The position numbers and the translations under genes were made by a program. From NCBI GenBank assembly GCA_030710605.1, contig CP092880.1, positions 1,654,862-1,718,861 on the forward strand: a stretch of DNA of 64,000 nt, in the 5' to 3' direction. The notes under the pieces are model-generated. The model saw nothing but the letters and a program-made list of their open reading frames with translations. It searched no databases and had not been told where the DNA came from. The stretch comes from Cordylochernes scorpioides. Taxonomy: Eukaryota; Arthropoda; Arachnida; Pseudoscorpiones; Chernetidae. Each line of letters opens with the position of its first letter. The first letter of the stretch is position 1. Below are positions 1-64,000 of the stretch, one piece after another.

Positions 1-2149
1 TGAAAAACTATAACAAATTAATAAAAGAAAATAAGACCTAATCCAAATAATTTAATTTAAAAAAAAGTCACACACTATTAAATTATTTGGATTAGGTCTT
101 ATTAATGAGAAAAAAAAGATGCCAAAAAAGATAACCAGATACAAAAATTGTGCTAAATTCAAATGAAAAACTATAACAAACACTTATAAAAGATAGAATA
201 AAAGTAATAATTCAATCTACAATTCGAAAAATAATATAACCTGGTGAGTTCCCAGAAAAGGTTAACTTTGGTAGGCGGCGCTGTACGTTGACACCGCCGT
301 ACCTTCGAGCCGAACCAACGGCTTAGACCATCCTTCCACCAACCCCCAGTAAAATAAGTAAATAAAAAGAAGACCAAAAATAAGTGATAATAGTTTATTG
401 AATAACAAATAAAAAAAAATCTTTCAGGTGAAAAATTATAGGCATTGGTAAAAAAGTAAACAAGAGAAATAGCCTAGCGGTCAGGGGAGTGAGTCTTCCA
501 CGGCCTTTCCGAGGCATGACAGAAGACGCTCAAAAAAAAAGGTAAAATAAGAACCAAGCAGAGGAAATCTATAAAACTGAAAGCCAGGACAGGCATAAAA
601 AGAAAATTCCAAGCATGTGAGGAAACAATTGATGAAAAAAAAAAAGGATTCAAAAAAAATACTGCAAAAAAGAAACCAGACACAAAAAGCAACAATTGAG
701 TACACAAATACAGCATCAGCCTATTTATGAGATGAAAAAAAAAGACAGACACAAAAATGGAGCTAAATTCAAATGAAAAACTATAACAAATTAATAAAAG
801 AAAATAAGACCTAATCCAAATAATTTAATAAAAAAAAAGCAACAATTGAGTACACAAATACAGCATCAGCCTATTTATGAGAAGAAAAAAAAAGACAGAC
901 ACAAAAATGGAGCTAAATTCAAATGAAAAACTATAACAAATTAATAAAAGAAAATAAGACCTAATCCAAATAATTTAATTTAAAAAAAAGTCACACACTA
1001 TTAAATTATTTGGATTAGGTCTTATTAATGAGAAAAAAAAGATGCCAAAAAAGATACAAAAATTGTGCTAAATTCAAATGAAAAACTATAACAAACACTT
1101 ATAAAAGATAGAATAAAAGTAATAATTCAATCTACAATTCGAAAAATAATATAACCTGGTGAGTTCCCAGAAAAGGTTAACTTTGGTAGGCGGCGCTGTA
1201 CGTTGACACCGCCGTACCTTCGAGCCGAACCAACGGCTTAGACCATCCTTCCACCAACCCCCAGTAAAATAAGTAAATAAAAAGAAGACCAAAAATAAGT
1301 GATAATAGTTTATTGAATAACAAATAAAAAAAAATCTTTCAGGTGAAAAATTATAGGCATTGGTAAAAAAGTAAACAAGAGAAATAGCCTAGCGGTCAGG
1401 GGAGTGAGTCTTCCACGGCCTTTCCGAGGCATGACAGAAGACGCTCAAAAAAAAAAGGTAAAATAAGAACCAAGCAGAGGAAATCTATAAAACTGAAAGC
1501 CAGGACAGGCATAAAAAGAAAATTCCAAGCATGTGAGGAAACAATTGATGAAAAAAAAAAGGATTCAAAAAAAATACTGCAAAAAAGAAACCAGACACAA
1601 AAAGCAACAATTGAGTACACAAATACAGCATCAGCCTATTTATGAGATGAAAAAAAAAGACAGACACAAAAATGGAGCTAAATTCAAATGAAAAACTATA
1701 ACAAATTAATAAAAGAAAATAAGACCTAATCCAAATAATTTAATAAAAAAAAAGCAACAATTGAGTACACAAATACAGCATCAGCCTATTTATGAGAAGA
1801 AAAAATAAGACAGACACAAAAATGGAGCTAAATTCAAATGAAAAACTATAACAAATTAATAAAAGAAAATAAGACCTAATCCAAATAATTTAATTAAAAA
1901 AAAAGTCACACACTATTAAATTATTTGGATTAGGTCTTATTAATGAGAAAAAAAAGATGCCAAAAAAGATAACCAGATACAAAAATTGTGCTAAATTCAA
2001 ATGAAAAACTATAACAAACACTTATAAAAGATAGAATAAAAGTAATAATTCAATCTACAATTCGAAAAATAATATAACCTGGTGAGTTCCCAGAAAAGGG
2101 TAACTTTGGTAGGCGGCGCTGTACGTTGACACCGCCGTACCTTCGAGCC
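1..2149. repeat. Tandem segmental duplication, unit about 915 bp, at least 2.3 copies
   Basis: The stretch at 171-377 recurs almost unchanged at 1086-1292 (offset 915) and begins again near 1967, stopping abruptly at 2149. The array runs off the left edge. Each unit holds an AT-rich hairpin of about 25-bp arms (31-102, 954-1026, 1870-1942), a GC-rich hairpin (GGCGG/CCGCC arms near 276-300 and 1191-1215), a pol III box A-like TAGCCTAGCGG motif (472, 1387) without a convincing box B, and a nested partial duplication of about 150 bp (about 690-840 and 840-990). ORFs in it are short and lysine/phenylalanine-rich; I do not consider them genes. Confidence 0.9.
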
Positions 2150-2917
2150 GTTTTACACGAGTTAAAGCGAAGATTTTGGACATAGTGATTTTTACATTTC
2201 GATCTTTTATATTAATATATATACTTACTATTGCGAATTATTTTTCTAAAAACGAACATTATTTTTTTTTTAATTATCTGAAACTAACCTAATTCAACTT
2301 ATCTAAAACTAACCTTATTTAGCGATTAAACTAACATAATTAAACCTATTTGAATCTAACCTCATATACACTTTTACACTACCTTTTCATTTCAAAATTA
2401 AATTAAAATAAGTTTATATTAAATAATAACATTTTTAAAAATCGACTTTCTGGTTCACACTTTTGTATCTAATCAATTATGTATTTCTTTATTTCTCTCT
2501 ATAAAAGTTACGCAATTGTAAACAAAAGAATTGATGATGATAAATGCAAAAAATCTACGATTGTAAAATAGATTAAATTAAAAAATAAAAATAACTGTTA
2601 ACATTAGGAAAATAAAAACAGGCCTATGACACGAAGAAAAAAATAACGAAAATTTTGGTATATAGATTGTTATGTGTAGTTCAGAATCTTCGGAGGAGAT
2701 AGCTCAGGACTTTACAATGGAAAACTCTGTTACGGTATTATCTATATAGATAATTATTATTATTATTATTATTATCATTAGATAATGATAATGATCATAA
2801 TGATGATGCGCGCGCATCCGTGACAGAACCGGCCCATGACGGTCGTGACTATATATAGGGATGCTTCGAGCAATCGCTCTTCCGTATATATCAAATTGTG
2901 TCTTTTTATTCAAACAA
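2150..2917. other. AT-rich DNA without a recognisable gene
   Basis: Low-complexity AT-rich sequence with a short ATT/TTA microsatellite at about 2752-2778. No coding or RNA feature seen. Confidence 0.5.
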
Positions 2918-3264
2918 TTATTTTACGATGCACTAGCGCGCCATCTGTTATCAAATTACAAAACTATTCTAGACGCGTAATATTCTTTTTAAAATAAAAC
3001 AATTTCTACTGCCCTTACTGCAATGGAAAAATTAAAGGGAGGGCCTGGCTCATCAGTGGTGAACCCACCCAGCGGTTTCGCCAGTTTAATCTACCATACC
3101 GCTGTTATATTGCATTTTTTGAACTTCCTTTTATAGTGATACTGATGTAATTTTTCCATTGCAGTAAGGGCAGTAGAAATTGTTTTATTTTAAAAAGAAT
3201 ATTACGCCTCTAGAATAGTTTTGTAATTTGATAACAGATGGCGCGCTACTGCATCGTAAAATAA
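2918..3264. mobile_element. Foldback MITE with about 115-bp terminal inverted repeats
   Basis: The left arm (2918-3035) and right arm (3149-3264) are near-perfect reverse complements, including the GCGCGCCATCTGTTATC end motif and the TTACTGCAATGGAAAAATTA stretch. The roughly 110-bp middle carries a family signature (GGCTCATCAGTGGTGAACC ... TTTCGCCAG). Related copies occur near 9080-9200, 9385-9560, 29205-29335, 36705-36800, 41469-41923 and 50098-50160. No coding capacity, so it is presumably mobilised by a transposase encoded elsewhere. Confidence 0.8.
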
Positions 3265-4689
3265 CCATGTTTATTGGGAGTGAAGGGACCAACTCTGTGG
3301 GTATAAATTGATAATATAATCAGAGTATATATAAGATAGGTTAAGAAGATACCAACGGTCAGAGAGCTTCTTTATTCAATAATTTTATTCAATAAGTCGT
3401 CTCTCTTTTACCTTTGGTAGCTGCTTAGCAATGTGATATCCGGCGATCCCTCCTATTGTCAAAAAATATATTTACAAACATGAGCAGTTTTATCTTATCT
3501 CAGTTTTTAGCGGGAAGAATTTAGTTTTCGTTTGTTAAGTGAACCAATCTCTCACGTCATCTCATTGGACGAATGTGGCCATGTTTGAATATAAGAGGGG
3601 GCTATGGTAATACGAGAGGCCAGTGTGGTGGATGATCGTGTGGAGACGCTTAAAGTGTTCTCTGCGTGATTTATCCGTGTCTGGTCTCGCATACCTGTGT
3701 GACCCCGGTCCGATCCCTACCAACGCTACAATAAAAGATAAAGTACTGTTTTTATATCATTTTACAAATCGTGAGTTTTGTTTTTACCTCCCTTTTATTG
3801 ATGTCGTACTCTTGAGTGTACGCTCTTCTGTGTGTTGAGTTTCTCTTACTTTGACCCTAGTAAATTGCATTTTAGGTGTTAACCAGTAAAAGTTTACTTT
3901 GGTCAATAAATGTGTATTGTCTGGTTAGCAAAACAAGGAAGGAAATGACCATTATATAGAGGGCTTATGTGTAACAGAACATAGAGCACACGGCCATGTT
4001 GGGATGGTATCATGCTATAGATGGAACAGAAAATGACCACGCTCCGTATGTCCTTTCTTGGAAGGAAACAGACCCCGTGGCGCCATCTAGATGTGAAAAG
4101 TACAAACACTGGTGTGGTGGTGGAAGTTCTAGAAAAAAATTCCTCAAAATTATTAATTAAAGACTAAAATATTGAACTAATTTATTATTATTATTTTTTT
4201 TTGTAAATAATTTTAATCTCTATATTCTATATAATTTATGTAAAATTATAATCAATAAAGTTATATAATCTATTTCTTGGTATATTTTTATGCGCGCACA
4301 CAACACACAGAGAAACATATAATTATGATTGATTTTATAAATTATGAGAGTTAGATAAACCGGAAAATTTACTGAGTCGACGATTGAGACAAAATACTAA
4401 AAAGTTTTGTCTCTTTGTTTCAATATCAACACCTGTGACCTTTTTGTCAATTATTCACGTTTATAATAAAGTATATAAAAGATATTTACCGATTTGAGTT
4501 CGAAATATCAAATTCCCAATATTAGTTCACCCGACTGCGAGGAAGTCTCTTCCATTTACATTTAAGTTAACTTTTTACGAATCTAATTTTTATTATTCAT
4601 TTTTCGCTGTTCATTTCGGAATTTATATTTACATAACTAGGTGTGATATTTTGGTCAATTGTCAAATGTAAAAAACTGAAATTTCTACG
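3265..4689. other. No gene seen
   Basis: Short ORFs only, none recognisable. A TATA-like TATATAAG (about 3330) and an AATAAA (about 3730) are present but do not define a transcription unit. Confidence 0.4.
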
Positions 4690-5440
4690 ATACACATCAA
4701 AATCCATAGAGAGATCTGCTGCGCTAATGCCAGGGGGGATCTTATGGTCTGGGCCGATGTTAGATCTCACATGAATGTGGGGAAATGTTATGTAAATTCT
4801 GCAAGGAAGTACAGCTTCTGTCCTTAATCTATTTCATTATGCAACAATGTCCGTTCACATAGAAGTGGTCAGGTCAACGCACTCCTTAAGAACGCAGGAA
4901 TTCAAAGAATATGAAAGGACCAACCAGATCGTCCGGACTGAATCCAATCGAACATTTCTGAGCTGATGTCTTTAGGAAACGTAATTACTTATCATCGTTA
5001 GGACTTTGAAACTAAGTGTCTGGAGCTCGAGTAGGTAAGGCAAGATGTCAACACAGGGAGACTAACTCAACAACACTGTCCACTCGCTCACAAACTTCCA
5101 AAAAGTCCATTGTGCATTCTCTCTCTCCTTATGTAACCTGGAGCAACGACAAATGTCGCCAACTATCTGGATTCCTCTCTGCGCCCCTTTACACAAGGCC
5201 CTTATCATCCAATCAGATGACTTGGAACATCACTTTTGAAAACAAATACAAAATATTGTAGCAGATTATTTATTATTTTATGAATAGATCATTAATTTTT
5301 ATATTTATTTTCTACGTTACACACAACACACAAAATATTTCTCATTGCCTATCTTATATTTTATAAGTTTTAATTTAGTTTTGACTCAAATAAATTACCG
5401 TGTCATCTCCTGGAATTTATCTCTCGTTTTCTACGCGACA
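4690..5440 (+). pseudogene. Decayed Tc1/mariner-type transposase remnant
   Basis: Conceptual translation across frames gives fragments typical of a Tc1-like DDE domain: a MVWAD-like start near 4750 and an L-N-P-I-E-H-F stretch near 4938-4958 followed by a charged region, interrupted by several stops and frameshifts. The 3' part (TTATTTATTTTATGA ... AAATAAATT) is shared with the repeats at 5460-5920 and 43770-44220. No intact TIR was found. The assignment rests mainly on the SPDLNPIEH-like block. Confidence 0.5.
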
Positions 5441-5459
5441 ATTTTGTGCTGAGTAGATC

Positions 5460-5920
5460 AGGGAAAACAAACTGAAGATCGCCGAGTAGACTTTAAGGCC
5501 ATAAGTTCTGTGATCTACATTTTCCACGACTGACTCTAGAATTCCACCGCCATTTCCAAGCCAAGACTTCCCTCCAAGACGATGTCTCTATTGAACATAA
5601 GACGACAAAGCTGCTCTTCACGCCGCAAGAAAAAAAGACGCAAAGCTGAGTGGGACAAACTTTAAGACTCCGAAGAAATCCATAACGTAACAAGTTAGAT
5701 CCATGTGTCAGCAACAACAAGATCCTTAAGTCACAGCTTCCATAGGAAAGGAGAGCTATGTAGCAAATTATTCATTATTTTATGACTTGAATATTTATTT
5801 TTATATTTTTCTACACTGTAAATTGGCCTCATTGCTTCTCGTATAAGTTTTCAATTTGGTTTTGTGCATTAAATAAATTGCTGTGACGTTCTGATGTTTG
5901 TTCTTCCTAATTTTTTACAA
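5460..5920. repeat. Dispersed repeat, copy B (shared with 43770-44220)
   Basis: The blocks TTTTCCACGACTGACT, AATTCCACCGCC, AAGCCAAGACTTCCCTC and the tail ending AAATAAATTGC are shared with 43770-44220. The tail also resembles 5250-5400. This suggests a degenerate transposon family, possibly the 3' part of the Tc1-like remnant just upstream. Confidence 0.6.
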
Positions 5921-6413
5921 GACACAATATAAAATTTCTTATTGTTTCGAAAATAATTTTCATGAAATTTTTACAAATTTGATTCAAATAATTTAAATGT
6001 CTACTTCATATATTTCCGATGACTTCAAATTTTGTTATCTTTCCAACTCCTGTGTATCTGATCAGTATCAGCGAGCTTGGTTTCTCCGTTATTCCTCTAT
6101 TTATTGAATACTTCTTCCATTTCCTCGATAAAATCAAATTATTTTATCAAATATATATTCCATATTTAAATATACCCCTTTATATAATTGTCAGAAGTCA
6201 TCATCCAAGAATCTCGCTGCTGATCATGGAAACGGGATGAGCCTCGGATGACGCCGCCGGATCACGTCACACGGCGGTTGAGAGGGAATGTTGCTGCAGT
6301 TTGTCAGAATCTTATAAATATTTTGACGAGTAAATACCATTGTTTACATAGAGTTGTCTAATTTTGGAACCTATCTCTAGAAAGGATCCCATTTGTACTA
6401 AGGCCATCATCCG

Positions 6414-7373
6414 ATGACTGATAAGGCCTCGACGTCGCGGGGTCAAGGAAAGAGCAAAGACGATGATGACGAGAACGACGCCATTGAGGACAGCGACACG
6501 CTGAACCTGGTAAGATCTAGGAGGCGAGGCGATGTCTTCGCCGAGCAGTACAACCCCGAGGTAGAAGACGCTGAAGAGACTGATCTGCCGAATTACCCAA
6601 AGTCGCCTGAAGAAAAAGAAAAGCTCAGGCAAGCCATATCTAATATTTTCCTTTTCAGGGATGTGACCGAAGAACAGATGGAACGTGTGCTGCAGTCGAT
6701 GGAGAAGAAAAAAGTCAAGGCTGGGGACGTGATCATCCAACAAGGGGCCAGCGGGGATTACTTCTACGTCATCGAGTCCGGCTCCTACGAGTTTGTCGTC
6801 ACCGACTCGGTCGGCAAGTCGAAAGAAGTCTCCACCCTGGAGCACGAAGGCAGCTTCGGGGAGCTGGCCCTGATGTACAACCAGCCGCGGGCCGCTACGG
6901 TCACCGCTCTGACCGACGGCGAACTCTGGGCGATGTCCCGGCAGACCTTCAGGACAATCCTCCTCTCGTCTGCTTACAAGAAACGCAAACAATATGAAGA
7001 ATTCTTGAGCAAAGTGGAGATTCTGGACGTTCTAACTCCTTACGAGAGATCCAATCTCTGCGATGCTTTGGAAACACAAACTTACGGAGATAAGGCGGTC
7101 ATCTTCAGAGAGGGGGACGAGGCCCATGGGATGTACCTGGTGGAGAAAGGCCAAGTACGCATCTCCTCCTCCAAGGAAAGCAACCTCGCACTCCTCAACG
7201 CGGGGGACTACTTCGGCGAGCTGGCGCTCATCACCAAGCGGCCCCGGGCGGCCACAGCGACTGCAGTGGGCAAGACTTATGTGGCTTTTCTTAACCTGGG
7301 GGCTTTCGAGAGACTTCTAGGTCCTTGTATGGAGGTCCTTAAGAAACATATTGATGCCTATAAAGGCAAGTAG
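6414..7373 (+). CDS. Pka-R2: cAMP-dependent protein kinase regulatory subunit, type II-like, single exon
   Basis: Encodes 319 residues. PKA regulatory subunits hold the catalytic subunit inactive in the cytoplasm and release or activate it when cAMP binds. Two cyclic-nucleotide-binding domains are visible: domain A with the phosphate-binding cassette FGELALMYNQPRAA at residues 148-161, and domain B with FGELALITKRPRAA from residue 267. Both keep the Glu and Arg that contact cAMP. The inhibitor segment is R-R-G-D-V (residues 37-41) followed by FAEQYNPE, which aligns with the RII inhibitor site, but the residue normally Ser (RII) or Ala/Gly (RI) is Asp40. The N-terminal dimerization/docking domain is absent: the first 33 residues are acidic and low-complexity, and an in-frame TAA lies just upstream of the ATG. 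There are no introns. It is either a retrocopy that kept a full ORF or a gene whose docking domain lies in an unseen upstream exon. Family call certain; subtype likely. Confidence 0.93.
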   Translation: MTDKASTSRGQGKSKDDDDENDAIEDSDTLNLVRSRRRGDVFAEQYNPEVEDAEETDLPNYPKSPEEKEKLRQAISNIFLFRDVTEEQMERVLQSMEKKKVKAGDVIIQQGASGDYFYVIESGSYEFVVTDSVGKSKEVSTLEHEGSFGELALMYNQPRAATVTALTDGELWAMSRQTFRTILLSSAYKKRKQYEEFLSKVEILDVLTPYERSNLCDALETQTYGDKAVIFREGDEAHGMYLVEKGQVRISSSKESNLALLNAGDYFGELALITKRPRAATATAVGKTYVAFLNLGAFERLLGPCMEVLKKHIDAYKGK

Positions 7374-7422
7374 GTTGACAAAAAATTTGACTTCTTTATC
7401 ACAATTTTAACATTCCAATCTT

Positions 7423-7428
7423 AATAAA
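7423..7428 (+). terminator. Polyadenylation signal AATAAA of the PKA-R gene
   Basis: AATAAA lies 50 bp after the PKA-R stop codon in an AT-rich context. No genomic poly(A) tract follows, so there is no direct sign of a recent processed retrocopy. Confidence 0.6.
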
Positions 7429-7664
7429 GTGGCACAACAGAACCTATTCATTATTAGCAATGGATTGATTCAACGCTGGAATTTATACCTTGGGTGCTAC
7501 TGCTGTCGGCCAAATGCTGTCAGCAACTTCAGAGGGAAATTCTCGCCGTAGGTCCCTTTCGAAAATTCTTAAAAGAATCAAGTCAAGAAAAAATTAGCTA
7601 TGCTATATACAAAGTATTATGCTACATGATAATATGATTAGAGTTGATTCATCACTTCTGAAAA

Positions 7665-8587
7665 GCACACACTCCGATATGTTGGCTGAACATTGCCCAG
7701 CACACACTCCGATATGTTGGCTGAACATTGCCCTAGCACACACTCCGATATGTTGGCTGAACATTGCCCCATCACACACTCCGATATGTTGGCTGAACAT
7801 TGCCCCATCACACACTCCGATATGTTGGCTGAACATTTCCCCATCACACACTCCGATATGTTGGCTGAACATTGCCCCAGCACACACTCCGATATGTTGG
7901 CTGAACATTGCCCCAGCACACAGATATGTTGGCTTAATATTGCCCCAGCACACACTCCGATATGTTGGCTGAACATTGCCCCAGCACACACTCCGATATG
8001 TTGGCTGAACATTGCCCCAGCACACAGATATGTTGGCTGAATATTGCCCCAGCACACAGATATGTTGGCTGAACATTGCCCCAGCACACAGATATGTTGG
8101 CTGAATATTGCCCCAGCACACAGATATGTTGGCTGAATATTGCCCTAGCACACAGATATGTTGGCTGAACATTGCCCCAGCACACACTCCGATATGTTGG
8201 CTGAACATTGCCCCAGCACACAGATATGTTGGCTGAACATTGCCCCAGCACACCCACCGATATGTTGGCTGAACATTGCCCCAGCACACCCACCGATATG
8301 TTGGCTGAATATTGCCCCAGCACACACAGATATGTTGGCTGAACATTGCCCCAGCACACAGATATGTTGGCTGAATATTGCCCCAGCACACAGATATGTT
8401 GGCTGAATATTGCCCCAGCACACAGCTATGTTGGCTGAACATTGCCCCAGCACACCCACCGATATGTTGGCTGAACATTGTCCCAGCACACCCACCGATA
8501 TGTTGGCTGAATATTGCCCCAGCACACACAGATATGTTGGCTGAATATTGCCCCAGCACACACTCCGATACACGCTTGTTCGGCGGT

Positions 8588-8627
<40 letters not shown>

Positions 8628-8868
8628 GGCCCCTGCGCAAGGATGACACTCCGATATGTTGGCTGAATATTCGCCCCAGCACACAGATATGTTGGCTGAA
8701 TATTGCCCCAGCACACAGATATGTTGGCTGAATATTGCCCCAGCACACAGATATGTTGGCTGAATATTCGCCCCAGCACACAGATATGTTGGCTGAATAT
8801 TGCCCCAGCACACAGATATGTTGGCTGTATATTCGCCCCAACACACAGATATGTTAGCTGAACTTCGC
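7665..8868. repeat. Minisatellite, 32- and 36-bp unit variants
   Basis: Around 35 units of GATATGTTGGCTGAAYATTG followed by CCCCAGCACACA, with three junction variants: a 32-bp form and 36-bp forms ending CTCC or CACC. The CTCC form dominates the left end, the 32-bp form the right, which suggests local expansions. The units lack stops in several frames, so long spurious ORFs run on both strands; the largest (413 codons, minus strand) is purely repeat. A U6 snRNA fragment interrupts the array once. Confidence 0.97.
8574..8649 (+). pseudogene. U6 snRNA 5' fragment inserted in the minisatellite
   Basis: The segment matches the first about 80 nt of spliceosomal U6 snRNA: CATATACTAAAATTGGAACG, the ACAGAGA box, TTAGCATGGCCCCTGCGCAA and GGATGACAC are all present. 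The 5' stem-loop is diverged (GCTTGTTCGGCGGTAC). The 3' quarter, including the terminal T run, is missing, and satellite units rather than a snRNA promoter lie upstream, so it is a pseudogene. A 10-bp direct repeat CACTCCGATA flanks it (8561-8570 and 8647-8656), consistent with a target-site duplication. Confidence 0.93.
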
Positions 8869-9079
8869 CTCGGCTTATATTACCATTGTGTCGTCCACTG
8901 AAGGATTTACTAAAATGCTCAAAGTTAATTCGAAAACAATTCCAAATTTCGCAGACGACCTAGAGGATATTTTGTTATTAAAAATTACATAAAAATTAAA
9001 AGATTAAGAGTTCAGTATTTTTATCAACGACTATTTAAAAGGTTTGACTGGTTGGTCCACATTACAGTAGTTTGATGGT

Positions 9080-9200
9080 TTCATGTTCAAGCACATTTGT
9101 TTCCATCGCAGTAAGGACAGTAGAGAAGTTTGTTTCATGTAAAAAATAAAATATTGTGTCTTAATGTTTTATTTTCTTTCATACAGATGGCGCAGTATCG
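9080..9200 (+). repeat. Partial copy of the CAGATGGCGC-end MITE family
   Basis: Contains TTTCCATCGCAGTAAGGACA, an AT-rich spacer and the CAGATGGCGC end, matching the right arm of the 2918-3264 element. Confidence 0.6.
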
Positions 9201-9384
9201 CCCTATGATTGACTTATGCCTAACTGACCTTGTCCTTATTGTTTGTGGAAGAGCATTGCTCGATGCAAATATTTATATGTAATTCTACTGTCCTAAAAAC
9301 GTATGCCCATAGTTAGCCTAAATACCATTTCTAAGATTCCATCCTTCAGTGCAGCATATATAAGCAGAATGATCCAATACAGTA

Positions 9385-9560
9385 TTAGAGCTCTAAAGAA
9401 AGCGGTCTGGTAGATTAAATTGGTGAAACCACTGTGAGGGTTCACTACTGATGAGTCACGCCCTCCCAATATTTTTCCAATGTAATAAGGACAGTAGAAG
9501 TTTTATGTATAAAATAAACTTTCGTGCTTCAATATTTCACTAAATATAGATTGCGGGTAT
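9385..9560 (+). repeat. Diverged copy of the CAGATGGCGC-end MITE family
   Basis: Contains GGTAGATTAAATTGGTGAAACC, GGGTTCACTACTGATGAG, CCCTCCCAATATTTTTCC and AAGGACAGTAGAA, matching the middle and right arm of the 41469-41923 inverted repeat. Confidence 0.65.
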
Positions 9561-9729
9561 AATCCTAGTAGCTATTTATGTTCGAGGTAAAACATTTATT
9601 AGAGTTGAACTCCTTAAAGACAATTTAATATAAGTGATAACTGGCACACTGAAATTTTAAATCTTTTTGAGATTTTTGCCGCTGTAAAGGCAGAGAGAAG
9701 CGAAGACAATGGCGTATTGGATGGAACTT

Positions 9730-9870
9730 TGGACCACGCCGGGCTGTACGAGTGGCCACTTAGTATACCACTTAGTATACCACTCTCTCTACGTCTGGAC
9801 CACGCCGGGCTGTACGAGTGGCCGTCGACAGCCATGACCGGGGATCGATTCCCACAAAATTGGGCGCTTT
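9730..9870 (+). repeat. Short repeat with duplicated 27-bp block and box B-like motif
   Basis: The block GGACCACGCCGGGCTGTACG and the bases after it occur twice (from 9731 and 9797), separated by a small TTAGTATACCAC duplication. GGGGATCGATTCCCAC downstream resembles a tRNA T-arm/box B. It could be a tRNA-derived SINE head, but a full tRNA fold was not obtained. Confidence 0.35.
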
Positions 9871-10260
9871 TTTCTAATTGAAAAAGAAAATTACTCCAAT
9901 GACCCCCGATTCTTGCAAAATTCCAACCTTACCAGATAGTGCAAGTAACCAAACGGGGCTCTGGCACACTTTTAACAGGAAAAATCTAAATGCTTTCCAC
10001 ATGTGTAGACATGTGGTTCACTTACAGTAAAATCATTTCAAACTACTACCCAGCATGATCATGGCCATGAATGTTAGTGGAAACATCGAGCAGAACAAAC
10101 ATGCTTCACTCGCTATCCGCAGTAACAAATGACAGAACATATAATTGTACAATATAATGCGGCTTGGGATTGTAAAACGACATTTGAAACCCATCCCGCA
10201 TGTGTTTCTTTTCAACGAATAATCAAAATTTATTTCAAGGAGAAACAACGACCATTTCCA

Positions 10261-10458
10261 ACCTTTGGGATGAGGTATGAAAGGGTGAATTGTGAAGAGT
10301 AATGATAAACGGAAAAATAAAAGTGTCCAGGGATGGGAATCGAACCCACAGTATTCCGCTTACCGGGCAGATGCCATGTCCACTAGGCTACCCTGGACAT
10401 ATTTTTCCGTTTATCATTACTCTTCACAATTCACCCTTTCATATCTTATCCCAAAGGT
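10261..10458. mobile_element. Foldback element with about 65-bp inverted arms enclosing a tRNA-like sequence
   Basis: The sequence ACCTTTGGGATGAGGTATGA, continuing to about 10332, is repeated in inverted orientation at 10391-10458 with only a few differences. The arms end inside the acceptor stem of the tRNA-like sequence at 10325-10397, so the tRNA body forms the loop. It lies outside the SLC41 3' end. Either a MITE captured a tRNA, or an inverted duplication formed around one. Confidence 0.75.
10325..10397 (-). tRNA. tRNA-like gene, anticodon GGT (Thr) by position, possibly tRNA-derived
   Basis: On the minus strand it folds as a full cloverleaf: acceptor TCCAGGG/CCCTGGA, D arm GCC/GGC, anticodon stem TCTGC/GCGGA with loop CCGGTAA, variable loop ATACT, T arm GTGGG/CCCAT with loop TTCGATT. 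Box A (TAGCCTAGTGG) and box B (GGTTCGATTCC) match the pol III consensus, and TTTT/TTTTT runs follow within 12 nt. Odd points: position 33 is C instead of the nearly invariant U, GGT is rare among eukaryotic tRNA-Thr genes, and the gene sits in the loop of an inverted repeat. More likely a tRNA-derived repeat than a working decoder. Confidence 0.5.
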
Positions 10459-10792
10459 AGCAACATTACAATATGATATAATGAATTACTGAAATGGAAA
10501 ATAAAGGACACAAGTGTATGACACTCACGATAACCAACCACGAGAGGATCTGACCTCAGCTCGGGATTGGTGGGTGGATCAGACAGCGGCTTCCACCAAG
10601 CCCCTTGGCGCTCAACAGTGCAACAAGAAATATTTTACTTTTATAATTGTTTCCTGAGAAAACTTGTTTTATATTCTCTACTGGGAGGCTGCAGTTTCCT
10701 CTCCTCAGAACTGTTACTGATCAAATAGCAATCAATGTGAGCAGGTATGTTGTGAGGAGATAACACAAATTCATATATGTACACGATATGGT

Positions 10793-10798
10793 TTTATT
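10793..10798 (-). terminator. Candidate polyadenylation signal of the SLC41 gene
   Basis: AATAAA on the minus strand about 540 bp beyond the SLC41 stop codon at 11338; this would imply a 3' UTR of about 560 nt that includes the 39-bp minisatellite. Confidence 0.4.
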
Positions 10799-11164
10799 TC
10801 GAGGTGTATGTACAGTGTCGTTGACAACTAGCTAGGAGGGTGGAAGGTTGAGGTACCAAACCTGAACCAGAGGGAACAGTCGAGGAGCAGCTTAACGCTA
10901 AAAGAGGCGCACTGACTAATAGGTTGTGAGGCTGTAAGGGAGGAGTTGAATCAGGACTCTAGATGTAGAAGGCAAGGAACAGCCAGATAAGACGCTAGAA
11001 TCAGCGGGCAGCTAAAAGGAAACGTAGCTGTTGATGAACGTCTGGGGAGACACTAACAGTTGAAGGCCAGCTGGCACTAGAGGAAAGAATCCAGGCTAGG
11101 CCACTACAAGAAAGATGAGTAGTAGTTAGAAGCCACACTAGAGGAGACAGCTAGACCACTAGAA

Positions 11165-11361
11165 GAGAGATGAAGAAGCCGCTAGAGGAGGGAGTAGAAG
11201 CAGTAGAAGAGAGATGGCCGCTAGAGGAGGGAGTAGAAGCAGTAGAAGAGAGATGGCCGCTAGAGGAGGGAGTAGAAGCAGTAGAAGAGAGATGGCCGCT
11301 AGAGGAGGGAGAAGAAGCAGTAGAAGAGAGATGGCCGCTAGAGGAGGGAGAAGCAGTAGAA
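11165..11361. repeat. 39-bp minisatellite overlapping the SLC41 stop codon
   Basis: About five units of CCGCTAGAGGAGGGAGTAG then AAGCAGTAGAAGAGAGATGG; a more degenerate copy extends to about 11100. The right-most, 3-bp shorter unit is the last coding segment of SLC41 (minus strand, FYCFSLL then TAG). Because 39 is a multiple of three, each unit repeats the same TAG in the gene frame. Confidence 0.9.
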
Positions 11362-11496
11362 GGCCAGAGCCAGCAGCAGGGAGCCCAGCAGGTCTCCCAG
11401 GGCCGTCAGCAGCGGGATGGCCGAGTTGTCGGGGTCGGCCCCCATCCTCCACAGTAGCCGCACCAGCACGCTGCCCACGTACAGGAGCACCAGCAC
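11338..11496 (-). CDS. Slc41: SLC41 coding exon 10 and stop (residues 646-697)
   Basis: Encodes the last helices with [20 protein letters not shown], the second MgtE signature, and ends FYCFSLL-TAG within the 39-bp minisatellite. Acceptor TGTTCCAG. Confidence 0.93.
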   Translation of the reverse strand: MLVLLYVGSVLVRLLWRMGADPDNSAIPLLTALGDLLGSLLLALAFYCFSLL

Positions 11497-14400
11497 CTGG
11501 AACACCCAGCCAACTACTGTGTTTGGATGCTTCAATATGCTACCCATGGATTCACTGCAAAGAAAAAATGCTGGACAAGAAAAGATATCAAATTCTTCTT
11601 CAGTTTATCTGATCTTCAACAGGTTCTGATCTCCAGTGGCCCCTCCATCTTGGGCTATTTCCTTCTTCAGAGTTCTTCGTTCCCATCCATTGAATCAGTC
11701 GTGTCCACACACACACCGACTTCTGGTGATGACTTCCAATAGGCCCCGATCCTCTCCCAATCAAAACTCCTTCATCCCAGATCCTGCCAACCCATGTTCC
11801 CCAAACTCCTGCAGAGCCATATTTCAAAAAGTTAGTCATCTTTCCTATGTCTTCCCCAATTTACAATGTTTCCGGCCAATACTACACCACGATTTTCGAA
11901 TAAGTTTTCCATATCTTCCAGTTTAACTCTTGACTAAATTTCCTCTTCAGCAACTCCTTCTACATTTTACATTCTAAATTTAGACTTTCCACATTTGCCA
12001 TCCTCTCTGTGATATCAGAGTTATTTAAACTTGTTATAATCCACCTTCGGTAAACTTATAAATAAAAGACAATTCGCTGAGGGAAGATTTTTTTTTCTAT
12101 CACGACAATACAAGATTCCGTATAATTACATCGTAATTACACCTGTCGAATTACGCCTTGTGTTGTCGCGATAAAAGATCTTCCCTCAGCGCGAATTGCC
12201 TTTTATTTATAGTTATTAACTCTCTCCAATATGTTTTCCCTCTAGGAAGGACGATTTTTATTTCAATTTATTTCTAAACATTACTTTTGCATTTTTTGCA
12301 TTCATCATCGTGTTCTTTATGGAATGGAACAATCAAATCTCTCTGAAGTTATCCGCCATTTGCTAATATCATCTGGTCGTTTGTGCAAATCTGATTGACA
12401 GAACACCTTTCCTCCAGCTGTTATATTCATCTCCACTGCCTCCAAGTAGATGTTGAATAGTGAACATACCTGTCTTGATCCTCTATATCTCCATTACCAA
12501 GTTTTTGTCCGATATCTCAATTTCCTATGGTATATAATTTGGACTATCGATGGAATCCCCAAAAGTTAAAAGAACCATGAACACTGGTTATAGAGGCAAG
12601 TGTAGCTATATCAGCCAGCTATATTTCCAGCAAGTGCTGCTCCATGGAAGTACCTGGAGGAAGGCGGCCCCGAGGTAGATGGGCAGGAAGATGGGATTGG
12701 TCAGCGCCGTGCTGTAACCCCGCAGCGCGTGCAGCGAGTAGGCAAAGATGGCGTGGCCCGGGAGGACCATGAAGAGGAGCATGCGGGAGATGATGGACTG
12801 GAGCGCTGCAAGCACAGGAAATCTGATTGATCTACTAGTGACCACAGCCATGTAGCGCTACTGTTGGCTTTTTCACTTTTTTTTTTTTAATAAGAAATAA
12901 AATTCGAACAATTATATATACCAGGATGGTGTATCAAGGATCTAAGAAGCGCAGAAACAAGGCTGTGTGTCGACCAAATGTGGAGCAAGTAATTGACACA
13001 AGTACATTGTATCAGCCCAATGGACATATGCAAGTTGTGAAGTAGCATGCGAATAATTCCTATCTTTAGTTAAAAGTCGAGCTTTCTCGAATCCAAATCG
13101 TCCTTCTACAGGACTTCTACCTATGACGAGTACAACAGGTAAGCTGAAACTTAATTACATATTTCCTCAAAAATAAAATAAAACACAATTTAGTTTTTAA
13201 AATATTTCAGGCAATATGTAAATGAGTTTTATTATATATGCTTTCGTGCGTACTACTTCTTAATTGTTAAGTAGGCCTGTAGAAGGTTTAGTTATAACTT
13301 CTAAAGAGGTCACTTGTAAAATAAAGCTAGCCATTGTCAATCTATTTTATCGTTTGTTTCAATGAGGCGAGGGTTGTTCCAAACACAACGTCGACTGTGT
13401 GACGTGGAGATCACCATATTCAGCTCCAAACGGCAAGATGGGGCGACGATACCTGAGAGTGGCCAAGAAATGGTTCTCTCCTTTATCGCTATGGTCGGAC
13501 CGCCGCAGACAAGTCGGCGGGAGGAACAAATATCGATGTCAATAGTGTTAAAATATGTCCATCTTTAAAATTTCGCTTGCAAGAATTGTTGGAATCTTGT
13601 CAAGACACCGTACAGCCGATCATTGTCGGTGAATTGCCAGAGATGTGGCAATGATGAATGTGAAAAAAGATTTTATTTTCCTCCTGCTTAATTCATCAGA
13701 CATCCACAAAGTGTTGTTTCCCCTCAAGATCTGGCTTAGGACGGCAGACTATCTCAAGAGCTAGGAGCCTCTAACCAATGTTACTAGATGCTGAGAGTCC
13801 GTTAGAGACGAGGCCATGCTCCAAATAAACGTCCAGTTGGCGACATCCACCTGATGCCATCCCATGCGAAGAACTTACACTTGGAGCAGAAGACCTCGCA
13901 GGGGGAGAGGCAGAACCTGGCCGCCACGGAGCCGCCCTGGTGGAGCTCGGTGGAGGTGCGGCTGGCATGGACGGCCACCAGGTTGCCGCCCAGACCTGCA
14001 CCAAGTCTCTCTCAGTTCCACTCGAAAGGAAGGACAAACTTGAGGAGATCTACAAGGTCGTAGTGCTACAAGGCCAGTTCTGTTGGGCAAGAGAAGGAAA
14101 TCACCTCCCACCTGCCCTCGAGGGTTTGCGATACCCTAAGCTTGAGATGAATATAAAATAAACAAGAAACTCACCCTCACCGCAATCCATTTTGTTTATT
14201 ATTTATAAAGGTGTACATTATTTAAAGACGTGGATGTTTTTATATACACTGCATGACATTGAAAATGGAACACCAAGAAATAGTGGCCAGAAAATTATGC
14301 AAATTTCAGGGTAGACGCGCCTAACCGAGTTATGCAAATGATGTAAAATGCGCAGCTCTCGTGCGCACATGGAGTAAGATATAAGGAAAGGAACTTGCAG

Positions 14401-17400
14401 AAAGGACAGTATTCGTGTCGTTATTTCTTCAAGGAAAATCATTGTAGAAATTTTGTTCTTGTGTCAAAAGACACGTGTAATAACAGAGAATGCCAGGTCA
14501 TCGTAAACGGAGGCAGTTCAAGCAGACAGACGCTTTTACGAGGGGCATGGTGATCGGACTGAAAAGGGCAGGTTGGTCCATACGTCAAATCGCAGCTGAT
14601 ACACACCTTGGTGCGTCCACGGTGCACCGACTGTGGAGAAGATGGTTGGAACAAGGAAATGTGGCAATTTATAGGAATGTCGGTGCAACCAGAGTGACGT
14701 CAGCACGTGTGGATCGGCGTATCCTTCAACAAGCAGTGGCGGCCCACAAGCCACTTGTACCGCCATCCTGCAACATGTGCAAGACACCCTAGATCATTCC
14801 ATCTCGACCAGAACCATTTCCCGTCGATTGGTTGCTAATGGCTTGCACTCATGCCGTCCGCTAAGAAGACTGCCATTGACCCCACCGAATAGGCGCCAAC
14901 GTTTGGAATGGTGCCGGGCTAGATCGACGTGGATGACGGAATGGCACAGGGTCGTGTTCTCAGATGAGTCGCGTTTCTGCTTGTCCAGTGATAGTCGCCG
15001 TGTACGCGTGTGGCGTCGACGTGGAGAAAGGTCCAATCCGGCAGCAATTGTGGAACGCCCCACCGTGCGACAACGTGGAATCATGGTTTGGGGCGCAATC
15101 GCGTATGATTCCAGGTCACCTTTACTTCGTATTCAGGGCACTATGACGGCCCAACGATACGTTGATGATGTGCTGCGACCGGTGACACTCCCCTACCTTC
15201 AGGGGGTACCCAATGCCCTTTATCAGCAGGATAACGCCCGACCGCACACTGCTCGCATTAGCCAACAAGCTCTGCAAGATGTACAGATGCTTCCCTGGCC
15301 ACCGTACTCTCCTGATCTCTCACCAATCGAGCACGTCTGGGACATCATTGGACGCCGTTTGCATGCCTTGCCACAGCCGCGTTCAGAAGACGAACTGTGG
15401 CAAATGGTTGAGAGGGAATGGAGAGCCATCCCTCAGGACGCCATCCGTACTCTGATTGACTCTCTACCTAGACGTGTTGCTGCGTGCATCGCCGTCCGCG
15501 GTGGTCCTACTTGCTACTAAGCCGACGCCGTTCTCGCTCTGTATTATGACTATCATTTTGAAATAAAGATCACTTATTGTTCGTCCCTGTCTCTCTCTGT
15601 CTGCCGAGTTTCATCACTTTCTGGCTACTATTTCTTGGTGTTCCATTTTCAATGTCACGCAGTGTATTAATAAACCAAAAGGAGCTGACACTGAGATAAC
15701 AAACACATCAGTGGAGGCAGATAGCCCAGGGCGGACTTACCGTTGATGACGGGCTGGAAGATGGCCAGGCCGTCGAAGGCTCCCACCGACCGCTCCAGCA
15801 CGGCGCCACCCCCGCTGGACAGCCCTCGTCATCCTCTGAACGGGATTGACACTTGGTGACAATAGGAAGGAAACAGTAAGATTTATTATAATAATGAATA
15901 GATTCAAAAAGGATGAGTTTCTTTATTTGAAAAATTAATTCGAGCTTTCGGGCGTAAGCTTCCCTTCTACAGGAATAATGGATACAATTTTAAGTAGCCA
16001 TGTATTTACAGTTATAAATATTTTCTTTAAATGGTTTCTCGCTTTGGTCTTGTATAGCGTGAGTGGATCACATGCCCGCGTGATTTAGTTTAAATCAAAG
16101 AAAAGCCTTGATAAAGAGAGGCGTGTTGCCCCTAGAAATACTAGCCGATTAACAATTTATATCCAGTATAAGCCATATATTTATCTATACATATATATAA
16201 GCTATTTTTTGCATATTTAGGATTATTTATGAAGTTTTATATTTTATTATTTAAGAAAAATTATTGCTTTGTAAATTAGTCAATTGGTTCATATTATTAT
16301 ATGCAAAATTGTTAAGTGGTGTGGTTAAGAGAAATCGGATAATTCTATTTTAGTTTTTGGACCAGCCTATCATATGTCTCTGGAATATCTATGTGTCTAT
16401 TTATGCTATTATATTTTGATGAAATCAGTGCTTCCAGTATTAATCTTTTGTATTTACTATTTATGTTTGTATAATGAATATTAGGGTTTGCTAGGTTGAA
16501 ATCGTGATCTGTGTTTCTGATATGTTGTACTATTAGAGATTTGGGGTCTTTGTTTTTAATATTTCTTCTATGTTCGTCTATTCTGTCTTTTATATGTCTA
16601 CCTGTTTCACCTACATATACATTATTACATTGGTTGCATGGTATGGAATATACGGCTTTGCTATTGTATAGTTTTGTCATAGGAATACTGTTTCTTGTAA
16701 TGGGGTTTCTTATTATGGTTGCTATACTCGGGTTGCTTTCATAATATGTTCTTATACCGTGTTTGCTTAAAATTCTGGCTATATTGGTACTACTATGGGA
16801 ATAGGGAAATATACATATTGATTTATAAACATGGTTATTTCTTATAAGAGAGGGATTATGGAAATGTCTTAATATAAAGTTTTTCGGATAACCAATAGAA
16901 GTGAGTTTATTGATCAAAAATTGGGTTTCTGTATCTTTTGAGAGTTGGGTGGAACAATGTGTATATATTCGTTTTGAGAGGGTTTTTACAGTGTTGATCT
17001 TGTGACTGAGGGGGCAATAAGAGGAAAAGTGTATATAATCTGGAGTGGAGTTTGGTTTATGGTATATTTCTGTTGTATATTGGTTTTGTGTTTTTAGTAT
17101 AAGTACATCTAGAAATGGTAAGGTCTTATTGTTTTCTGTTTCTATGGTAAAATCAATATCATTATGTATGGACTTTAGTTGGGTAAAAATGGTATCTATT
17201 TTGGTAGAGTTGGCTATACAAAAGATGTCGTCTATGTATCTCTGCCAGATGATGATATCTGTGGGAAAAAGGTTAGTTATTGTTTTATCTATTTTTCTCA
17301 TTACTATTTCTGCCAAAGGTGAAGAGAGGGGACTTCCCATGGGGGAGCCCTTGGTTTGTCTATAAAAATTACTATTGAAGGAGAATATGTTGTATTGTAG

Positions 17401-20400
17401 GCTGAGCTTAACTAATGAAATAATTTTAGAAGAAGTATCTGGAGGAATATTGTTTAATGCTAAAAATTATTGTTCCCTATCTTTTTATGAAATTATTTTA
17501 TTTTTTCCTTTATATAAAATCAACTCTACACAGAAAGGTTACCGATCAATAAATCACAGAATCTTAATGGGAATAGAGAGAAAATACATAGTTGTCATTG
17601 ATCTATTGGACTCACGTCTCTCCGGCCGAAGTTATTGGACTCACGTCTCTCCGGCCGAAGTTATTGGACTCACGTCTCTCCGGCCGAAGTTATTGGACTC
17701 ACGTCTCTCCGGCCGAAGTTATTGGACTCACGTCTCTCCGGCCGAAGTTATTGGACTCACGTCTCTCCGGCCGAAGTTATTGGACTCACGTCTCTCCGGC
17801 CGAAGTTATTGGACTCACGTCTCTCCGGCCGAAGTTATTGGACTCACGTCTCTCCGGCCGAAGTTATTGGACTCACGTCTCTCCGGCCGAAGTTATTGGA
17901 CTCACGTCTCTCCGGCCGAAGTTATTGGACTCACGTCTCTCCGGCCGAAGAAGGACGATACAGCTGAAGAAGCCAGCTAATATATGTAGCATCTAGTGTG
18001 AGGACTACTCTCTTATTTGAAGTGCATCAAAACAGCGTAATTTGTTCAACAATCCTGTCCAGAAGGTAAAGGTGTCTATGAGAGAACGTGCACCACTGGA
18101 AAATATCTTCATTCCGAAGAATTAGAATTTATAACGCGCTTCTATGTTCAAATCTTGAGGATATATAAGGTAAACTTCCCTCAGAAATGGTTCTAACTGC
18201 TGTTCCAAAGCAGCATTCTACTACAGCACCATATGTCCAACCAGCCCCCATTCCTATAGACAGACAGCGCAGTCTATACTACAGCACCATATGTCCAACC
18301 AGCCACCATTCCTATAGGCAGACAGCGCAGTCTATACTACAGCACCATATGTCCAACCAGCCACCATTCCTATAGACAGACAGCGCAGTCTATACTACAG
18401 CACCATATGTCCAACCAGCCACCATTCCTATAGACAGACAGCGCAGTCTATACTACAACACCATATGTCCAACCAGCCACTATTCCTATAGACAGACAGC
18501 GCAGTCTATACTACAGCGCCATATGTCCAACCAGCCACCATTCCTATAGACAGACAGCGCAGTCTATACTACAGCACCATATGTCCAACCAGCCACCATT
18601 CCTATAGACAGACAGCGCAGTCTATACTACAGCACCATATGTCCAACCAGCCACCATTCCTATAGACAGACAGCGCAGTCTATACTACAGCGCCATATGT
18701 CCAACCAGCCACCATTCCTATAGACAGACAGCGCAGTCTATACTACAGCACCATATGTCCAACCAGCCACCATTCCTATAGACAGACAGCGCAGTCTATA
18801 CTACAGCGCCATATGTCCAACCAGCCACCATTCCTATAGACAGACAGCGCAGTCTATACTACAGCGCCATATGTCCAACCAGCCACCATTCCTATAGACA
18901 GACAGCGCAGTCTATACTACAGCACCATATGTCCAACCAGCCACCATTCCTATAGACAGACAGCGCAGTCTATACTACAGCGCCATATGTCCAACCAGCC
19001 ACCATTCCTATAGACAGACAGCGCAGTCTATACTACAGCACCATATGTCCAACCAGCCACCATTCCTATAGACAGACATCACAGTCTATACTACAGCACC
19101 ATATGTCCAACCAGCCACCATTCCTATAGACAGACATCACAGTCTATACTACAGCACTATACTATGCTATTGTGTTTGTTCCAGTTTCCTTTCCTTTCGC
19201 ATCCTCTTTCGGCCACATCGGTCCCTCCACCGTCGGTAGACAGCACCACACAACTTATCTCTCCAGCGGAACGGTCTAATCTCTCTCGGTCCAATATTTG
19301 GGTTGGCTATCGTGCACCTGTCCTCCGTGTCACTAAACCGTGTCATTCTACGGCGCCATTTATTTCTTCAGTGTCATCTTTCCTAATTATCCCAATTCAA
19401 TAGAATTGGAAGGTAAAAATAGAAAGATAAATATGAGGGTTCCTATAATAAACATTTTATTTTTGGAGACAAAAACTGGTTTGATTCTCAAATTGGGCAA
19501 TAATTGATATCGTGTAGCTAATAATGGAGTATGGAAACAATAAAGTTTTCGTTTTTAAAGACCGAGGTTAGGAAAACAATTGGAAACTTGTATTTTCTCA
19601 AATTGAGCCCGGGAGGAACAAGGGCCCGAGCACGACAAGTTACGTGGCAAGTTACGAGAAGTCCTCGGCCTTGGCACCCGCTATCACTCGACCTAGAACT
19701 GCTTCCTGCGGCCTCATAATGCGCTGGAGAGGAGGAAACCTTTTTTGAGTGGAGGCAGAATCTCCTATAGTCCAGCGTCCATTTTCAGGCTGGAATAATT
19801 CACAGAGGAGCAGTGTCCCCAGACAAACAACCCCCGCCGAAGGAACTTTGGATTCGGTGGCTGGCCCAAGTTCCTAGGGACCTCGAGGGGGCCTCGCCCC
19901 CCAATTAATTATAAGCGAAATTAATTTTTTGCAAGTTTTGTAAATTTCTCTTTTAAGTATATTTGTACTTCACATAAGCACATCTACAGTAGCACCTCTC
20001 TATATCGAACCCCGGCTGGACCTTTGGTTCGCTTTAGCCGTTTCAATTTGATATTAATATTGTGGGAAACAACATTCGGTTCGTAATAAGGGTAATTTTT
20101 ATTCAAAGTTGTTTATAACCCTATTGTTGCTAATGAAATGGAATCGGGAAGTATTTTATGTTCGTTTTATGAAAAGATTCGCGATATCACCGGATCATTT
20201 CAGCAAGGTATTATTATGTGTAATTAGCTATTTCATATATTCTTGTCTCTCTCCAAATATTCGCATCGTGAAGTACCTGGTGATGACGACCGAGGCCACG
20301 ACGGGGATCCAGCCGGTCTTGAGCACTTGCCGGCTGAAGTTGTTCTTGAGCGCCAGCAGGAGTAGCAGCGGCACCAGCAACACGCTGATCCCCACCACGG

Positions 20401-23400
20401 CGCCGCAGGCTGAGAGCTTGACTGGACATAGAACAACGGTAGGACCGAGGATCTGAACATTGGGTAGGTAACATTAGGGACATTCGACAAAGAGACGTAG
20501 CGTACTCACAGATAGGTACTGGAGAGCCAGGGAACTACATGTCTGTGTTTCCACCTTACTCTGACACCTCCGTAGCATCATTGATAGCGACGACGCTAAA
20601 GTGATGCAGAGAAAAGAAAGGATTTAAGCATAGAAACAGTGACCAGGATGTCTTCCATCAATATATAGACTGGAAGTAATTAAATTTATTTTCTTTTTTC
20701 ATCATTTGTTCTATGTCATAGCCTATACGTTTTTCTCATGCCAAGTTTATGTTATTCCACCAGTTTCTTCTGTGTATTTCCACCAGTGTGGGCCAGTACG
20801 AGAGAAACTGTATGCTGTGTGATGTTCCCTCATATGGGAGATTTCTACCCAAATATTCAAAGTGAAATTTTGCCGGGAGGACAATGATTTATAAAAATAA
20901 AGAACACCTCTCCCGTCAAAACTAGACGCCAATATAAATATTTGTTATCATTGTGGCAAAAAAAGCGTGTGACAACGGTGTGTAAGGATTGAGAGCAGGC
21001 TCGTCTGGTCCCTTGGCAAACCTCCTTGTTCTTGATTCACGACATGAAGGAATCCACGGAAGAAGTAGACACGGGAATAACGGTTGTAGGAGAGATGGTT
21101 CCGATATTAAGATTTAGAACGATAGTGAAGAAGAATTTCAATGTCAGATTATTTTATAAATGATGACGTTAAAAATGAATTAGAAAGACATTTTATATAA
21201 AGAACAGGATTTTCCCAATCATGTTGAAGAGGAGCGCTATAAGGAATAAAGAAGTATATTGGGAAAATGTGAAGAGGGGAACGGGGAATGTTTAAGGTTA
21301 TCAGAAAAAGACAAAAAAAAAATAGAAGTGACATATTGATGAAGGTTGTTCTGGAGAGTAAATGAACGGAAAGAGAACAGTGGGAGGAAGAATAATTAGG
21401 ATATTGACTGGATGGAAAAATATTATTTTCTAAAGAAATAGAGGGAAGGAAGGGTTTATAGCACGTTTAGGAATAAGAAAGGTAGGTGAAGATTAGAGCA
21501 AAAGGTCGCCAGCCGGTGTCGGTAACGTCAAACAGAGATAAGCACGATGCCGTTGCAAGGTGGGGCCGGATATTGCTCCGATACGTCTTCTTATCAGCGG
21601 GGGTTGTGGGATTATATCGTCAGGGGCGATCTCTGGGTGGGTGAGAGGAAGACCAACCCCACACACACCCATATGTCCTTGTCACTGTTGGCTAGTCATT
21701 GTGTAATCTTCGTCAGCCAAAGTGTACTCTTCGCCAATCGATGTGTACTCTTCGGCACACCTACGTACACAGTCAATGTGTGATCTGCGGTGTATAGAAT
21801 TCGGCAGTCCCGGTGTGTGCACTGTACTGAGCCGCGACTTGCTGTAAACCTCCACAGAACTAACTTGTACTGACCTGGCGCAAGAATGATGTCACATTCA
21901 GAATCAGCCATCCCTTACCAGACCTTTTCTTCCGTTTAGCGAATGACCTAGGTTCAGATTTTCCCCGTGTAATTGATTTGGCCGTTTTTATTTCCAAACG
22001 AAGAGAAAAGGAGCTTAACTGTTGATGACTTAAAATCGTAAACCTCCCGGCGACTGGTGTCTTCACACCATGTGTTGAGAGAGGAACAAGAATTTTTTTT
22101 ATCTTATTTTTGATCCAGTTCACAGCTTCAACTGTCCAGGATGGCTCTTGCTGCAAGTACCTGACAGTTCATTGAGCGCAATGCCATGTGATACCCAACA
22201 ACTTATTTCAACATTGGCGAGAGATATTTCAGTTAGGCCTAGCTACAGAACGTGCGGCACGACGGTATTTTTGTTCGTATCAAATATAGTATTGCCATGT
22301 CGCCGGGTATTTGGATAATCCGAAGTCATTTCTTAGAGCTTGGGGGCTCACGGCGGGATAAAACTGATTATTGGCTGGTGGATAATTGTATGTGTTGTGT
22401 GTAACTACATCGAAGACAAGCAGTAGATGCCGTTACCTAGGTTACTGGGCACGGCGTTCAGGAAGTGCGAGCAGTACGCCAGCACGGCCAGCGTGGTCAG
22501 GTCGCCCAGGGAGGCCGCCACGGGGGTGGCCACGTTGTCCGGGTCGACCCCCAGCCGCGGGGCGTAGATCACCACCAGGATGGTAACGATGGCTGCACAG
22601 CCAGACGGTCAGAGCATGCCGACAGACCTCCGCCACCCACCTAGGAGGAAGCTGGCCAGGACCGCCGTCGCCAGACAGCCTGCCGTCAGCACCAGCACGT
22701 GCTCCAGCCGCATGCCGCGCTGCACCACCCCCATAACCACGGCGAACACCGCGGCCAGGAGCCCCACCACCACCGCCTGGCACTGCAGCCACACACATTC
22801 TCAGCCAATAGTAAACATTCAAATATAGATTTATAATTTTCAAATACCTATATAATAAACCTCTTCTAATTTAAATAACTTATTTATTTGCTCGAATTTC
22901 CTTTTGAAAAGAAAATATAAGCGCTCTTTAGAATTTCAGAAACTGATGTTTTTGTCTTCTTTGTTCTAACATATTCTGGGCCTCAGTAGAGGCGACGTGG
23001 CCCCCACAGGAATGTAAGGGGCCGGCCACAACTGTCGCCGGGACAACAGATTTACCCTGAACACCAGAGGAGCCTCTTCACCGTAAGGACGTCAGGTGCC
23101 TCTGGCCTACCTCAGGAGGTGGGGCCTAGCCTACCTCCGAGAGCAGTCTGTCCGCTGCCTCTAGAGCTCCAATGTCTTCACGGAACATCTCGCTCAATGG
23201 GCCTTCTAAATAATTTTAATAAACCAAAGAAGAAGAGTTGAAAAACGGATTTGCCCTCCTCACAATTTGTCCTTATGTCGCAAACAGCTGCGTCAGACCA
23301 AATTGACGCAACAGGTAGCAATTGTCTCCTGGACTTGAGCGTGATTATAGTGAACGAAGCTGCCGTCACTGAGCCAACATGCCTGGAATTTCCCCACGAT

Positions 23401-25992
23401 GGCAGCTTGCTACAGGGCAACTGATCTCGGTTAGTCCGAGTGTTTTAAAATCTGAGTCAAATACTAAGCAGATGGCAGGACATTTGTATCGTCATCTCTT
23501 TGGGCTGAAGATTTTCTACAAAAGACGTTCGCACCAAGGAAACGACTTTTGTGACCCAGTCCCTAGCAGGTCTCACAGTATTCAGGAACTCACTCGGCAA
23601 ATTGTCGCGAGGTTCCTGCGCACCGTTCTGATGGGACCGCCCTGAGTCGATCAGTCGGTTAGCGCCTTCTTATCTCTGCGATTTTCCTCACGGCCGTATT
23701 AGTTTGGCGCTGAACTTAGGGATCACTAGACGATCGTTAAAAATTTAGGGAAAGAATTTATTCAATAAAACCTACCCGCACTAGGTTATATACGGGTTCT
23801 CACTCGGAGTAGATGAAGAATAGTTCGAAAGTTGGAACGGATATGTTGTACTCTTTCCCTGAAGTTCTAGCGACCGTCTAGTGATTCCTAAGCCATGGTA
23901 TCCTCGGGGAATTGTCCCACCTCAATTTTGAACCAACCATGTCCCTTTAGCCAAGTTGGCCTAGACATTTAAGTCACGCCGAGCCCCTAGAGTGACCCAA
24001 AATATCAGAGCTGGCCAAAGAGGGAGTTACCGTGATGGCTGCTGTGTTGCCCCAAGACGCCTTCCACTGCTGCTGCTTGGTGTCGAGGTTGCCCAGGTTG
24101 GCCTGCGACAGACCTAGTGTGACACTATGTCCCAACGCTGGAGGACTGACTGACCGACCTGTGTGGAGAGGCGCGAGGCCAGAGTCATCTCGAGGTTTCC
24201 CTTCAGCCCCAGCAGCGGGGGCACCAGGATGAAGAGCTGCGGGATCTCCTTGAAGACTCGCCAGTGCTGCACACGGCCGTACAGGAAATATTCTTCTGTT
24301 TGGTGATTCAAGGGAGAGTTTTGGCAGCAAGACCCCGTGTCACATCAACACAGTTCCTCCCACCGTTTGTTTATCCAGTTCACCAAATTACAAATAATTT
24401 CTGTTTTTGACAGTTATCTATTTCCCGCTCTATTCTTCATCATGTGTTTAGCATTTAAAGTTTCGTGGTAGATTGAAATTAGGAAAAATATTGTGGCATC
24501 TATTACATCAGTTAAAGGGACCGTTTCAAAAATAAAATTTAACCGCACACGTTATTTCTAGAATTTAGAGAGAGCTTTATTAGATATAAAAAATATTAAA
24601 TATTTTTATTCCCAGATGATCTCTTCAAATTATGCTAACAGCGAGCGTGCAAGTTTTGAATAAGACACTCACAATAAGTGCTCACTTGTACAGTACCTTC
24701 TGTCTACACGGTGCGTTATAATGCTCGAATTTATTTATGCAAAGAGGAATCCAATGTATGCTGCTGCAATCTTGACTGTGGAGACGAAGGTTGTCACACG
24801 AATGCTTGCCACCGAGAGAGCAATTTATTGGTTTCAAAGAAAGTTTAGAAATTGATATCTGGGGGGACGAGATAGAAATGGTCTGCCAGCTTTTATAGAG
24901 TCGTCGCAGCCGAGTCGTCCTTTAGCTTCAGTAGGAACAGAGGGTAAATAGATATCTATGAACACGTTTTTAGTTTGGACTTCTCTGTAACCTCAGTAAG
25001 AAAGAAATGATATCAAAACTCACCTGTACTTTGTCCAGCAGTAGTCCAGTAGCACAGGTCCCAACCCCCGCCAGGAGATAGGGGATGAAGATCTGGAGGA
25101 ATATGGAGAGGAGTGATGAAGTTGGAAGCTCATCTTTTGGAATCTTGGAAACGTCCGCCTTCCCGTCTTCCACGAATATTCCAGAATCGGTGTTCGACTT
25201 GATTGACAGGTTCGAAGCATTCAGGAGGACAGAGCGTTTCTTGTCGCTAGAGTCGACCTTGTTGCTCACCTCGGCCTGAGCGCTCTCCCTGCCTGAATCT
25301 GAGCCTCGATCATTCTCCAGCGTGGTGGAGATGATGGAGAGCCTATCTGCCTCTTTGGCGTCGTCTGCTGAATCTGAGGACTTCTGGTAGGAAAGGTCCA
25401 GAGCCTCCAAAGCTATAGCGGTAAGAACTTCCAGCTCGATGTCGGATTCCTGGTAATCTATAGGAGAGCCGGAGAGATCTTCAGTTTCCATAATAGATGA
25501 ATTCTGGATTTCTGTGATCGTTTCTGTTTGATTCTCTAACTCTTTGGCTGTAGGAATGCATTGAATTGTGGTCATCTCTGCAATATCTTGAGGGACCTTA
25601 ACGCTAAAGCTGTTATTCTGAATATCACAAAGACCTGCGGGTTGATCTTGAGTATTTACACTTGGGTTTGATGTAGGAATGGATTCGTCCTGAGAATGCT
25701 TCCTCTTAACCTCCCGCTGCCGGATTTCCTCGTCTTCTTCCTGCGCGGACCGTTCCTCTGCTCCCTCGATGATGATCTGCGGTACCTCGATATGGCGTGG
25801 AATGTGCTCATGTTGGAATCCTAGAGTTGGTGCGTCGTCTTCCATCGGGTAGACCTGGTAGGGACGTGGGCTGGGGAGCTTCCGTGCATCGAGCCATTTG
25901 GGAGTGACGTGCAGGATGAGGTGGCCGCCCTGCCAGCCGTCCACCGAGGATGTAAAGTACTTAAGGGGGCTGTTTGTCGCTGAATGAGCCAT
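11338..25992 (-). CDS. Slc41: SLC41/MgtE-family magnesium transporter, ten coding exons
   Basis: Coding exons on the minus strand: 25992-25024, 24266-24159, 24102-24031, 22782-22641, 22592-22437, 20421-20277, 15814-15741, 13995-13879, 12805-12654, 11496-11338. All introns are GT-AG and the lengths total 2094 nt, i.e. 697 residues plus TAG. SLC41 proteins are membrane Mg2+ transporters with two MgtE-like halves. Visible family marks: first helix [19 protein letters not shown] (294-312), [33 protein letters not shown] (447-461), [17 protein letters not shown] (552-568) and [15 protein letters not shown] (666-680). The about 290-residue N-terminus is acidic and Ser/Glu-rich, apparently disordered, and longer than I expect for vertebrate members. 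Start: ATG at 25992, preceded by a candidate 3' splice site (TTCCAG near 26014), so a non-coding upstream exon is likely. Which SLC41 paralogue is unknown. Confidence 0.95.
12053..12216. mobile_element. Foldback MITE in SLC41 intron 9
   Basis: The left arm (AACTTATAAATAAAAGAC ... GAGGGAAGAT ... ACGACAATACAAG) and the right arm (12158-12216) are inverted repeats of about 60 bp with a few changes. Non-coding. Confidence 0.75.
12654..12805 (-). CDS. Slc41: SLC41 coding exon 9 (residues 595-645)
   Basis: Encodes [19 protein letters not shown] and [15 protein letters not shown], matching the VIPGHLIFLYTIHLM block of the family. Acceptor CTTGCAG, donor GTACTT, phase 0 out. Confidence 0.93.
13879..13995 (-). 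CDS. Slc41: SLC41 coding exon 8 (residues 556-595)
   Basis: Encodes [19 protein letters not shown], then a Cys-containing loop ([12 protein letters not shown]) where vertebrate SLC41 has a Pro-rich loop. Acceptor TTGGTGCAG, donor GTAAGT, phase 1 out. Confidence 0.9.
14247..15664 (+). mobile_element. Tc1-like transposon with TA target duplication in SLC41 intron 7
   Basis: The inverted ends share CACTGC(A/G)TGACATTGAAAATG, then GAACACCAAGAAATAGT(G/A)GCCAGAAA, and are flanked by TA (14245-14246 and 15665-15666). Length is 1418 bp. It lies antisense to the SLC41 transcript. The well-matched ends indicate a fairly recent insertion. Confidence 0.93.
14490..15520 (+). pseudogene. Tc1-like transposase, one frameshift
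   Basis: The N-terminal part (14490-14792) has the paired helix-turn-helix region ([20 protein letters not shown]), and the continuing frame to 15520 carries the catalytic domain: FSDESRF (first Asp), QQDNARPH (second Asp) and [15 protein letters not shown] (Glu). A 1-nt deletion near 14748-14752 separates the halves; upstream of 14777 the second frame reads [10 protein letters not shown], so only one lesion is evident. The spacing between second Asp and Glu is 32 residues in this copy, against 34 in canonical Tc1. It would cut and paste its own TIRs at TA; here it is inactive unless the shift is bypassed. Confidence 0.93.
15741..15814 (-). CDS. Slc41: SLC41 coding exon 7 (residues 531-556)
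   Basis: Encodes [20 protein letters not shown], then PVING. Acceptor CTGTCCAG, donor GTAAGT. Too short to stand out as an ORF; it was found by searching for the missing PVING block and is confirmed by phase (2 in, 1 out). Confidence 0.92.
16345..17465 (-). pseudogene. 5'-truncated Penelope-like retroelement: RT plus GIY-YIG endonuclease
   Basis: The frame is open from about 17465 to the stop at 16345. From the N-terminal side: [20 protein letters not shown] (RT motif), [10 protein letters not shown] with the catalytic Asp pair (about 17220-17243), LPFLDVLI, then a C-terminal GIY-YIG-type module [27 protein letters not shown] (about 16590-16670). That combination defines endonuclease-bearing Penelope-like elements. 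The N-terminal region is missing. It lies in SLC41 intron 6, same strand as the gene. The remaining 3' part is undamaged, so the insertion is probably young. Confidence 0.9.
17604..17949. repeat. 29-bp minisatellite, about 12 near-identical units
   Basis: Unit ATTGGACTCACGTCTCTCC then GGCCGAAGTT, essentially without variation. As 29 is not a multiple of three and the unit has no stop, all three forward frames are open and encode the same repeating peptide; I treat this as chance. In SLC41 intron 6. Confidence 0.97.
18205..19165. repeat. 58-bp minisatellite, about 16 units
   Basis: Unit CTACAGCACCATATGTCCAA, CCAGCCACCATTCCTATAGA, CAGACAGCGCAGTCTATA. Each unit contains the inverted pair TATAGAC/GTCTATA around a 10-nt spacer. 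Variants (GCACC/GCGCC; GCGCAG/TCACAG) are interspersed. In SLC41 intron 6. Confidence 0.97.
20277..20421 (-). CDS. Slc41: SLC41 coding exon 6 (residues 483-531)
   Basis: Encodes a leucine-rich helix ([19 protein letters not shown]), then [16 protein letters not shown], equivalent to the VLHSGWEPVITAMVISS block of vertebrate SLC41. Acceptor TGTCCAG, donor GTACTT, phase 2. Confidence 0.92.
22437..22592 (-). CDS. Slc41: SLC41 coding exon 5 (residues 431-483)
   Basis: Encodes [20 protein letters not shown], then [20 protein letters not shown], the first MgtE signature. The intron before it is only 48 bp. Donor GTAACG, phase 1. Confidence 0.95.
22641..22782 (-). CDS. Slc41: SLC41 coding exon 4 (residues 384-431)
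   Basis: Encodes the [19 protein letters not shown] helix and the [15 protein letters not shown] helix. Acceptor GGCTGCAG, donor GTGGGT; ends in phase 1. Confidence 0.92.
24031..24102 (-). CDS. Slc41: SLC41 coding exon 3 (residues 360-383)
   Basis: Encodes [19 protein letters not shown], then TAAIT. Acceptor TGTCGCAG, donor GTAACT. The preceding intron is only 56 bp. Confidence 0.88.
24159..24266 (-). CDS. Slc41: SLC41 coding exon 2 (residues 324-359)
   Basis: Acceptor GTGTGCAG, donor GTCGGT. Encodes [20 protein letters not shown], then [16 protein letters not shown], the most conserved SLC41 block. Phase 0 at both ends. Confidence 0.95.
25024..25992 (-). CDS. Slc41: SLC41 coding exon 1 (residues 1-323)
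   Basis: Holds the whole cytosolic N-terminal region and the first transmembrane helix. It ends LLLDKVQ followed by a perfect GTGAGT donor; phase 0. The N-terminal [16 protein letters not shown] stretch looks folded; the rest is acidic and polar. Confidence 0.93.
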
Positions 25993-26434
25993 GCTTCATC
26001 CTGAAGACGGAGAACCTGGAACACCACATCAGAGTTAAGTGTCCATACGAAATATTAAATTTGAAAGGATGATATTTAAAATCTAACATATCCATACTTT
26101 GAAGACTTACCATGAAAACAATAAAGTGTTTAAACCCAATTAGAATATTTGAGGTGATTCGCTAGTAAATGAACCTGGGTAAATATGTCTGAAGACAGTG
26201 TGTGTGTGTATTTGGTGTGTGTGAAATAAGGGGTCGAGTAACCATACAATCCTAATGGAATACCCATTGCAATGTAAACATTTATTTGGTAAAATTAGGT
26301 GTATAGAAGCCAAACTGATTGTACACGTAGCTCTCCGGAATGTACGGCCATATATGTGATGTCTATTGATTTATTATGTAATTTGATCTCAAATGTTATT
26401 AGCGCAAGAAACTCTATATCCTGTTTAAAGAGGA

Positions 26435-27892
26435 AATCCTGTGTGGGCCGCTGAGTGTTGCCTAGTGGCTGACCTGTGTGGGTCGCTGAGCGTTACCTAG
26501 TGGCTGACCTGTGTAGGCCGCTGAGTGTTGCCTAGTGGCTGACCTGTGTAGGCCGCTGAGCGTTACCTAGTGGCTGACCTGTGTAGGCCGCTGAGTGTTG
26601 CCTAGTGGCTGACCTGTGTAGGCCGCTGAGCGTTACCTAGTGGCTGACCTGTGTGGGTCGCTGAGCGTTACCTAGTGGCTGACCTGTGTAGGCCGCTGAG
26701 TGTTGCCTAGTGGCTGACCTGTGTGGGATGCTGAGTGTTACCTAGTGGCTGACCTGTGTAGGCCGCTGAGTGTTGCCTAGTGGCTGACCTGTGTAGGCCG
26801 CTGAGCGTTACCTAGTGGCTGACCTGTGTGGGTCGCTGAGCGTTACCTAGTGGCTGACCTGTGTAGGCCGCTGAGTGTTACCTAGTGGCTGACCTGTGTG
26901 GGATGCTGAGTGTTACCTAGTGGCTGACCTGTGTGGGATGCTGAGTGTTACCTAGTGGCTGACCTGTGTGGGTCGCTAGTGTTACCTAGTGGCTGATCTG
27001 TGTAAGCCGCTGAGTGTTACTTAGTGACTGACCTGTGTGGGCCGCTGAGTGTTACCTAGTGACTGACCTGTGTGGGCCGCTGAGTGTTACCTAGTGACTG
27101 ACCTGTGTGGGCCGCTGAGTGTTACCTAGTGACTGACCTGTGTGGACCGCTGAGTGTTACCTAGTGACTGACCTGTGTGGGATGCTGAGTTTTACCTAGT
27201 GGCTGACCTGTGTGGGATGCTGAGTTTTACCTAGTGGCTGACCTTTGTGGGCCGCTGAGTGTTACCTAGTGGCTGACCTGTGTGGGATGCTGAGTGTTAC
27301 CTAGTGGCTGACCTGTGTAAGCCGCTGAGTGTTACCTAGTGGCTGACCTGTGTGGGCCGCTGAGTGTTACCTAGTGGCTGACCTGTGTGGGATGCTGAGT
27401 GTTACCTAGTGGCTGACCTGTGTGGGATGCTGAGTGTTACCTAGTGGCTGACCTGTGTGGGATGCTGAGTGTTACCTAGTGGCTGACCTGTGTGGGATGC
27501 TGAGTGTTACCTAGTGGCTGACCTGTGTGGGATGCTGAGTGTTACCTAGTGGCTGACCTGTGTGGGATGCTGAGTGTTACCTAGTGGCTGACCTGTGTGG
27601 GATGCTGAGTGTTACCTAGTGGCTGACCTGTGTGGGATGCTGAGTGTTACCTAGTGGCTGACCTGTGTGGGATGCTGAGTGTTACCTAGTGGCTGACCTG
27701 TGTGGGCCGCTGAGTGTTACCTAGTGGCTGACCTGTGTGGGATGCTGAGTGTTACCTAGTGGCTGACCTGTGTGGGATGCTGAGTGTTACCTAGTGGCTG
27801 ACCTGTGTGGGATGCTGAGTTTTACCTAGTGGCTGACCTTTGTGGGCCGCTGAGTGTTACCTAGTGGCTGACCTGTGTGGGATGCTGAGTGA
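26435..27892. repeat. 35-bp minisatellite, about 41 units, upstream of SLC41
   Basis: Unit GTGTGGGCCGCTGAGTGTTA then CCTAGTGGCTGACCT. Variants fall into blocks: GTAGGCCGC with GAGCGTTACC at the left, GTGACTGACC in the middle, GTGGGATGC at the right. It starts about 440 bp upstream of the SLC41 ATG, so it lies in the promoter region or first intron. Confidence 0.97.
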
Positions 27893-29204
27893 CCCAGTGT
27901 CATCTAGAGACAGCTCTCTCTCTGTATTCGATTTAATCAATCCTAGGAGAGAAGTGAAAGGCGGACTATCCAGCACAGCGGATAGAATCTGGTGAAGCGG
28001 GAAAGAAACAAGATTAACCACATATGCAAATCTCACGTGGATGCCCCCCCCAAGGTATGTAAGTTTGGAATCGTGGCTGCACAGATTAGACAGAGCTCCC
28101 ATCAACCGAGAGTGCATGTAGCGGCATCAGCCAATTCCGGCTCAGGTAAACCGATACTGTCAGCACAGAACGTCACCTGAACTGGCGTCCACGGATGTTT
28201 CCAGCACGTGTTAGACCGTTGTTTATGGAACAGCCGTGGTTATGTCGCCGAGTGTGACAGTTGGACCACTGTAGAGCCATATGATTTGCTCAAATGGCAT
28301 GCAGACTGTTGTCGGTGTGTTGTTATAGGTGTGGAGGCATTTCTTTGTTCCAAGATGTGAACCACCCCAGATTACGTGGCATAGCGCCGAGACTGCCCTG
28401 CACCAGTGCGCCGATATGCTACCGTGAAGCTATGCTAGACTCGCCATATACAAGAGACTGTGATACTAAAAATCCACGTAATTATATAATTAATTATACG
28501 ACATTTTATTCATTCAACTAAAAATAAACAAATCAACCACTTATCTCACTCCTCGGTGCGTGGTGTACCACAGAGAGGCCACCGCTGCACTGCCCCGGAG
28601 CAAACGACCCCGCAGGAATAATTACACCTCCCCCTCGCTCGCTTGAAAAAAACCGCTCGGGTTATTTCGAGAGAGCATCGGGCGGGCTAACGACGGCAAA
28701 TATACAGGTCGCCAATACTTTTTGTCAACCTGGGCCGTCCAAACTGTTGGACCGTCCCGGAGCAAGGTTTCCGAGTGTACAGATATCGCGAGGTTACCGC
28801 GAGCTTTCGAGCTCGTTTTTCAACTGGCTGAAGAATGGAAGATGCCATCTAGCGGCATATTGGCACAAATACAGAAGTCTCTCACTTCACCATCCATTCA
28901 GTTCGCTAAAGAAATAACGGGTGAATATTGCTTGCACACAATTATTAAGCGATGTTACACCGCCGAACTACAAATTGGAAGCTTCCACAGAGATGTATCG
29001 CCCAGTTACGTCAGAGTGCTGTCAGCAGCCGGCTTCGTACCGTTTGGTTTAAAATGGGAAATATTTTTGTCAACCCCAGGGTAAAATACTTTTCTCTGGC
29101 CATCCACAAATCTTTCAAAAATACCCTGCGAATAAACAGAACGTGTTTCAGATTCATGAGTTAAAGATCAGCACGCGATATAAGAAACTATTAGCGCGTC
29201 AACA
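27893..29204. other. Unique sequence without a recognisable gene
   Basis: Contains an ORF of 120 codons (28722-29084, +) that I do not recognise; TTTTTGTCAACC occurs near both of its ends, which suggests a repeat. A CpG-richer stretch (about 28550-28700) could be a promoter, but nothing confirms it. Confidence 0.3.
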
Positions 29205-29335
29205 AAATATTTTCTACTGCCCTCACTGTGATGGGAAATATTGGGAGGGCCCCTGGCTTATAAATGGTTTCTTAAGTTTAATCTACCAGACCGTTGTATT
29301 GGTCTGTTTTGCCAGATGGCGCGCTGTCCTCTATC
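29205..29335 (-). repeat. Short copy of the CAGATGGCGC-end MITE family
   Basis: TTTCTACTGCCCTCACTGTG, TTGGGAGGGCCC, TTTAATCTACCAGACCG and CCAGATGGCGCGC line up with the left arm and end motif of the family. Confidence 0.6.
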
Positions 29336-29384
29336 ACCACTTATGCAAATACGTTAACTCAGAATATTTCTTCTAAATGTTGAC

Positions 29385-29600
29385 GTCAACGTAACCTAGG
29401 ACACTTCAGCATTCAACCGAGGATGGACAGAACAACGTGGAGTCGACGTAACCTAAGACGTTGTCCATGGATATAGAGAGAACAACGTGGAGGCTATGTA
29501 TTCCAAATATTGGGGTCGACGTAACCAAAGACGTTGCACTTCAGCATCCAACCGAGGATAGACAGAACGTGGGGTAGACATATTGGACAAGGCCAATCTA
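29385..29600. repeat. Degenerate direct repeats (GTCGACGTAACC)
   Basis: GACGTAACCTAGGACACTTC, CAACCGAGGATGGACAGAAC and GTCGACGTAACC recur two to three times with drift. Confidence 0.6.
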
Positions 29601-31700
29601 TTTTTGTCGCCTGGCGAGCGGCTAAATCCAGGACGGTCTCGGGTTCGAATCCGCCTCCTGCTCACTGTCTGCCTCTATTTTGGAGATGGGTTCGACATTA
29701 GATGATTTATTTCGAGATCAATGAATGCCCCATTTTGGACAACATCCGGCCGTAAAGACAGAAGAACCTTCTTGCAGGACTCGACCATTTCGTCCTTTTA
29801 TAGGGAGCGTCGTAGCATCACCTAAGACAAACGATGTCCGAAGCTTGAAAAAAGGCTTCGAAATTAAATAAAGCGAAATATATATTTTTAATATCAGTCA
29901 AATTTTTCCAAAAATTTATTTTTATGAGCATTTAATATGTTCTCCATAGAGTATTTAAAAGCAACAGTGCGAGCTACTTGTTCCACCATGTCAACATTCC
30001 ATTCTCCCAATACAAGATCGAGTTATAACTTATTTGCCCCAAGGCCCATCTATCTAAAGTTGATTGATTGAGAGCTTCCTTTATCTTTTTTATTTGAGAT
30101 CTCTCGCCTCTATAAGGTGTAGCTAGCCTGCAAACTGCCATCTGACCAAGAAAATATTTCAGTTATTAAAACTTCCTTTATTTCAGCTCGCGGTTATTAA
30201 TATACTCCGCTTACCTGCGGCCATTCTGGATGTTAAATATCCCAAAGTGTCATACGTGAGTTGAACCAACTCTGTTTTGCGGCGCGTGTCCGCGACGGTC
30301 CGCCGCTGGATTGGAACGCTTCAGGCGCTACCGCTCTTCCCCCGCCGTCTACAAGGCCAATTTGGAGAATATCAACAGCACGTCACGCCGCTCTGACTTT
30401 ATCGTCTGACTTACCGGATGTCGGGCGTTCCCGGTGGTAGCATTGGACTCATTACGCCGCGTGTCGGGGTCTACATGTTACAACAGTCTAGTAGACCCAG
30501 CACCACTGATGTTTGCCGGTATCTACATGTTCCAGCAGCCCAGTACCGCCGGTTGTCAGGGAAGTTGATGACTGCAAATGAGACTTCGGCTGTCTCCTTG
30601 ATATATTGAGCACATGTCCATGGATTTCTGATATTTTGAACAAACATGTTTCCTGATGAAACCTCGTGTTTATTTCATATAACAACTCCGTGTTTTGACG
30701 AGATCCAGAGTTGTGCTCCGTGGCAGAGGCGAGGTGTCGAACATCCCGGTCTGGCCACTTCCTTTCATAAGATCTTACTGACAATACGGCCCTACTCGAA
30801 GCTCTAAAATCACGAAATATGGCAGATTAAATTATGGAACATTTTAAGATATCGTTTGTTTATCCACCAAGTCCTGTTAGGACTCGTCGAGCGGCGCAGG
30901 GCCACAATATATGTAGGTAGAGATTAGAACTTCGTTATAACGCTATCCCGCTTATAACACACGCTATTAATTCCTAGTATCGCGGTCTTTTATAATTATT
31001 TTATATTGACTGCGTCCCTATACTGTTGTTATTATGTGATACGGCCTGGACTCGGCCGTCGGGTCTTCGTCAAATGGTTTCTTCAGTTTATCCCGACGTA
31101 ATCTGCCGGGGTTATTTGACCCGAGAAGTGACCCACGGTGGTGTCCACGCTGGCAAGTGACTGGAGATGTTGAACCCCCGCCCAGCTCTCCCCAGTTTGA
31201 TGACCTTCGTGCGCGGCAGTGAGATTTTTTTTTTTTTCAAATTCTTAATATCATATCAGGGATGTGGCCTTGGGGATAGTTGGCCAATATATATGATAAG
31301 GTTATCTTCGAATGACACAACCATTTTTATATATTTCAAGGTATTCTAAACACTTGGTTCTCTCATACTTATGTTCAGCTTTATTGATTCTTTGGGGGAA
31401 TCCAGGGTTAAGCCCAGGTACGAAACTTTGAGTGTATCAATATGATAGGCTAAGTTAGGTTAGTTTCAGATAGACTAAATTAGGTCAGGTTTTTTTTTTT
31501 TAATGGAACTCTATTCGCGTCGGATAACCAAGCCCCAAGTTTCGTATTTGAGCTCAACCTTAGGTTCTCAGGATTGTTGTTTTAACAAAAATATTCCTTA
31601 GATTCAAATCAATTTGGTCAGTTTTGACCTCCGACGCCACAAACACGTAGCTTCCCATTCTTAGTTCTCTCTATCGCTTCGAAACTACTCCGCTGTATCC
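29601..31700. other. No gene seen
   Basis: Short ORFs only. T-homopolymers near 31212 and 31489. A GGTTCGAATCC box B-like motif at about 29641 lacks a convincing cloverleaf. Confidence 0.35.
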
Positions 31701-31727
31701 CGGGAACCTCAACAAAGGAGTTCCAAG

Positions 31728-32309
31728 ATGGCCGACGACACTAAGACTATGCCGTGGATCCACCACTCGGATTCGGAAGAAATTTCCCTGACACAGAATG
31801 AGATCGTCTCTCTGCTTTCCGACAAGTTCGCGGAAGTGAAGCAGCTTGTAGGAGAAGTCAAGAACCGGTTTCTGAAGCAGCACATGGCCAAGCTGAGTGG
31901 CTCGTTGGGAATTGGCGACATTCGCGAGCGATGGCTGCCGCCCATCCCGCCCCTGCTGCCCAACCAGAAGCCCAACATGAGCAAGATCATCAGCCACTGC
32001 TACCAGATTCTCCAGTACTACTGCGTGGCGCTCGAGCAGATGGCTTCCGACCAGGAGAACGACTCGGGCAGGTTCGCCGAAGACTTCAGTAAGATCAAGA
32101 TGGAGCTCCTAGACCTGGTGGGGCTGACGTACCGGGGCATCCGGCTCTTCAGTGTTCCGCCGCTCGTGGACGTGGACCGGTCGGCCATGCCGCAGGACTC
32201 GAGGGACGTCAAGAACAAGGCCAGGAACATGCGGGACTACCTCGTCCTCCGGGACCTCTACCTCACCCTGGTGTCCGTGGCCGCCCAGCTGGAGCTCCTG
32301 CAGATCTGA
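31728..32309 (+). CDS. Hypothetical 193-residue all-helical protein, single exon
   Basis: ATG in good context (AAGATGG), TGA stop at 32307-32309, AATAAA at 32619. Coding character is strong: GC-rich third positions in an AT-rich neighbourhood and a clean ORF. I do not recognise the family. No signal peptide or membrane helix. Four long amphipathic helices can be read: about residues 24-55 (EIVSLLSDKFAEVKQLVGEV), 83-108 (MSKIISHCYQILQYYCVALE), 115-142 (FAEDFSKIKMELLDLVGLTY) and 163-193 (NMRDYLVLRDLYLTLVSVAA). A Pro-rich A-B loop (LPPIPPLLPN) and a long C-D loop separate them. That layout is like a four-helix bundle, possibly a leaderless helical cytokine, but this is inference from helix pattern only. 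Confidence 0.75.
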   Translation: MADDTKTMPWIHHSDSEEISLTQNEIVSLLSDKFAEVKQLVGEVKNRFLKQHMAKLSGSLGIGDIRERWLPPIPPLLPNQKPNMSKIISHCYQILQYYCVALEQMASDQENDSGRFAEDFSKIKMELLDLVGLTYRGIRLFSVPPLVDVDRSAMPQDSRDVKNKARNMRDYLVLRDLYLTLVSVAAQLELLQI

Positions 32310-32618
32310 GGCTGCCTTCGCTCCCCACACATTCGATCCAATTGTCTTGGCCTGTTATAGCTTGGGAAACCTCACCACATTCGTGAATCGATATTCTTAG
32401 AAATGTACACTTTAAACTTTCAAATGAGAATACAAAATTTCTTCTTCCGTTAAGATTATGATCACATTCCTGACACCTGAGTGACTGAGGCCTTCGTCAC
32501 TTCTGGAATATCAATTAGCAAGGCGTTCCCGAACATGAACTAAGCCCTGTATGTATCCGGGGATTAGAGAGTAAATACATGTGGAATGAGCCATGTACTT
32601 GCGGTATATTTAAATATC

Positions 32619-32624
32619 AATAAA
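32619..32624 (+). terminator. Polyadenylation signal of the 193-residue gene
   Basis: AATAAA about 310 bp after the stop codon at 32309, the first such signal downstream. Confidence 0.55.
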
Positions 32625-32639
32625 GCCACTAGATGAGGG

Positions 32640-33433
32640 GAGAACATTGCGCTGTAGCAACTTTGGGAACAGAACAATCCTCTACACAACAGGACAACGA
32701 ACGAAAGCAGTAAACAGCTTAGAAGTTAATTGTTTTATCCCGAGCCAAGAGTAGATCAATTTGTTGAAGAACCAACAAGAGAGCCACTGTAGGCCACGCC
32801 GCTCACTGCAGAAAGCAGTTTTGTGAGAGACTCCTTAGTTTCACAATTCTTTTAAAACGAAACACTCGGGATTCCTAACGATATCTCCGAGACGTGTGCA
32901 AGAAGCTAGTGGTGTTTGGAAATCGTATTTTTACATTGTGACACTGAAAACAAATGTCATTATTTTTTATAAGAAAATATCGCTAGGTTCATATTGAAGA
33001 CTTGAATAGGATAATGGAATAGGGAAATATTTGAAGTCTGTGGGTTTATTTCGTGTACGGATCGTACTACCACTCTCTGAAATAAGGAAAACGTGGGTTC
33101 CAACTTCCAACAAAGGGTTCGGTCGTGGAGTTGAGCAGACTTTGGAGTTCAGCCTCGAGCAAAGTTGGTAGTTGGCTTTGGGATAAAATGTTCTTTTATA
33201 CCTAAGATTCTAGGTGAAAATATATTTCAGGAAAAGTCTTAGGAGCCGAGAGGCACAAGTAGACAGACCTCCGACATGGGTAAAACACTGGAGAGCAATC
33301 TGAACCTTCTCTACTTGATCCTACAGTAAGTAGATGTCACGTAGTTGGGATAACCAGGCAATCACAGATAGCCTGAGTGTACCCGGCTGATCTAATCTGT
33401 GAATGTATAATTGTATAAGAGAACAGAAAGGCA
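32640..33433. other. No gene seen
   Basis: Unremarkable sequence between the helical-protein gene and the AT-rich retroelement. Confidence 0.4.
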
Positions 33434-33452
33434 ATGAATGTTGTTAGAAGTA

Positions 33453-33510
<58 letters not shown>

Positions 33511-35380
33511 TTTAACATTATTTAAACTAAATAATAATAAATTTATCAAACTCATAGAATATATTAAAATTCATAATCTGACTAACAGATTAATAGATAT
33601 CACACACGACATCTTTAAATACAGAAAAATTAAACAAAATACTAATAACATTAATATTATCATTAAATTTAATAACAATTTATTTAATCATATTAAATTT
33701 AATGATATTTTTAATAACCAAATCATCAATAATCTTTTCCCTATAAAAAATTTAAATTTTAAAACAATCTGGAGATACAATAAAAATATAGGTAATTTAG
33801 TTTGCAATTATAACCAATTTATTAATAATTTGGCAAATTTTAAAAAAATTAAATGTAATTGCAACAACTATATTGATAAATATAAGTACTCAGGTCATAT
33901 ATTAACTAGCAACTTTTCTTTTTTAAATCCAGAATATCAAGAAATTTTAAATAAAGGGTATAAATATATACCTCAAATTAAACACAATTATAATAATACA
34001 ATTAAATCTATATTAAAAGATATAGATATTTTCATAAATAAAACTAGTATAAAATACAGTATTCCAGAATTTACTTTTCTGGAATGGAAACATAATATTA
34101 AAAAGGAAATTTTAAATTATTATAATAATACACTTAAATACACAAAACCCAATTCAGACATTCCTTCTTTCAAAGAAAATATAATTAATTTACAGAAGGA
34201 CTATATTATCACTCCTATAGATAAATGTCCCAATAATTTATCTTTAATTTGTAAAAATCTATACCACGATATACTAAAAAAGGAAATTGATAATAATCAT
34301 AAATACACTTTTGCTAGAACTACAGGCACAAAAATCAAAAAAGACATCAAAAATGTTGAAAATTCACTAAAAATTTATAATAACCACAAAAATCCAAACA
34401 TACCAAAGTTCTATATAATTCCTAAACTACACAAAAAACCTATTTCTTTCAGAACAATCACATCTGGTATAAATTCAGTCATAAAAAATATTGATATACA
34501 ATTAGCCTCAACACTACAATTTATTATAAATAAATTAACTAATAAATATAATTATAAATTTATCGACTCAAATAAAAAAATCATTAATTATTTAATGAAC
34601 AATTGGACAAACATTGAAACAGTACACACATTTGACTTTGAGGACCTATATTCTAAAATAAATTTAAGAGATCTAAATAATAAAATAACCAATTTATTTA
34701 ATGAATTAATTAATGACAAAACTTTCTACATTAAAATTATTCATAACAGATATAAAACATTTAAATTAGATCTTAAAACAGCAAAAACTCTACTGGAAAC
34801 ATTTTTAAATTTTAACTATATAGAATTTAAAAATAAAATATATATTCAATCAGAAGGCGTTCCCATGGGTACTTCTTCTAGTCCGTTACTAGCAAATTTA
34901 ATATTGTTCTGGTACGAAAGAGAATACTTTCTACAAAATAATATTAATTGGCAAATATTCCGATATGTAGATGACATAATAATATTTAATAATCCACTGT
35001 TTAAAAAATTAATACCTGAAATATATCCTAAATACTTGAAACTTAAGAACAATGAAAAAATTTATAGAAACAAAAAAGTTAACTTTTTAGACTTGAATAT
35101 AGACCTTACAAATAGTGCTGTTAGAGTTTATAATAAAAAGAGTAATTATAATTTCAATATTATAAAATACTGTAATATGAATTCTAATATATCATTAAAT
35201 TGCTGTAAAGGTATATATTATGGTCAGTTTCTAAGATTTTATAGAATAAATAATATATTAGATAATTTCATAGAAGATGTTAAAAATTTAAACATGGAAT
35301 TTATTAAAAACAAATTTAGTATCAAACAAGTAAAATATTTCAACAGTATATCAATTATAAAATATTTAAAAAATAAATAA
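33434..35380 (+). CDS. Penelope-type reverse transcriptase ORF, very AT-rich, no endonuclease visible
   Basis: 648 codons from the first Met; the true start is unclear because the first about 25 codons are an (AT)n/T tract (IYIYIY) and no other Met follows for some 360 codons. A Cys-x-Cys then GHILTSNFSFLNPEYQEILNKG block (from about residue 139) precedes the RT. RT landmarks: FYIIPKLHKKPISFRTITSG (about 329-348), SEGVPMGTSSSPLLANL (474-490), FRYVDDIIIF with the catalytic Asp pair (about 34957-34986), and NFLDLNIDL. These match Penelope-like RT better than LINE or LTR types. The ORF ends soon after the thumb region, with no GIY-YIG module. Codon use is dominated by AAT/AAA/ATT, unlike the other genes here. 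An undamaged ORF this long in such AT-rich DNA argues for recent arrival or constraint. Confidence 0.85.
33461..33512. repeat. (AT)n microsatellite followed by a T run
   Basis: About 20 AT units then eleven T; it fuses in frame with the RT ORF. Confidence 0.95.
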
Positions 35381-36700
35381 ATGGAAATATCCATTTATGA
35401 AATCAACTTTCTATAATTTCTCTTAATATTAACTAATACAAATTTATAATCTTTAACAGTTAATTAAACTTTTATTAAATAACTGATTAAAAGATTTTTT
35501 CACAAGATTTTTAAAGTGTTAAAGTATATAGTTCATTTTTGTTTAATCTCCAATTTCTGGGGAGGAAAATGGAAGTTAAATAAAGATGAATTTGCACAAT
35601 TAATAGCTTTATTAAACTCTTATAATTTGCCTTTTTAAAGGAATATTAAAAGATGATTAAGTGTTAAATCAGTTATTTTGATATAACTATCTGTAAAGAT
35701 TATAAAACTTAGCTTTCTTCCTTTAACTATTTTTCCTATCTTCTTTAATTTTCTTGTTGTTCAAAAAAATTCTGAAGAAATGGTCTAAATTTGAAATGTG
35801 GGGGGACATTCCCCTCCCGCGACATGTGCCAGCCAGAAATAGATATACACAATGGAGGACGCAGCGGTCAAGGTAGATTTACAGTTTGAATTTGTTAACA
35901 CTTGTATCTGTTATATGTTCATTTAAATATTTCACTGAAACAACTTAATATTAACACATAAAATACGGTTTAAAAGAGATCTATGACATAATAAAGGAGG
36001 GGTTGAAATGTCGCTGGAATTTTATCTGATGATCCCCGTTCCAGCAGATCTCTTTTTCCAATTTATTTCAATTTAAAGTTTTTTGTGTATGTCTGGTCTA
36101 CCATTAGGGTTTCAAAACATAATATCCAAACTTATAACAAATGTTAATTCATACTATAGATATATTACTAAATACAACTATTTATAATCATATTATAAAA
36201 TAAAAAAACCTTTAAAAATCTTTTAAAAAAAAAAAAAAAAAAGGATAAAATATAAAATCATAAAAAAATATATATATATATACTAACAATCTTATCTACC
36301 TTCTTTATAAAACTCTTTTTTTTTTTTTTTCCTTATTATTAGTTTGATTAAAAGTGCATGGTTCTGTCTTTCTCTCTTTTTTCTAACTATTATATATATT
36401 ATCTCTTCGATTATTCTATATATAGGATTAGAGTATGTCTGAATGACGTGTAAAAGCCGATGTAATAGACGTTACTTTGTTAATTTTTTTTATTGTTATT
36501 AATTATAAATATATAATTAACTTGAGGATGTAATAGAAGCAAAGGATTTTTTTTTTTCTCTCTCTATCTACAAATTAATAACATTTTACAAATTTTATAA
36601 TTTGTATTTAAATGATCATAATAGTGAAGATAATTTTAATACAAAACTGGACTATAAAATTAAATAACTATTTATTATTATATATATATATATATATATA
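35381..36700. other. AT-rich flank of the RT ORF
   Basis: Same extreme base composition as the ORF up to about 36700, with A and T homopolymers and an (AT)n tract at about 36680-36702. No second ORF, no clear terminal repeat. The composition change near 33430 and 36700 probably marks the limits of the inserted DNA. Confidence 0.45.
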
Positions 36701-36704
36701 TATG

Positions 36705-36800
36705 TTTGTTGTTGGGAGGGTTAACCACTGATGAGCCAAGCCCTCCAATATTTTTACATCGCAGTAAGGACAGAAGAAGTTTGATTTATTTGTTATAAAA
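36705..36800 (+). repeat. Partial copy of the CAGATGGCGC-end MITE family
   Basis: GGGAGGGTTAACCACTGATG, AGCCAAGCCCTCC and ATCGCAGTAAGGACAG match the family middle and right arm. Confidence 0.65.
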
Positions 36801-36899
36801 AAAAAACATTCGCGTGGTAATGTCTTCATTCTTTAAATATTTGTTTACAGTATGAATATATTCTGAAAATAGAGCAATCCCTAATTAAATGTTTAGATA

Positions 36900-38218
36900 A
36901 TAAAAATTGACTATTTACAAATTACTTTCAAGTTATGTCCATTTTATGGAGGTCTTCAAATTCACACGGCGTGAGAGTCGGAGTAAACAATAGAGAGGGA
37001 CGTGTTGTTGTCAGGCAGGTGAGGGCCCCGGGGGAACAGCGGGGGCTGACCACCGTACGTTCCACGGCCCAGGAGCTCGGACCGGTTGTGAAACAATTTT
37101 CGCGGATTAACAAAAACTTAACGAGGTATTAAAGAACTGCTACATAATTCCATTGTGACATTTCGTGCTGCCAACCTTCAAATTCAATATTATGGATTTT
37201 AAACTCACGGACAAAATTAAAGGAAGTGGAAAGTCTTTGTTGTCACCTGTCGTCTATTTTTTTTTTGAAGGAGACAGAGATAATGTTGTTCACACTTGGT
37301 TATCTCGTGTGTCTTCAGTAGAGGTCATCGTGTATCAAATATCTTTCAGAGTTAGTGTCACGATATACATGATAAAAGGTACAACTCCCTTAAGTTTTGT
37401 CCATGAGTGTAAATTTTAAAATTAAGGCATTTAAACGTGTAAGGCTTATAGAAGAACAATTAATATTGTTCATTTCTCATATAAATGAATAAATGGAAGT
37501 CATGAACGATTGTTGGAATGATGTAGGGAGCTGGCGTGTGAGGAACACCGGAATAATCAGGGACCACAGGGCTACGACGACCGTAGAAGAGATTCAGGAA
37601 AACGACCTAGGGCAGATGAGAGAGGGCTGGGCAGCCAAGAATGAAGGCGGACCAGGGGACAATTCTATCGAGGAGCCACCGGGAGAGATTATAGTCAGAA
37701 TGCTGGAGGACTGCAGGGGACCATATCTGCCAGGATCACAGCACTGATAAGGAGTCAAAAGAGATTTCAATTGTATAAGTATCGCATGTGATTTAATGTT
37801 ATTATTTTGATGTTGAAGAATACGTAAACAGTCCAATTATTAAACTTTATAGAGAAAAATTTGTAACCTTTCTTAAACATAAAGTTATTTATTTCGAATA
37901 AGATTGTTTAACGCGGAGACAGTCTCAGAGGACCTGACTAAAGGTTGATCAGTACCAGCGGGTGTGCGAGTCCTCCATAGTGCCAATGGTTCGTGAGCTA
38001 GGAACAGCCTATTTCATCCGTATTCCGTGCCTTTCTGAAATCTATAGGCATTTTAATTGGAAATTATGCTTTTGGGACTTGAAATATAAGGTTACTTATA
38101 ATGGTACTTCGCTATAACTCTGGTATATTCAATGGAATGGGATTGGGTCCGCTATACCCCCGGGTCGTTTAGAGAAGCTCCACTGGATTTAGAGAATATT
38201 GAGGTATATCTAAATATA
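36900..38218. other. No recognisable gene
   Basis: A GC-rich island (36955-37090) contains an ORF open on both strands and a CAG|GTGAGG donor-like site at about 37018, but no family is recognised. Confidence 0.3.
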
Positions 38219-38265
38219 CCAGTATGTATGTATGTATGTATGTGTGTGTGTATGTATGTGGGCTA
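38219..38265. repeat. (TATG)n / (TG)n microsatellite
   Basis: CCAGTATGTATGTATGTATG followed by TGTGTG and TATGTATG. Confidence 0.9.
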
Positions 38266-38439
38266 AATACTACCGCTACTGGAGAACGTATAGTTTAACG
38301 TATTAGATCTTAACTCTGAGGAGGTGTAAAACAACAATTAATTTTTAAATGACTTCCACCAAAGAGGCAGCCTAGCTAAGACAATTCAGTTATCTGAAAC
38401 ATAAACACATATCCTAATTTGAGTGTCAAATCTTACAGC

Positions 38440-38670
38440 CGTGAGGTGTCAACAGAGGTTCTGATTTCTCCGGATAAACTGAACTCTCAATCAAAGCCAG
38501 GCATCGTTCAGAAGGCTCCGATATCTCCGGACAAGATGAATGTTCAATCCAAGCTCAGAGCCGAGAGACCCACCTGCTATGAGAAGGCTCCAGCTTATAC
38601 GGGGAGTGCGGCCGCAGAGCAAGAACAAAGATCATCAAAAGATCACGGTTGGAGTTTGGGCGTCGAGTGA
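38440..38670 (+). CDS. Candidate exon encoding a duplicated ISPDK(L/M)N-QSK motif
   Basis: After a plausible acceptor (CAAATCTTACAG at 38428-38439) an open frame runs to TGA at 38670: REVSTEVLISPDKLNSQSK, later PISPDKMNVQSK, then a Lys/Glu-rich tail. The two motif copies are about 19 codons apart, with synonymous and conservative changes between them, which hints at coding constraint. No partner exon or homologue was recognised, so this may be chance. Confidence 0.25.
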   Translation, partial: REVSTEVLISPDKLNSQSKPGIVQKAPISPDKMNVQSKLRAERPTCYEKAPAYTGSAAAEQEQRSSKDHGWSLGVE

Positions 38671-40620
38671 CAGCTGGCCCTTACCGTCAGCTCTCCTTCG
38701 ATTGGCTCGCTCTCCAGCCAATCAGAGCTCGCCGTTGGGAACCGCGCGTTATTGCACCTGCTTCCGGGAGATTGCTCTTGGGGGAGTTCTGGGAACTTGG
38801 AGGAATGTTGGGGACCTCCACGTTGTCCCGTAGAGTTCGTCGAGCAGTCCACGTCATGATGATTACCAATCAACATCAAATCCACAGATTTGGATGTATA
38901 CATGTTGCCAGAGTTGTGTTAAATTGAATAATGTATTGTTCTATTGGTCCACGAGATCTGTGCGAGCCCTACGTTATTGTGTTTATAAAGAGATCTCCAC
39001 TAGTTAGCAGACCCTTCACTACCTTCTGCAGGTCAGGTAAGTTGAGAGCCTCGAACAAATGACTCGAGATGCAATCAAGTTTTAACACCCAACTTTTACA
39101 AATTGCTCCGTTTGGAAATGGAGAAACGAACCGCCAGGATAGTTGCAGCAGTTATCAAAGATATATTACAATGGCTCTCGGCTATTTTATAGGAAAAAAA
39201 CATTCTGGAATAAAGCAAATTGACAATTTACCAACATTTCGAAGTAAGAAAAATAGATCAACGGGAATATTCCACCAGATAAGGTAATCCGGGACATTCC
39301 TTCATCTGTTCATCTAGCTCGGCGTGCAAACAGCTGTTTTTTGGTGAACTCCGTGTTGAGGTGAAGCCACGAGGCCAGCATTTAAAATACGTTCGTGGCC
39401 GGCTCTTCTTGATTTATTACGAAAATTGCTTTGAGCAATTGTTCTGGACTAAAAATAAGTCAAATGTTTAGTTAATTGTGTATCTCCCGACAGATGGCGC
39501 AAACCATCAGTAATGTCAGTTGGACGAAGAAGTGTTTTTCTCTTTTAGATGCAAGTTTGTAGTTCTGGTAACCACCTGAAGTACAATAGAAACACTTGCT
39601 CTACAAAGCAATAGGTTTATTATTTTTTTTTTTTTTTCAATTTCGACGCGATTATTTCCCATTTTATGGGGTTGGCGTGTGTGGGGGTTTGAATATATTT
39701 GTTAATGTTATATGGTGGGCGGAATATTAAACCGGCCTAGGTGTAAAAGAAAAAAAAATCCTAAACTAAATGTTGAAACTTCAGGTAGGTTGAGAATCAG
39801 ACGACTCCTTCATGAGTGTTCCAAATATGCATCTGTGGCGACGTCCGTTGGTCCACTGCCGTGGCTCTCGGTGGATTCTACCATCGACCTAAGCCGAAGA
39901 AGTAAGTCATCAGCCAGCTTGCCCAAGCATTTAACTTTGGCATAAGTTCTTGAAAGTTCTTCTTAACGTGTCAAAAAGAAAACACGCCGATTTCCGCCAT
40001 ATTTTAGAAAGAATTGACCATATAAGTCAATGAAAGAAATGTCGCGGAATCTAAAATATTCCACCAAATCTTAAAACATCGTTAAATTTCTCAATTAAAA
40101 GTGAATTGTTGTTTAAGGTTCAAAATATCAAAAGTAGAACAGGCAGTTTCTGAACTGAGCAGCGGATTTACAGTCGGGCAGCCAGCTCTTTCCACAATTG
40201 TCAACGATGTCGGGGCTTTCCTCGAGACGCAGCATATGGCAATCCCATGCACCTAGGTTAGATTATAAAGCCGTTCCCTGTTATTTGGAGATTTTTAAAT
40301 GCTCTGAGGGCTTTCGTTGTCGCACAATCTTTGCCGTTAGAGCTGCGACGGAGCCGCGAGTCCTTTCGGACCGATTGGCCGTCAAGTTAGCACAAATACA
40401 CTGAAGTTGGAATTGATCTTGAGGACTTAGAGCCGGGTTTCTGTGGTCTCTGCCCAGAGTTGAATGTGTCATGGCTGGTGTTATGGCAGGAAGAGAGACG
40501 TTGATCATCCTGTGGAGATAACACCTTATCCATTCGACTAGGTTTCCCTTTAAAAATAAACTCCATTGCTGTGTCAATTTCTAAGAATTGTCCAACTTTT
40601 CTGAAGGCTTTTCCTTCAAT
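38671..40620. other. No gene seen
   Basis: Two opposed CCAAT boxes near 38698 and 38716 in a GC-rich patch could mark a promoter. A CAGATGGCGC MITE-end motif lies near 39491. T homopolymer near 39625. Confidence 0.3.
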
Positions 40621-40626
40621 TGGTAC

Positions 40627-40672
40627 CTCTTCTCGGCCTTTTGGCTGAGATCAAAGTGAATCATCTTCTTAT
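40627..40672 (+). pseudogene. U2 snRNA 5' fragment
   Basis: CTTCTCGGCCTTTTGGCTGA then GATCAAAGTG is the start of U2 snRNA (stem I and the beginning of the branch-recognition region) with one change (TGAG for TAAG). After this the match decays (AATCATCTTCTTAT for TAGTATCTGTTCTTAT) and ends. No downstream U2 body, Sm site or upstream snRNA promoter is visible. Confidence 0.85.
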
Positions 40673-40679
40673 AAAACCT

Positions 40680-41468
40680 CACTCTTTTAATCATTAGTCT
40701 CTTTTTCTTCAACTTCAAAACTTCAAACTTGTGTTAACCTTTCTATAATTGAGCTCCTATCATAGAAATATTTGTGAATTGATGGAGGTTATGTTTCATC
40801 GTGTATATAGAGTATGTAGCGTGTTTTATTTCCCAAATTTATAACGTTTATAAATATTTAAAAAGTTTTAGGATTTAAGAAATGGTGTCTTGAGACGTAG
40901 GTTGGGGGTAGTCGACAAATGAAATCTGGTTAGGTCCATATCATTGGTTTATCTCAGAAGGACAAACCTCTTTCATTGTGCAAGTTTGAGTTATGGCGTG
41001 TTTTTACTTTCATCCATTCAAACGGTTTTCTTTGTTAGTTTCCCTCATTGCTCTGGTAAGGAAAGGCCAGTCACCCTCCCGACGAAGGGAAACTCACTCT
41101 ACCCAGAAATCCCCACTTGTAACGGCAATGTCCTTGAGGCGTCATACTTTTTTAGATTGGTTCTCTCTTTCCCCCCTTTGTTAAATTTTTGCTTGAAAAT
41201 TAGAATCATTGGTTGGTGTGGAATTGGAAAATCTCATGGCAACGGAACAATCACGTTGGGTGGCTGGCCAATATACATGGTGTTAGAATTCCTGGGTCCG
41301 CCCCAGCGACCGTTGTTGGCCCTTAGAGCACTTGGTGGATAAGTTTCGGCGTTCCCTTTGAAAACAACAAAATACTTTACTAAGTATTAGAGGACTACTG
41401 CATAGGAGTTCGTTTTTATTTTCTAAATTCAAATTCCTAAAATTAAGGGGAAATTACATAAAAATATT
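40680..41468. other. No recognisable gene
   Basis: An ORF of 132 codons (40944-41342, +) shows no known motif and no coding bias that I can see. Confidence 0.3.
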
Positions 41469-41923
41469 ATTATAAAACTATTTTAGAGGCGTGATATTCT
41501 TTTTAAAATAAAACAATTTCTACTGTCCTTACTGCGATGGAAAAATTAAAGGGAGGGCCTGGCTCATCAGTGGTGAACCCTCCCAGCGGTTTCGCCAGTT
41601 TAATCTACCATACCGCTGTTATATTGCATTTTTGGAACTTCCTTTTATAGGTGACTGTTGTAAGACTCTTGGAATGGGTATTTTAGAAGAACTATGTATA
41701 TTCTTCTAAAATACCCATTCCAAGAGTCTTACAACAGTCACCTATAAAAGGAAGTTCCAAAAATGCAATATAACAGCGGTATGGTAGATTAAACTGGCGA
41801 AACCGCTGGGAGGGTTCACCACTGATGAGCCAGGCCCTCCCTTTAATTTTTCCATCGCAGTAAGGACAGTAGAAATTGTTTTATTTTAAAAAGAATATCA
41901 CGCCTCTAAAATAGTTTTATAAT
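41469..41923. repeat. Perfect inverted repeat, 223-bp arms with a 9-bp spacer, made of MITE-family sequence
   Basis: Arms 41469-41691 and 41701-41923 are exact reverse complements as far as I can read; the spacer is CTATGTATA. Each arm carries the full left half of the CAGATGGCGC family plus about 50 bp of extra unique sequence at the centre. Only the right side continues into the family terminus (GATAACAGATGGCGC), so the structure looks like an inverted duplication of one element end. Confidence 0.95.
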
Positions 41924-42299
41924 TTGATAACAGATGGCGCTCTAGTACATCGTAACATAAAAATATTATACAAAAATTATTGTTAGTATTTTTTGAATAA
42001 CATTTCTTGCCGCTGAAAGGCAAAAATCTCCGAGACCAAATTTTCCGTGAACCAGCTGTTGAGAACCACTGGACTAGAAGACGATGTATGGTCATTCCTA
42101 TTGGCCATTTAGAGTATGCGTGAAAAGTCAATAAATATTTATATAGTTTTGATAAAACGCGAATTTTTTATTTCTTAAAACTCACACAACTTCCTGGAAA
42201 CATCTATCGAATGCTGGTGCCGAAGTCCTTTGACCAGGCGACTCAGGAAGAAATATGACAAAAATAGTTTAATTTCTCTTCACCTGTACGTGGTGTGTC

Positions 42300-43030
42300 A
42301 CAGAGGATCCCCTTCATGGCAGACTCCTTGGTGATCCAAACACTTCTTCATTCGCGCTCCTGCTCTAGTTAGAAATATTCTTTGAACGCGTCTTTTGGAA
42401 TGGTGATCAGCCCGGCCGTCACATGATGTCTTCTTTTGACTAAAATTGGATTCCGTTCGTCGCAGTATGTTCAGGTCAGGAAAAGTCACACCGAGCCATC
42501 TCGGAGGAGTAAGGAGCCTGACAGACCACAGGAATGTTGTGTGATGGCGAAATATTTCTAAATCAGACGCACGGAATGGGCAGGTGCGTTTTCATATAAT
42601 AAGGCTGACCAGTTATTTATTCCAACAGATTCTGTCGTTTGCGCCTTCATGAAGGCGGCGAAGGATCTTCTTCTGGAATTCCTTTGTGAAGGTTTGACCT
42701 TGTGGTTCATGATGCACCGCCCACGAAGAAAATGGTTAACATGACCTTGACATTACAGCGGACCTACCGAGCTTTTATTGACCTGGGGGACATCAGATAC
42801 TGTGGCGACTGTATCTGGGCCGTACTGATGAACCTGCGACTGTGATCACGGTGCTCAGAAAGTTGTTACTGTTTGCATGTCCAGCATGTTCTGCATGATT
42901 TCCAGATGACGTTGCTTCCGCTTCATTGCTATCAGTTTTGGTAGTGGACCTCCATGCCTGGGTCCAAGTTAAAAGCACCGACCCAATGCAAATCTCGTTC
43001 GCCAGTTCTCGGACTAAAGTCCGCTCAATG
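42300..43030 (-). pseudogene. Decayed mariner transposase (Mos1-type)
   Basis: Reading the minus strand across shifted frames: LHWVGAFNLDPG, FLSTVIT, a YGYDPDT-like block, HEPQGQTFTKEFQKKILRRL, then ALLYENAPAHSVRLI (second catalytic Asp changed to Glu). Many stops and frameshifts. Transposase of the mariner class, not functional. Confidence 0.65.
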
Positions 43031-43769
43031 GCATTTTTATATTTCGGCTGAATCTGCCTAAATGCAGCTTACTAATGTACGTCCATAATTGAAACGATTG
43101 TATCGCTCCTTTATGCCTTAGTTGCTGGTGGCATTGCCCCCCAAGCTCTGATGAATCCCGATATTATCCCGATACATTTTAATATCGAAAGATTTTGGGT
43201 AAATTTGATGTAATGTCGCTGGTTATATTGCCCCGCCATTTACAACTTACGGGAAACTGTTCTCTACACTCAGAGGCCTGGGAGGACAAGACTCCGATGG
43301 CGCATCACTCCACATCTCCACCGAAGGAACCCTCTCGCGTCCTTTGGTTTCCGCGGCTGGAGACTAAAGAAGGTTTTTGATACGTTTAAACACACTTCGT
43401 ATAAAATTCCGCTCCAAATTATACTTGTACCTGAGTCAGACCTGGGAGAAGACCTCTTCTCATGGCCTGGAAGTGTCAATTTACGAGCTCTCTCACGATG
43501 ACGATGTATTCTATTAAGAGAAGTAGATTTCCAATCACTGATGAGAAATATTAACAAATTTATACATTATGTACATGCGCTGTTGTGACGCGACCATCAT
43601 CGGTGGGTGAGGCTGACAGGACGTATAATTACAACCTGGAATTGTGAGGTGTTGGTTCGTCGTAGGTGTGGCACATCCCATGTTACCTCGCAGTTTGACA
43701 CGGAGACCGTCCACATGAGATCAACGACAAACGACGTCGCATATTGTAGAGTGATGCCATACTGTGGAG

Positions 43770-44220
43770 GACCAATAGATGCTGAGGAGATTAGGGAAGA
43801 TAACAGACCTTCAGACCACGAGTGCTGTGGTCTGCATTTTCCACGACTGACTAGGATTCCACCGCCGTTTTAAAGCCAAGACTTCCCTCTAAAACGACGA
43901 CATCCTATAGTCGCTACGATGACAAAGTCACGCTGCAAGGAAAAAAAAAGACTTTCATGGCTCTGAAGGAATCCATGACAGAAACCTGTGAAATCCCCAT
44001 GTCAGTAACAACAAGATTTGCACAAGCTGCGGGTCACAGCTCCCATATGGAAGGAGTTGTCTAAAAGAATATTTTTCAATCAACAGATTAGTCATTTATA
44101 GATATTTTATTACAAAGCATATTTCCATTATTGTCTCTCTATTATTTGGTGTAAATAGGTTTATAATTGTTCTGAACAAAATAAATTGCCTTCTCATCCG
44201 TATGTTTTTCTTCCCTCATT
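43770..44220. repeat. Dispersed repeat, copy C (shared with 5460-5920)
   Basis: Shares TTTTCCACGACTGACT, ATTCCACCGCC, AAGCCAAGACTTCCCTC and the AAATAAATTGC tail with the copy at 5460-5920. Confidence 0.6.
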
Positions 44221-44229
44221 TTTCAACCT

Positions 44230-46560
44230 GAAACTTTCTGAAGATTTCCAAAGAAACAACTGAAGAGTCTACACTGGCGGGTCTACGGCCGACCTGGGCC
44301 TCTGCCGGATCATCAGCGAGAGGGAAGAATGGATGGAGCCACGTGCTCAAATATTCTTTTTTTTTTTTTTCATCTTAGGGCAATATGGCGTCTACGTTTC
44401 TAGAACTCCACCTAGCTGTCAACCCCAGCCATCGCATGTCCCGTTCCCTCCACCGGCCCTTCTGTTAAGTCGCCGGTATCACACAGAAGCGCACTTGAAT
44501 CAAGCGGGAACAACAGTTTTAAGGAACAAAGGCTAGGAGATTGTATGGGAAAATATGGAGATAGGGTATCTCTGGGACGTCAGCGGGGCCGAAGACATAG
44601 AGAAACTGGAGCCAGGAGATAAAACATTGCCCAACTGCCAAGATGACATTGTGTTTTTATTTTGGGAATTTTCTTGATTGTGTTGAAACCTGATAACACT
44701 CGGACCGCACTGTGCCCTCGTGGAACTTGGCCGGAGAATACAGACGAGAGGCTCGGGGTAACTTCAAAATTCGGATCTTTATTGGAACCTTAAACTTCAG
44801 TAACCGTATTTGATCCCAAGTCAAAGTTTCCTGAAATATTTGATCAGCAATTTGCTCTCGTCGAATGACGGATAGATCTCTGTAGACGACACAATACATA
44901 GAACTGCTATGATGGACGTGTATCTACAAACTGCCTGAGACATAAATACAGCACATGGATCTACCATGTGACGGCACTTTCAGCAGCGCATCTCTCTGGA
45001 CTTCCCCAGCGCCGTGGCATTCCCAACACACGGAATGGAATACTGACTGCGCTTGTGCCAGAAAATAGATTTACATATATTTATACCAATGACTATATCT
45101 ATTTAATCAAGTATCATCTTTCCATCGCAGAAAGAACAGTAATTAATTGTTTTCCAAAATATATTCTGTAAAAAAGAAACAATCGCACTAAATGCTGTAT
45201 ATATATCACACCTGTGAACGCGTCTGATGCACCATGGGAGCTCAGAGTTGGATTTGGAACAATTGGTTAGGACCTCATAGGTTTTTTAGAAGAAATCCAG
45301 GTTTCTATCTTAAGCCTGCTTTAAGTGAGACGGGCGAAAAGTTATTAAAATCAATATCAGGATTAATTCATCTCTTTTATAATTTATTAGTCTGTTTTAA
45401 ATACCACCACACTGTACATTATAATTATTATATATATCTTGAAATAAAACTTTGAAGGTTCCAAAAAGCCACCCTCCAGAAAATAAACATATTTACTCCT
45501 GAAGACCTAAAGAACATTCTCAAGTACAGTACATTTGATAAACTGAATGTCTTTTGCCAACATTAGACGTGAAGTCTCAACTCTGATAAGTTGGTGACTT
45601 TAGTACGTGGTGGCTCCAAGAATCTGGGTTATATCAAGAGAAAAATATCAATAGATATTTTAAAATTTCGTTAAAATTTTAACGTTGATGTTTTAAAATG
45701 AGCTAATATCTACCTCAAGTAACCTTAAACATTTAGTCGAGCCGTTCGTTATTTGCAATGACCAAAGAATAATTCTGGATAATTGCATTATCGTCGTGAG
45801 TAAGCAATTGAAAAAGAGCTCCAAAGATCTAAAACCTTTTGAATAAAACGTTTCTTATAGGCTCAAAAATAAAGAGAGAGAGCTTACCATTTATGTTGTG
45901 AGAAAAGTTGAAGAGTAAACAAAATAATTTGATTAGCTTCTTCGCGTTGATTGAAATTATAAGTAGCGTTATAAAGGAGAAATAATTGCACAACGCATAT
46001 TTTATCATTTAGGTTTTTTTAAAAATCTTCAATACTGTTTAAAATTGCCTGTTGTTCCAGACCCGTTTGTAGAACGGGCTCAAGTTTATACATAGAATCA
46101 TGATAATAATGACGATGGATCGATATAAAATTGTCCATTGGAATCAATGAGACAATATCTTCTTCTAGCATCACTTTGCCAGAAACCTTTCATCCACTCC
46201 GTGAAATAGATTTATTCAAATCCCTTTTTGGTTGTTGTTGCTTAAAAATAGAAGGCCTGTCCAATAATTGCCCGAAAAGTTCCAATTTTTTTAAAACATA
46301 TAACACAAGTTTCCGAATACCAATTCTAATAAATAGAAAGTTTGAGCAACACGGCTGTATCACGATTTCCCACGCGCAGCACGGGGATAAAAGGAATTTC
46401 AAAAACCACTTCAAGTATTCTCGTCGAAACGGATTCAAAACCTGAACAGCGAATTTGTATAAAATTTTGTTCCAAATCGGTATGTCTGTATATTATACAC
46501 TTCAATTTTATTTAAAATAGCCTTCTGCGATGATCATTCAAAAGGTAGCCCTATATAAAT
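44230..46560. other. No gene seen
   Basis: Short ORFs only. TTTCCATCGCAGAAAGAACA at about 45119 is a fragment of the CAGATGGCGC MITE family. Confidence 0.35.
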
Positions 46561-46579
46561 GGTATTCATGATTTAAAAA

Positions 46580-47020
46580 TGGCAGAGAATCAGTGGACAA
46601 TGATGGCACGTTGGCCGGCCAATCATTCACAGGATTCCTGAAAACACATTCTTCGACATAAAATGGATTTTACATTAGGAATGCCTTAAAGAAAGGCAAA
46701 CAATAACTGATTAGGTTTATTTGAACATTCTGAGACGTCTACGTGAGTCAATTCGCCTTAAAAGAAAGGAAATGTGGGATTCCAAAAATTGGTTTCTCCA
46801 TCATGACAACGCTCGGCCACACACATCTTTGCTGAATTTTTGTTGCCAATAACGGCACCCCAATAAACCTGCTAATTCTCCAGACTTAGCTCCCCATGAC
46901 TTTTTCCTATTTACAAAATCAAAATGGCTTTGAAAGAGAAGGTTTTTGACACTAGAGAAACTATTATTGTGGAAACGAGAAAGTTATTGAAGAACATCGG
47001 AAAGTCGACTTTTGTAAGTG
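46580..47020 (+). pseudogene. Decayed mariner transposase, C-terminal part
   Basis: Across frames: FYIRNALKKGKQ, HHDNARPHTSLLNF (second Asp), NSPDLAPHDFFLF (third Asp), giving a DDD mariner signature, broken by stops. No TIR located. Confidence 0.7.
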
Positions 47021-47229
47021 TTTGGAAGCACGGAATAGAAGCTGTGTATAAATGCGGGAGGGGAGTGTTGTGAAAAATACCAATCCGTTTTTCTCAGTCT
47101 CGCCGTTTTTGTGATTCTTGCCTTTTCCGGGAAATATTGGACAGACCTTATAAAATAAAATTTGAAACAATTTTATTTATTATATTCTCTTGTTTTTTTT
47201 TTTTATATATATTCCGATTTCTTAAATTA

Positions 47230-49851
47230 CACTGGTCAACAAGAATTTTGCACAAGAGAACCTGATTATGTTTCTAGTGTAACTTTTCATGCTGAACTCA
47301 AAACTCTAATCAGAAATTTCCCATCACCTATGGTTTTTGCGTGACGGTCTTTTTTTAGTATTGGGATAAATACAGTAAAAAATGCAAACAATGTTACGTA
47401 AGCAGTTTTGCATAACCCTTATTACATTACACTAGTTTATCAAAAAATATTTTTCTTTGTCCACAAAGAAATAGCATTTAATCTACATGTCCTGAATCCA
47501 AATATACCATTAGCTTTTTTTCTATTACACAATATTTCTGAGATACACCTACTTGAAATTTGGAAATATTGTTAATATATATATAGGCATATATGAATAA
47601 AACATATTTATTTATTGAAAAGCAGTGACAGTGGATTTTCTTCTATACTTTGCTTGTGGTAGATCCCTCTTGAGTGTCCAGCAGTAGTCGGCAAGCATAG
47701 CGGGACTCCATTTACCTTGGTACCGCTTCTCCATGCTTGATATATCTTGATGAAACCTCTCACCATGCTCATCGCTAACTGCGCCAAGATTGTCTGGAAA
47801 GAAATCTAGATGTGAATGCAGGAAATGGATCTTGAGGGACATGTTACATCCCAGTGCTTTGTAGGAAAGCAACAGATCATTAACTATGTCTCGGTAATTT
47901 TCAAACTTGACACTTCCTAAGAAGTTTTTGCAAACGTTTCTAAAGGAATTCCATGCTGCTGCTTCAACTTCATTCAAACTATTTTGAAAATTTCCATCCT
48001 GCTGCAATTCTCGAATCTGAGGTCCAACGAAAATGCCTTCTTTAATCTTCGCTTCACTTATACTAGAAAATGTTTGTTTTAGGTAGGCAAATCCACTGGC
48101 ATTTCGACCCATTGCCTTGACAAAGTTCTTCATTGATCCCAGTTTAATATGTAATGGTGGTAAGTAATTATTTTCTGAATCGATCAGGGATAGATTTGCA
48201 ATATTTTTATATCCTGGAGTAAAGATTTTACGGTTTGGCCAGATTTTTTTAATGTAATGCCTTTCCCTATCTCTGCTATCCCACTCACACAGAAAACAAC
48301 AAAATTTTGTATATCCAAGCTGTAATCCACTCAAGAGAGCAACGACTTTCAAATCGCTGCATATTTTTCAACCGTATCTTTCATATTCTATCTTTTTCAA
48401 AAGCAGTTTCATGTTTTCGTAAGTCTCTTTCATGTTGGATGCATGTGTTATTGCAACTGATGGGAACTTATTTCCATTGTGAAGGAGAACAGCTTTCATA
48501 CTAATTTTTGAAAAATCAATGAATAAACGCCACTCTTCTGTATCATGGTCATGACCAAGCGCTTCCATTAGACTAACAACATCATTGCAATATACTAAAT
48601 CATTCTCTTGTTAAAAGAAGTCTCGAAATTCATCTTGACGCTTGCCAAAAAAGCATACTTTTGTGCCTTTATGCAGCAGATTCCAGCATTTTAACCTAGA
48701 GCCTAAAAGTTCACTCTGTTTTTGTATAAATCTAAATCACGTACGAGGTCGTTCAAATCTCCTTGGGTTAATAAATGAGGTTCAGATAAAGCACCTGCTT
48801 CAAAATTTGTGTGATCCCACTTTTGCTCTCGTCTATTTGAATCATCGTCACTAAATATTACATTTCCAGGAGGCTGTGGAACAGGTAAAATATCACTATG
48901 AGGAACCGGTCTCATAGCAGATGGCGAATCTGGATATTCAACTGTATGTCTTGATTTGGATGTAATACCTGTAGTCTTTGTCAAACAAAAATAACAGTCT
49001 GAAGAATAGTCTTTAGGTTCCCTCCATATCATTGGAACCGCAAAAGGCATATGACGTTCACCTTTAATCCACCCTGTAAGATGTCGAACACAAATTACAC
49101 AACAATGGTGAGGAGCCCAAGTCTTATCTTGGTCACCGACTTTACAGCCAAAATAAAGTTCATAGCACTTTTTGATGAGCGGTGTAAAGTTTCGCCTTTG
49201 AACTTTGAAAGTTAATTCCCCACAAATATAACAGAAAATATCAGGAATATTAATGCAACGCCTCGGCATATTGACACAGTCTAATGCATACGATTTATAA
49301 AAGCAAATCGATAGAGAAGAATAACCTAATCACTTCAAATTTACCTGTCACTTCTGCTGCAAATCTATTAAACAAATCGTAAGGTTCAATTTAAATATAT
49401 ATATATTAAAACTGTTAATGAGCAAATAGCATTACAGAGCTTGTCGTTATTTTTGAGTTGAAAGCAAAACATATTATAATATTATATAATAATAAATTAT
49501 ATATATTCAATTAAAATTTCAATAATTTGTTATTTAAATTAATATTTGTGATTCTTAAAGAGCAAAATTTAATTAATAACAAATAAAATAAAGCTTTTGG
49601 CTCCACATACCAACTCTTCTTTTCAAAAATAAACGGCTAGCTTAGTTAATGATGTAACTTAAAAATGCTTACGTAACATTGGTTGCATTTATTACTGTAT
49701 TTATTTCAATACTTAAAAAAGACCATCAGGCAAAAACCATGGGTGATGGGAAATTTCTGATTAGATATTTGAGTTCAGCATGAAAAGTTACACTAGAAAC
49801 ACCATCAGGTTCTCTTGTGCAAAAAAAAAAAGTTTTTTTTGTAGACCTGTG
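47230..49851 (-). mobile_element. DNA transposon with about 185-bp TIRs and a 3-bp TTA target duplication
   Basis: The left end (CACTGGTCAACAAGAATTTT, to about 47415) and right end (about 49660-49851) are inverted repeats sharing TTTTGCACAAGAGAACCTGA, GTTTCTAGTGTAACTTTTCA and AATGTTACGTAAGCA with moderate divergence. TTA flanks both sides (47227-47229 and 49852-49854). CAC ends with a 3-bp duplication would fit a CMC/Chapaev-like superfamily, but I cannot assign it firmly. Contents: one broken protein gene on the minus strand. Confidence 0.85.
47612..49269 (-). pseudogene. Broken transposon protein with Cys-rich N-terminus and GAVSDEHGERFHQDI motif
   Basis: Start ATG at 49269 (MPRRCINIPDIFCYICGELT), with Cys pairs CYIC, CCVIC and CYFC that look zinc-binding. 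The frame shifts near 48710, has a TAA near 48612 and a TGA near 48368, then continues to 47612 with FCCFLCEWDSRDRERHYIKK, LPPLHIKLGSMKNFVKAMGR, NMSLKIHFLHSHLDFFPDNL, GAVSDEHGERFHQDISSMEK. I recognise this as a protein type found in many copies in arthropod genomes; its lodging between long TIRs indicates it is the element's own transposase. The Glu/His-rich DEHGERFH block could hold a catalytic Glu (inference). Two stops and one shift make it inactive. Confidence 0.8.
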
Positions 49852-50097
49852 TTATATAATAAAAATAAAAGTTTTTGAAATTAATTTTATTCCATTTTCA
49901 GACAGAAAATTGAGATTATGATCTTTTTATTATATGACTTTAGATGAGTTTGTATCTGTAGGAAGAGATTCCCGCACACCCGAGATGTTGATTGTTCAGT
50001 ACTGAGCGCAACACTAACTTGAAGTAAAATTGATACAGCTTTTAGAGCTAATATGAAATCAAAAAATATGTGTGCAGTCCGTATTGTGTAATGAGAA

Positions 50098-50165
50098 AAT
50101 TGAAATGAGAGAGCCTGGTTCATACGTGGTGAACCCTTCAGCGATTTCGCCAGTCTTGAACATAT
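50098..50165 (-). repeat. Fragment of the CAGATGGCGC-end MITE family
   Basis: GAGCCTGGTTCATACGTGGTG and CAGCGATTTCGCCAGT match the family middle. Confidence 0.5.
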
Positions 50166-50237
50166 TGGGCTGAGTAAGAGTGTCTGAGGAACCTATGGCC
50201 GTCAGCTTCTAGGACTGGAGAATTCTCACCCAGATAA

Positions 50238-50654
50238 TTCTATATACAGTTACGAGCGTCATTCCTCATCTCCTAATCATCTCTGTCACCGTTTGCTTTT
50301 TTTTTTTTTGGAATGGCGCCCTCCTATTGGTTGGCTACGATCACGCCACCTTTGCCCCCCCATCATGCCTCCCCCACTCGCTTTTTCATTTTTGTAACTA
50401 TTGTGTTGGAGCGGGTCGCTCCTTAAATAAATGCATATATTAGTTAATAACTAAATGGAATCCTCTCTTTCTTTTTCCCAGTATGAGACGCCTACGGAAG
50501 CCAACAGTACATAGACAGATAAAGCATATAGGCTATAGTTATTAACTAATATATGCATTTATTTAAGGCGCCAATTTATAATTGTAACAAATAGTATTTG
50601 AATAAAAACATTCAATCGGGTAAAACACGGGCGTTGCCCGGGTAATTCGGCTAG
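50238..50654 (+). mobile_element. Non-autonomous Helitron-like element, copy 1
   Basis: Starts about TTCTATATACAGTTACGAGC and ends with a GC hairpin (ACGGGCGTTGCCCGGG) a few bases before CTAG|TT, the Helitron 3' pattern of hairpin plus CTRR. No target duplication. It contains a perfect 32-bp inverted repeat (50421-50452 and 50537-50568), perhaps an older MITE carried inside. A second copy starts at 63642. No Rep/helicase coding. Confidence 0.7.
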
Positions 50655-51888
50655 TTAACCATAAAATGCGTCGAGCAATTCTTCTCTGCAGAGCACGCGA
50701 TGTACCGCAGAACATGTTGAAGTCCAGGACTGCGTCAAAGTTGGAGTCCACATTCCACCTCCCTCTTGAACTCATCTAATACTTCGACATTGGGTGTAGT
50801 GAACCTGGTGAAACGTTTGGATTTCTACAGACAATGTCTCCATATCTGATGGCGGATTAAAATCTTAAACTTCATGTCTCGAACCGCTCAATCTGATGGC
50901 GGAGTATAGGCTCGGAACTTGTGTACCGAATGAAGTTTTACGTATTTCTATTGTAATGGCTAAATAAATCTCTGGCCCTAAAAATTCCCCAAGCGCTATG
51001 AAGCAGCTCGAGTAGAAAGTTGCGAGGACCCAGCTCCTACCTCACGGACGGCGGCTGCAGGTGAGTGCTGACGGCGTGTCACGCTGGCTCCACCCACGTC
51101 GCCGCGAACAATGAACTGGACTTCTTCAAACAAAGGATCGCACCAATTGAGAGGGAAATAATTACACCTTCCTTCTCCTTATCAATTTCCCTCCGCCGAC
51201 ATCCTTCATGTCCTAGAGATAACCTGAATAGAGCAATATATGCAATATATATATGTATATCGCATATATTGCTCTGAGTTGGGTTTATATGTTTTTCTTA
51301 TATTCGGATATATATATACTCGAACCAAGAATTCCTTTCAAGTGCCAGACATATAAGAAAAAAACAGATCTCTCACAATGTGCGTATGTTAGATCAAACT
51401 GGAGAAACCGCTTACTCGCGTGTTATTTGTAAATGGCATTAGCGCGATCTATTTGTGAAAACATTGTGACAAAACAAGTTTGCTGATAGAAAATTGATAA
51501 ACACACGTATCATCATACATCTCGCTTCAACCTTCTACATTACAAGAATCACAGAAGCTTTCGCACACAGGCCGGCTCTTCTTCAACTAAATAAGAACGT
51601 ATCGACTTGGCTTGTATATCGTTTGTAACACTCCGTTTTTTCACACTATATTGGCACCTCTTCTACGAAAAATGATGTAAAAACTCTCTCCTGTCTCAAA
51701 TCACATTAGGTTCATATTTGGCTGAGACGGCTGGACTGAAGAATTCTGTGGTTCCTTCAATGGAGGAAGTTGCGGTCTCATATTTTGTTCTCCATCCTCG
51801 AGGTTTGCTCCAATGCATGCCTGCCCCACTGTGCCATCTAAACACGGGCGAAGTCACTCGGCGGCTGTGGAGAGGTTTTCCTATAAGC
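50655..51888. other. No gene seen
   Basis: Short ORFs only. A palindromic stretch near 51225-51280 (ATAGAGCAATATATGCAATA against its complement) forms a hairpin of about 20 bp. Confidence 0.4.
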
Positions 51889-54179
51889 CAGGGGTCTCCA
51901 AACTTTCCAGCCTTAGGGCCATACTGATGGGGTCTTTCCAGCCTTAGGGCCATACTGATTACTCCAGTAAGTTCCGAGGGCCAAGATGGCAACACTGCAT
52001 ATTATTAATTTTCCTGTATTAATTGTTATGTTTATTTGTTATTAAATGTTATTATTAATTGTTGCTTTTGTGTGTGATTTAGCAGAATGGAAAAGAAGCG
52101 AAAAATTGATAGTGAATGCAGAAAATTCAAAGATCAGTGGAACATTCAGTATTTCGTAATTGAGTCCAGTAACAAGGCGCTATGTTTGATTTGCAATGAA
52201 AGCATAGCCGTTCTCAAAGAATATAACATGAAACGTCATTATGAAACAAAACATTCTCAAAATTACTCAAAATATACAGGAATTGTGCGGACAGAAAAAT
52301 TCGAAGCTTTGAAGCGCGGATTGAAATCGCAGCAATCTTTATTTACAAAAGTCAAAACTGAACAAGAGGCGGCAACTCGTGCCAGCTTTCGTGTGGCTCT
52401 TGAAATTGCAAAACGTGGAAAACCATTCACCGATGGAGAAATGATCAAGGAATGCATAATTGCAGTAGTCGAAGAAATGTGCCCTGAAAAGGTAAATTTA
52501 TTAAAAACTGTCAGTATGTCAGCAAATACTGTGGCTCGAAGGGTAGAAAACATCGCTGAAAATATATCCTCTCAACTGTTCGACAAAAATGGACATGTTG
52601 AGGGGTTTTCTTTGGCCTTGGATGAGTCAACGGATGTGTCAGATACTGCTCAGGTGTTGATTTATATTAGAGGAGTAGATAAAAGCTATGAAGTGCACGA
52701 AGAACTTCTTGATATGTATAGTATTCATGGCACAACTACTGGTACCGATATTTTTAAAGGAGTTGAAATGGCCATTAATAAAAAGAACCTTCGATTGAAA
52801 AACTTGAAATGTATTACAACTGATGGAGGCAAAAACATGAGTGGGAAAGATAAAGGAGTGGTCGCTCTTGTGTCAAAGGCTGTAGAAAATGACGGCGGCT
52901 CAAAACCATTAGTCTTACATTGTATCATTCATCAACAGTCTTTGTGCGGAAAATGTTTGGATATGTCTGACGTTCTGAAACCAGTCATATCAACTGTTAA
53001 TTTCATCAGATCTTTTGGGCTGAATCACCGACAATTCCGACAATTTATTGCAGAGATTGGAGAAACAGACTTACCTTATCATACTGCCGTACGCTGGCTT
53101 AGTTGTGGGAAAGTCCTTCAGCGCCTTTTTGAACTTCGAGCAGTGATCGAAATATTTTTGAATGAAAAGCACCGCCCTCTTACTGAATTACAAAACAACG
53201 CATGGCTATGGAAGTTAGCATTCTATGTTGATTTGACAAAACATGTGAACGAACTGAATTTGAGATTGCAAGGAGAAAACCAGCATCTTCCTGATTTATA
53301 CACTAATATCAAGTCATTCCGGATGAAATTGATACTGTTTCAATCACAACTACGAAGTAAATGTTTTTCACATTTTAAAACATGTGAAATATTCAGCCAC
53401 ACTACTGAGACTGAGTTTCCTATCGATTTTGCAATCGAAACTTTGAGTGCTTTGAAGATAAATTTTGATACTCGTTTCTCGGACTTTGATGCCATTGCGA
53501 ATCAAATTAAGATTTTTCAGAATCCTTTTGATGCTGACATTGAAACCCTAGCCCCGGAACTTCAAATGGAAATGATTGATCTTCAGTGTAGTGATATAAT
53601 TAAGAACAAATATGAAAACTCATCTTTGTTGGAATTTTATAAGAGTCTTCCACTGACACAATTTGATAATTTGCATAAATTTGCTCGTGGGCTGTTTTCC
53701 GTTTTTGGTACTACTTATTTGTGTGAGAAAACCTTCTCCAAAATGAAGTACACAAAAAATGTATACAGATCTAAATTAACTGACGAGCATCTTAAATCTC
53801 TTTTAATAATTGGTACAAGTAAAATTAGTCCACAACTACAAACTATTGTCGGTGGAAAATCTCAATTACATACATCTCATTAGCATTTCATATGTTATAA
53901 GGTATGTGTTGTTCATTACTTACAATGTATAAAATGTAAGTTGGATTCATTTCAATAATTTGTTAGTTATTATATGCTGAAGTTAAATTTACTGCATAAA
54001 TTATACATGTCTTTACTCATTACCATTCTGTGTTTCTTTATCCAACTTATCACAAACATTTTATTTGCTATAAAAAATATTTGTTCTCTAAAAGGAGTTT
54101 TCAAGTATGTCTCCGCGGGCCGGACAAAATCTGTCTGCGGGCCGGATGTGGCCCTCGGGCCGTAGTTTGGAGACCCCTG
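51889..54179 (+). mobile_element. hAT transposon with perfect 8-bp target duplication CTATAAGC
   Basis: Ends are CAGGGGTCTCCAAACT and its complement; CTATAAGC stands directly outside both (51881-51888 and 54180-54187). Length 2291 bp. Near the left end, TTTCCAGCCTTAGGGCCATA is duplicated in tandem (51904-51957). The undamaged transposase ORF and exact duplication mark it as the youngest insertion in the window. Confidence 0.96.
52087..53883 (+). CDS. hAT transposase, intact, with BED-type zinc finger
   Basis: 598 residues, ATG at 52087 (a splice-acceptor-like TTTAGCAG precedes it) to TAG at 53881. N-terminal BED-like finger: CLICNES (Cys pair, about 38-44) with the His pair in HYETKH (52-57). 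Then the hAT RNase H-like core with FSLALDESTDVSDTAQ (first Asp), CITTDGGKNMSGKDKG, LHCIIHQQSLCGK, and LPYHTAVRWLSCGKVLQRLF. The C-terminal dimerization region ends with LFSVFGTTYLCEKTFSKMKY and YRSKLTDEHLKSLL. It most resembles the group that gave rise to ZBED5/GTF2IRD2/SCAND3-type vertebrate proteins. No stop or shift, so it may be active and could mobilise related MITEs. Confidence 0.95.
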   Translation: MEKKRKIDSECRKFKDQWNIQYFVIESSNKALCLICNESIAVLKEYNMKRHYETKHSQNYSKYTGIVRTEKFEALKRGLKSQQSLFTKVKTEQEAATRASFRVALEIAKRGKPFTDGEMIKECIIAVVEEMCPEKVNLLKTVSMSANTVARRVENIAENISSQLFDKNGHVEGFSLALDESTDVSDTAQVLIYIRGVDKSYEVHEELLDMYSIHGTTTGTDIFKGVEMAINKKNLRLKNLKCITTDGGKNMSGKDKGVVALVSKAVENDGGSKPLVLHCIIHQQSLCGKCLDMSDVLKPVISTVNFIRSFGLNHRQFRQFIAEIGETDLPYHTAVRWLSCGKVLQRLFELRAVIEIFLNEKHRPLTELQNNAWLWKLAFYVDLTKHVNELNLRLQGENQHLPDLYTNIKSFRMKLILFQSQLRSKCFSHFKTCEIFSHTTETEFPIDFAIETLSALKINFDTRFSDFDAIANQIKIFQNPFDADIETLAPELQMEMIDLQCSDIIKNKYENSSLLEFYKSLPLTQFDNLHKFARGLFSVFGTTYLCEKTFSKMKYTKNVYRSKLTDEHLKSLLIIGTSKISPQLQTIVGGKSQLHTSH

Positions 54180-54189
54180 CTATAAGCCA

Positions 54190-55625
54190 TCAATATGTCA
54201 GTCGTGACAAATGGCCCCTCCAGAAAAATGCCATTTCAGCAGTTCCTCTCTTCCCGGAACATCTCCAACTGGAGGAGAAAACACGTTATTAATTAGAAAA
54301 CACCTTTTGGGGGGATTGGTTTCCGGCTTTACTATCTTTAGAAGGTCAGCCAGAAGTTGAGAGTTGGTTTGGATTCATGTTGGGTAAATTGATCATTTTA
54401 AATGACGAAATAACAGTATTCCATACAACACAGATCTCAGCATTTGAAGTATTTATAAATATATACTCCTGGGGTTTTCTATCTTTATTTCTCTGGTGTT
54501 TTTTAACGAGGTTTGTTGAGAACTGAAATCAGTAGGAGCGAGAAACGCCATGTGTTGGTGTGCAGTTGTTTGAGAACAGATTCAACTGGAACACTGATCG
54601 TGTATCATCGTGAAACTACTCTAGCTGCCACAGCCAGTGTTTGGCACGGTCGCCTTGCCTCTCTGGGCATCAGCGCTGGGCACTGTGGCCGTTTTGACCT
54701 CACAGCCAGCACTGTCGCCGCACAGCTGTCACAACTTGCTTCTTGTATCGAGATGTTGCGGCAAGCGTCGTGCAAATTGTTGCACTGGCCTAGCTCTCAC
54801 AGTTAGTGCCGTGTACCACTGGAGCACTGTCATCGTGGTGTACAACGGGGGCACTGACCCAGCTGTCACAACCAGGCAATATAATTAGATTCGACCTCGT
54901 ACTTGAAGCAATTGGCCAAACGATACCTTGAACTTGGCAAACCAAGCGCAGGCCGTCGACGCTTGGCGATCGCCGTCCTATATATTGATCAATGTTTCTC
55001 TCAAATTGCTGAACACTTATTGAAATAACTAAAAGGGCTTTCCACCAACGGTGAGAGATGGCCAGGCTACATCAGAACACAAACATGGCTGTCGTCACAC
55101 TCAAGTTGACCTTTCAACAAGTCGACTATATCATTCTCTCGAGTTGACCGGCTGACTAACTTTCCCATATCTTGTATACACTAGCATCTTCAGAATACAT
55201 TTCGCCTAAATCTTCTCTATTGGTCGATGTACAAGCGAGTTTTCTACAAAAATGTAATTTTCTATGAAGCTACGTTGCATAATGTGTTGAAACGAGGTCG
55301 GGCCGGGACACCAATTGTTGTCGGAGAATGCTGTTGGTGGAAGGTTGTGACGTTTCATTCACTCAAATACATCTCTTTATTAATGGCCAGGCGCAAGGAA
55401 AACTTTGGGAGATTCATTATGGGGAAATGCCCAGCCAGATGAGCAATTTCGCTTAAACTTAGCCTCGGTCTTTAATTTTTTCCACCTAAGGAACAGCGGA
55501 GGCAATATTTGATCAAAGCGGCTGAATGTTTACCGCAGTGTGAGAATGACACGTCGTCAAGGTCGAAGTCTGGATTCCTGACGAGCGCACTTTGCCCGGA
55601 GGTTTGCTGCGGGACCTTGGACCTT
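54190..55625. other. No gene seen
   Basis: Short ORFs without known motifs; no strong repeat structure noticed. Confidence 0.4.
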
Positions 55626-55629
55626 CTTC

Positions 55630-55800
55630 AGGTAGATGATCAAAGTTTTATTTAGATTGTTGGCACCCACACAGTATGGGGATGGACGTATTTGATCAAG
55701 GTTTATCTAAATTGTTGGCACAGTGTGGGAGTGGACTTATATTATCAGTCTTATCTAAATTGCTGGCACAGTATGATGGGATTGGACGAGGTTGAAATTT
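55630..55800. repeat. Degenerate tandem repeat, about 57-bp unit, three copies
   Basis: TTTATCTAAATTGTTGGCAC, CACAGTATGGG and GATGGACGT recur three times with drift. Confidence 0.75.
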
Positions 55801-56634
55801 TGTCCAATTTCCGTGTAGAAATTTCTGTGATCGACGTCCCCCTACTCCGACGTCCCTCGACGCCTCGGCCCTACCTGACCCTTGTCGTCCACATTTTGCG
55901 ACAAATCGAGTTGTCATGGCGACGCCGCGCAGCAGAGAGACAAACTTCTCCACATCCTTTCACTGCAAACTGTCGTGCAGATGTTGAATCCGTGTTTTCG
56001 ATGTTTATTTTTATAATATCAAAAATTAATATGCAAAAACGATCGTTTACCAATTTTTGTGATTTGACAGAAAAGACGTTTAGCTGCAGGAGGTGGAAGT
56101 TCTACGCAAACCTCGTGCTATGGTTCTGAATGAACACGTTTATATCATTATAAATATATACATGTAACTAACAAACACGGTGTTAAATATTTAATAAATA
56201 TGTGTTATACCGCATCACGGTGTTTGGCAACTCTAAGTTCGAATTGTTCCCTCGCTGTGTCACCAAAGTGTCGACAAGTTCACCAAAAAAATAAATTTAT
56301 TAAAACCCACTCTAAATGATGCCATGGAATCTGCGATCTTTCCGTAAAGTTCGCTCTACGCTATGGTACTTGTTCAAAGTTATGTTTGCCCTGAAATGTT
56401 TCATTTGTGTCTCCGAAAAATACAAATATCTTCAACTCCCCTGAATTACCGTAGGCCTCTCCAAATAGAACCGGCGCCAAAACTGTCATCGTTTAGTATT
56501 GGTTTCATTTTATGCGATCGTCTGCCTTTATTACAACGGCAGCACTCCTGCTATTTGTAAGAATTACTAGATGGCCTTCATCAGCCTTTTAGTAATTTTA
56601 TCATTTCTAAGACAATATATACTACACAGGCGTG
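55801..56634. other. No gene seen
   Basis: An ORF of 145 codons (55692-56129) overlaps the repeat and shows no known motif. Confidence 0.35.
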
Positions 56635-56880
56635 TAGACAGCCGAGAAGAACCCACACACCCATGTAGACAACCGAGAAGAACCCACAAACCCATGTAGA
56701 CAGTCGAGAATTACTAACACACGAGTGTAGACAGCCGTGAAGAACCCACAAACGCATGTAGACAGCCTAGAAAATCCACGTGTAGACAGCCGAGAATAAC
56801 CCACACACGAGTGTAGACAGCCTAGAAAATCCACGTGTAGACAGCAGAGAAGAACCCACACACGAGTGTAGATCGCCAAT
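56635..56880. repeat. Minisatellite, about 30-bp unit
   Basis: About eight variants of GTGTAGACAGCCGAGAAGAA then CCCACACACGA, with length differences between units. Confidence 0.9.
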
Positions 56881-58020
56881 AAGGTTCTACAGATGCAAAT
56901 TTCAACGAACGTTACAATTCCAGAAGTTGGGCCGAATGATGTTTTCCCAGGAGGTTTATCTAGCGGCCAATTGATAGTCCTCCGGTGATAAGGTCCTCGG
57001 AAAGTTCCCCAAAACAATAGGTTTCCTGGCACGAGCCCTGGAATCTATCAACCTTTTGTTCCTTCCCCTGATTAGGCACAATAATCATAATAAGGCTGAA
57101 GGGCCTATTGAGATTAGGTGGGAAACTGGTCGAAGTCCGGGCTGAGAATGTCTCAAGGTTGGCGAGTGCACCGATCTTCATTGGTCTGGGTTCAAATCCA
57201 GAAGAAAATAATTTTATTTTATCGAAAAGTTCTAAAGGATATTCCTACTTGGCAAAAATTACGGAACAGACAAGGCTATAGAAGCGGATACGCTTGAATT
57301 AGCGGCGTGGAACGCTTCACGATTTTGCGTGTCGTCTTTGCGCAAAAACCATTCGTTCCAATTTCAGTGTTTGCACCGCCGTGTACACTGCAGCGTGTAG
57401 ATGTGAACACGAGATGAACACGGCCAGATCTCAGGCACGGTTGGAGCCACAAACCTCCACTGGGAGTCCCAATATTCTCAATCACAGCGAGTTCAGTGCG
57501 ATGTCGGTCAATTGACAACGGAGCTAGCTCCGCGCATTATTTGGTAAAATAAATTAAAATACTATCGTGGTAACTTTACATTACTCTCTCGCGCGATATA
57601 TTTCACAAACTATAAAATAAATAATTTATCAGGAACTCGGTGTACTGGACAAGATGGTGGCGCTCCTGTCAGACACCTCACTAGCTCACACACAAAATAC
57701 CAATCGCTTGTTAGGAGGCGAGAAATCCAATTAAAAATTCCATATAAGTGGGTACAAAAGTTTCCGTGTAAAGAACGATTGAGTAAAATCTATTGAGATT
57801 TTCTTTTGCTTTGAGATATATCCGTATAGTTATTTATTGAAAAACTTTTAAAAGACGACATGGAAAAAGTTGGCAGATCTTAAAATAGAATGTTCTATTG
57901 TCTTCCAGCAATCAATCTTTTGAGGAAAGCCGGCAGAGAGGAGGGGAGGAAGTAATTTGAGGTAGAATAATGATACCGTGGTGGAGTAAATGTGGCTGGT
58001 TTATCTTAACAACACTCTGG
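56881..58020. other. No gene seen
   Basis: GGGTTCAAATCCAG at about 57189 is box B-like, but no cloverleaf could be built around it. Confidence 0.4.
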
Positions 58021-58024
58021 AGGA

Positions 58025-58580
58025 AACCTGGCTAGACTCCGTGGGCTAGACACCGTTGGCTAGACTGTCATGGCTAGACTCCGTGGACTAGACTCCGTGG
58101 GCTAGACTTCCGTTGGTTAGACTGTCATGGCTAGACTCCGTGGGCTAGACTTCCGTTGGTTAGACTGTCATGGCTAGACTCCGTGGGCTAGACACCGTTG
58201 GCTAGACTGTCATGGCTAGACTCCGTGGGCTAGACTTCCGTTGGCTAGACTGTCATGGCTAGACTCCGTGGGTTAGACACCGTTGGCTAGACTGTCATGG
58301 CTAGACTCCGTGGGCTAGACACCGTTGGCTAGACTTCCGTTGGCTAGACTGTCATGGCTAGACTCCGTGGGCTAGACACCGTTGGCTAGACTTCCGTTGG
58401 CTAGACTGTCATGGCTAGACTCCGTGGGCTAGACTTCCGTTGGCTAGACTGTCATGGCTAGACTCCGTGGGCTAGACACCGTTGGCTAGACTTCCGTTGG
58501 CTAGACTGTCATGGCTAGACTCCGTGGGCTAGACACCGTTGGCTAGACTGTCATGGCTAGACTGTCGTTGGTTTACATCC
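58025..58580. repeat. Higher-order minisatellite of 14-bp submonomers
   Basis: Submonomers GGCTAGACTCCGTG, GGCTAGACACCGTT, GGCTAGACTTCCGTT and GGCTAGACTGTCAT are arranged in repeating 42- to 57-bp blocks. Confidence 0.95.
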
Positions 58581-59960
58581 CCGTTCAGTTAATTAGAATC
58601 TAAACTGTCCCACTCTTGGAGCAGACAATCCTCCACCAAACTTAGCCGTTGAGCACAAATATTAACGCATCTGGGAGAAATTGAAACATATTTTGGGGAA
58701 AGCTAAAAAGAGGAAGACACTAGGGCTTAAAAAAATCTACTAGAGAAAAATTTCCAACGGTGTGCAACACTGAAAAAGACTAATTTTGTGATCCATTGAT
58801 CTCACAGCAGCACAGCCTGTCACGGCTGATGTCAGCAACTATGGCTGGTAGAAGAACAGCCCGCGACCTGACCCAGAGAACAGCTCCAATTACTAGCGAT
58901 GGCTCGTTACCGTGGTCCCCCGCGGCTGCGAGTTCATAAAATGGCAGAGTCCTCTGTGCGGCCGTGTCCTTGTTACGTCGTTGGCATGGTTGTCTTCTCG
59001 TGATACTTAACATGATTAATGCGCCAGTACAATGTGCATCTTTGGATAGCAGTTTGGAGTGTGATCTAGTTCCCAATAAGTTTGTCTAAGTACCTGCTCC
59101 ATCTTGGTAGTTGTCTTGAAGCAGCTACCAGGCAACGGTGTGTTCGGCTAGTGACACGGGAGAACGTACACCAATAAGACCCATAGATCTATCCGCAGGC
59201 GGTGACAAGCCCCATGCATCGAGGCAATTTATAAACTTGGGCACAGATCGCAAGAAGTTTAATGGCTTTGATTATTCTTGTTTAGCCCTGCGATATCTTT
59301 GTAAATTTAAGTAAATGTGCTCTATAGATAAGCTCTCGCTCATTGCGGAGAAAATGCCGATAGATGGCGCTATCTCTTGTAAACTAAAATAATTTAATTT
59401 TCTAAATCAACAAAAATAATAGGAGGGAATTGACAGATAAATTGTCTTTCTAATTTTCTAACGCAGTGGGTCGCTGTCTATGATTACCAATGATTTTCAT
59501 GAGACACTCGGATAATTCTTCCAAAATTCCCAGAGCAGGCTAAGAATTTTATCCTTCTGCGTGTTTTCCAATTCTGCAGGACGAAGATTAATTTATAAAT
59601 TGTAACGTCATTCAAATGTGACTTCTTGTAGCGCCACTTTGGCTTCATCAAAGTGCCGGGCACATGGCTGGCTCCGTAGCTGTTTGAATCTTTGGTGAAT
59701 TCTCCAGATAATTTTACAGCAAGTTCTTGCCTCACGTGGGGAGTTACAATACTCGAGGAAATAACATGAATGTTGGGTCATAAAATGGAAATAAAAATGC
59801 CGAAATTAAATATCGTTGGAAGGAAGCAGCGATGGAAGAACTGTTTGTCATTGAGTAAGGTTAATAATGTGTATTATAATAATTCTTTGAGAGTTTCCTA
59901 TCTAGAGTGTGAATGGGATAAATTCTGTTTGATGTCTTCTTGTATAGGAAACCATTCCAG
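58581..59960. other. No gene seen
   Basis: Short ORFs only. ATAGATGGCGCTATC near 59361 resembles the MITE end motif. Confidence 0.4.
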
Positions 59961-59961
59961 A

Positions 59962-60925
59962 CAGATGTACATGTTAGAAAGATGTAAGACAGATGTATAT
60001 GTTTGAAAGATGTAAGACAGATGTACATGTTAGAAAGATGTAAGACAGATGTACATGTTAGAAAGATGTAAGACAGATGTACATGTTAGAAAGATGTAAG
60101 ACAGATGTATATGTTTGAAAGATGTACATATAAGTTGATCTACATGTTGGGAAGATGTAAGACAGATGTACATGTTAGAAAGATGTAAGACAGATGTACA
60201 TGTTAGAAAGATGTAAGACAGATGTACATGTTAGAAAGATGTAAGACAGATGTACATGTTAGAAAGATGTAAGACAGATGTATATGTTTGAAAGATGTAC
60301 ATATAAGTTGATCTACATGTTGGGAAGATGTAAGACAGATGTACATGTTGGGAATATGTAAGACAGATGTACATGTTAGAAAGATGTAAGACAGATGTAC
60401 AAATAAGACAGATGTACATATAAGACAGATGTACATGTTGGAAATATGTAAGACAGATGTGCATATAAGAAAGATGTAAGACAGATGTACATGTTAGAAA
60501 GATGTAAGACAGATGTACATGTTAGAAAGATGTAAGACAGATGTACATGTTAGAAAGATGTAAGACAGATGTATATGTTTGAAAGATGTACATATAAGTT
60601 GATCTACATGTTGGGAAGATGTAAGACAGATGTACATGTTGGGAATATGTAAGACAGATGTACATGTTAGAAAGATGTAAGACAGATGTACATGTTAGAA
60701 AGATGTAAGACAGATGTACATGTTAGAAAGATGTAAGACAGATGTATATGTTTGAAAGATGTACATATAAGTTGATCTACATGTTAGAAAGATGTAAGAC
60801 AGATCTACATGTTGGAAATATGTAAGACAGATGTGCATATAAGAAAGATGTAAGACAGATGTACACATAAGACAGATGTACACATAAGACAGATTTACAT
60901 ATAAGACAGATGTACATGTTAGAGA
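59962..60925. repeat. 28-bp minisatellite with block structure
   Basis: Unit AGATGTAAGACAGATGTACA then TGTTAGAA, about 34 copies, with a recurrent variant block (GTATATGTTTGAAAGATGTA, CATATAAGTTGATCTACATG, TTGGGAAGATG) at 60108, 60280, 60570 and 60744, so a larger period of roughly 170-290 bp is superimposed. Confidence 0.95.
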
Positions 60926-62004
60926 ACATCCAGGCCCCCGGAAACTTCCTCTAATTGCCCTGCTGTCAGAGTTGCCTTGGCTCACCGTGACACAGGACTT
61001 CCACTTTTAGCTCCACCTGAGTTCACGTGTCGCACAGATGACCTCTTTGGGGTGACTTCGCCCTAGTAGTCGAGTGGGAGAAACGACACAATTCCACGCA
61101 GATCCTGTAAGCCAACATGGCGGTGCAGGATGGGACCATTGGGATGACTATTGGTCAAGCCGCACGAGGTCGTGTTCACAAAGTTGTGGCGCTGTGAAGG
61201 CATAGCGGAGAGAACTTCACATTCCACGCTGCAGAAATAAAGAAGGCCTGGATGTCTGTGGGGAAAAGACAAAAGTAAAATATTTCAATGAATCGCTCCT
61301 TCTTTCTCAGTTTTAAATTAATTTCTTTTTATTGATTATAATTTCCATTAATTAATAAGCTGAAAATATAGAGGGGGATAATCGGTCTAAATATTTTAAT
61401 TTTTATATTTTTAATATAAAACATATCTCCAGAAAGGTCTTTTTTTAAAATTATCTTTAGATTTGATATGGAACGCCACTCTTTCTCGCGATAGAAGCTC
61501 AAGTTGGTTTTTGCTACTATTTACCTAGAGAGGGCGAGATGATGGATGGTTTATATATTCGGTAGAAATAAAATTGGAACTGAGTAAATTACTATAGGGC
61601 TGGATGTCCCAATAAAAAGGCTTGTGTGTGTGTGTGTGTGTAAATTACTATCTTTAAAATGACAAGCTGAGAACATTCGTAATAGAAATCCTTAAAACTT
61701 CTGTTGATTGAGGAATGTATCTGGAAAAAAGAAGTTGCAGTGACATGGTAGCTTTCAAAACTCCACCGGCTGAAAGAGGTCACAATCTCACCGAGCCAAG
61801 GCCGGGACATTAAAGTGGATTTATGCAAATTGTATACAGACCAACACGAGGCCATTTACGACTGCTCTTTATTCGGTTGCCATGGCAACGGGAGAGTAAT
61901 CCGCTCAACCACACAATCTTGTGACAATTCTTAATTAAATAATTTGCTTCAAATCACATTGGCCGGCTGTTCGACATCAGCAAATCTCATGTCATCTTTA
62001 TATA
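60926..62004. other. No gene seen
   Basis: (GT)n microsatellite at 61621-61641; otherwise unremarkable. Confidence 0.45.
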
Positions 62005-63301
62005 CAGGGTGTACCAGGTAAATTGGGAATTTCAACAATGGTATTTTAACTGAATTTTTTTGCAAGTAAAAATTAAAATATCCGAATGAAATTTGACACA
62101 GTAGTAGATAAAAGGATATAGTTTTTATTTATTCAATGTAATTTCCATTATTAGCTACAACAGTCTCGAGGCGAGTGCGGAATGAAGCACAGGCCTTGGC
62201 GACGATGACCTTGTCCATTTGGGTCATCACCGTGTGAACTGCTTTCTTGACAGACTGGATGGTGGTATGAGGAGCTTTGTTGACATCTCTCTCAACAACG
62301 CCCCATACATAGTAGTCGAGGGGATTGCAATCTGGAGAATTAGGGGGACAAATATCAGGACCCCAGTGACTAGGGACGTTTAGTGTCAGCCACGATTGTG
62401 TCTTTTTTGCCTTATGGGCTGGAGCTGAGTCCTGTTGGAAGACATACTTCCTTCCTGCGGCCACCATGTCCATCCAAGGCTTCACAACGGTCTCCAGAAC
62501 ATTGATGTAGGTGTCAGCGTTCATCCTAAGGCCCTTCTCAAAGAAATGGGGAGGCATGACATCACCTTCACTGCTGATAACGCCAAGGACCATTACGGAA
62601 ATTTCGTGTGCATCACGACAGGTATCTCTGAGGGGTCTTTACAGATCCAGCGATCATTCCTGGGATTTACCTTTTGGTCCACGTCAAAGTTCTTTTCGTC
62701 AGAGAAGAACCTTAGCATGCCAAAAGAGTCGTGTTTCAGGTTGTTGAGGAGGGCAGTAGCCTTTCCTTTTCTGTTATTCTTCATATTCTCAGTCAGCAAC
62801 TGACCTTTCCGAAGGGCATAAGACTTGAGACCAAGGTCCTCATGGATAGTTCTGACAATTGTCATAGAGCCAACGTCCATTTCCTTGGCTATGGCCCTCA
62901 TGCTCTTCCCAGGGTTTCCATCAATCTTCTCCTTGACATTTTTGACAAATTCTTCGCCTCTTACCCTGTCCGATCGACGCGAGTGCTTTTTCCTTGTAGC
63001 TATCCCCTCTTTGTTACTGTCGGCCTCATCAAACTGCTTCTTGACACGATAAATAGTGGTTTTGGGCAACTTAAGAAAATCCACTATCTCTTTGGGGCTC
63101 CTTCCGGCGCGCAGAGCAACGATGATGGCAGCTCGATTTTCAAATTCTCGGTTACTCTTCATCACTACACTGCGCACACATGTACTGTTGCATTTTACAT
63201 GAATATGGCTACGTAATGAAAAAAAAAACAAATTTTTATTCTCAAGTAGTTTTTGTTTTATGGACTGCCAAAGTTAGTCCCAATTTACCTGGTACACCCT
63301 G
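62005..63301 (-). mobile_element. Mariner-type transposon (DD37D) with TA target duplication
   Basis: Inverted ends CAGGGTGTACCAGGTAAATT then GGGA, flanked by TA (62003-62004 and 63302-63303). 1297 bp, the usual size for the group. One transposase gene on the minus strand. Confidence 0.94.
62129..63162 (-). pseudogene. DD37D mariner transposase with one frameshift
   Basis: ATG at 63162 (MKSNREFENRAAIIVALRAG). N-terminal helix-turn-helix regions (SPKEIVDFLKLPKTTIYRVK; KSMRAIAKEMDVGSMTIVRT), then RFFSDEKNFDVDQ (first Asp), and in the shifted frame QQDSAPAHKAKK (second Asp) and PPNSPDCNPLDYYVWG (third Asp), 37 residues apart. The shift lies near 62600-62615: the first frame ends VVMHTKFP-TAA at 62593, the second resumes HEISVMVLGVISSEGD. 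Otherwise complete to the stop at 62129. Confidence 0.93.
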
Positions 63302-63303
63302 TA

Positions 63304-63641
63304 TTAAGGTAAAATTCTTAAATACATCACATTGTGTTTTTTATTACTTGCGCTTTTCTGGAATAAACGGAATAAGTGTCAAAAACACCTAAATAAATAT
63401 AAACATTCCAAGAACACATGTGTGTACTCACACGAAGAAGAGACAGAGCTAATGAAACTGTCAGAAACAATCGGACTTCCAAAGAAGAACTTCTCCAAAG
63501 ATTTAATTGAGTTAATTGACGACCTAAGGAGAATAAAGGAAGCTGCTCGGATCTGCGTGGAAAAAAACTGAAATATTTCCAGGAATGTTCCTTATTTATA
63601 TATACAATAATAATAAATATTTATACCATATAGATATCATA
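63304..63641. other. No recognised gene
   Basis: An ORF of 79 codons (63332-63571) with a Lys/Glu-rich end (SKDLIELIDDLRRIKEAARI) could be an exon, but nothing supports it. Confidence 0.3.
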
Positions 63642-64000
63642 TTCTATATACAGTTACGAGCGTCATGCGTTCTTAATTCTTCATTTTTCATCTCTGTCAC
63701 CGTTTGCTTTTTTTTTTTTTGGAATGGCGCTCTCCTATTGGTTGGCTACGATCACGCCACCTTTGCCCCTCCCCACTCGCTTCTTCGTTTTTGTAACTAT
63801 TGTGTTGGAGCGGGTCGCTCCTTAAATAAATGCATATATTAGTTAATAACTAAATGGAATCCTCTCTTTCTTTTTCCCAGTAAGAGACGCCTACGGAAGC
63901 CAACAGTACATAGACAGATAAAGCACATAGGCTATAGTTATTAACTAATATATGCATACATTTAAGGCGCCAATTTATAATTGTAACAAATAGTATTTGA
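63642..64000 (+). mobile_element. Non-autonomous Helitron-like element, copy 2 (cut by window end)
   Basis: Matches copy 1 from TTCTATATACAGTTACGAGC through the inverted-repeat pair to CAAATAGTATTTGA; lacks about 20 bp near 63765 that copy 1 has. The hairpin/CTAG end would lie just past the window. Confidence 0.8.

Follow-up and report, generated by a model that had tools for sequence, protein, structure and literature searches.

A 5′-truncated copy of a very probably Naiad-type Penelope-like retrotransposon in the genome of Cordylochernes scorpioides

The reverse transcriptase (RT) gene described here is, in all likelihood, the remainder of a young, 5′-truncated copy of a high-copy retrotransposon, a Penelope-like element (PLE) of the Naiad type. 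It lies in a stretch of 64 kb, referred to as the window (C18:1654862-1718861), and was compared with the whole assembly of 2.62 Gb in 24 contigs. An earlier note, made from the window alone, had described an undamaged PLE without an endonuclease, unusual as an internal copy in an arthropod. Complete copies in the same genome have an N-terminal GIY-YIG endonuclease; one of these (locus L017) has a frame of 824 codons, of which the window copy lacks the first 188, the remainder being almost unchanged, so that 'undamaged' does not apply. It is a truncated but otherwise ordinary family member of an already known kind of PLE, and a false case of an internal, endonuclease-less arthropod PLE is thereby removed. 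Such false cases can originate from the permuted domain order itself: 5′ truncation deletes the endonuclease and a clean RT ORF remains.

The window has an open frame of 648 codons at 33434-35380 (+), which on sequence evidence encodes a PLE-type RT, as the earlier note had recognized. A stop-free run of 621 codons would be expected by chance with a probability of about 10^-27.6 at the composition of this ORF, and the other five frames of the same stretch contain 26-116 stops. NCBIfam TIGR04416 matched the ORF (E 3.2e-9, 36 bits, far under the model's cut-off of 300), and Pfam RVT_1 matched the C-terminal part of the near-identical L017 protein over its cut-off (E 2.4e-8). The catalytic YVDD is codon 511 (34964). 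No match was obtained for the whole ORF in Pfam and PHROGs; the clear Pfam matches (GIY-YIG and RVT_1) came from scanning pieces of the protein rather than the whole. A PDB sequence search with the ORF returned weak matches only, including a group II intron RT (E 0.16) and telomerase (E 0.42-0.49).

Roughly the first 27 codons of this ORF, its ATG included, derive from host flanking DNA, the (AT)21 tract and a run of T, which happen to be in frame. The earlier note had correctly described the start of the ORF in an (AT)n tract; it put the stretch without a further Met at about 360 codons, whereas the next in-frame Met is codon 388. The absence of GIY-YIG sequence in or after the ORF was borne out. 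Two matches to a loose GIY-YIG regular expression occur in 31.5-38.5 kb, at 36371 (+) and 35055 (-); we regard both as fortuitous, given that a tblastn search with the endonuclease of the family itself was negative over that interval.

Alignment of the window copy to L017 extends over 33506-36686 with 99.1% identity (Table 1). The copy begins at codon 189 of the complete frame, so 5′ truncation has cost it the endonuclease and some of the linker. Over 610 codons, there were two synonymous and no amino-acid differences from L017. The final residues are NK in the window copy and KNKWKYPFMKSTFYNFS in L017. An A-tract just ahead of the stop codon varies among copies (window 35348-35390; L008-L036), and at least four different C-terminal ends were seen: YLKNK in the window, YLKKK in the 809-codon copies, YLKKINGNIHL in the 815-codon copies and YLKKNKWKYPFMKSTFYNFS in most others. 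The (AT)21 on the left of the element and the (TA)12.5 on its right are the two longest AT tracts of the window. Within the 3′ region, positions 36271-36686 have a second match in L017, at the 3′ end of the tandem unit that precedes.

Table 1. Features of the truncated element and its flanks in the window (names of RT motifs A and B′ are those we take to apply)
Feature	Position	Strand
(AT)21 microsatellite, left part of insertion target; (Tyr-Ile)n start of the ORF when read in frame	33461-33502	
T-run and 5′ junction; homology to complete copies starts at ~33506-33515	33503-33514	+
C-terminal part of the element ORF (from codon 189 of the L017 frame): CxC linker block and RT	33515-35380	+
CxC motif (Cys-Asn-Cys), followed by a GHI block at 33893	33854-33862	+
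PKLHKKP block of RT	34421-34441	+
RT motif A (FDFEDLY)	34631-34651	+
RT motif B′ (GVPMGT)	34856-34873	+
RT catalytic YVDD	34964-34975	+
Element 3′ untranslated region and pseudo-LTR sequence	35381-36686	+
(TA)12.5 microsatellite, right part of insertion target; 3′ boundary of the element at ~36686	36679-36703	

Complete copies were found by searching the assembly with the window protein. The best 68 scored of 38,460 loose candidates were the window and 67 other places with 97-99% protein identity, and by our count 54 of the 68 lie in open frames of at least 800 codons, compared with 653 for the window. In 30 loci (L007-L036), 24 of the 32 RT-bearing frames include the segment IYKLTCQICQLSYIG (IY..YIG) in the same frame; these frames have 809-835 codons. 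The other eight RT frames belong to six loci, the window among them, whose break points all differ: U1525 (L007), U1512 (L008), U1490 (L009), U1468 (L010), U1147 (L021) and U1388 (L035). In those other than the window, the element is mostly joined at the break to an inverted piece of itself. The six look like separate events and, their break points being different, give no sign of a common sublineage without the endonuclease.

The N-terminal segment of the complete copies was matched by a known endonuclease family. In the first 190 residues of L017, Pfam GIY-YIG (PF01541) was detected over its cut-off at residues 34-114 (E 1.5e-6), and locus L037 has the same 190 residues with the same score. 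The whole 824-residue L017 protein had no Pfam family match, which we attribute to its composition. By tblastn, the N-terminal residues of L017 also matched the GIY-YIG of a second PLE in the window (16402-16770; E 0.002, 29%), the sole window match of the family endonuclease below E 0.4. When the assembly was searched with the same 190 residues, 149 of the best 150 scored of 27,319 candidates were 100% identical, and 112 of these 150 occur in frames of at least 800 codons (our count). All 150 are on C1-C4 because only the best candidates were scored, and for the same reason (few candidates scored) the copy number of the family is a lower bound only.

The domain order was read directly from the L017 protein: GIY-YIG at residues 34-114, CxC (CNC) at 302, motif A at 561, motif B′ at 636 and YVDD at 672. 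This order places the endonuclease upstream of the RT, and not downstream as the earlier note had expected. The frame ends after the RT, and the family endonuclease has no match downstream of it in the window.

Complete copies lack an in-frame ATG ahead of the endonuclease. The first Met of the 824-codon frame of L017 is codon 75, past the IY..YIG residues, and none precedes the GIY-YIG domain (L017:3831-3925(-), with equivalents in other complete copies). A nearby ATG is out of frame and reaches a stop after three codons. The GIY-YIG region was aligned in full 30 times across 34 loci; 28 of these alignments stay open with no ATG, and two were not in frame. Translation of the endonuclease could begin in a spliced leader exon, at a non-AUG codon or by frameshifting after the out-of-frame ATG, any of which would suffice. 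With no fewer than 150 copies whose endonuclease is identical or almost so, and with readable (AT)n junctions, the genome offers material for studies of both the translation start and microsatellite choice.

With regard to classification, Naiad elements were reportedly defined by Craig et al. 2021 by an N-terminal GIY-YIG, a CxC linker and an RT with a fingers insertion between motifs A and B′, and are said to have pseudo-LTRs, a bias for insertion at microsatellites and no canonical hammerhead. The permuted order of the complete copies is what we take to be the Naiad order, GIY-YIG–CxC linker–RT, in which the endonuclease belongs upstream. Further likenesses are an N-terminal GIY-YIG in the same ORF as the RT (24 of 30 loci; absent from the truncated window copy), the CxC linker (CNC at residue 302 of 824; window 33854), insertions at microsatellites (19 of 22 outer 3′ ends), tandem and inverted copies and high copy number. 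In addition, no hammerhead was found in window 32-38 kb or L017. Motifs A and B′ are separated by 75 residues in L017 and L007, compared with 60 in three canonical PLE loci (L042, L044 and L046), a span that fits a fingers insertion but falls short of proof. By domain order and this description of features, the family very probably represents a Naiad-type PLE. Traits that may set it apart from other Naiads are its strong AT-richness (21% GC over the unit), the lack of an in-frame ATG before the endonuclease and the AT runs at 19 of 22 outer 3′ ends. A separate report lists PLE/Naiad as a class (PMC10941475).

Canonical PLEs with a C-terminal endonuclease (the Penelope/Poseidon/Neptune kind) are represented in the window by the second PLE at 16345-17340(-), which confirmed and repositioned a GIY-YIG-bearing element reported there by the earlier note. 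It is a 5′-truncated copy of a second high-copy family, with a C-terminal GIY-YIG; the best 121 scored of 60,313 candidates belong to that family. Both families share a PLE RT, GIY-YIG, 5′-truncated copies and the same direction of strand bias. However, the GIY-YIG of the first family is N-terminal rather than C-terminal to the RT, and 75 rather than 60 residues separate motifs A and B′.

The base composition that had drawn attention to this ORF was confirmed as extreme. GC content of the ORF is 19.2% and almost flat by codon position (21/18/18%), compared with 41% in the window outside 33434-37000. It was proposed that this difference reflected transfer or a distinct lineage. The second part holds in that this lineage and that of the other window PLE are distinct, but transfer is not needed: the AT-rich composition belongs to a many-copy family on chromosome-scale contigs, and therefore neither contamination nor transfer of a single block is necessary. 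GC content is 21.4% for the complete frame, 26% for its endonuclease part and 21.4% for the whole 4,282-bp unit. The contrast between 19-21% GC in the block and 41% outside speaks for horizontal transfer or a contaminant, yet the assembly has many tandem, inverted and single copies, the first 30 loci occur on 15 of the 24 contigs, and the other PLE family of the window shows the same sense-strand bias. We thus consider a transferred or contaminant block improbable; older acquisition of the whole family by transfer may have occurred. GC skew is -0.22 and -0.33 in the two window PLEs, compared with -0.08 to +0.11 in eight other ORFs. Their A-over-T skew (+0.16 and +0.25) is less distinctive, since several other ORFs have +0.14 to +0.17. 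AT-richness is described as common in transposable elements (PMC9099904).

Still less probable, to the point of being very hard to maintain, is a genuine endonuclease-deficient PLE of the Athena/Coprina type inserted internally. Like these elements, the window copy has an RT without a C-terminal endonuclease; its ORF stops after the RT with no further domain, and no endonuclease sequence of this copy is present within 31.5-38.5 kb. However, near-identical complete copies have an N-terminal GIY-YIG, unlike Athena/Coprina, and the window copy starts inside the protein of those copies. Location also differs. Endonuclease-deficient PLEs are, according to one report, largely restricted to chromosome ends (PMC3846280), and the same report records endonuclease-bearing and endonuclease-deficient PLEs in one arthropod, the kuruma shrimp. 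Copies of Athena/Coprina at chromosome ends are capped by telomeric repeats, whereas none of the 30 loci of the present family is closer to a contig end than 1.64 Mb (median distance 30 Mb; contig ends are not equated with telomeres), which does not favor the telomere proximity raised by the earlier note. The copy number and location that it had singled out for checking are those given above. In the window, TTAGG, TTAGGG, TTAGGC and TTTAGGG are nowhere present as perfect tandem pairs. TTAGG arrays gave 748 overlapping matches in the assembly and, among the matches listed, all are at C1:4.117 Mb.

A standalone RT gene co-opted by the host is scarcely credible: the long open frame without amino-acid changes relative to L017 over 610 codons could be read that way, but a split microsatellite and the element's own 3′ region flank the window copy, which itself belongs to a large set of near-identical copies. 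Of 27 variants among copies, 25 are synonymous, but since protein score decided which loci were included, this excess says nothing about selection.

The preferred reading, a truncated Naiad-type copy, is also supported by the behavior of the family. Copies are single, in tandem with a period of 4,282 bp, or inverted head-to-head, and these arrangements were observed directly. We chose by eye 22 outer 3′ ends from the 30 loci L007-L036, leaving out L012, L021, L023, L025, L030, L031, L033 and L036, which continue into a neighboring unit. The criterion was an AT run of at least 10 bp in a segment of no more than 90 bp whose first position is 10 bp inside the element; 19 of these ends had one, compared with 0.5% of 20,000 random window positions outside the element. 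The three exceptions were L014, with no run, and L010 and L018, with 9-bp runs. Most outer 3′ ends in L007-L036 are at ~U4697 or ~U4823, about 126 bp apart, and both finish in TATA. For Penelope-type PLEs, another study describes two reverse-transcription start sites together with an optional 'tail' (PMC11167929).

These observations would fit the following course of insertion. The endonuclease would cut inside an (AT)n microsatellite, and the RT would copy the element RNA from near its 3′ end with the cut DNA as a primer, the two preferred end sites both lying in TATA. In the window copy, copying would have halted early, leaving a cDNA that ended within the linker and did not extend to the endonuclease part. 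It is conceivable, although we regard it as rather doubtful, that the target is chosen via complementarity, with TATA at two fixed places of the RNA 3′ region (~126 nt apart) pairing with the cut (AT)n and priming the copying. If so, the template would share target choice with the endonuclease.

Rfam gave no match at E 1 in window 32000-38000, hammerhead ribozymes included. In L017, there was likewise no hammerhead; just two mir-1277 matches were returned, and we dismissed these as chance since they were below the gathering score and on the (AT)n flank.

Relatives were also sought outside this genome. A search of IMG/VR with the window protein gave eight pattern stretches and no relative, and tblastn in phages and plasmids found nothing. 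A two-row alignment search in other collections returned 600 stretches, none of which was confirmed; of the motif pattern searches there, one had no match and another gave four contigs and no relative. In prokaryote genomes, a motif pattern was found in two records, L001 and L002. The former was rejected as unrelated. The latter includes a decayed fragment of an animal-type PLE RT (L002:3243-3374(-); 39% over 44 residues, E 4e-7), too short to classify; its contig, assigned to a Bathymodiolus (mussel) symbiont assembly, is probably contamination from the host mussel.

Several repeats were observed elsewhere in the window. A minisatellite array with a period of ~32-36 bp at 7668-8863 overlaps a full-length U6 snRNA match (8572-8672). 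Long homogeneous minisatellites occur at 17604-17950, 18219-19161, 26438-27891 and 59959-60880, one with 12 copies and a 100% match, and two of these long arrays sit just upstream of the truncated second PLE.
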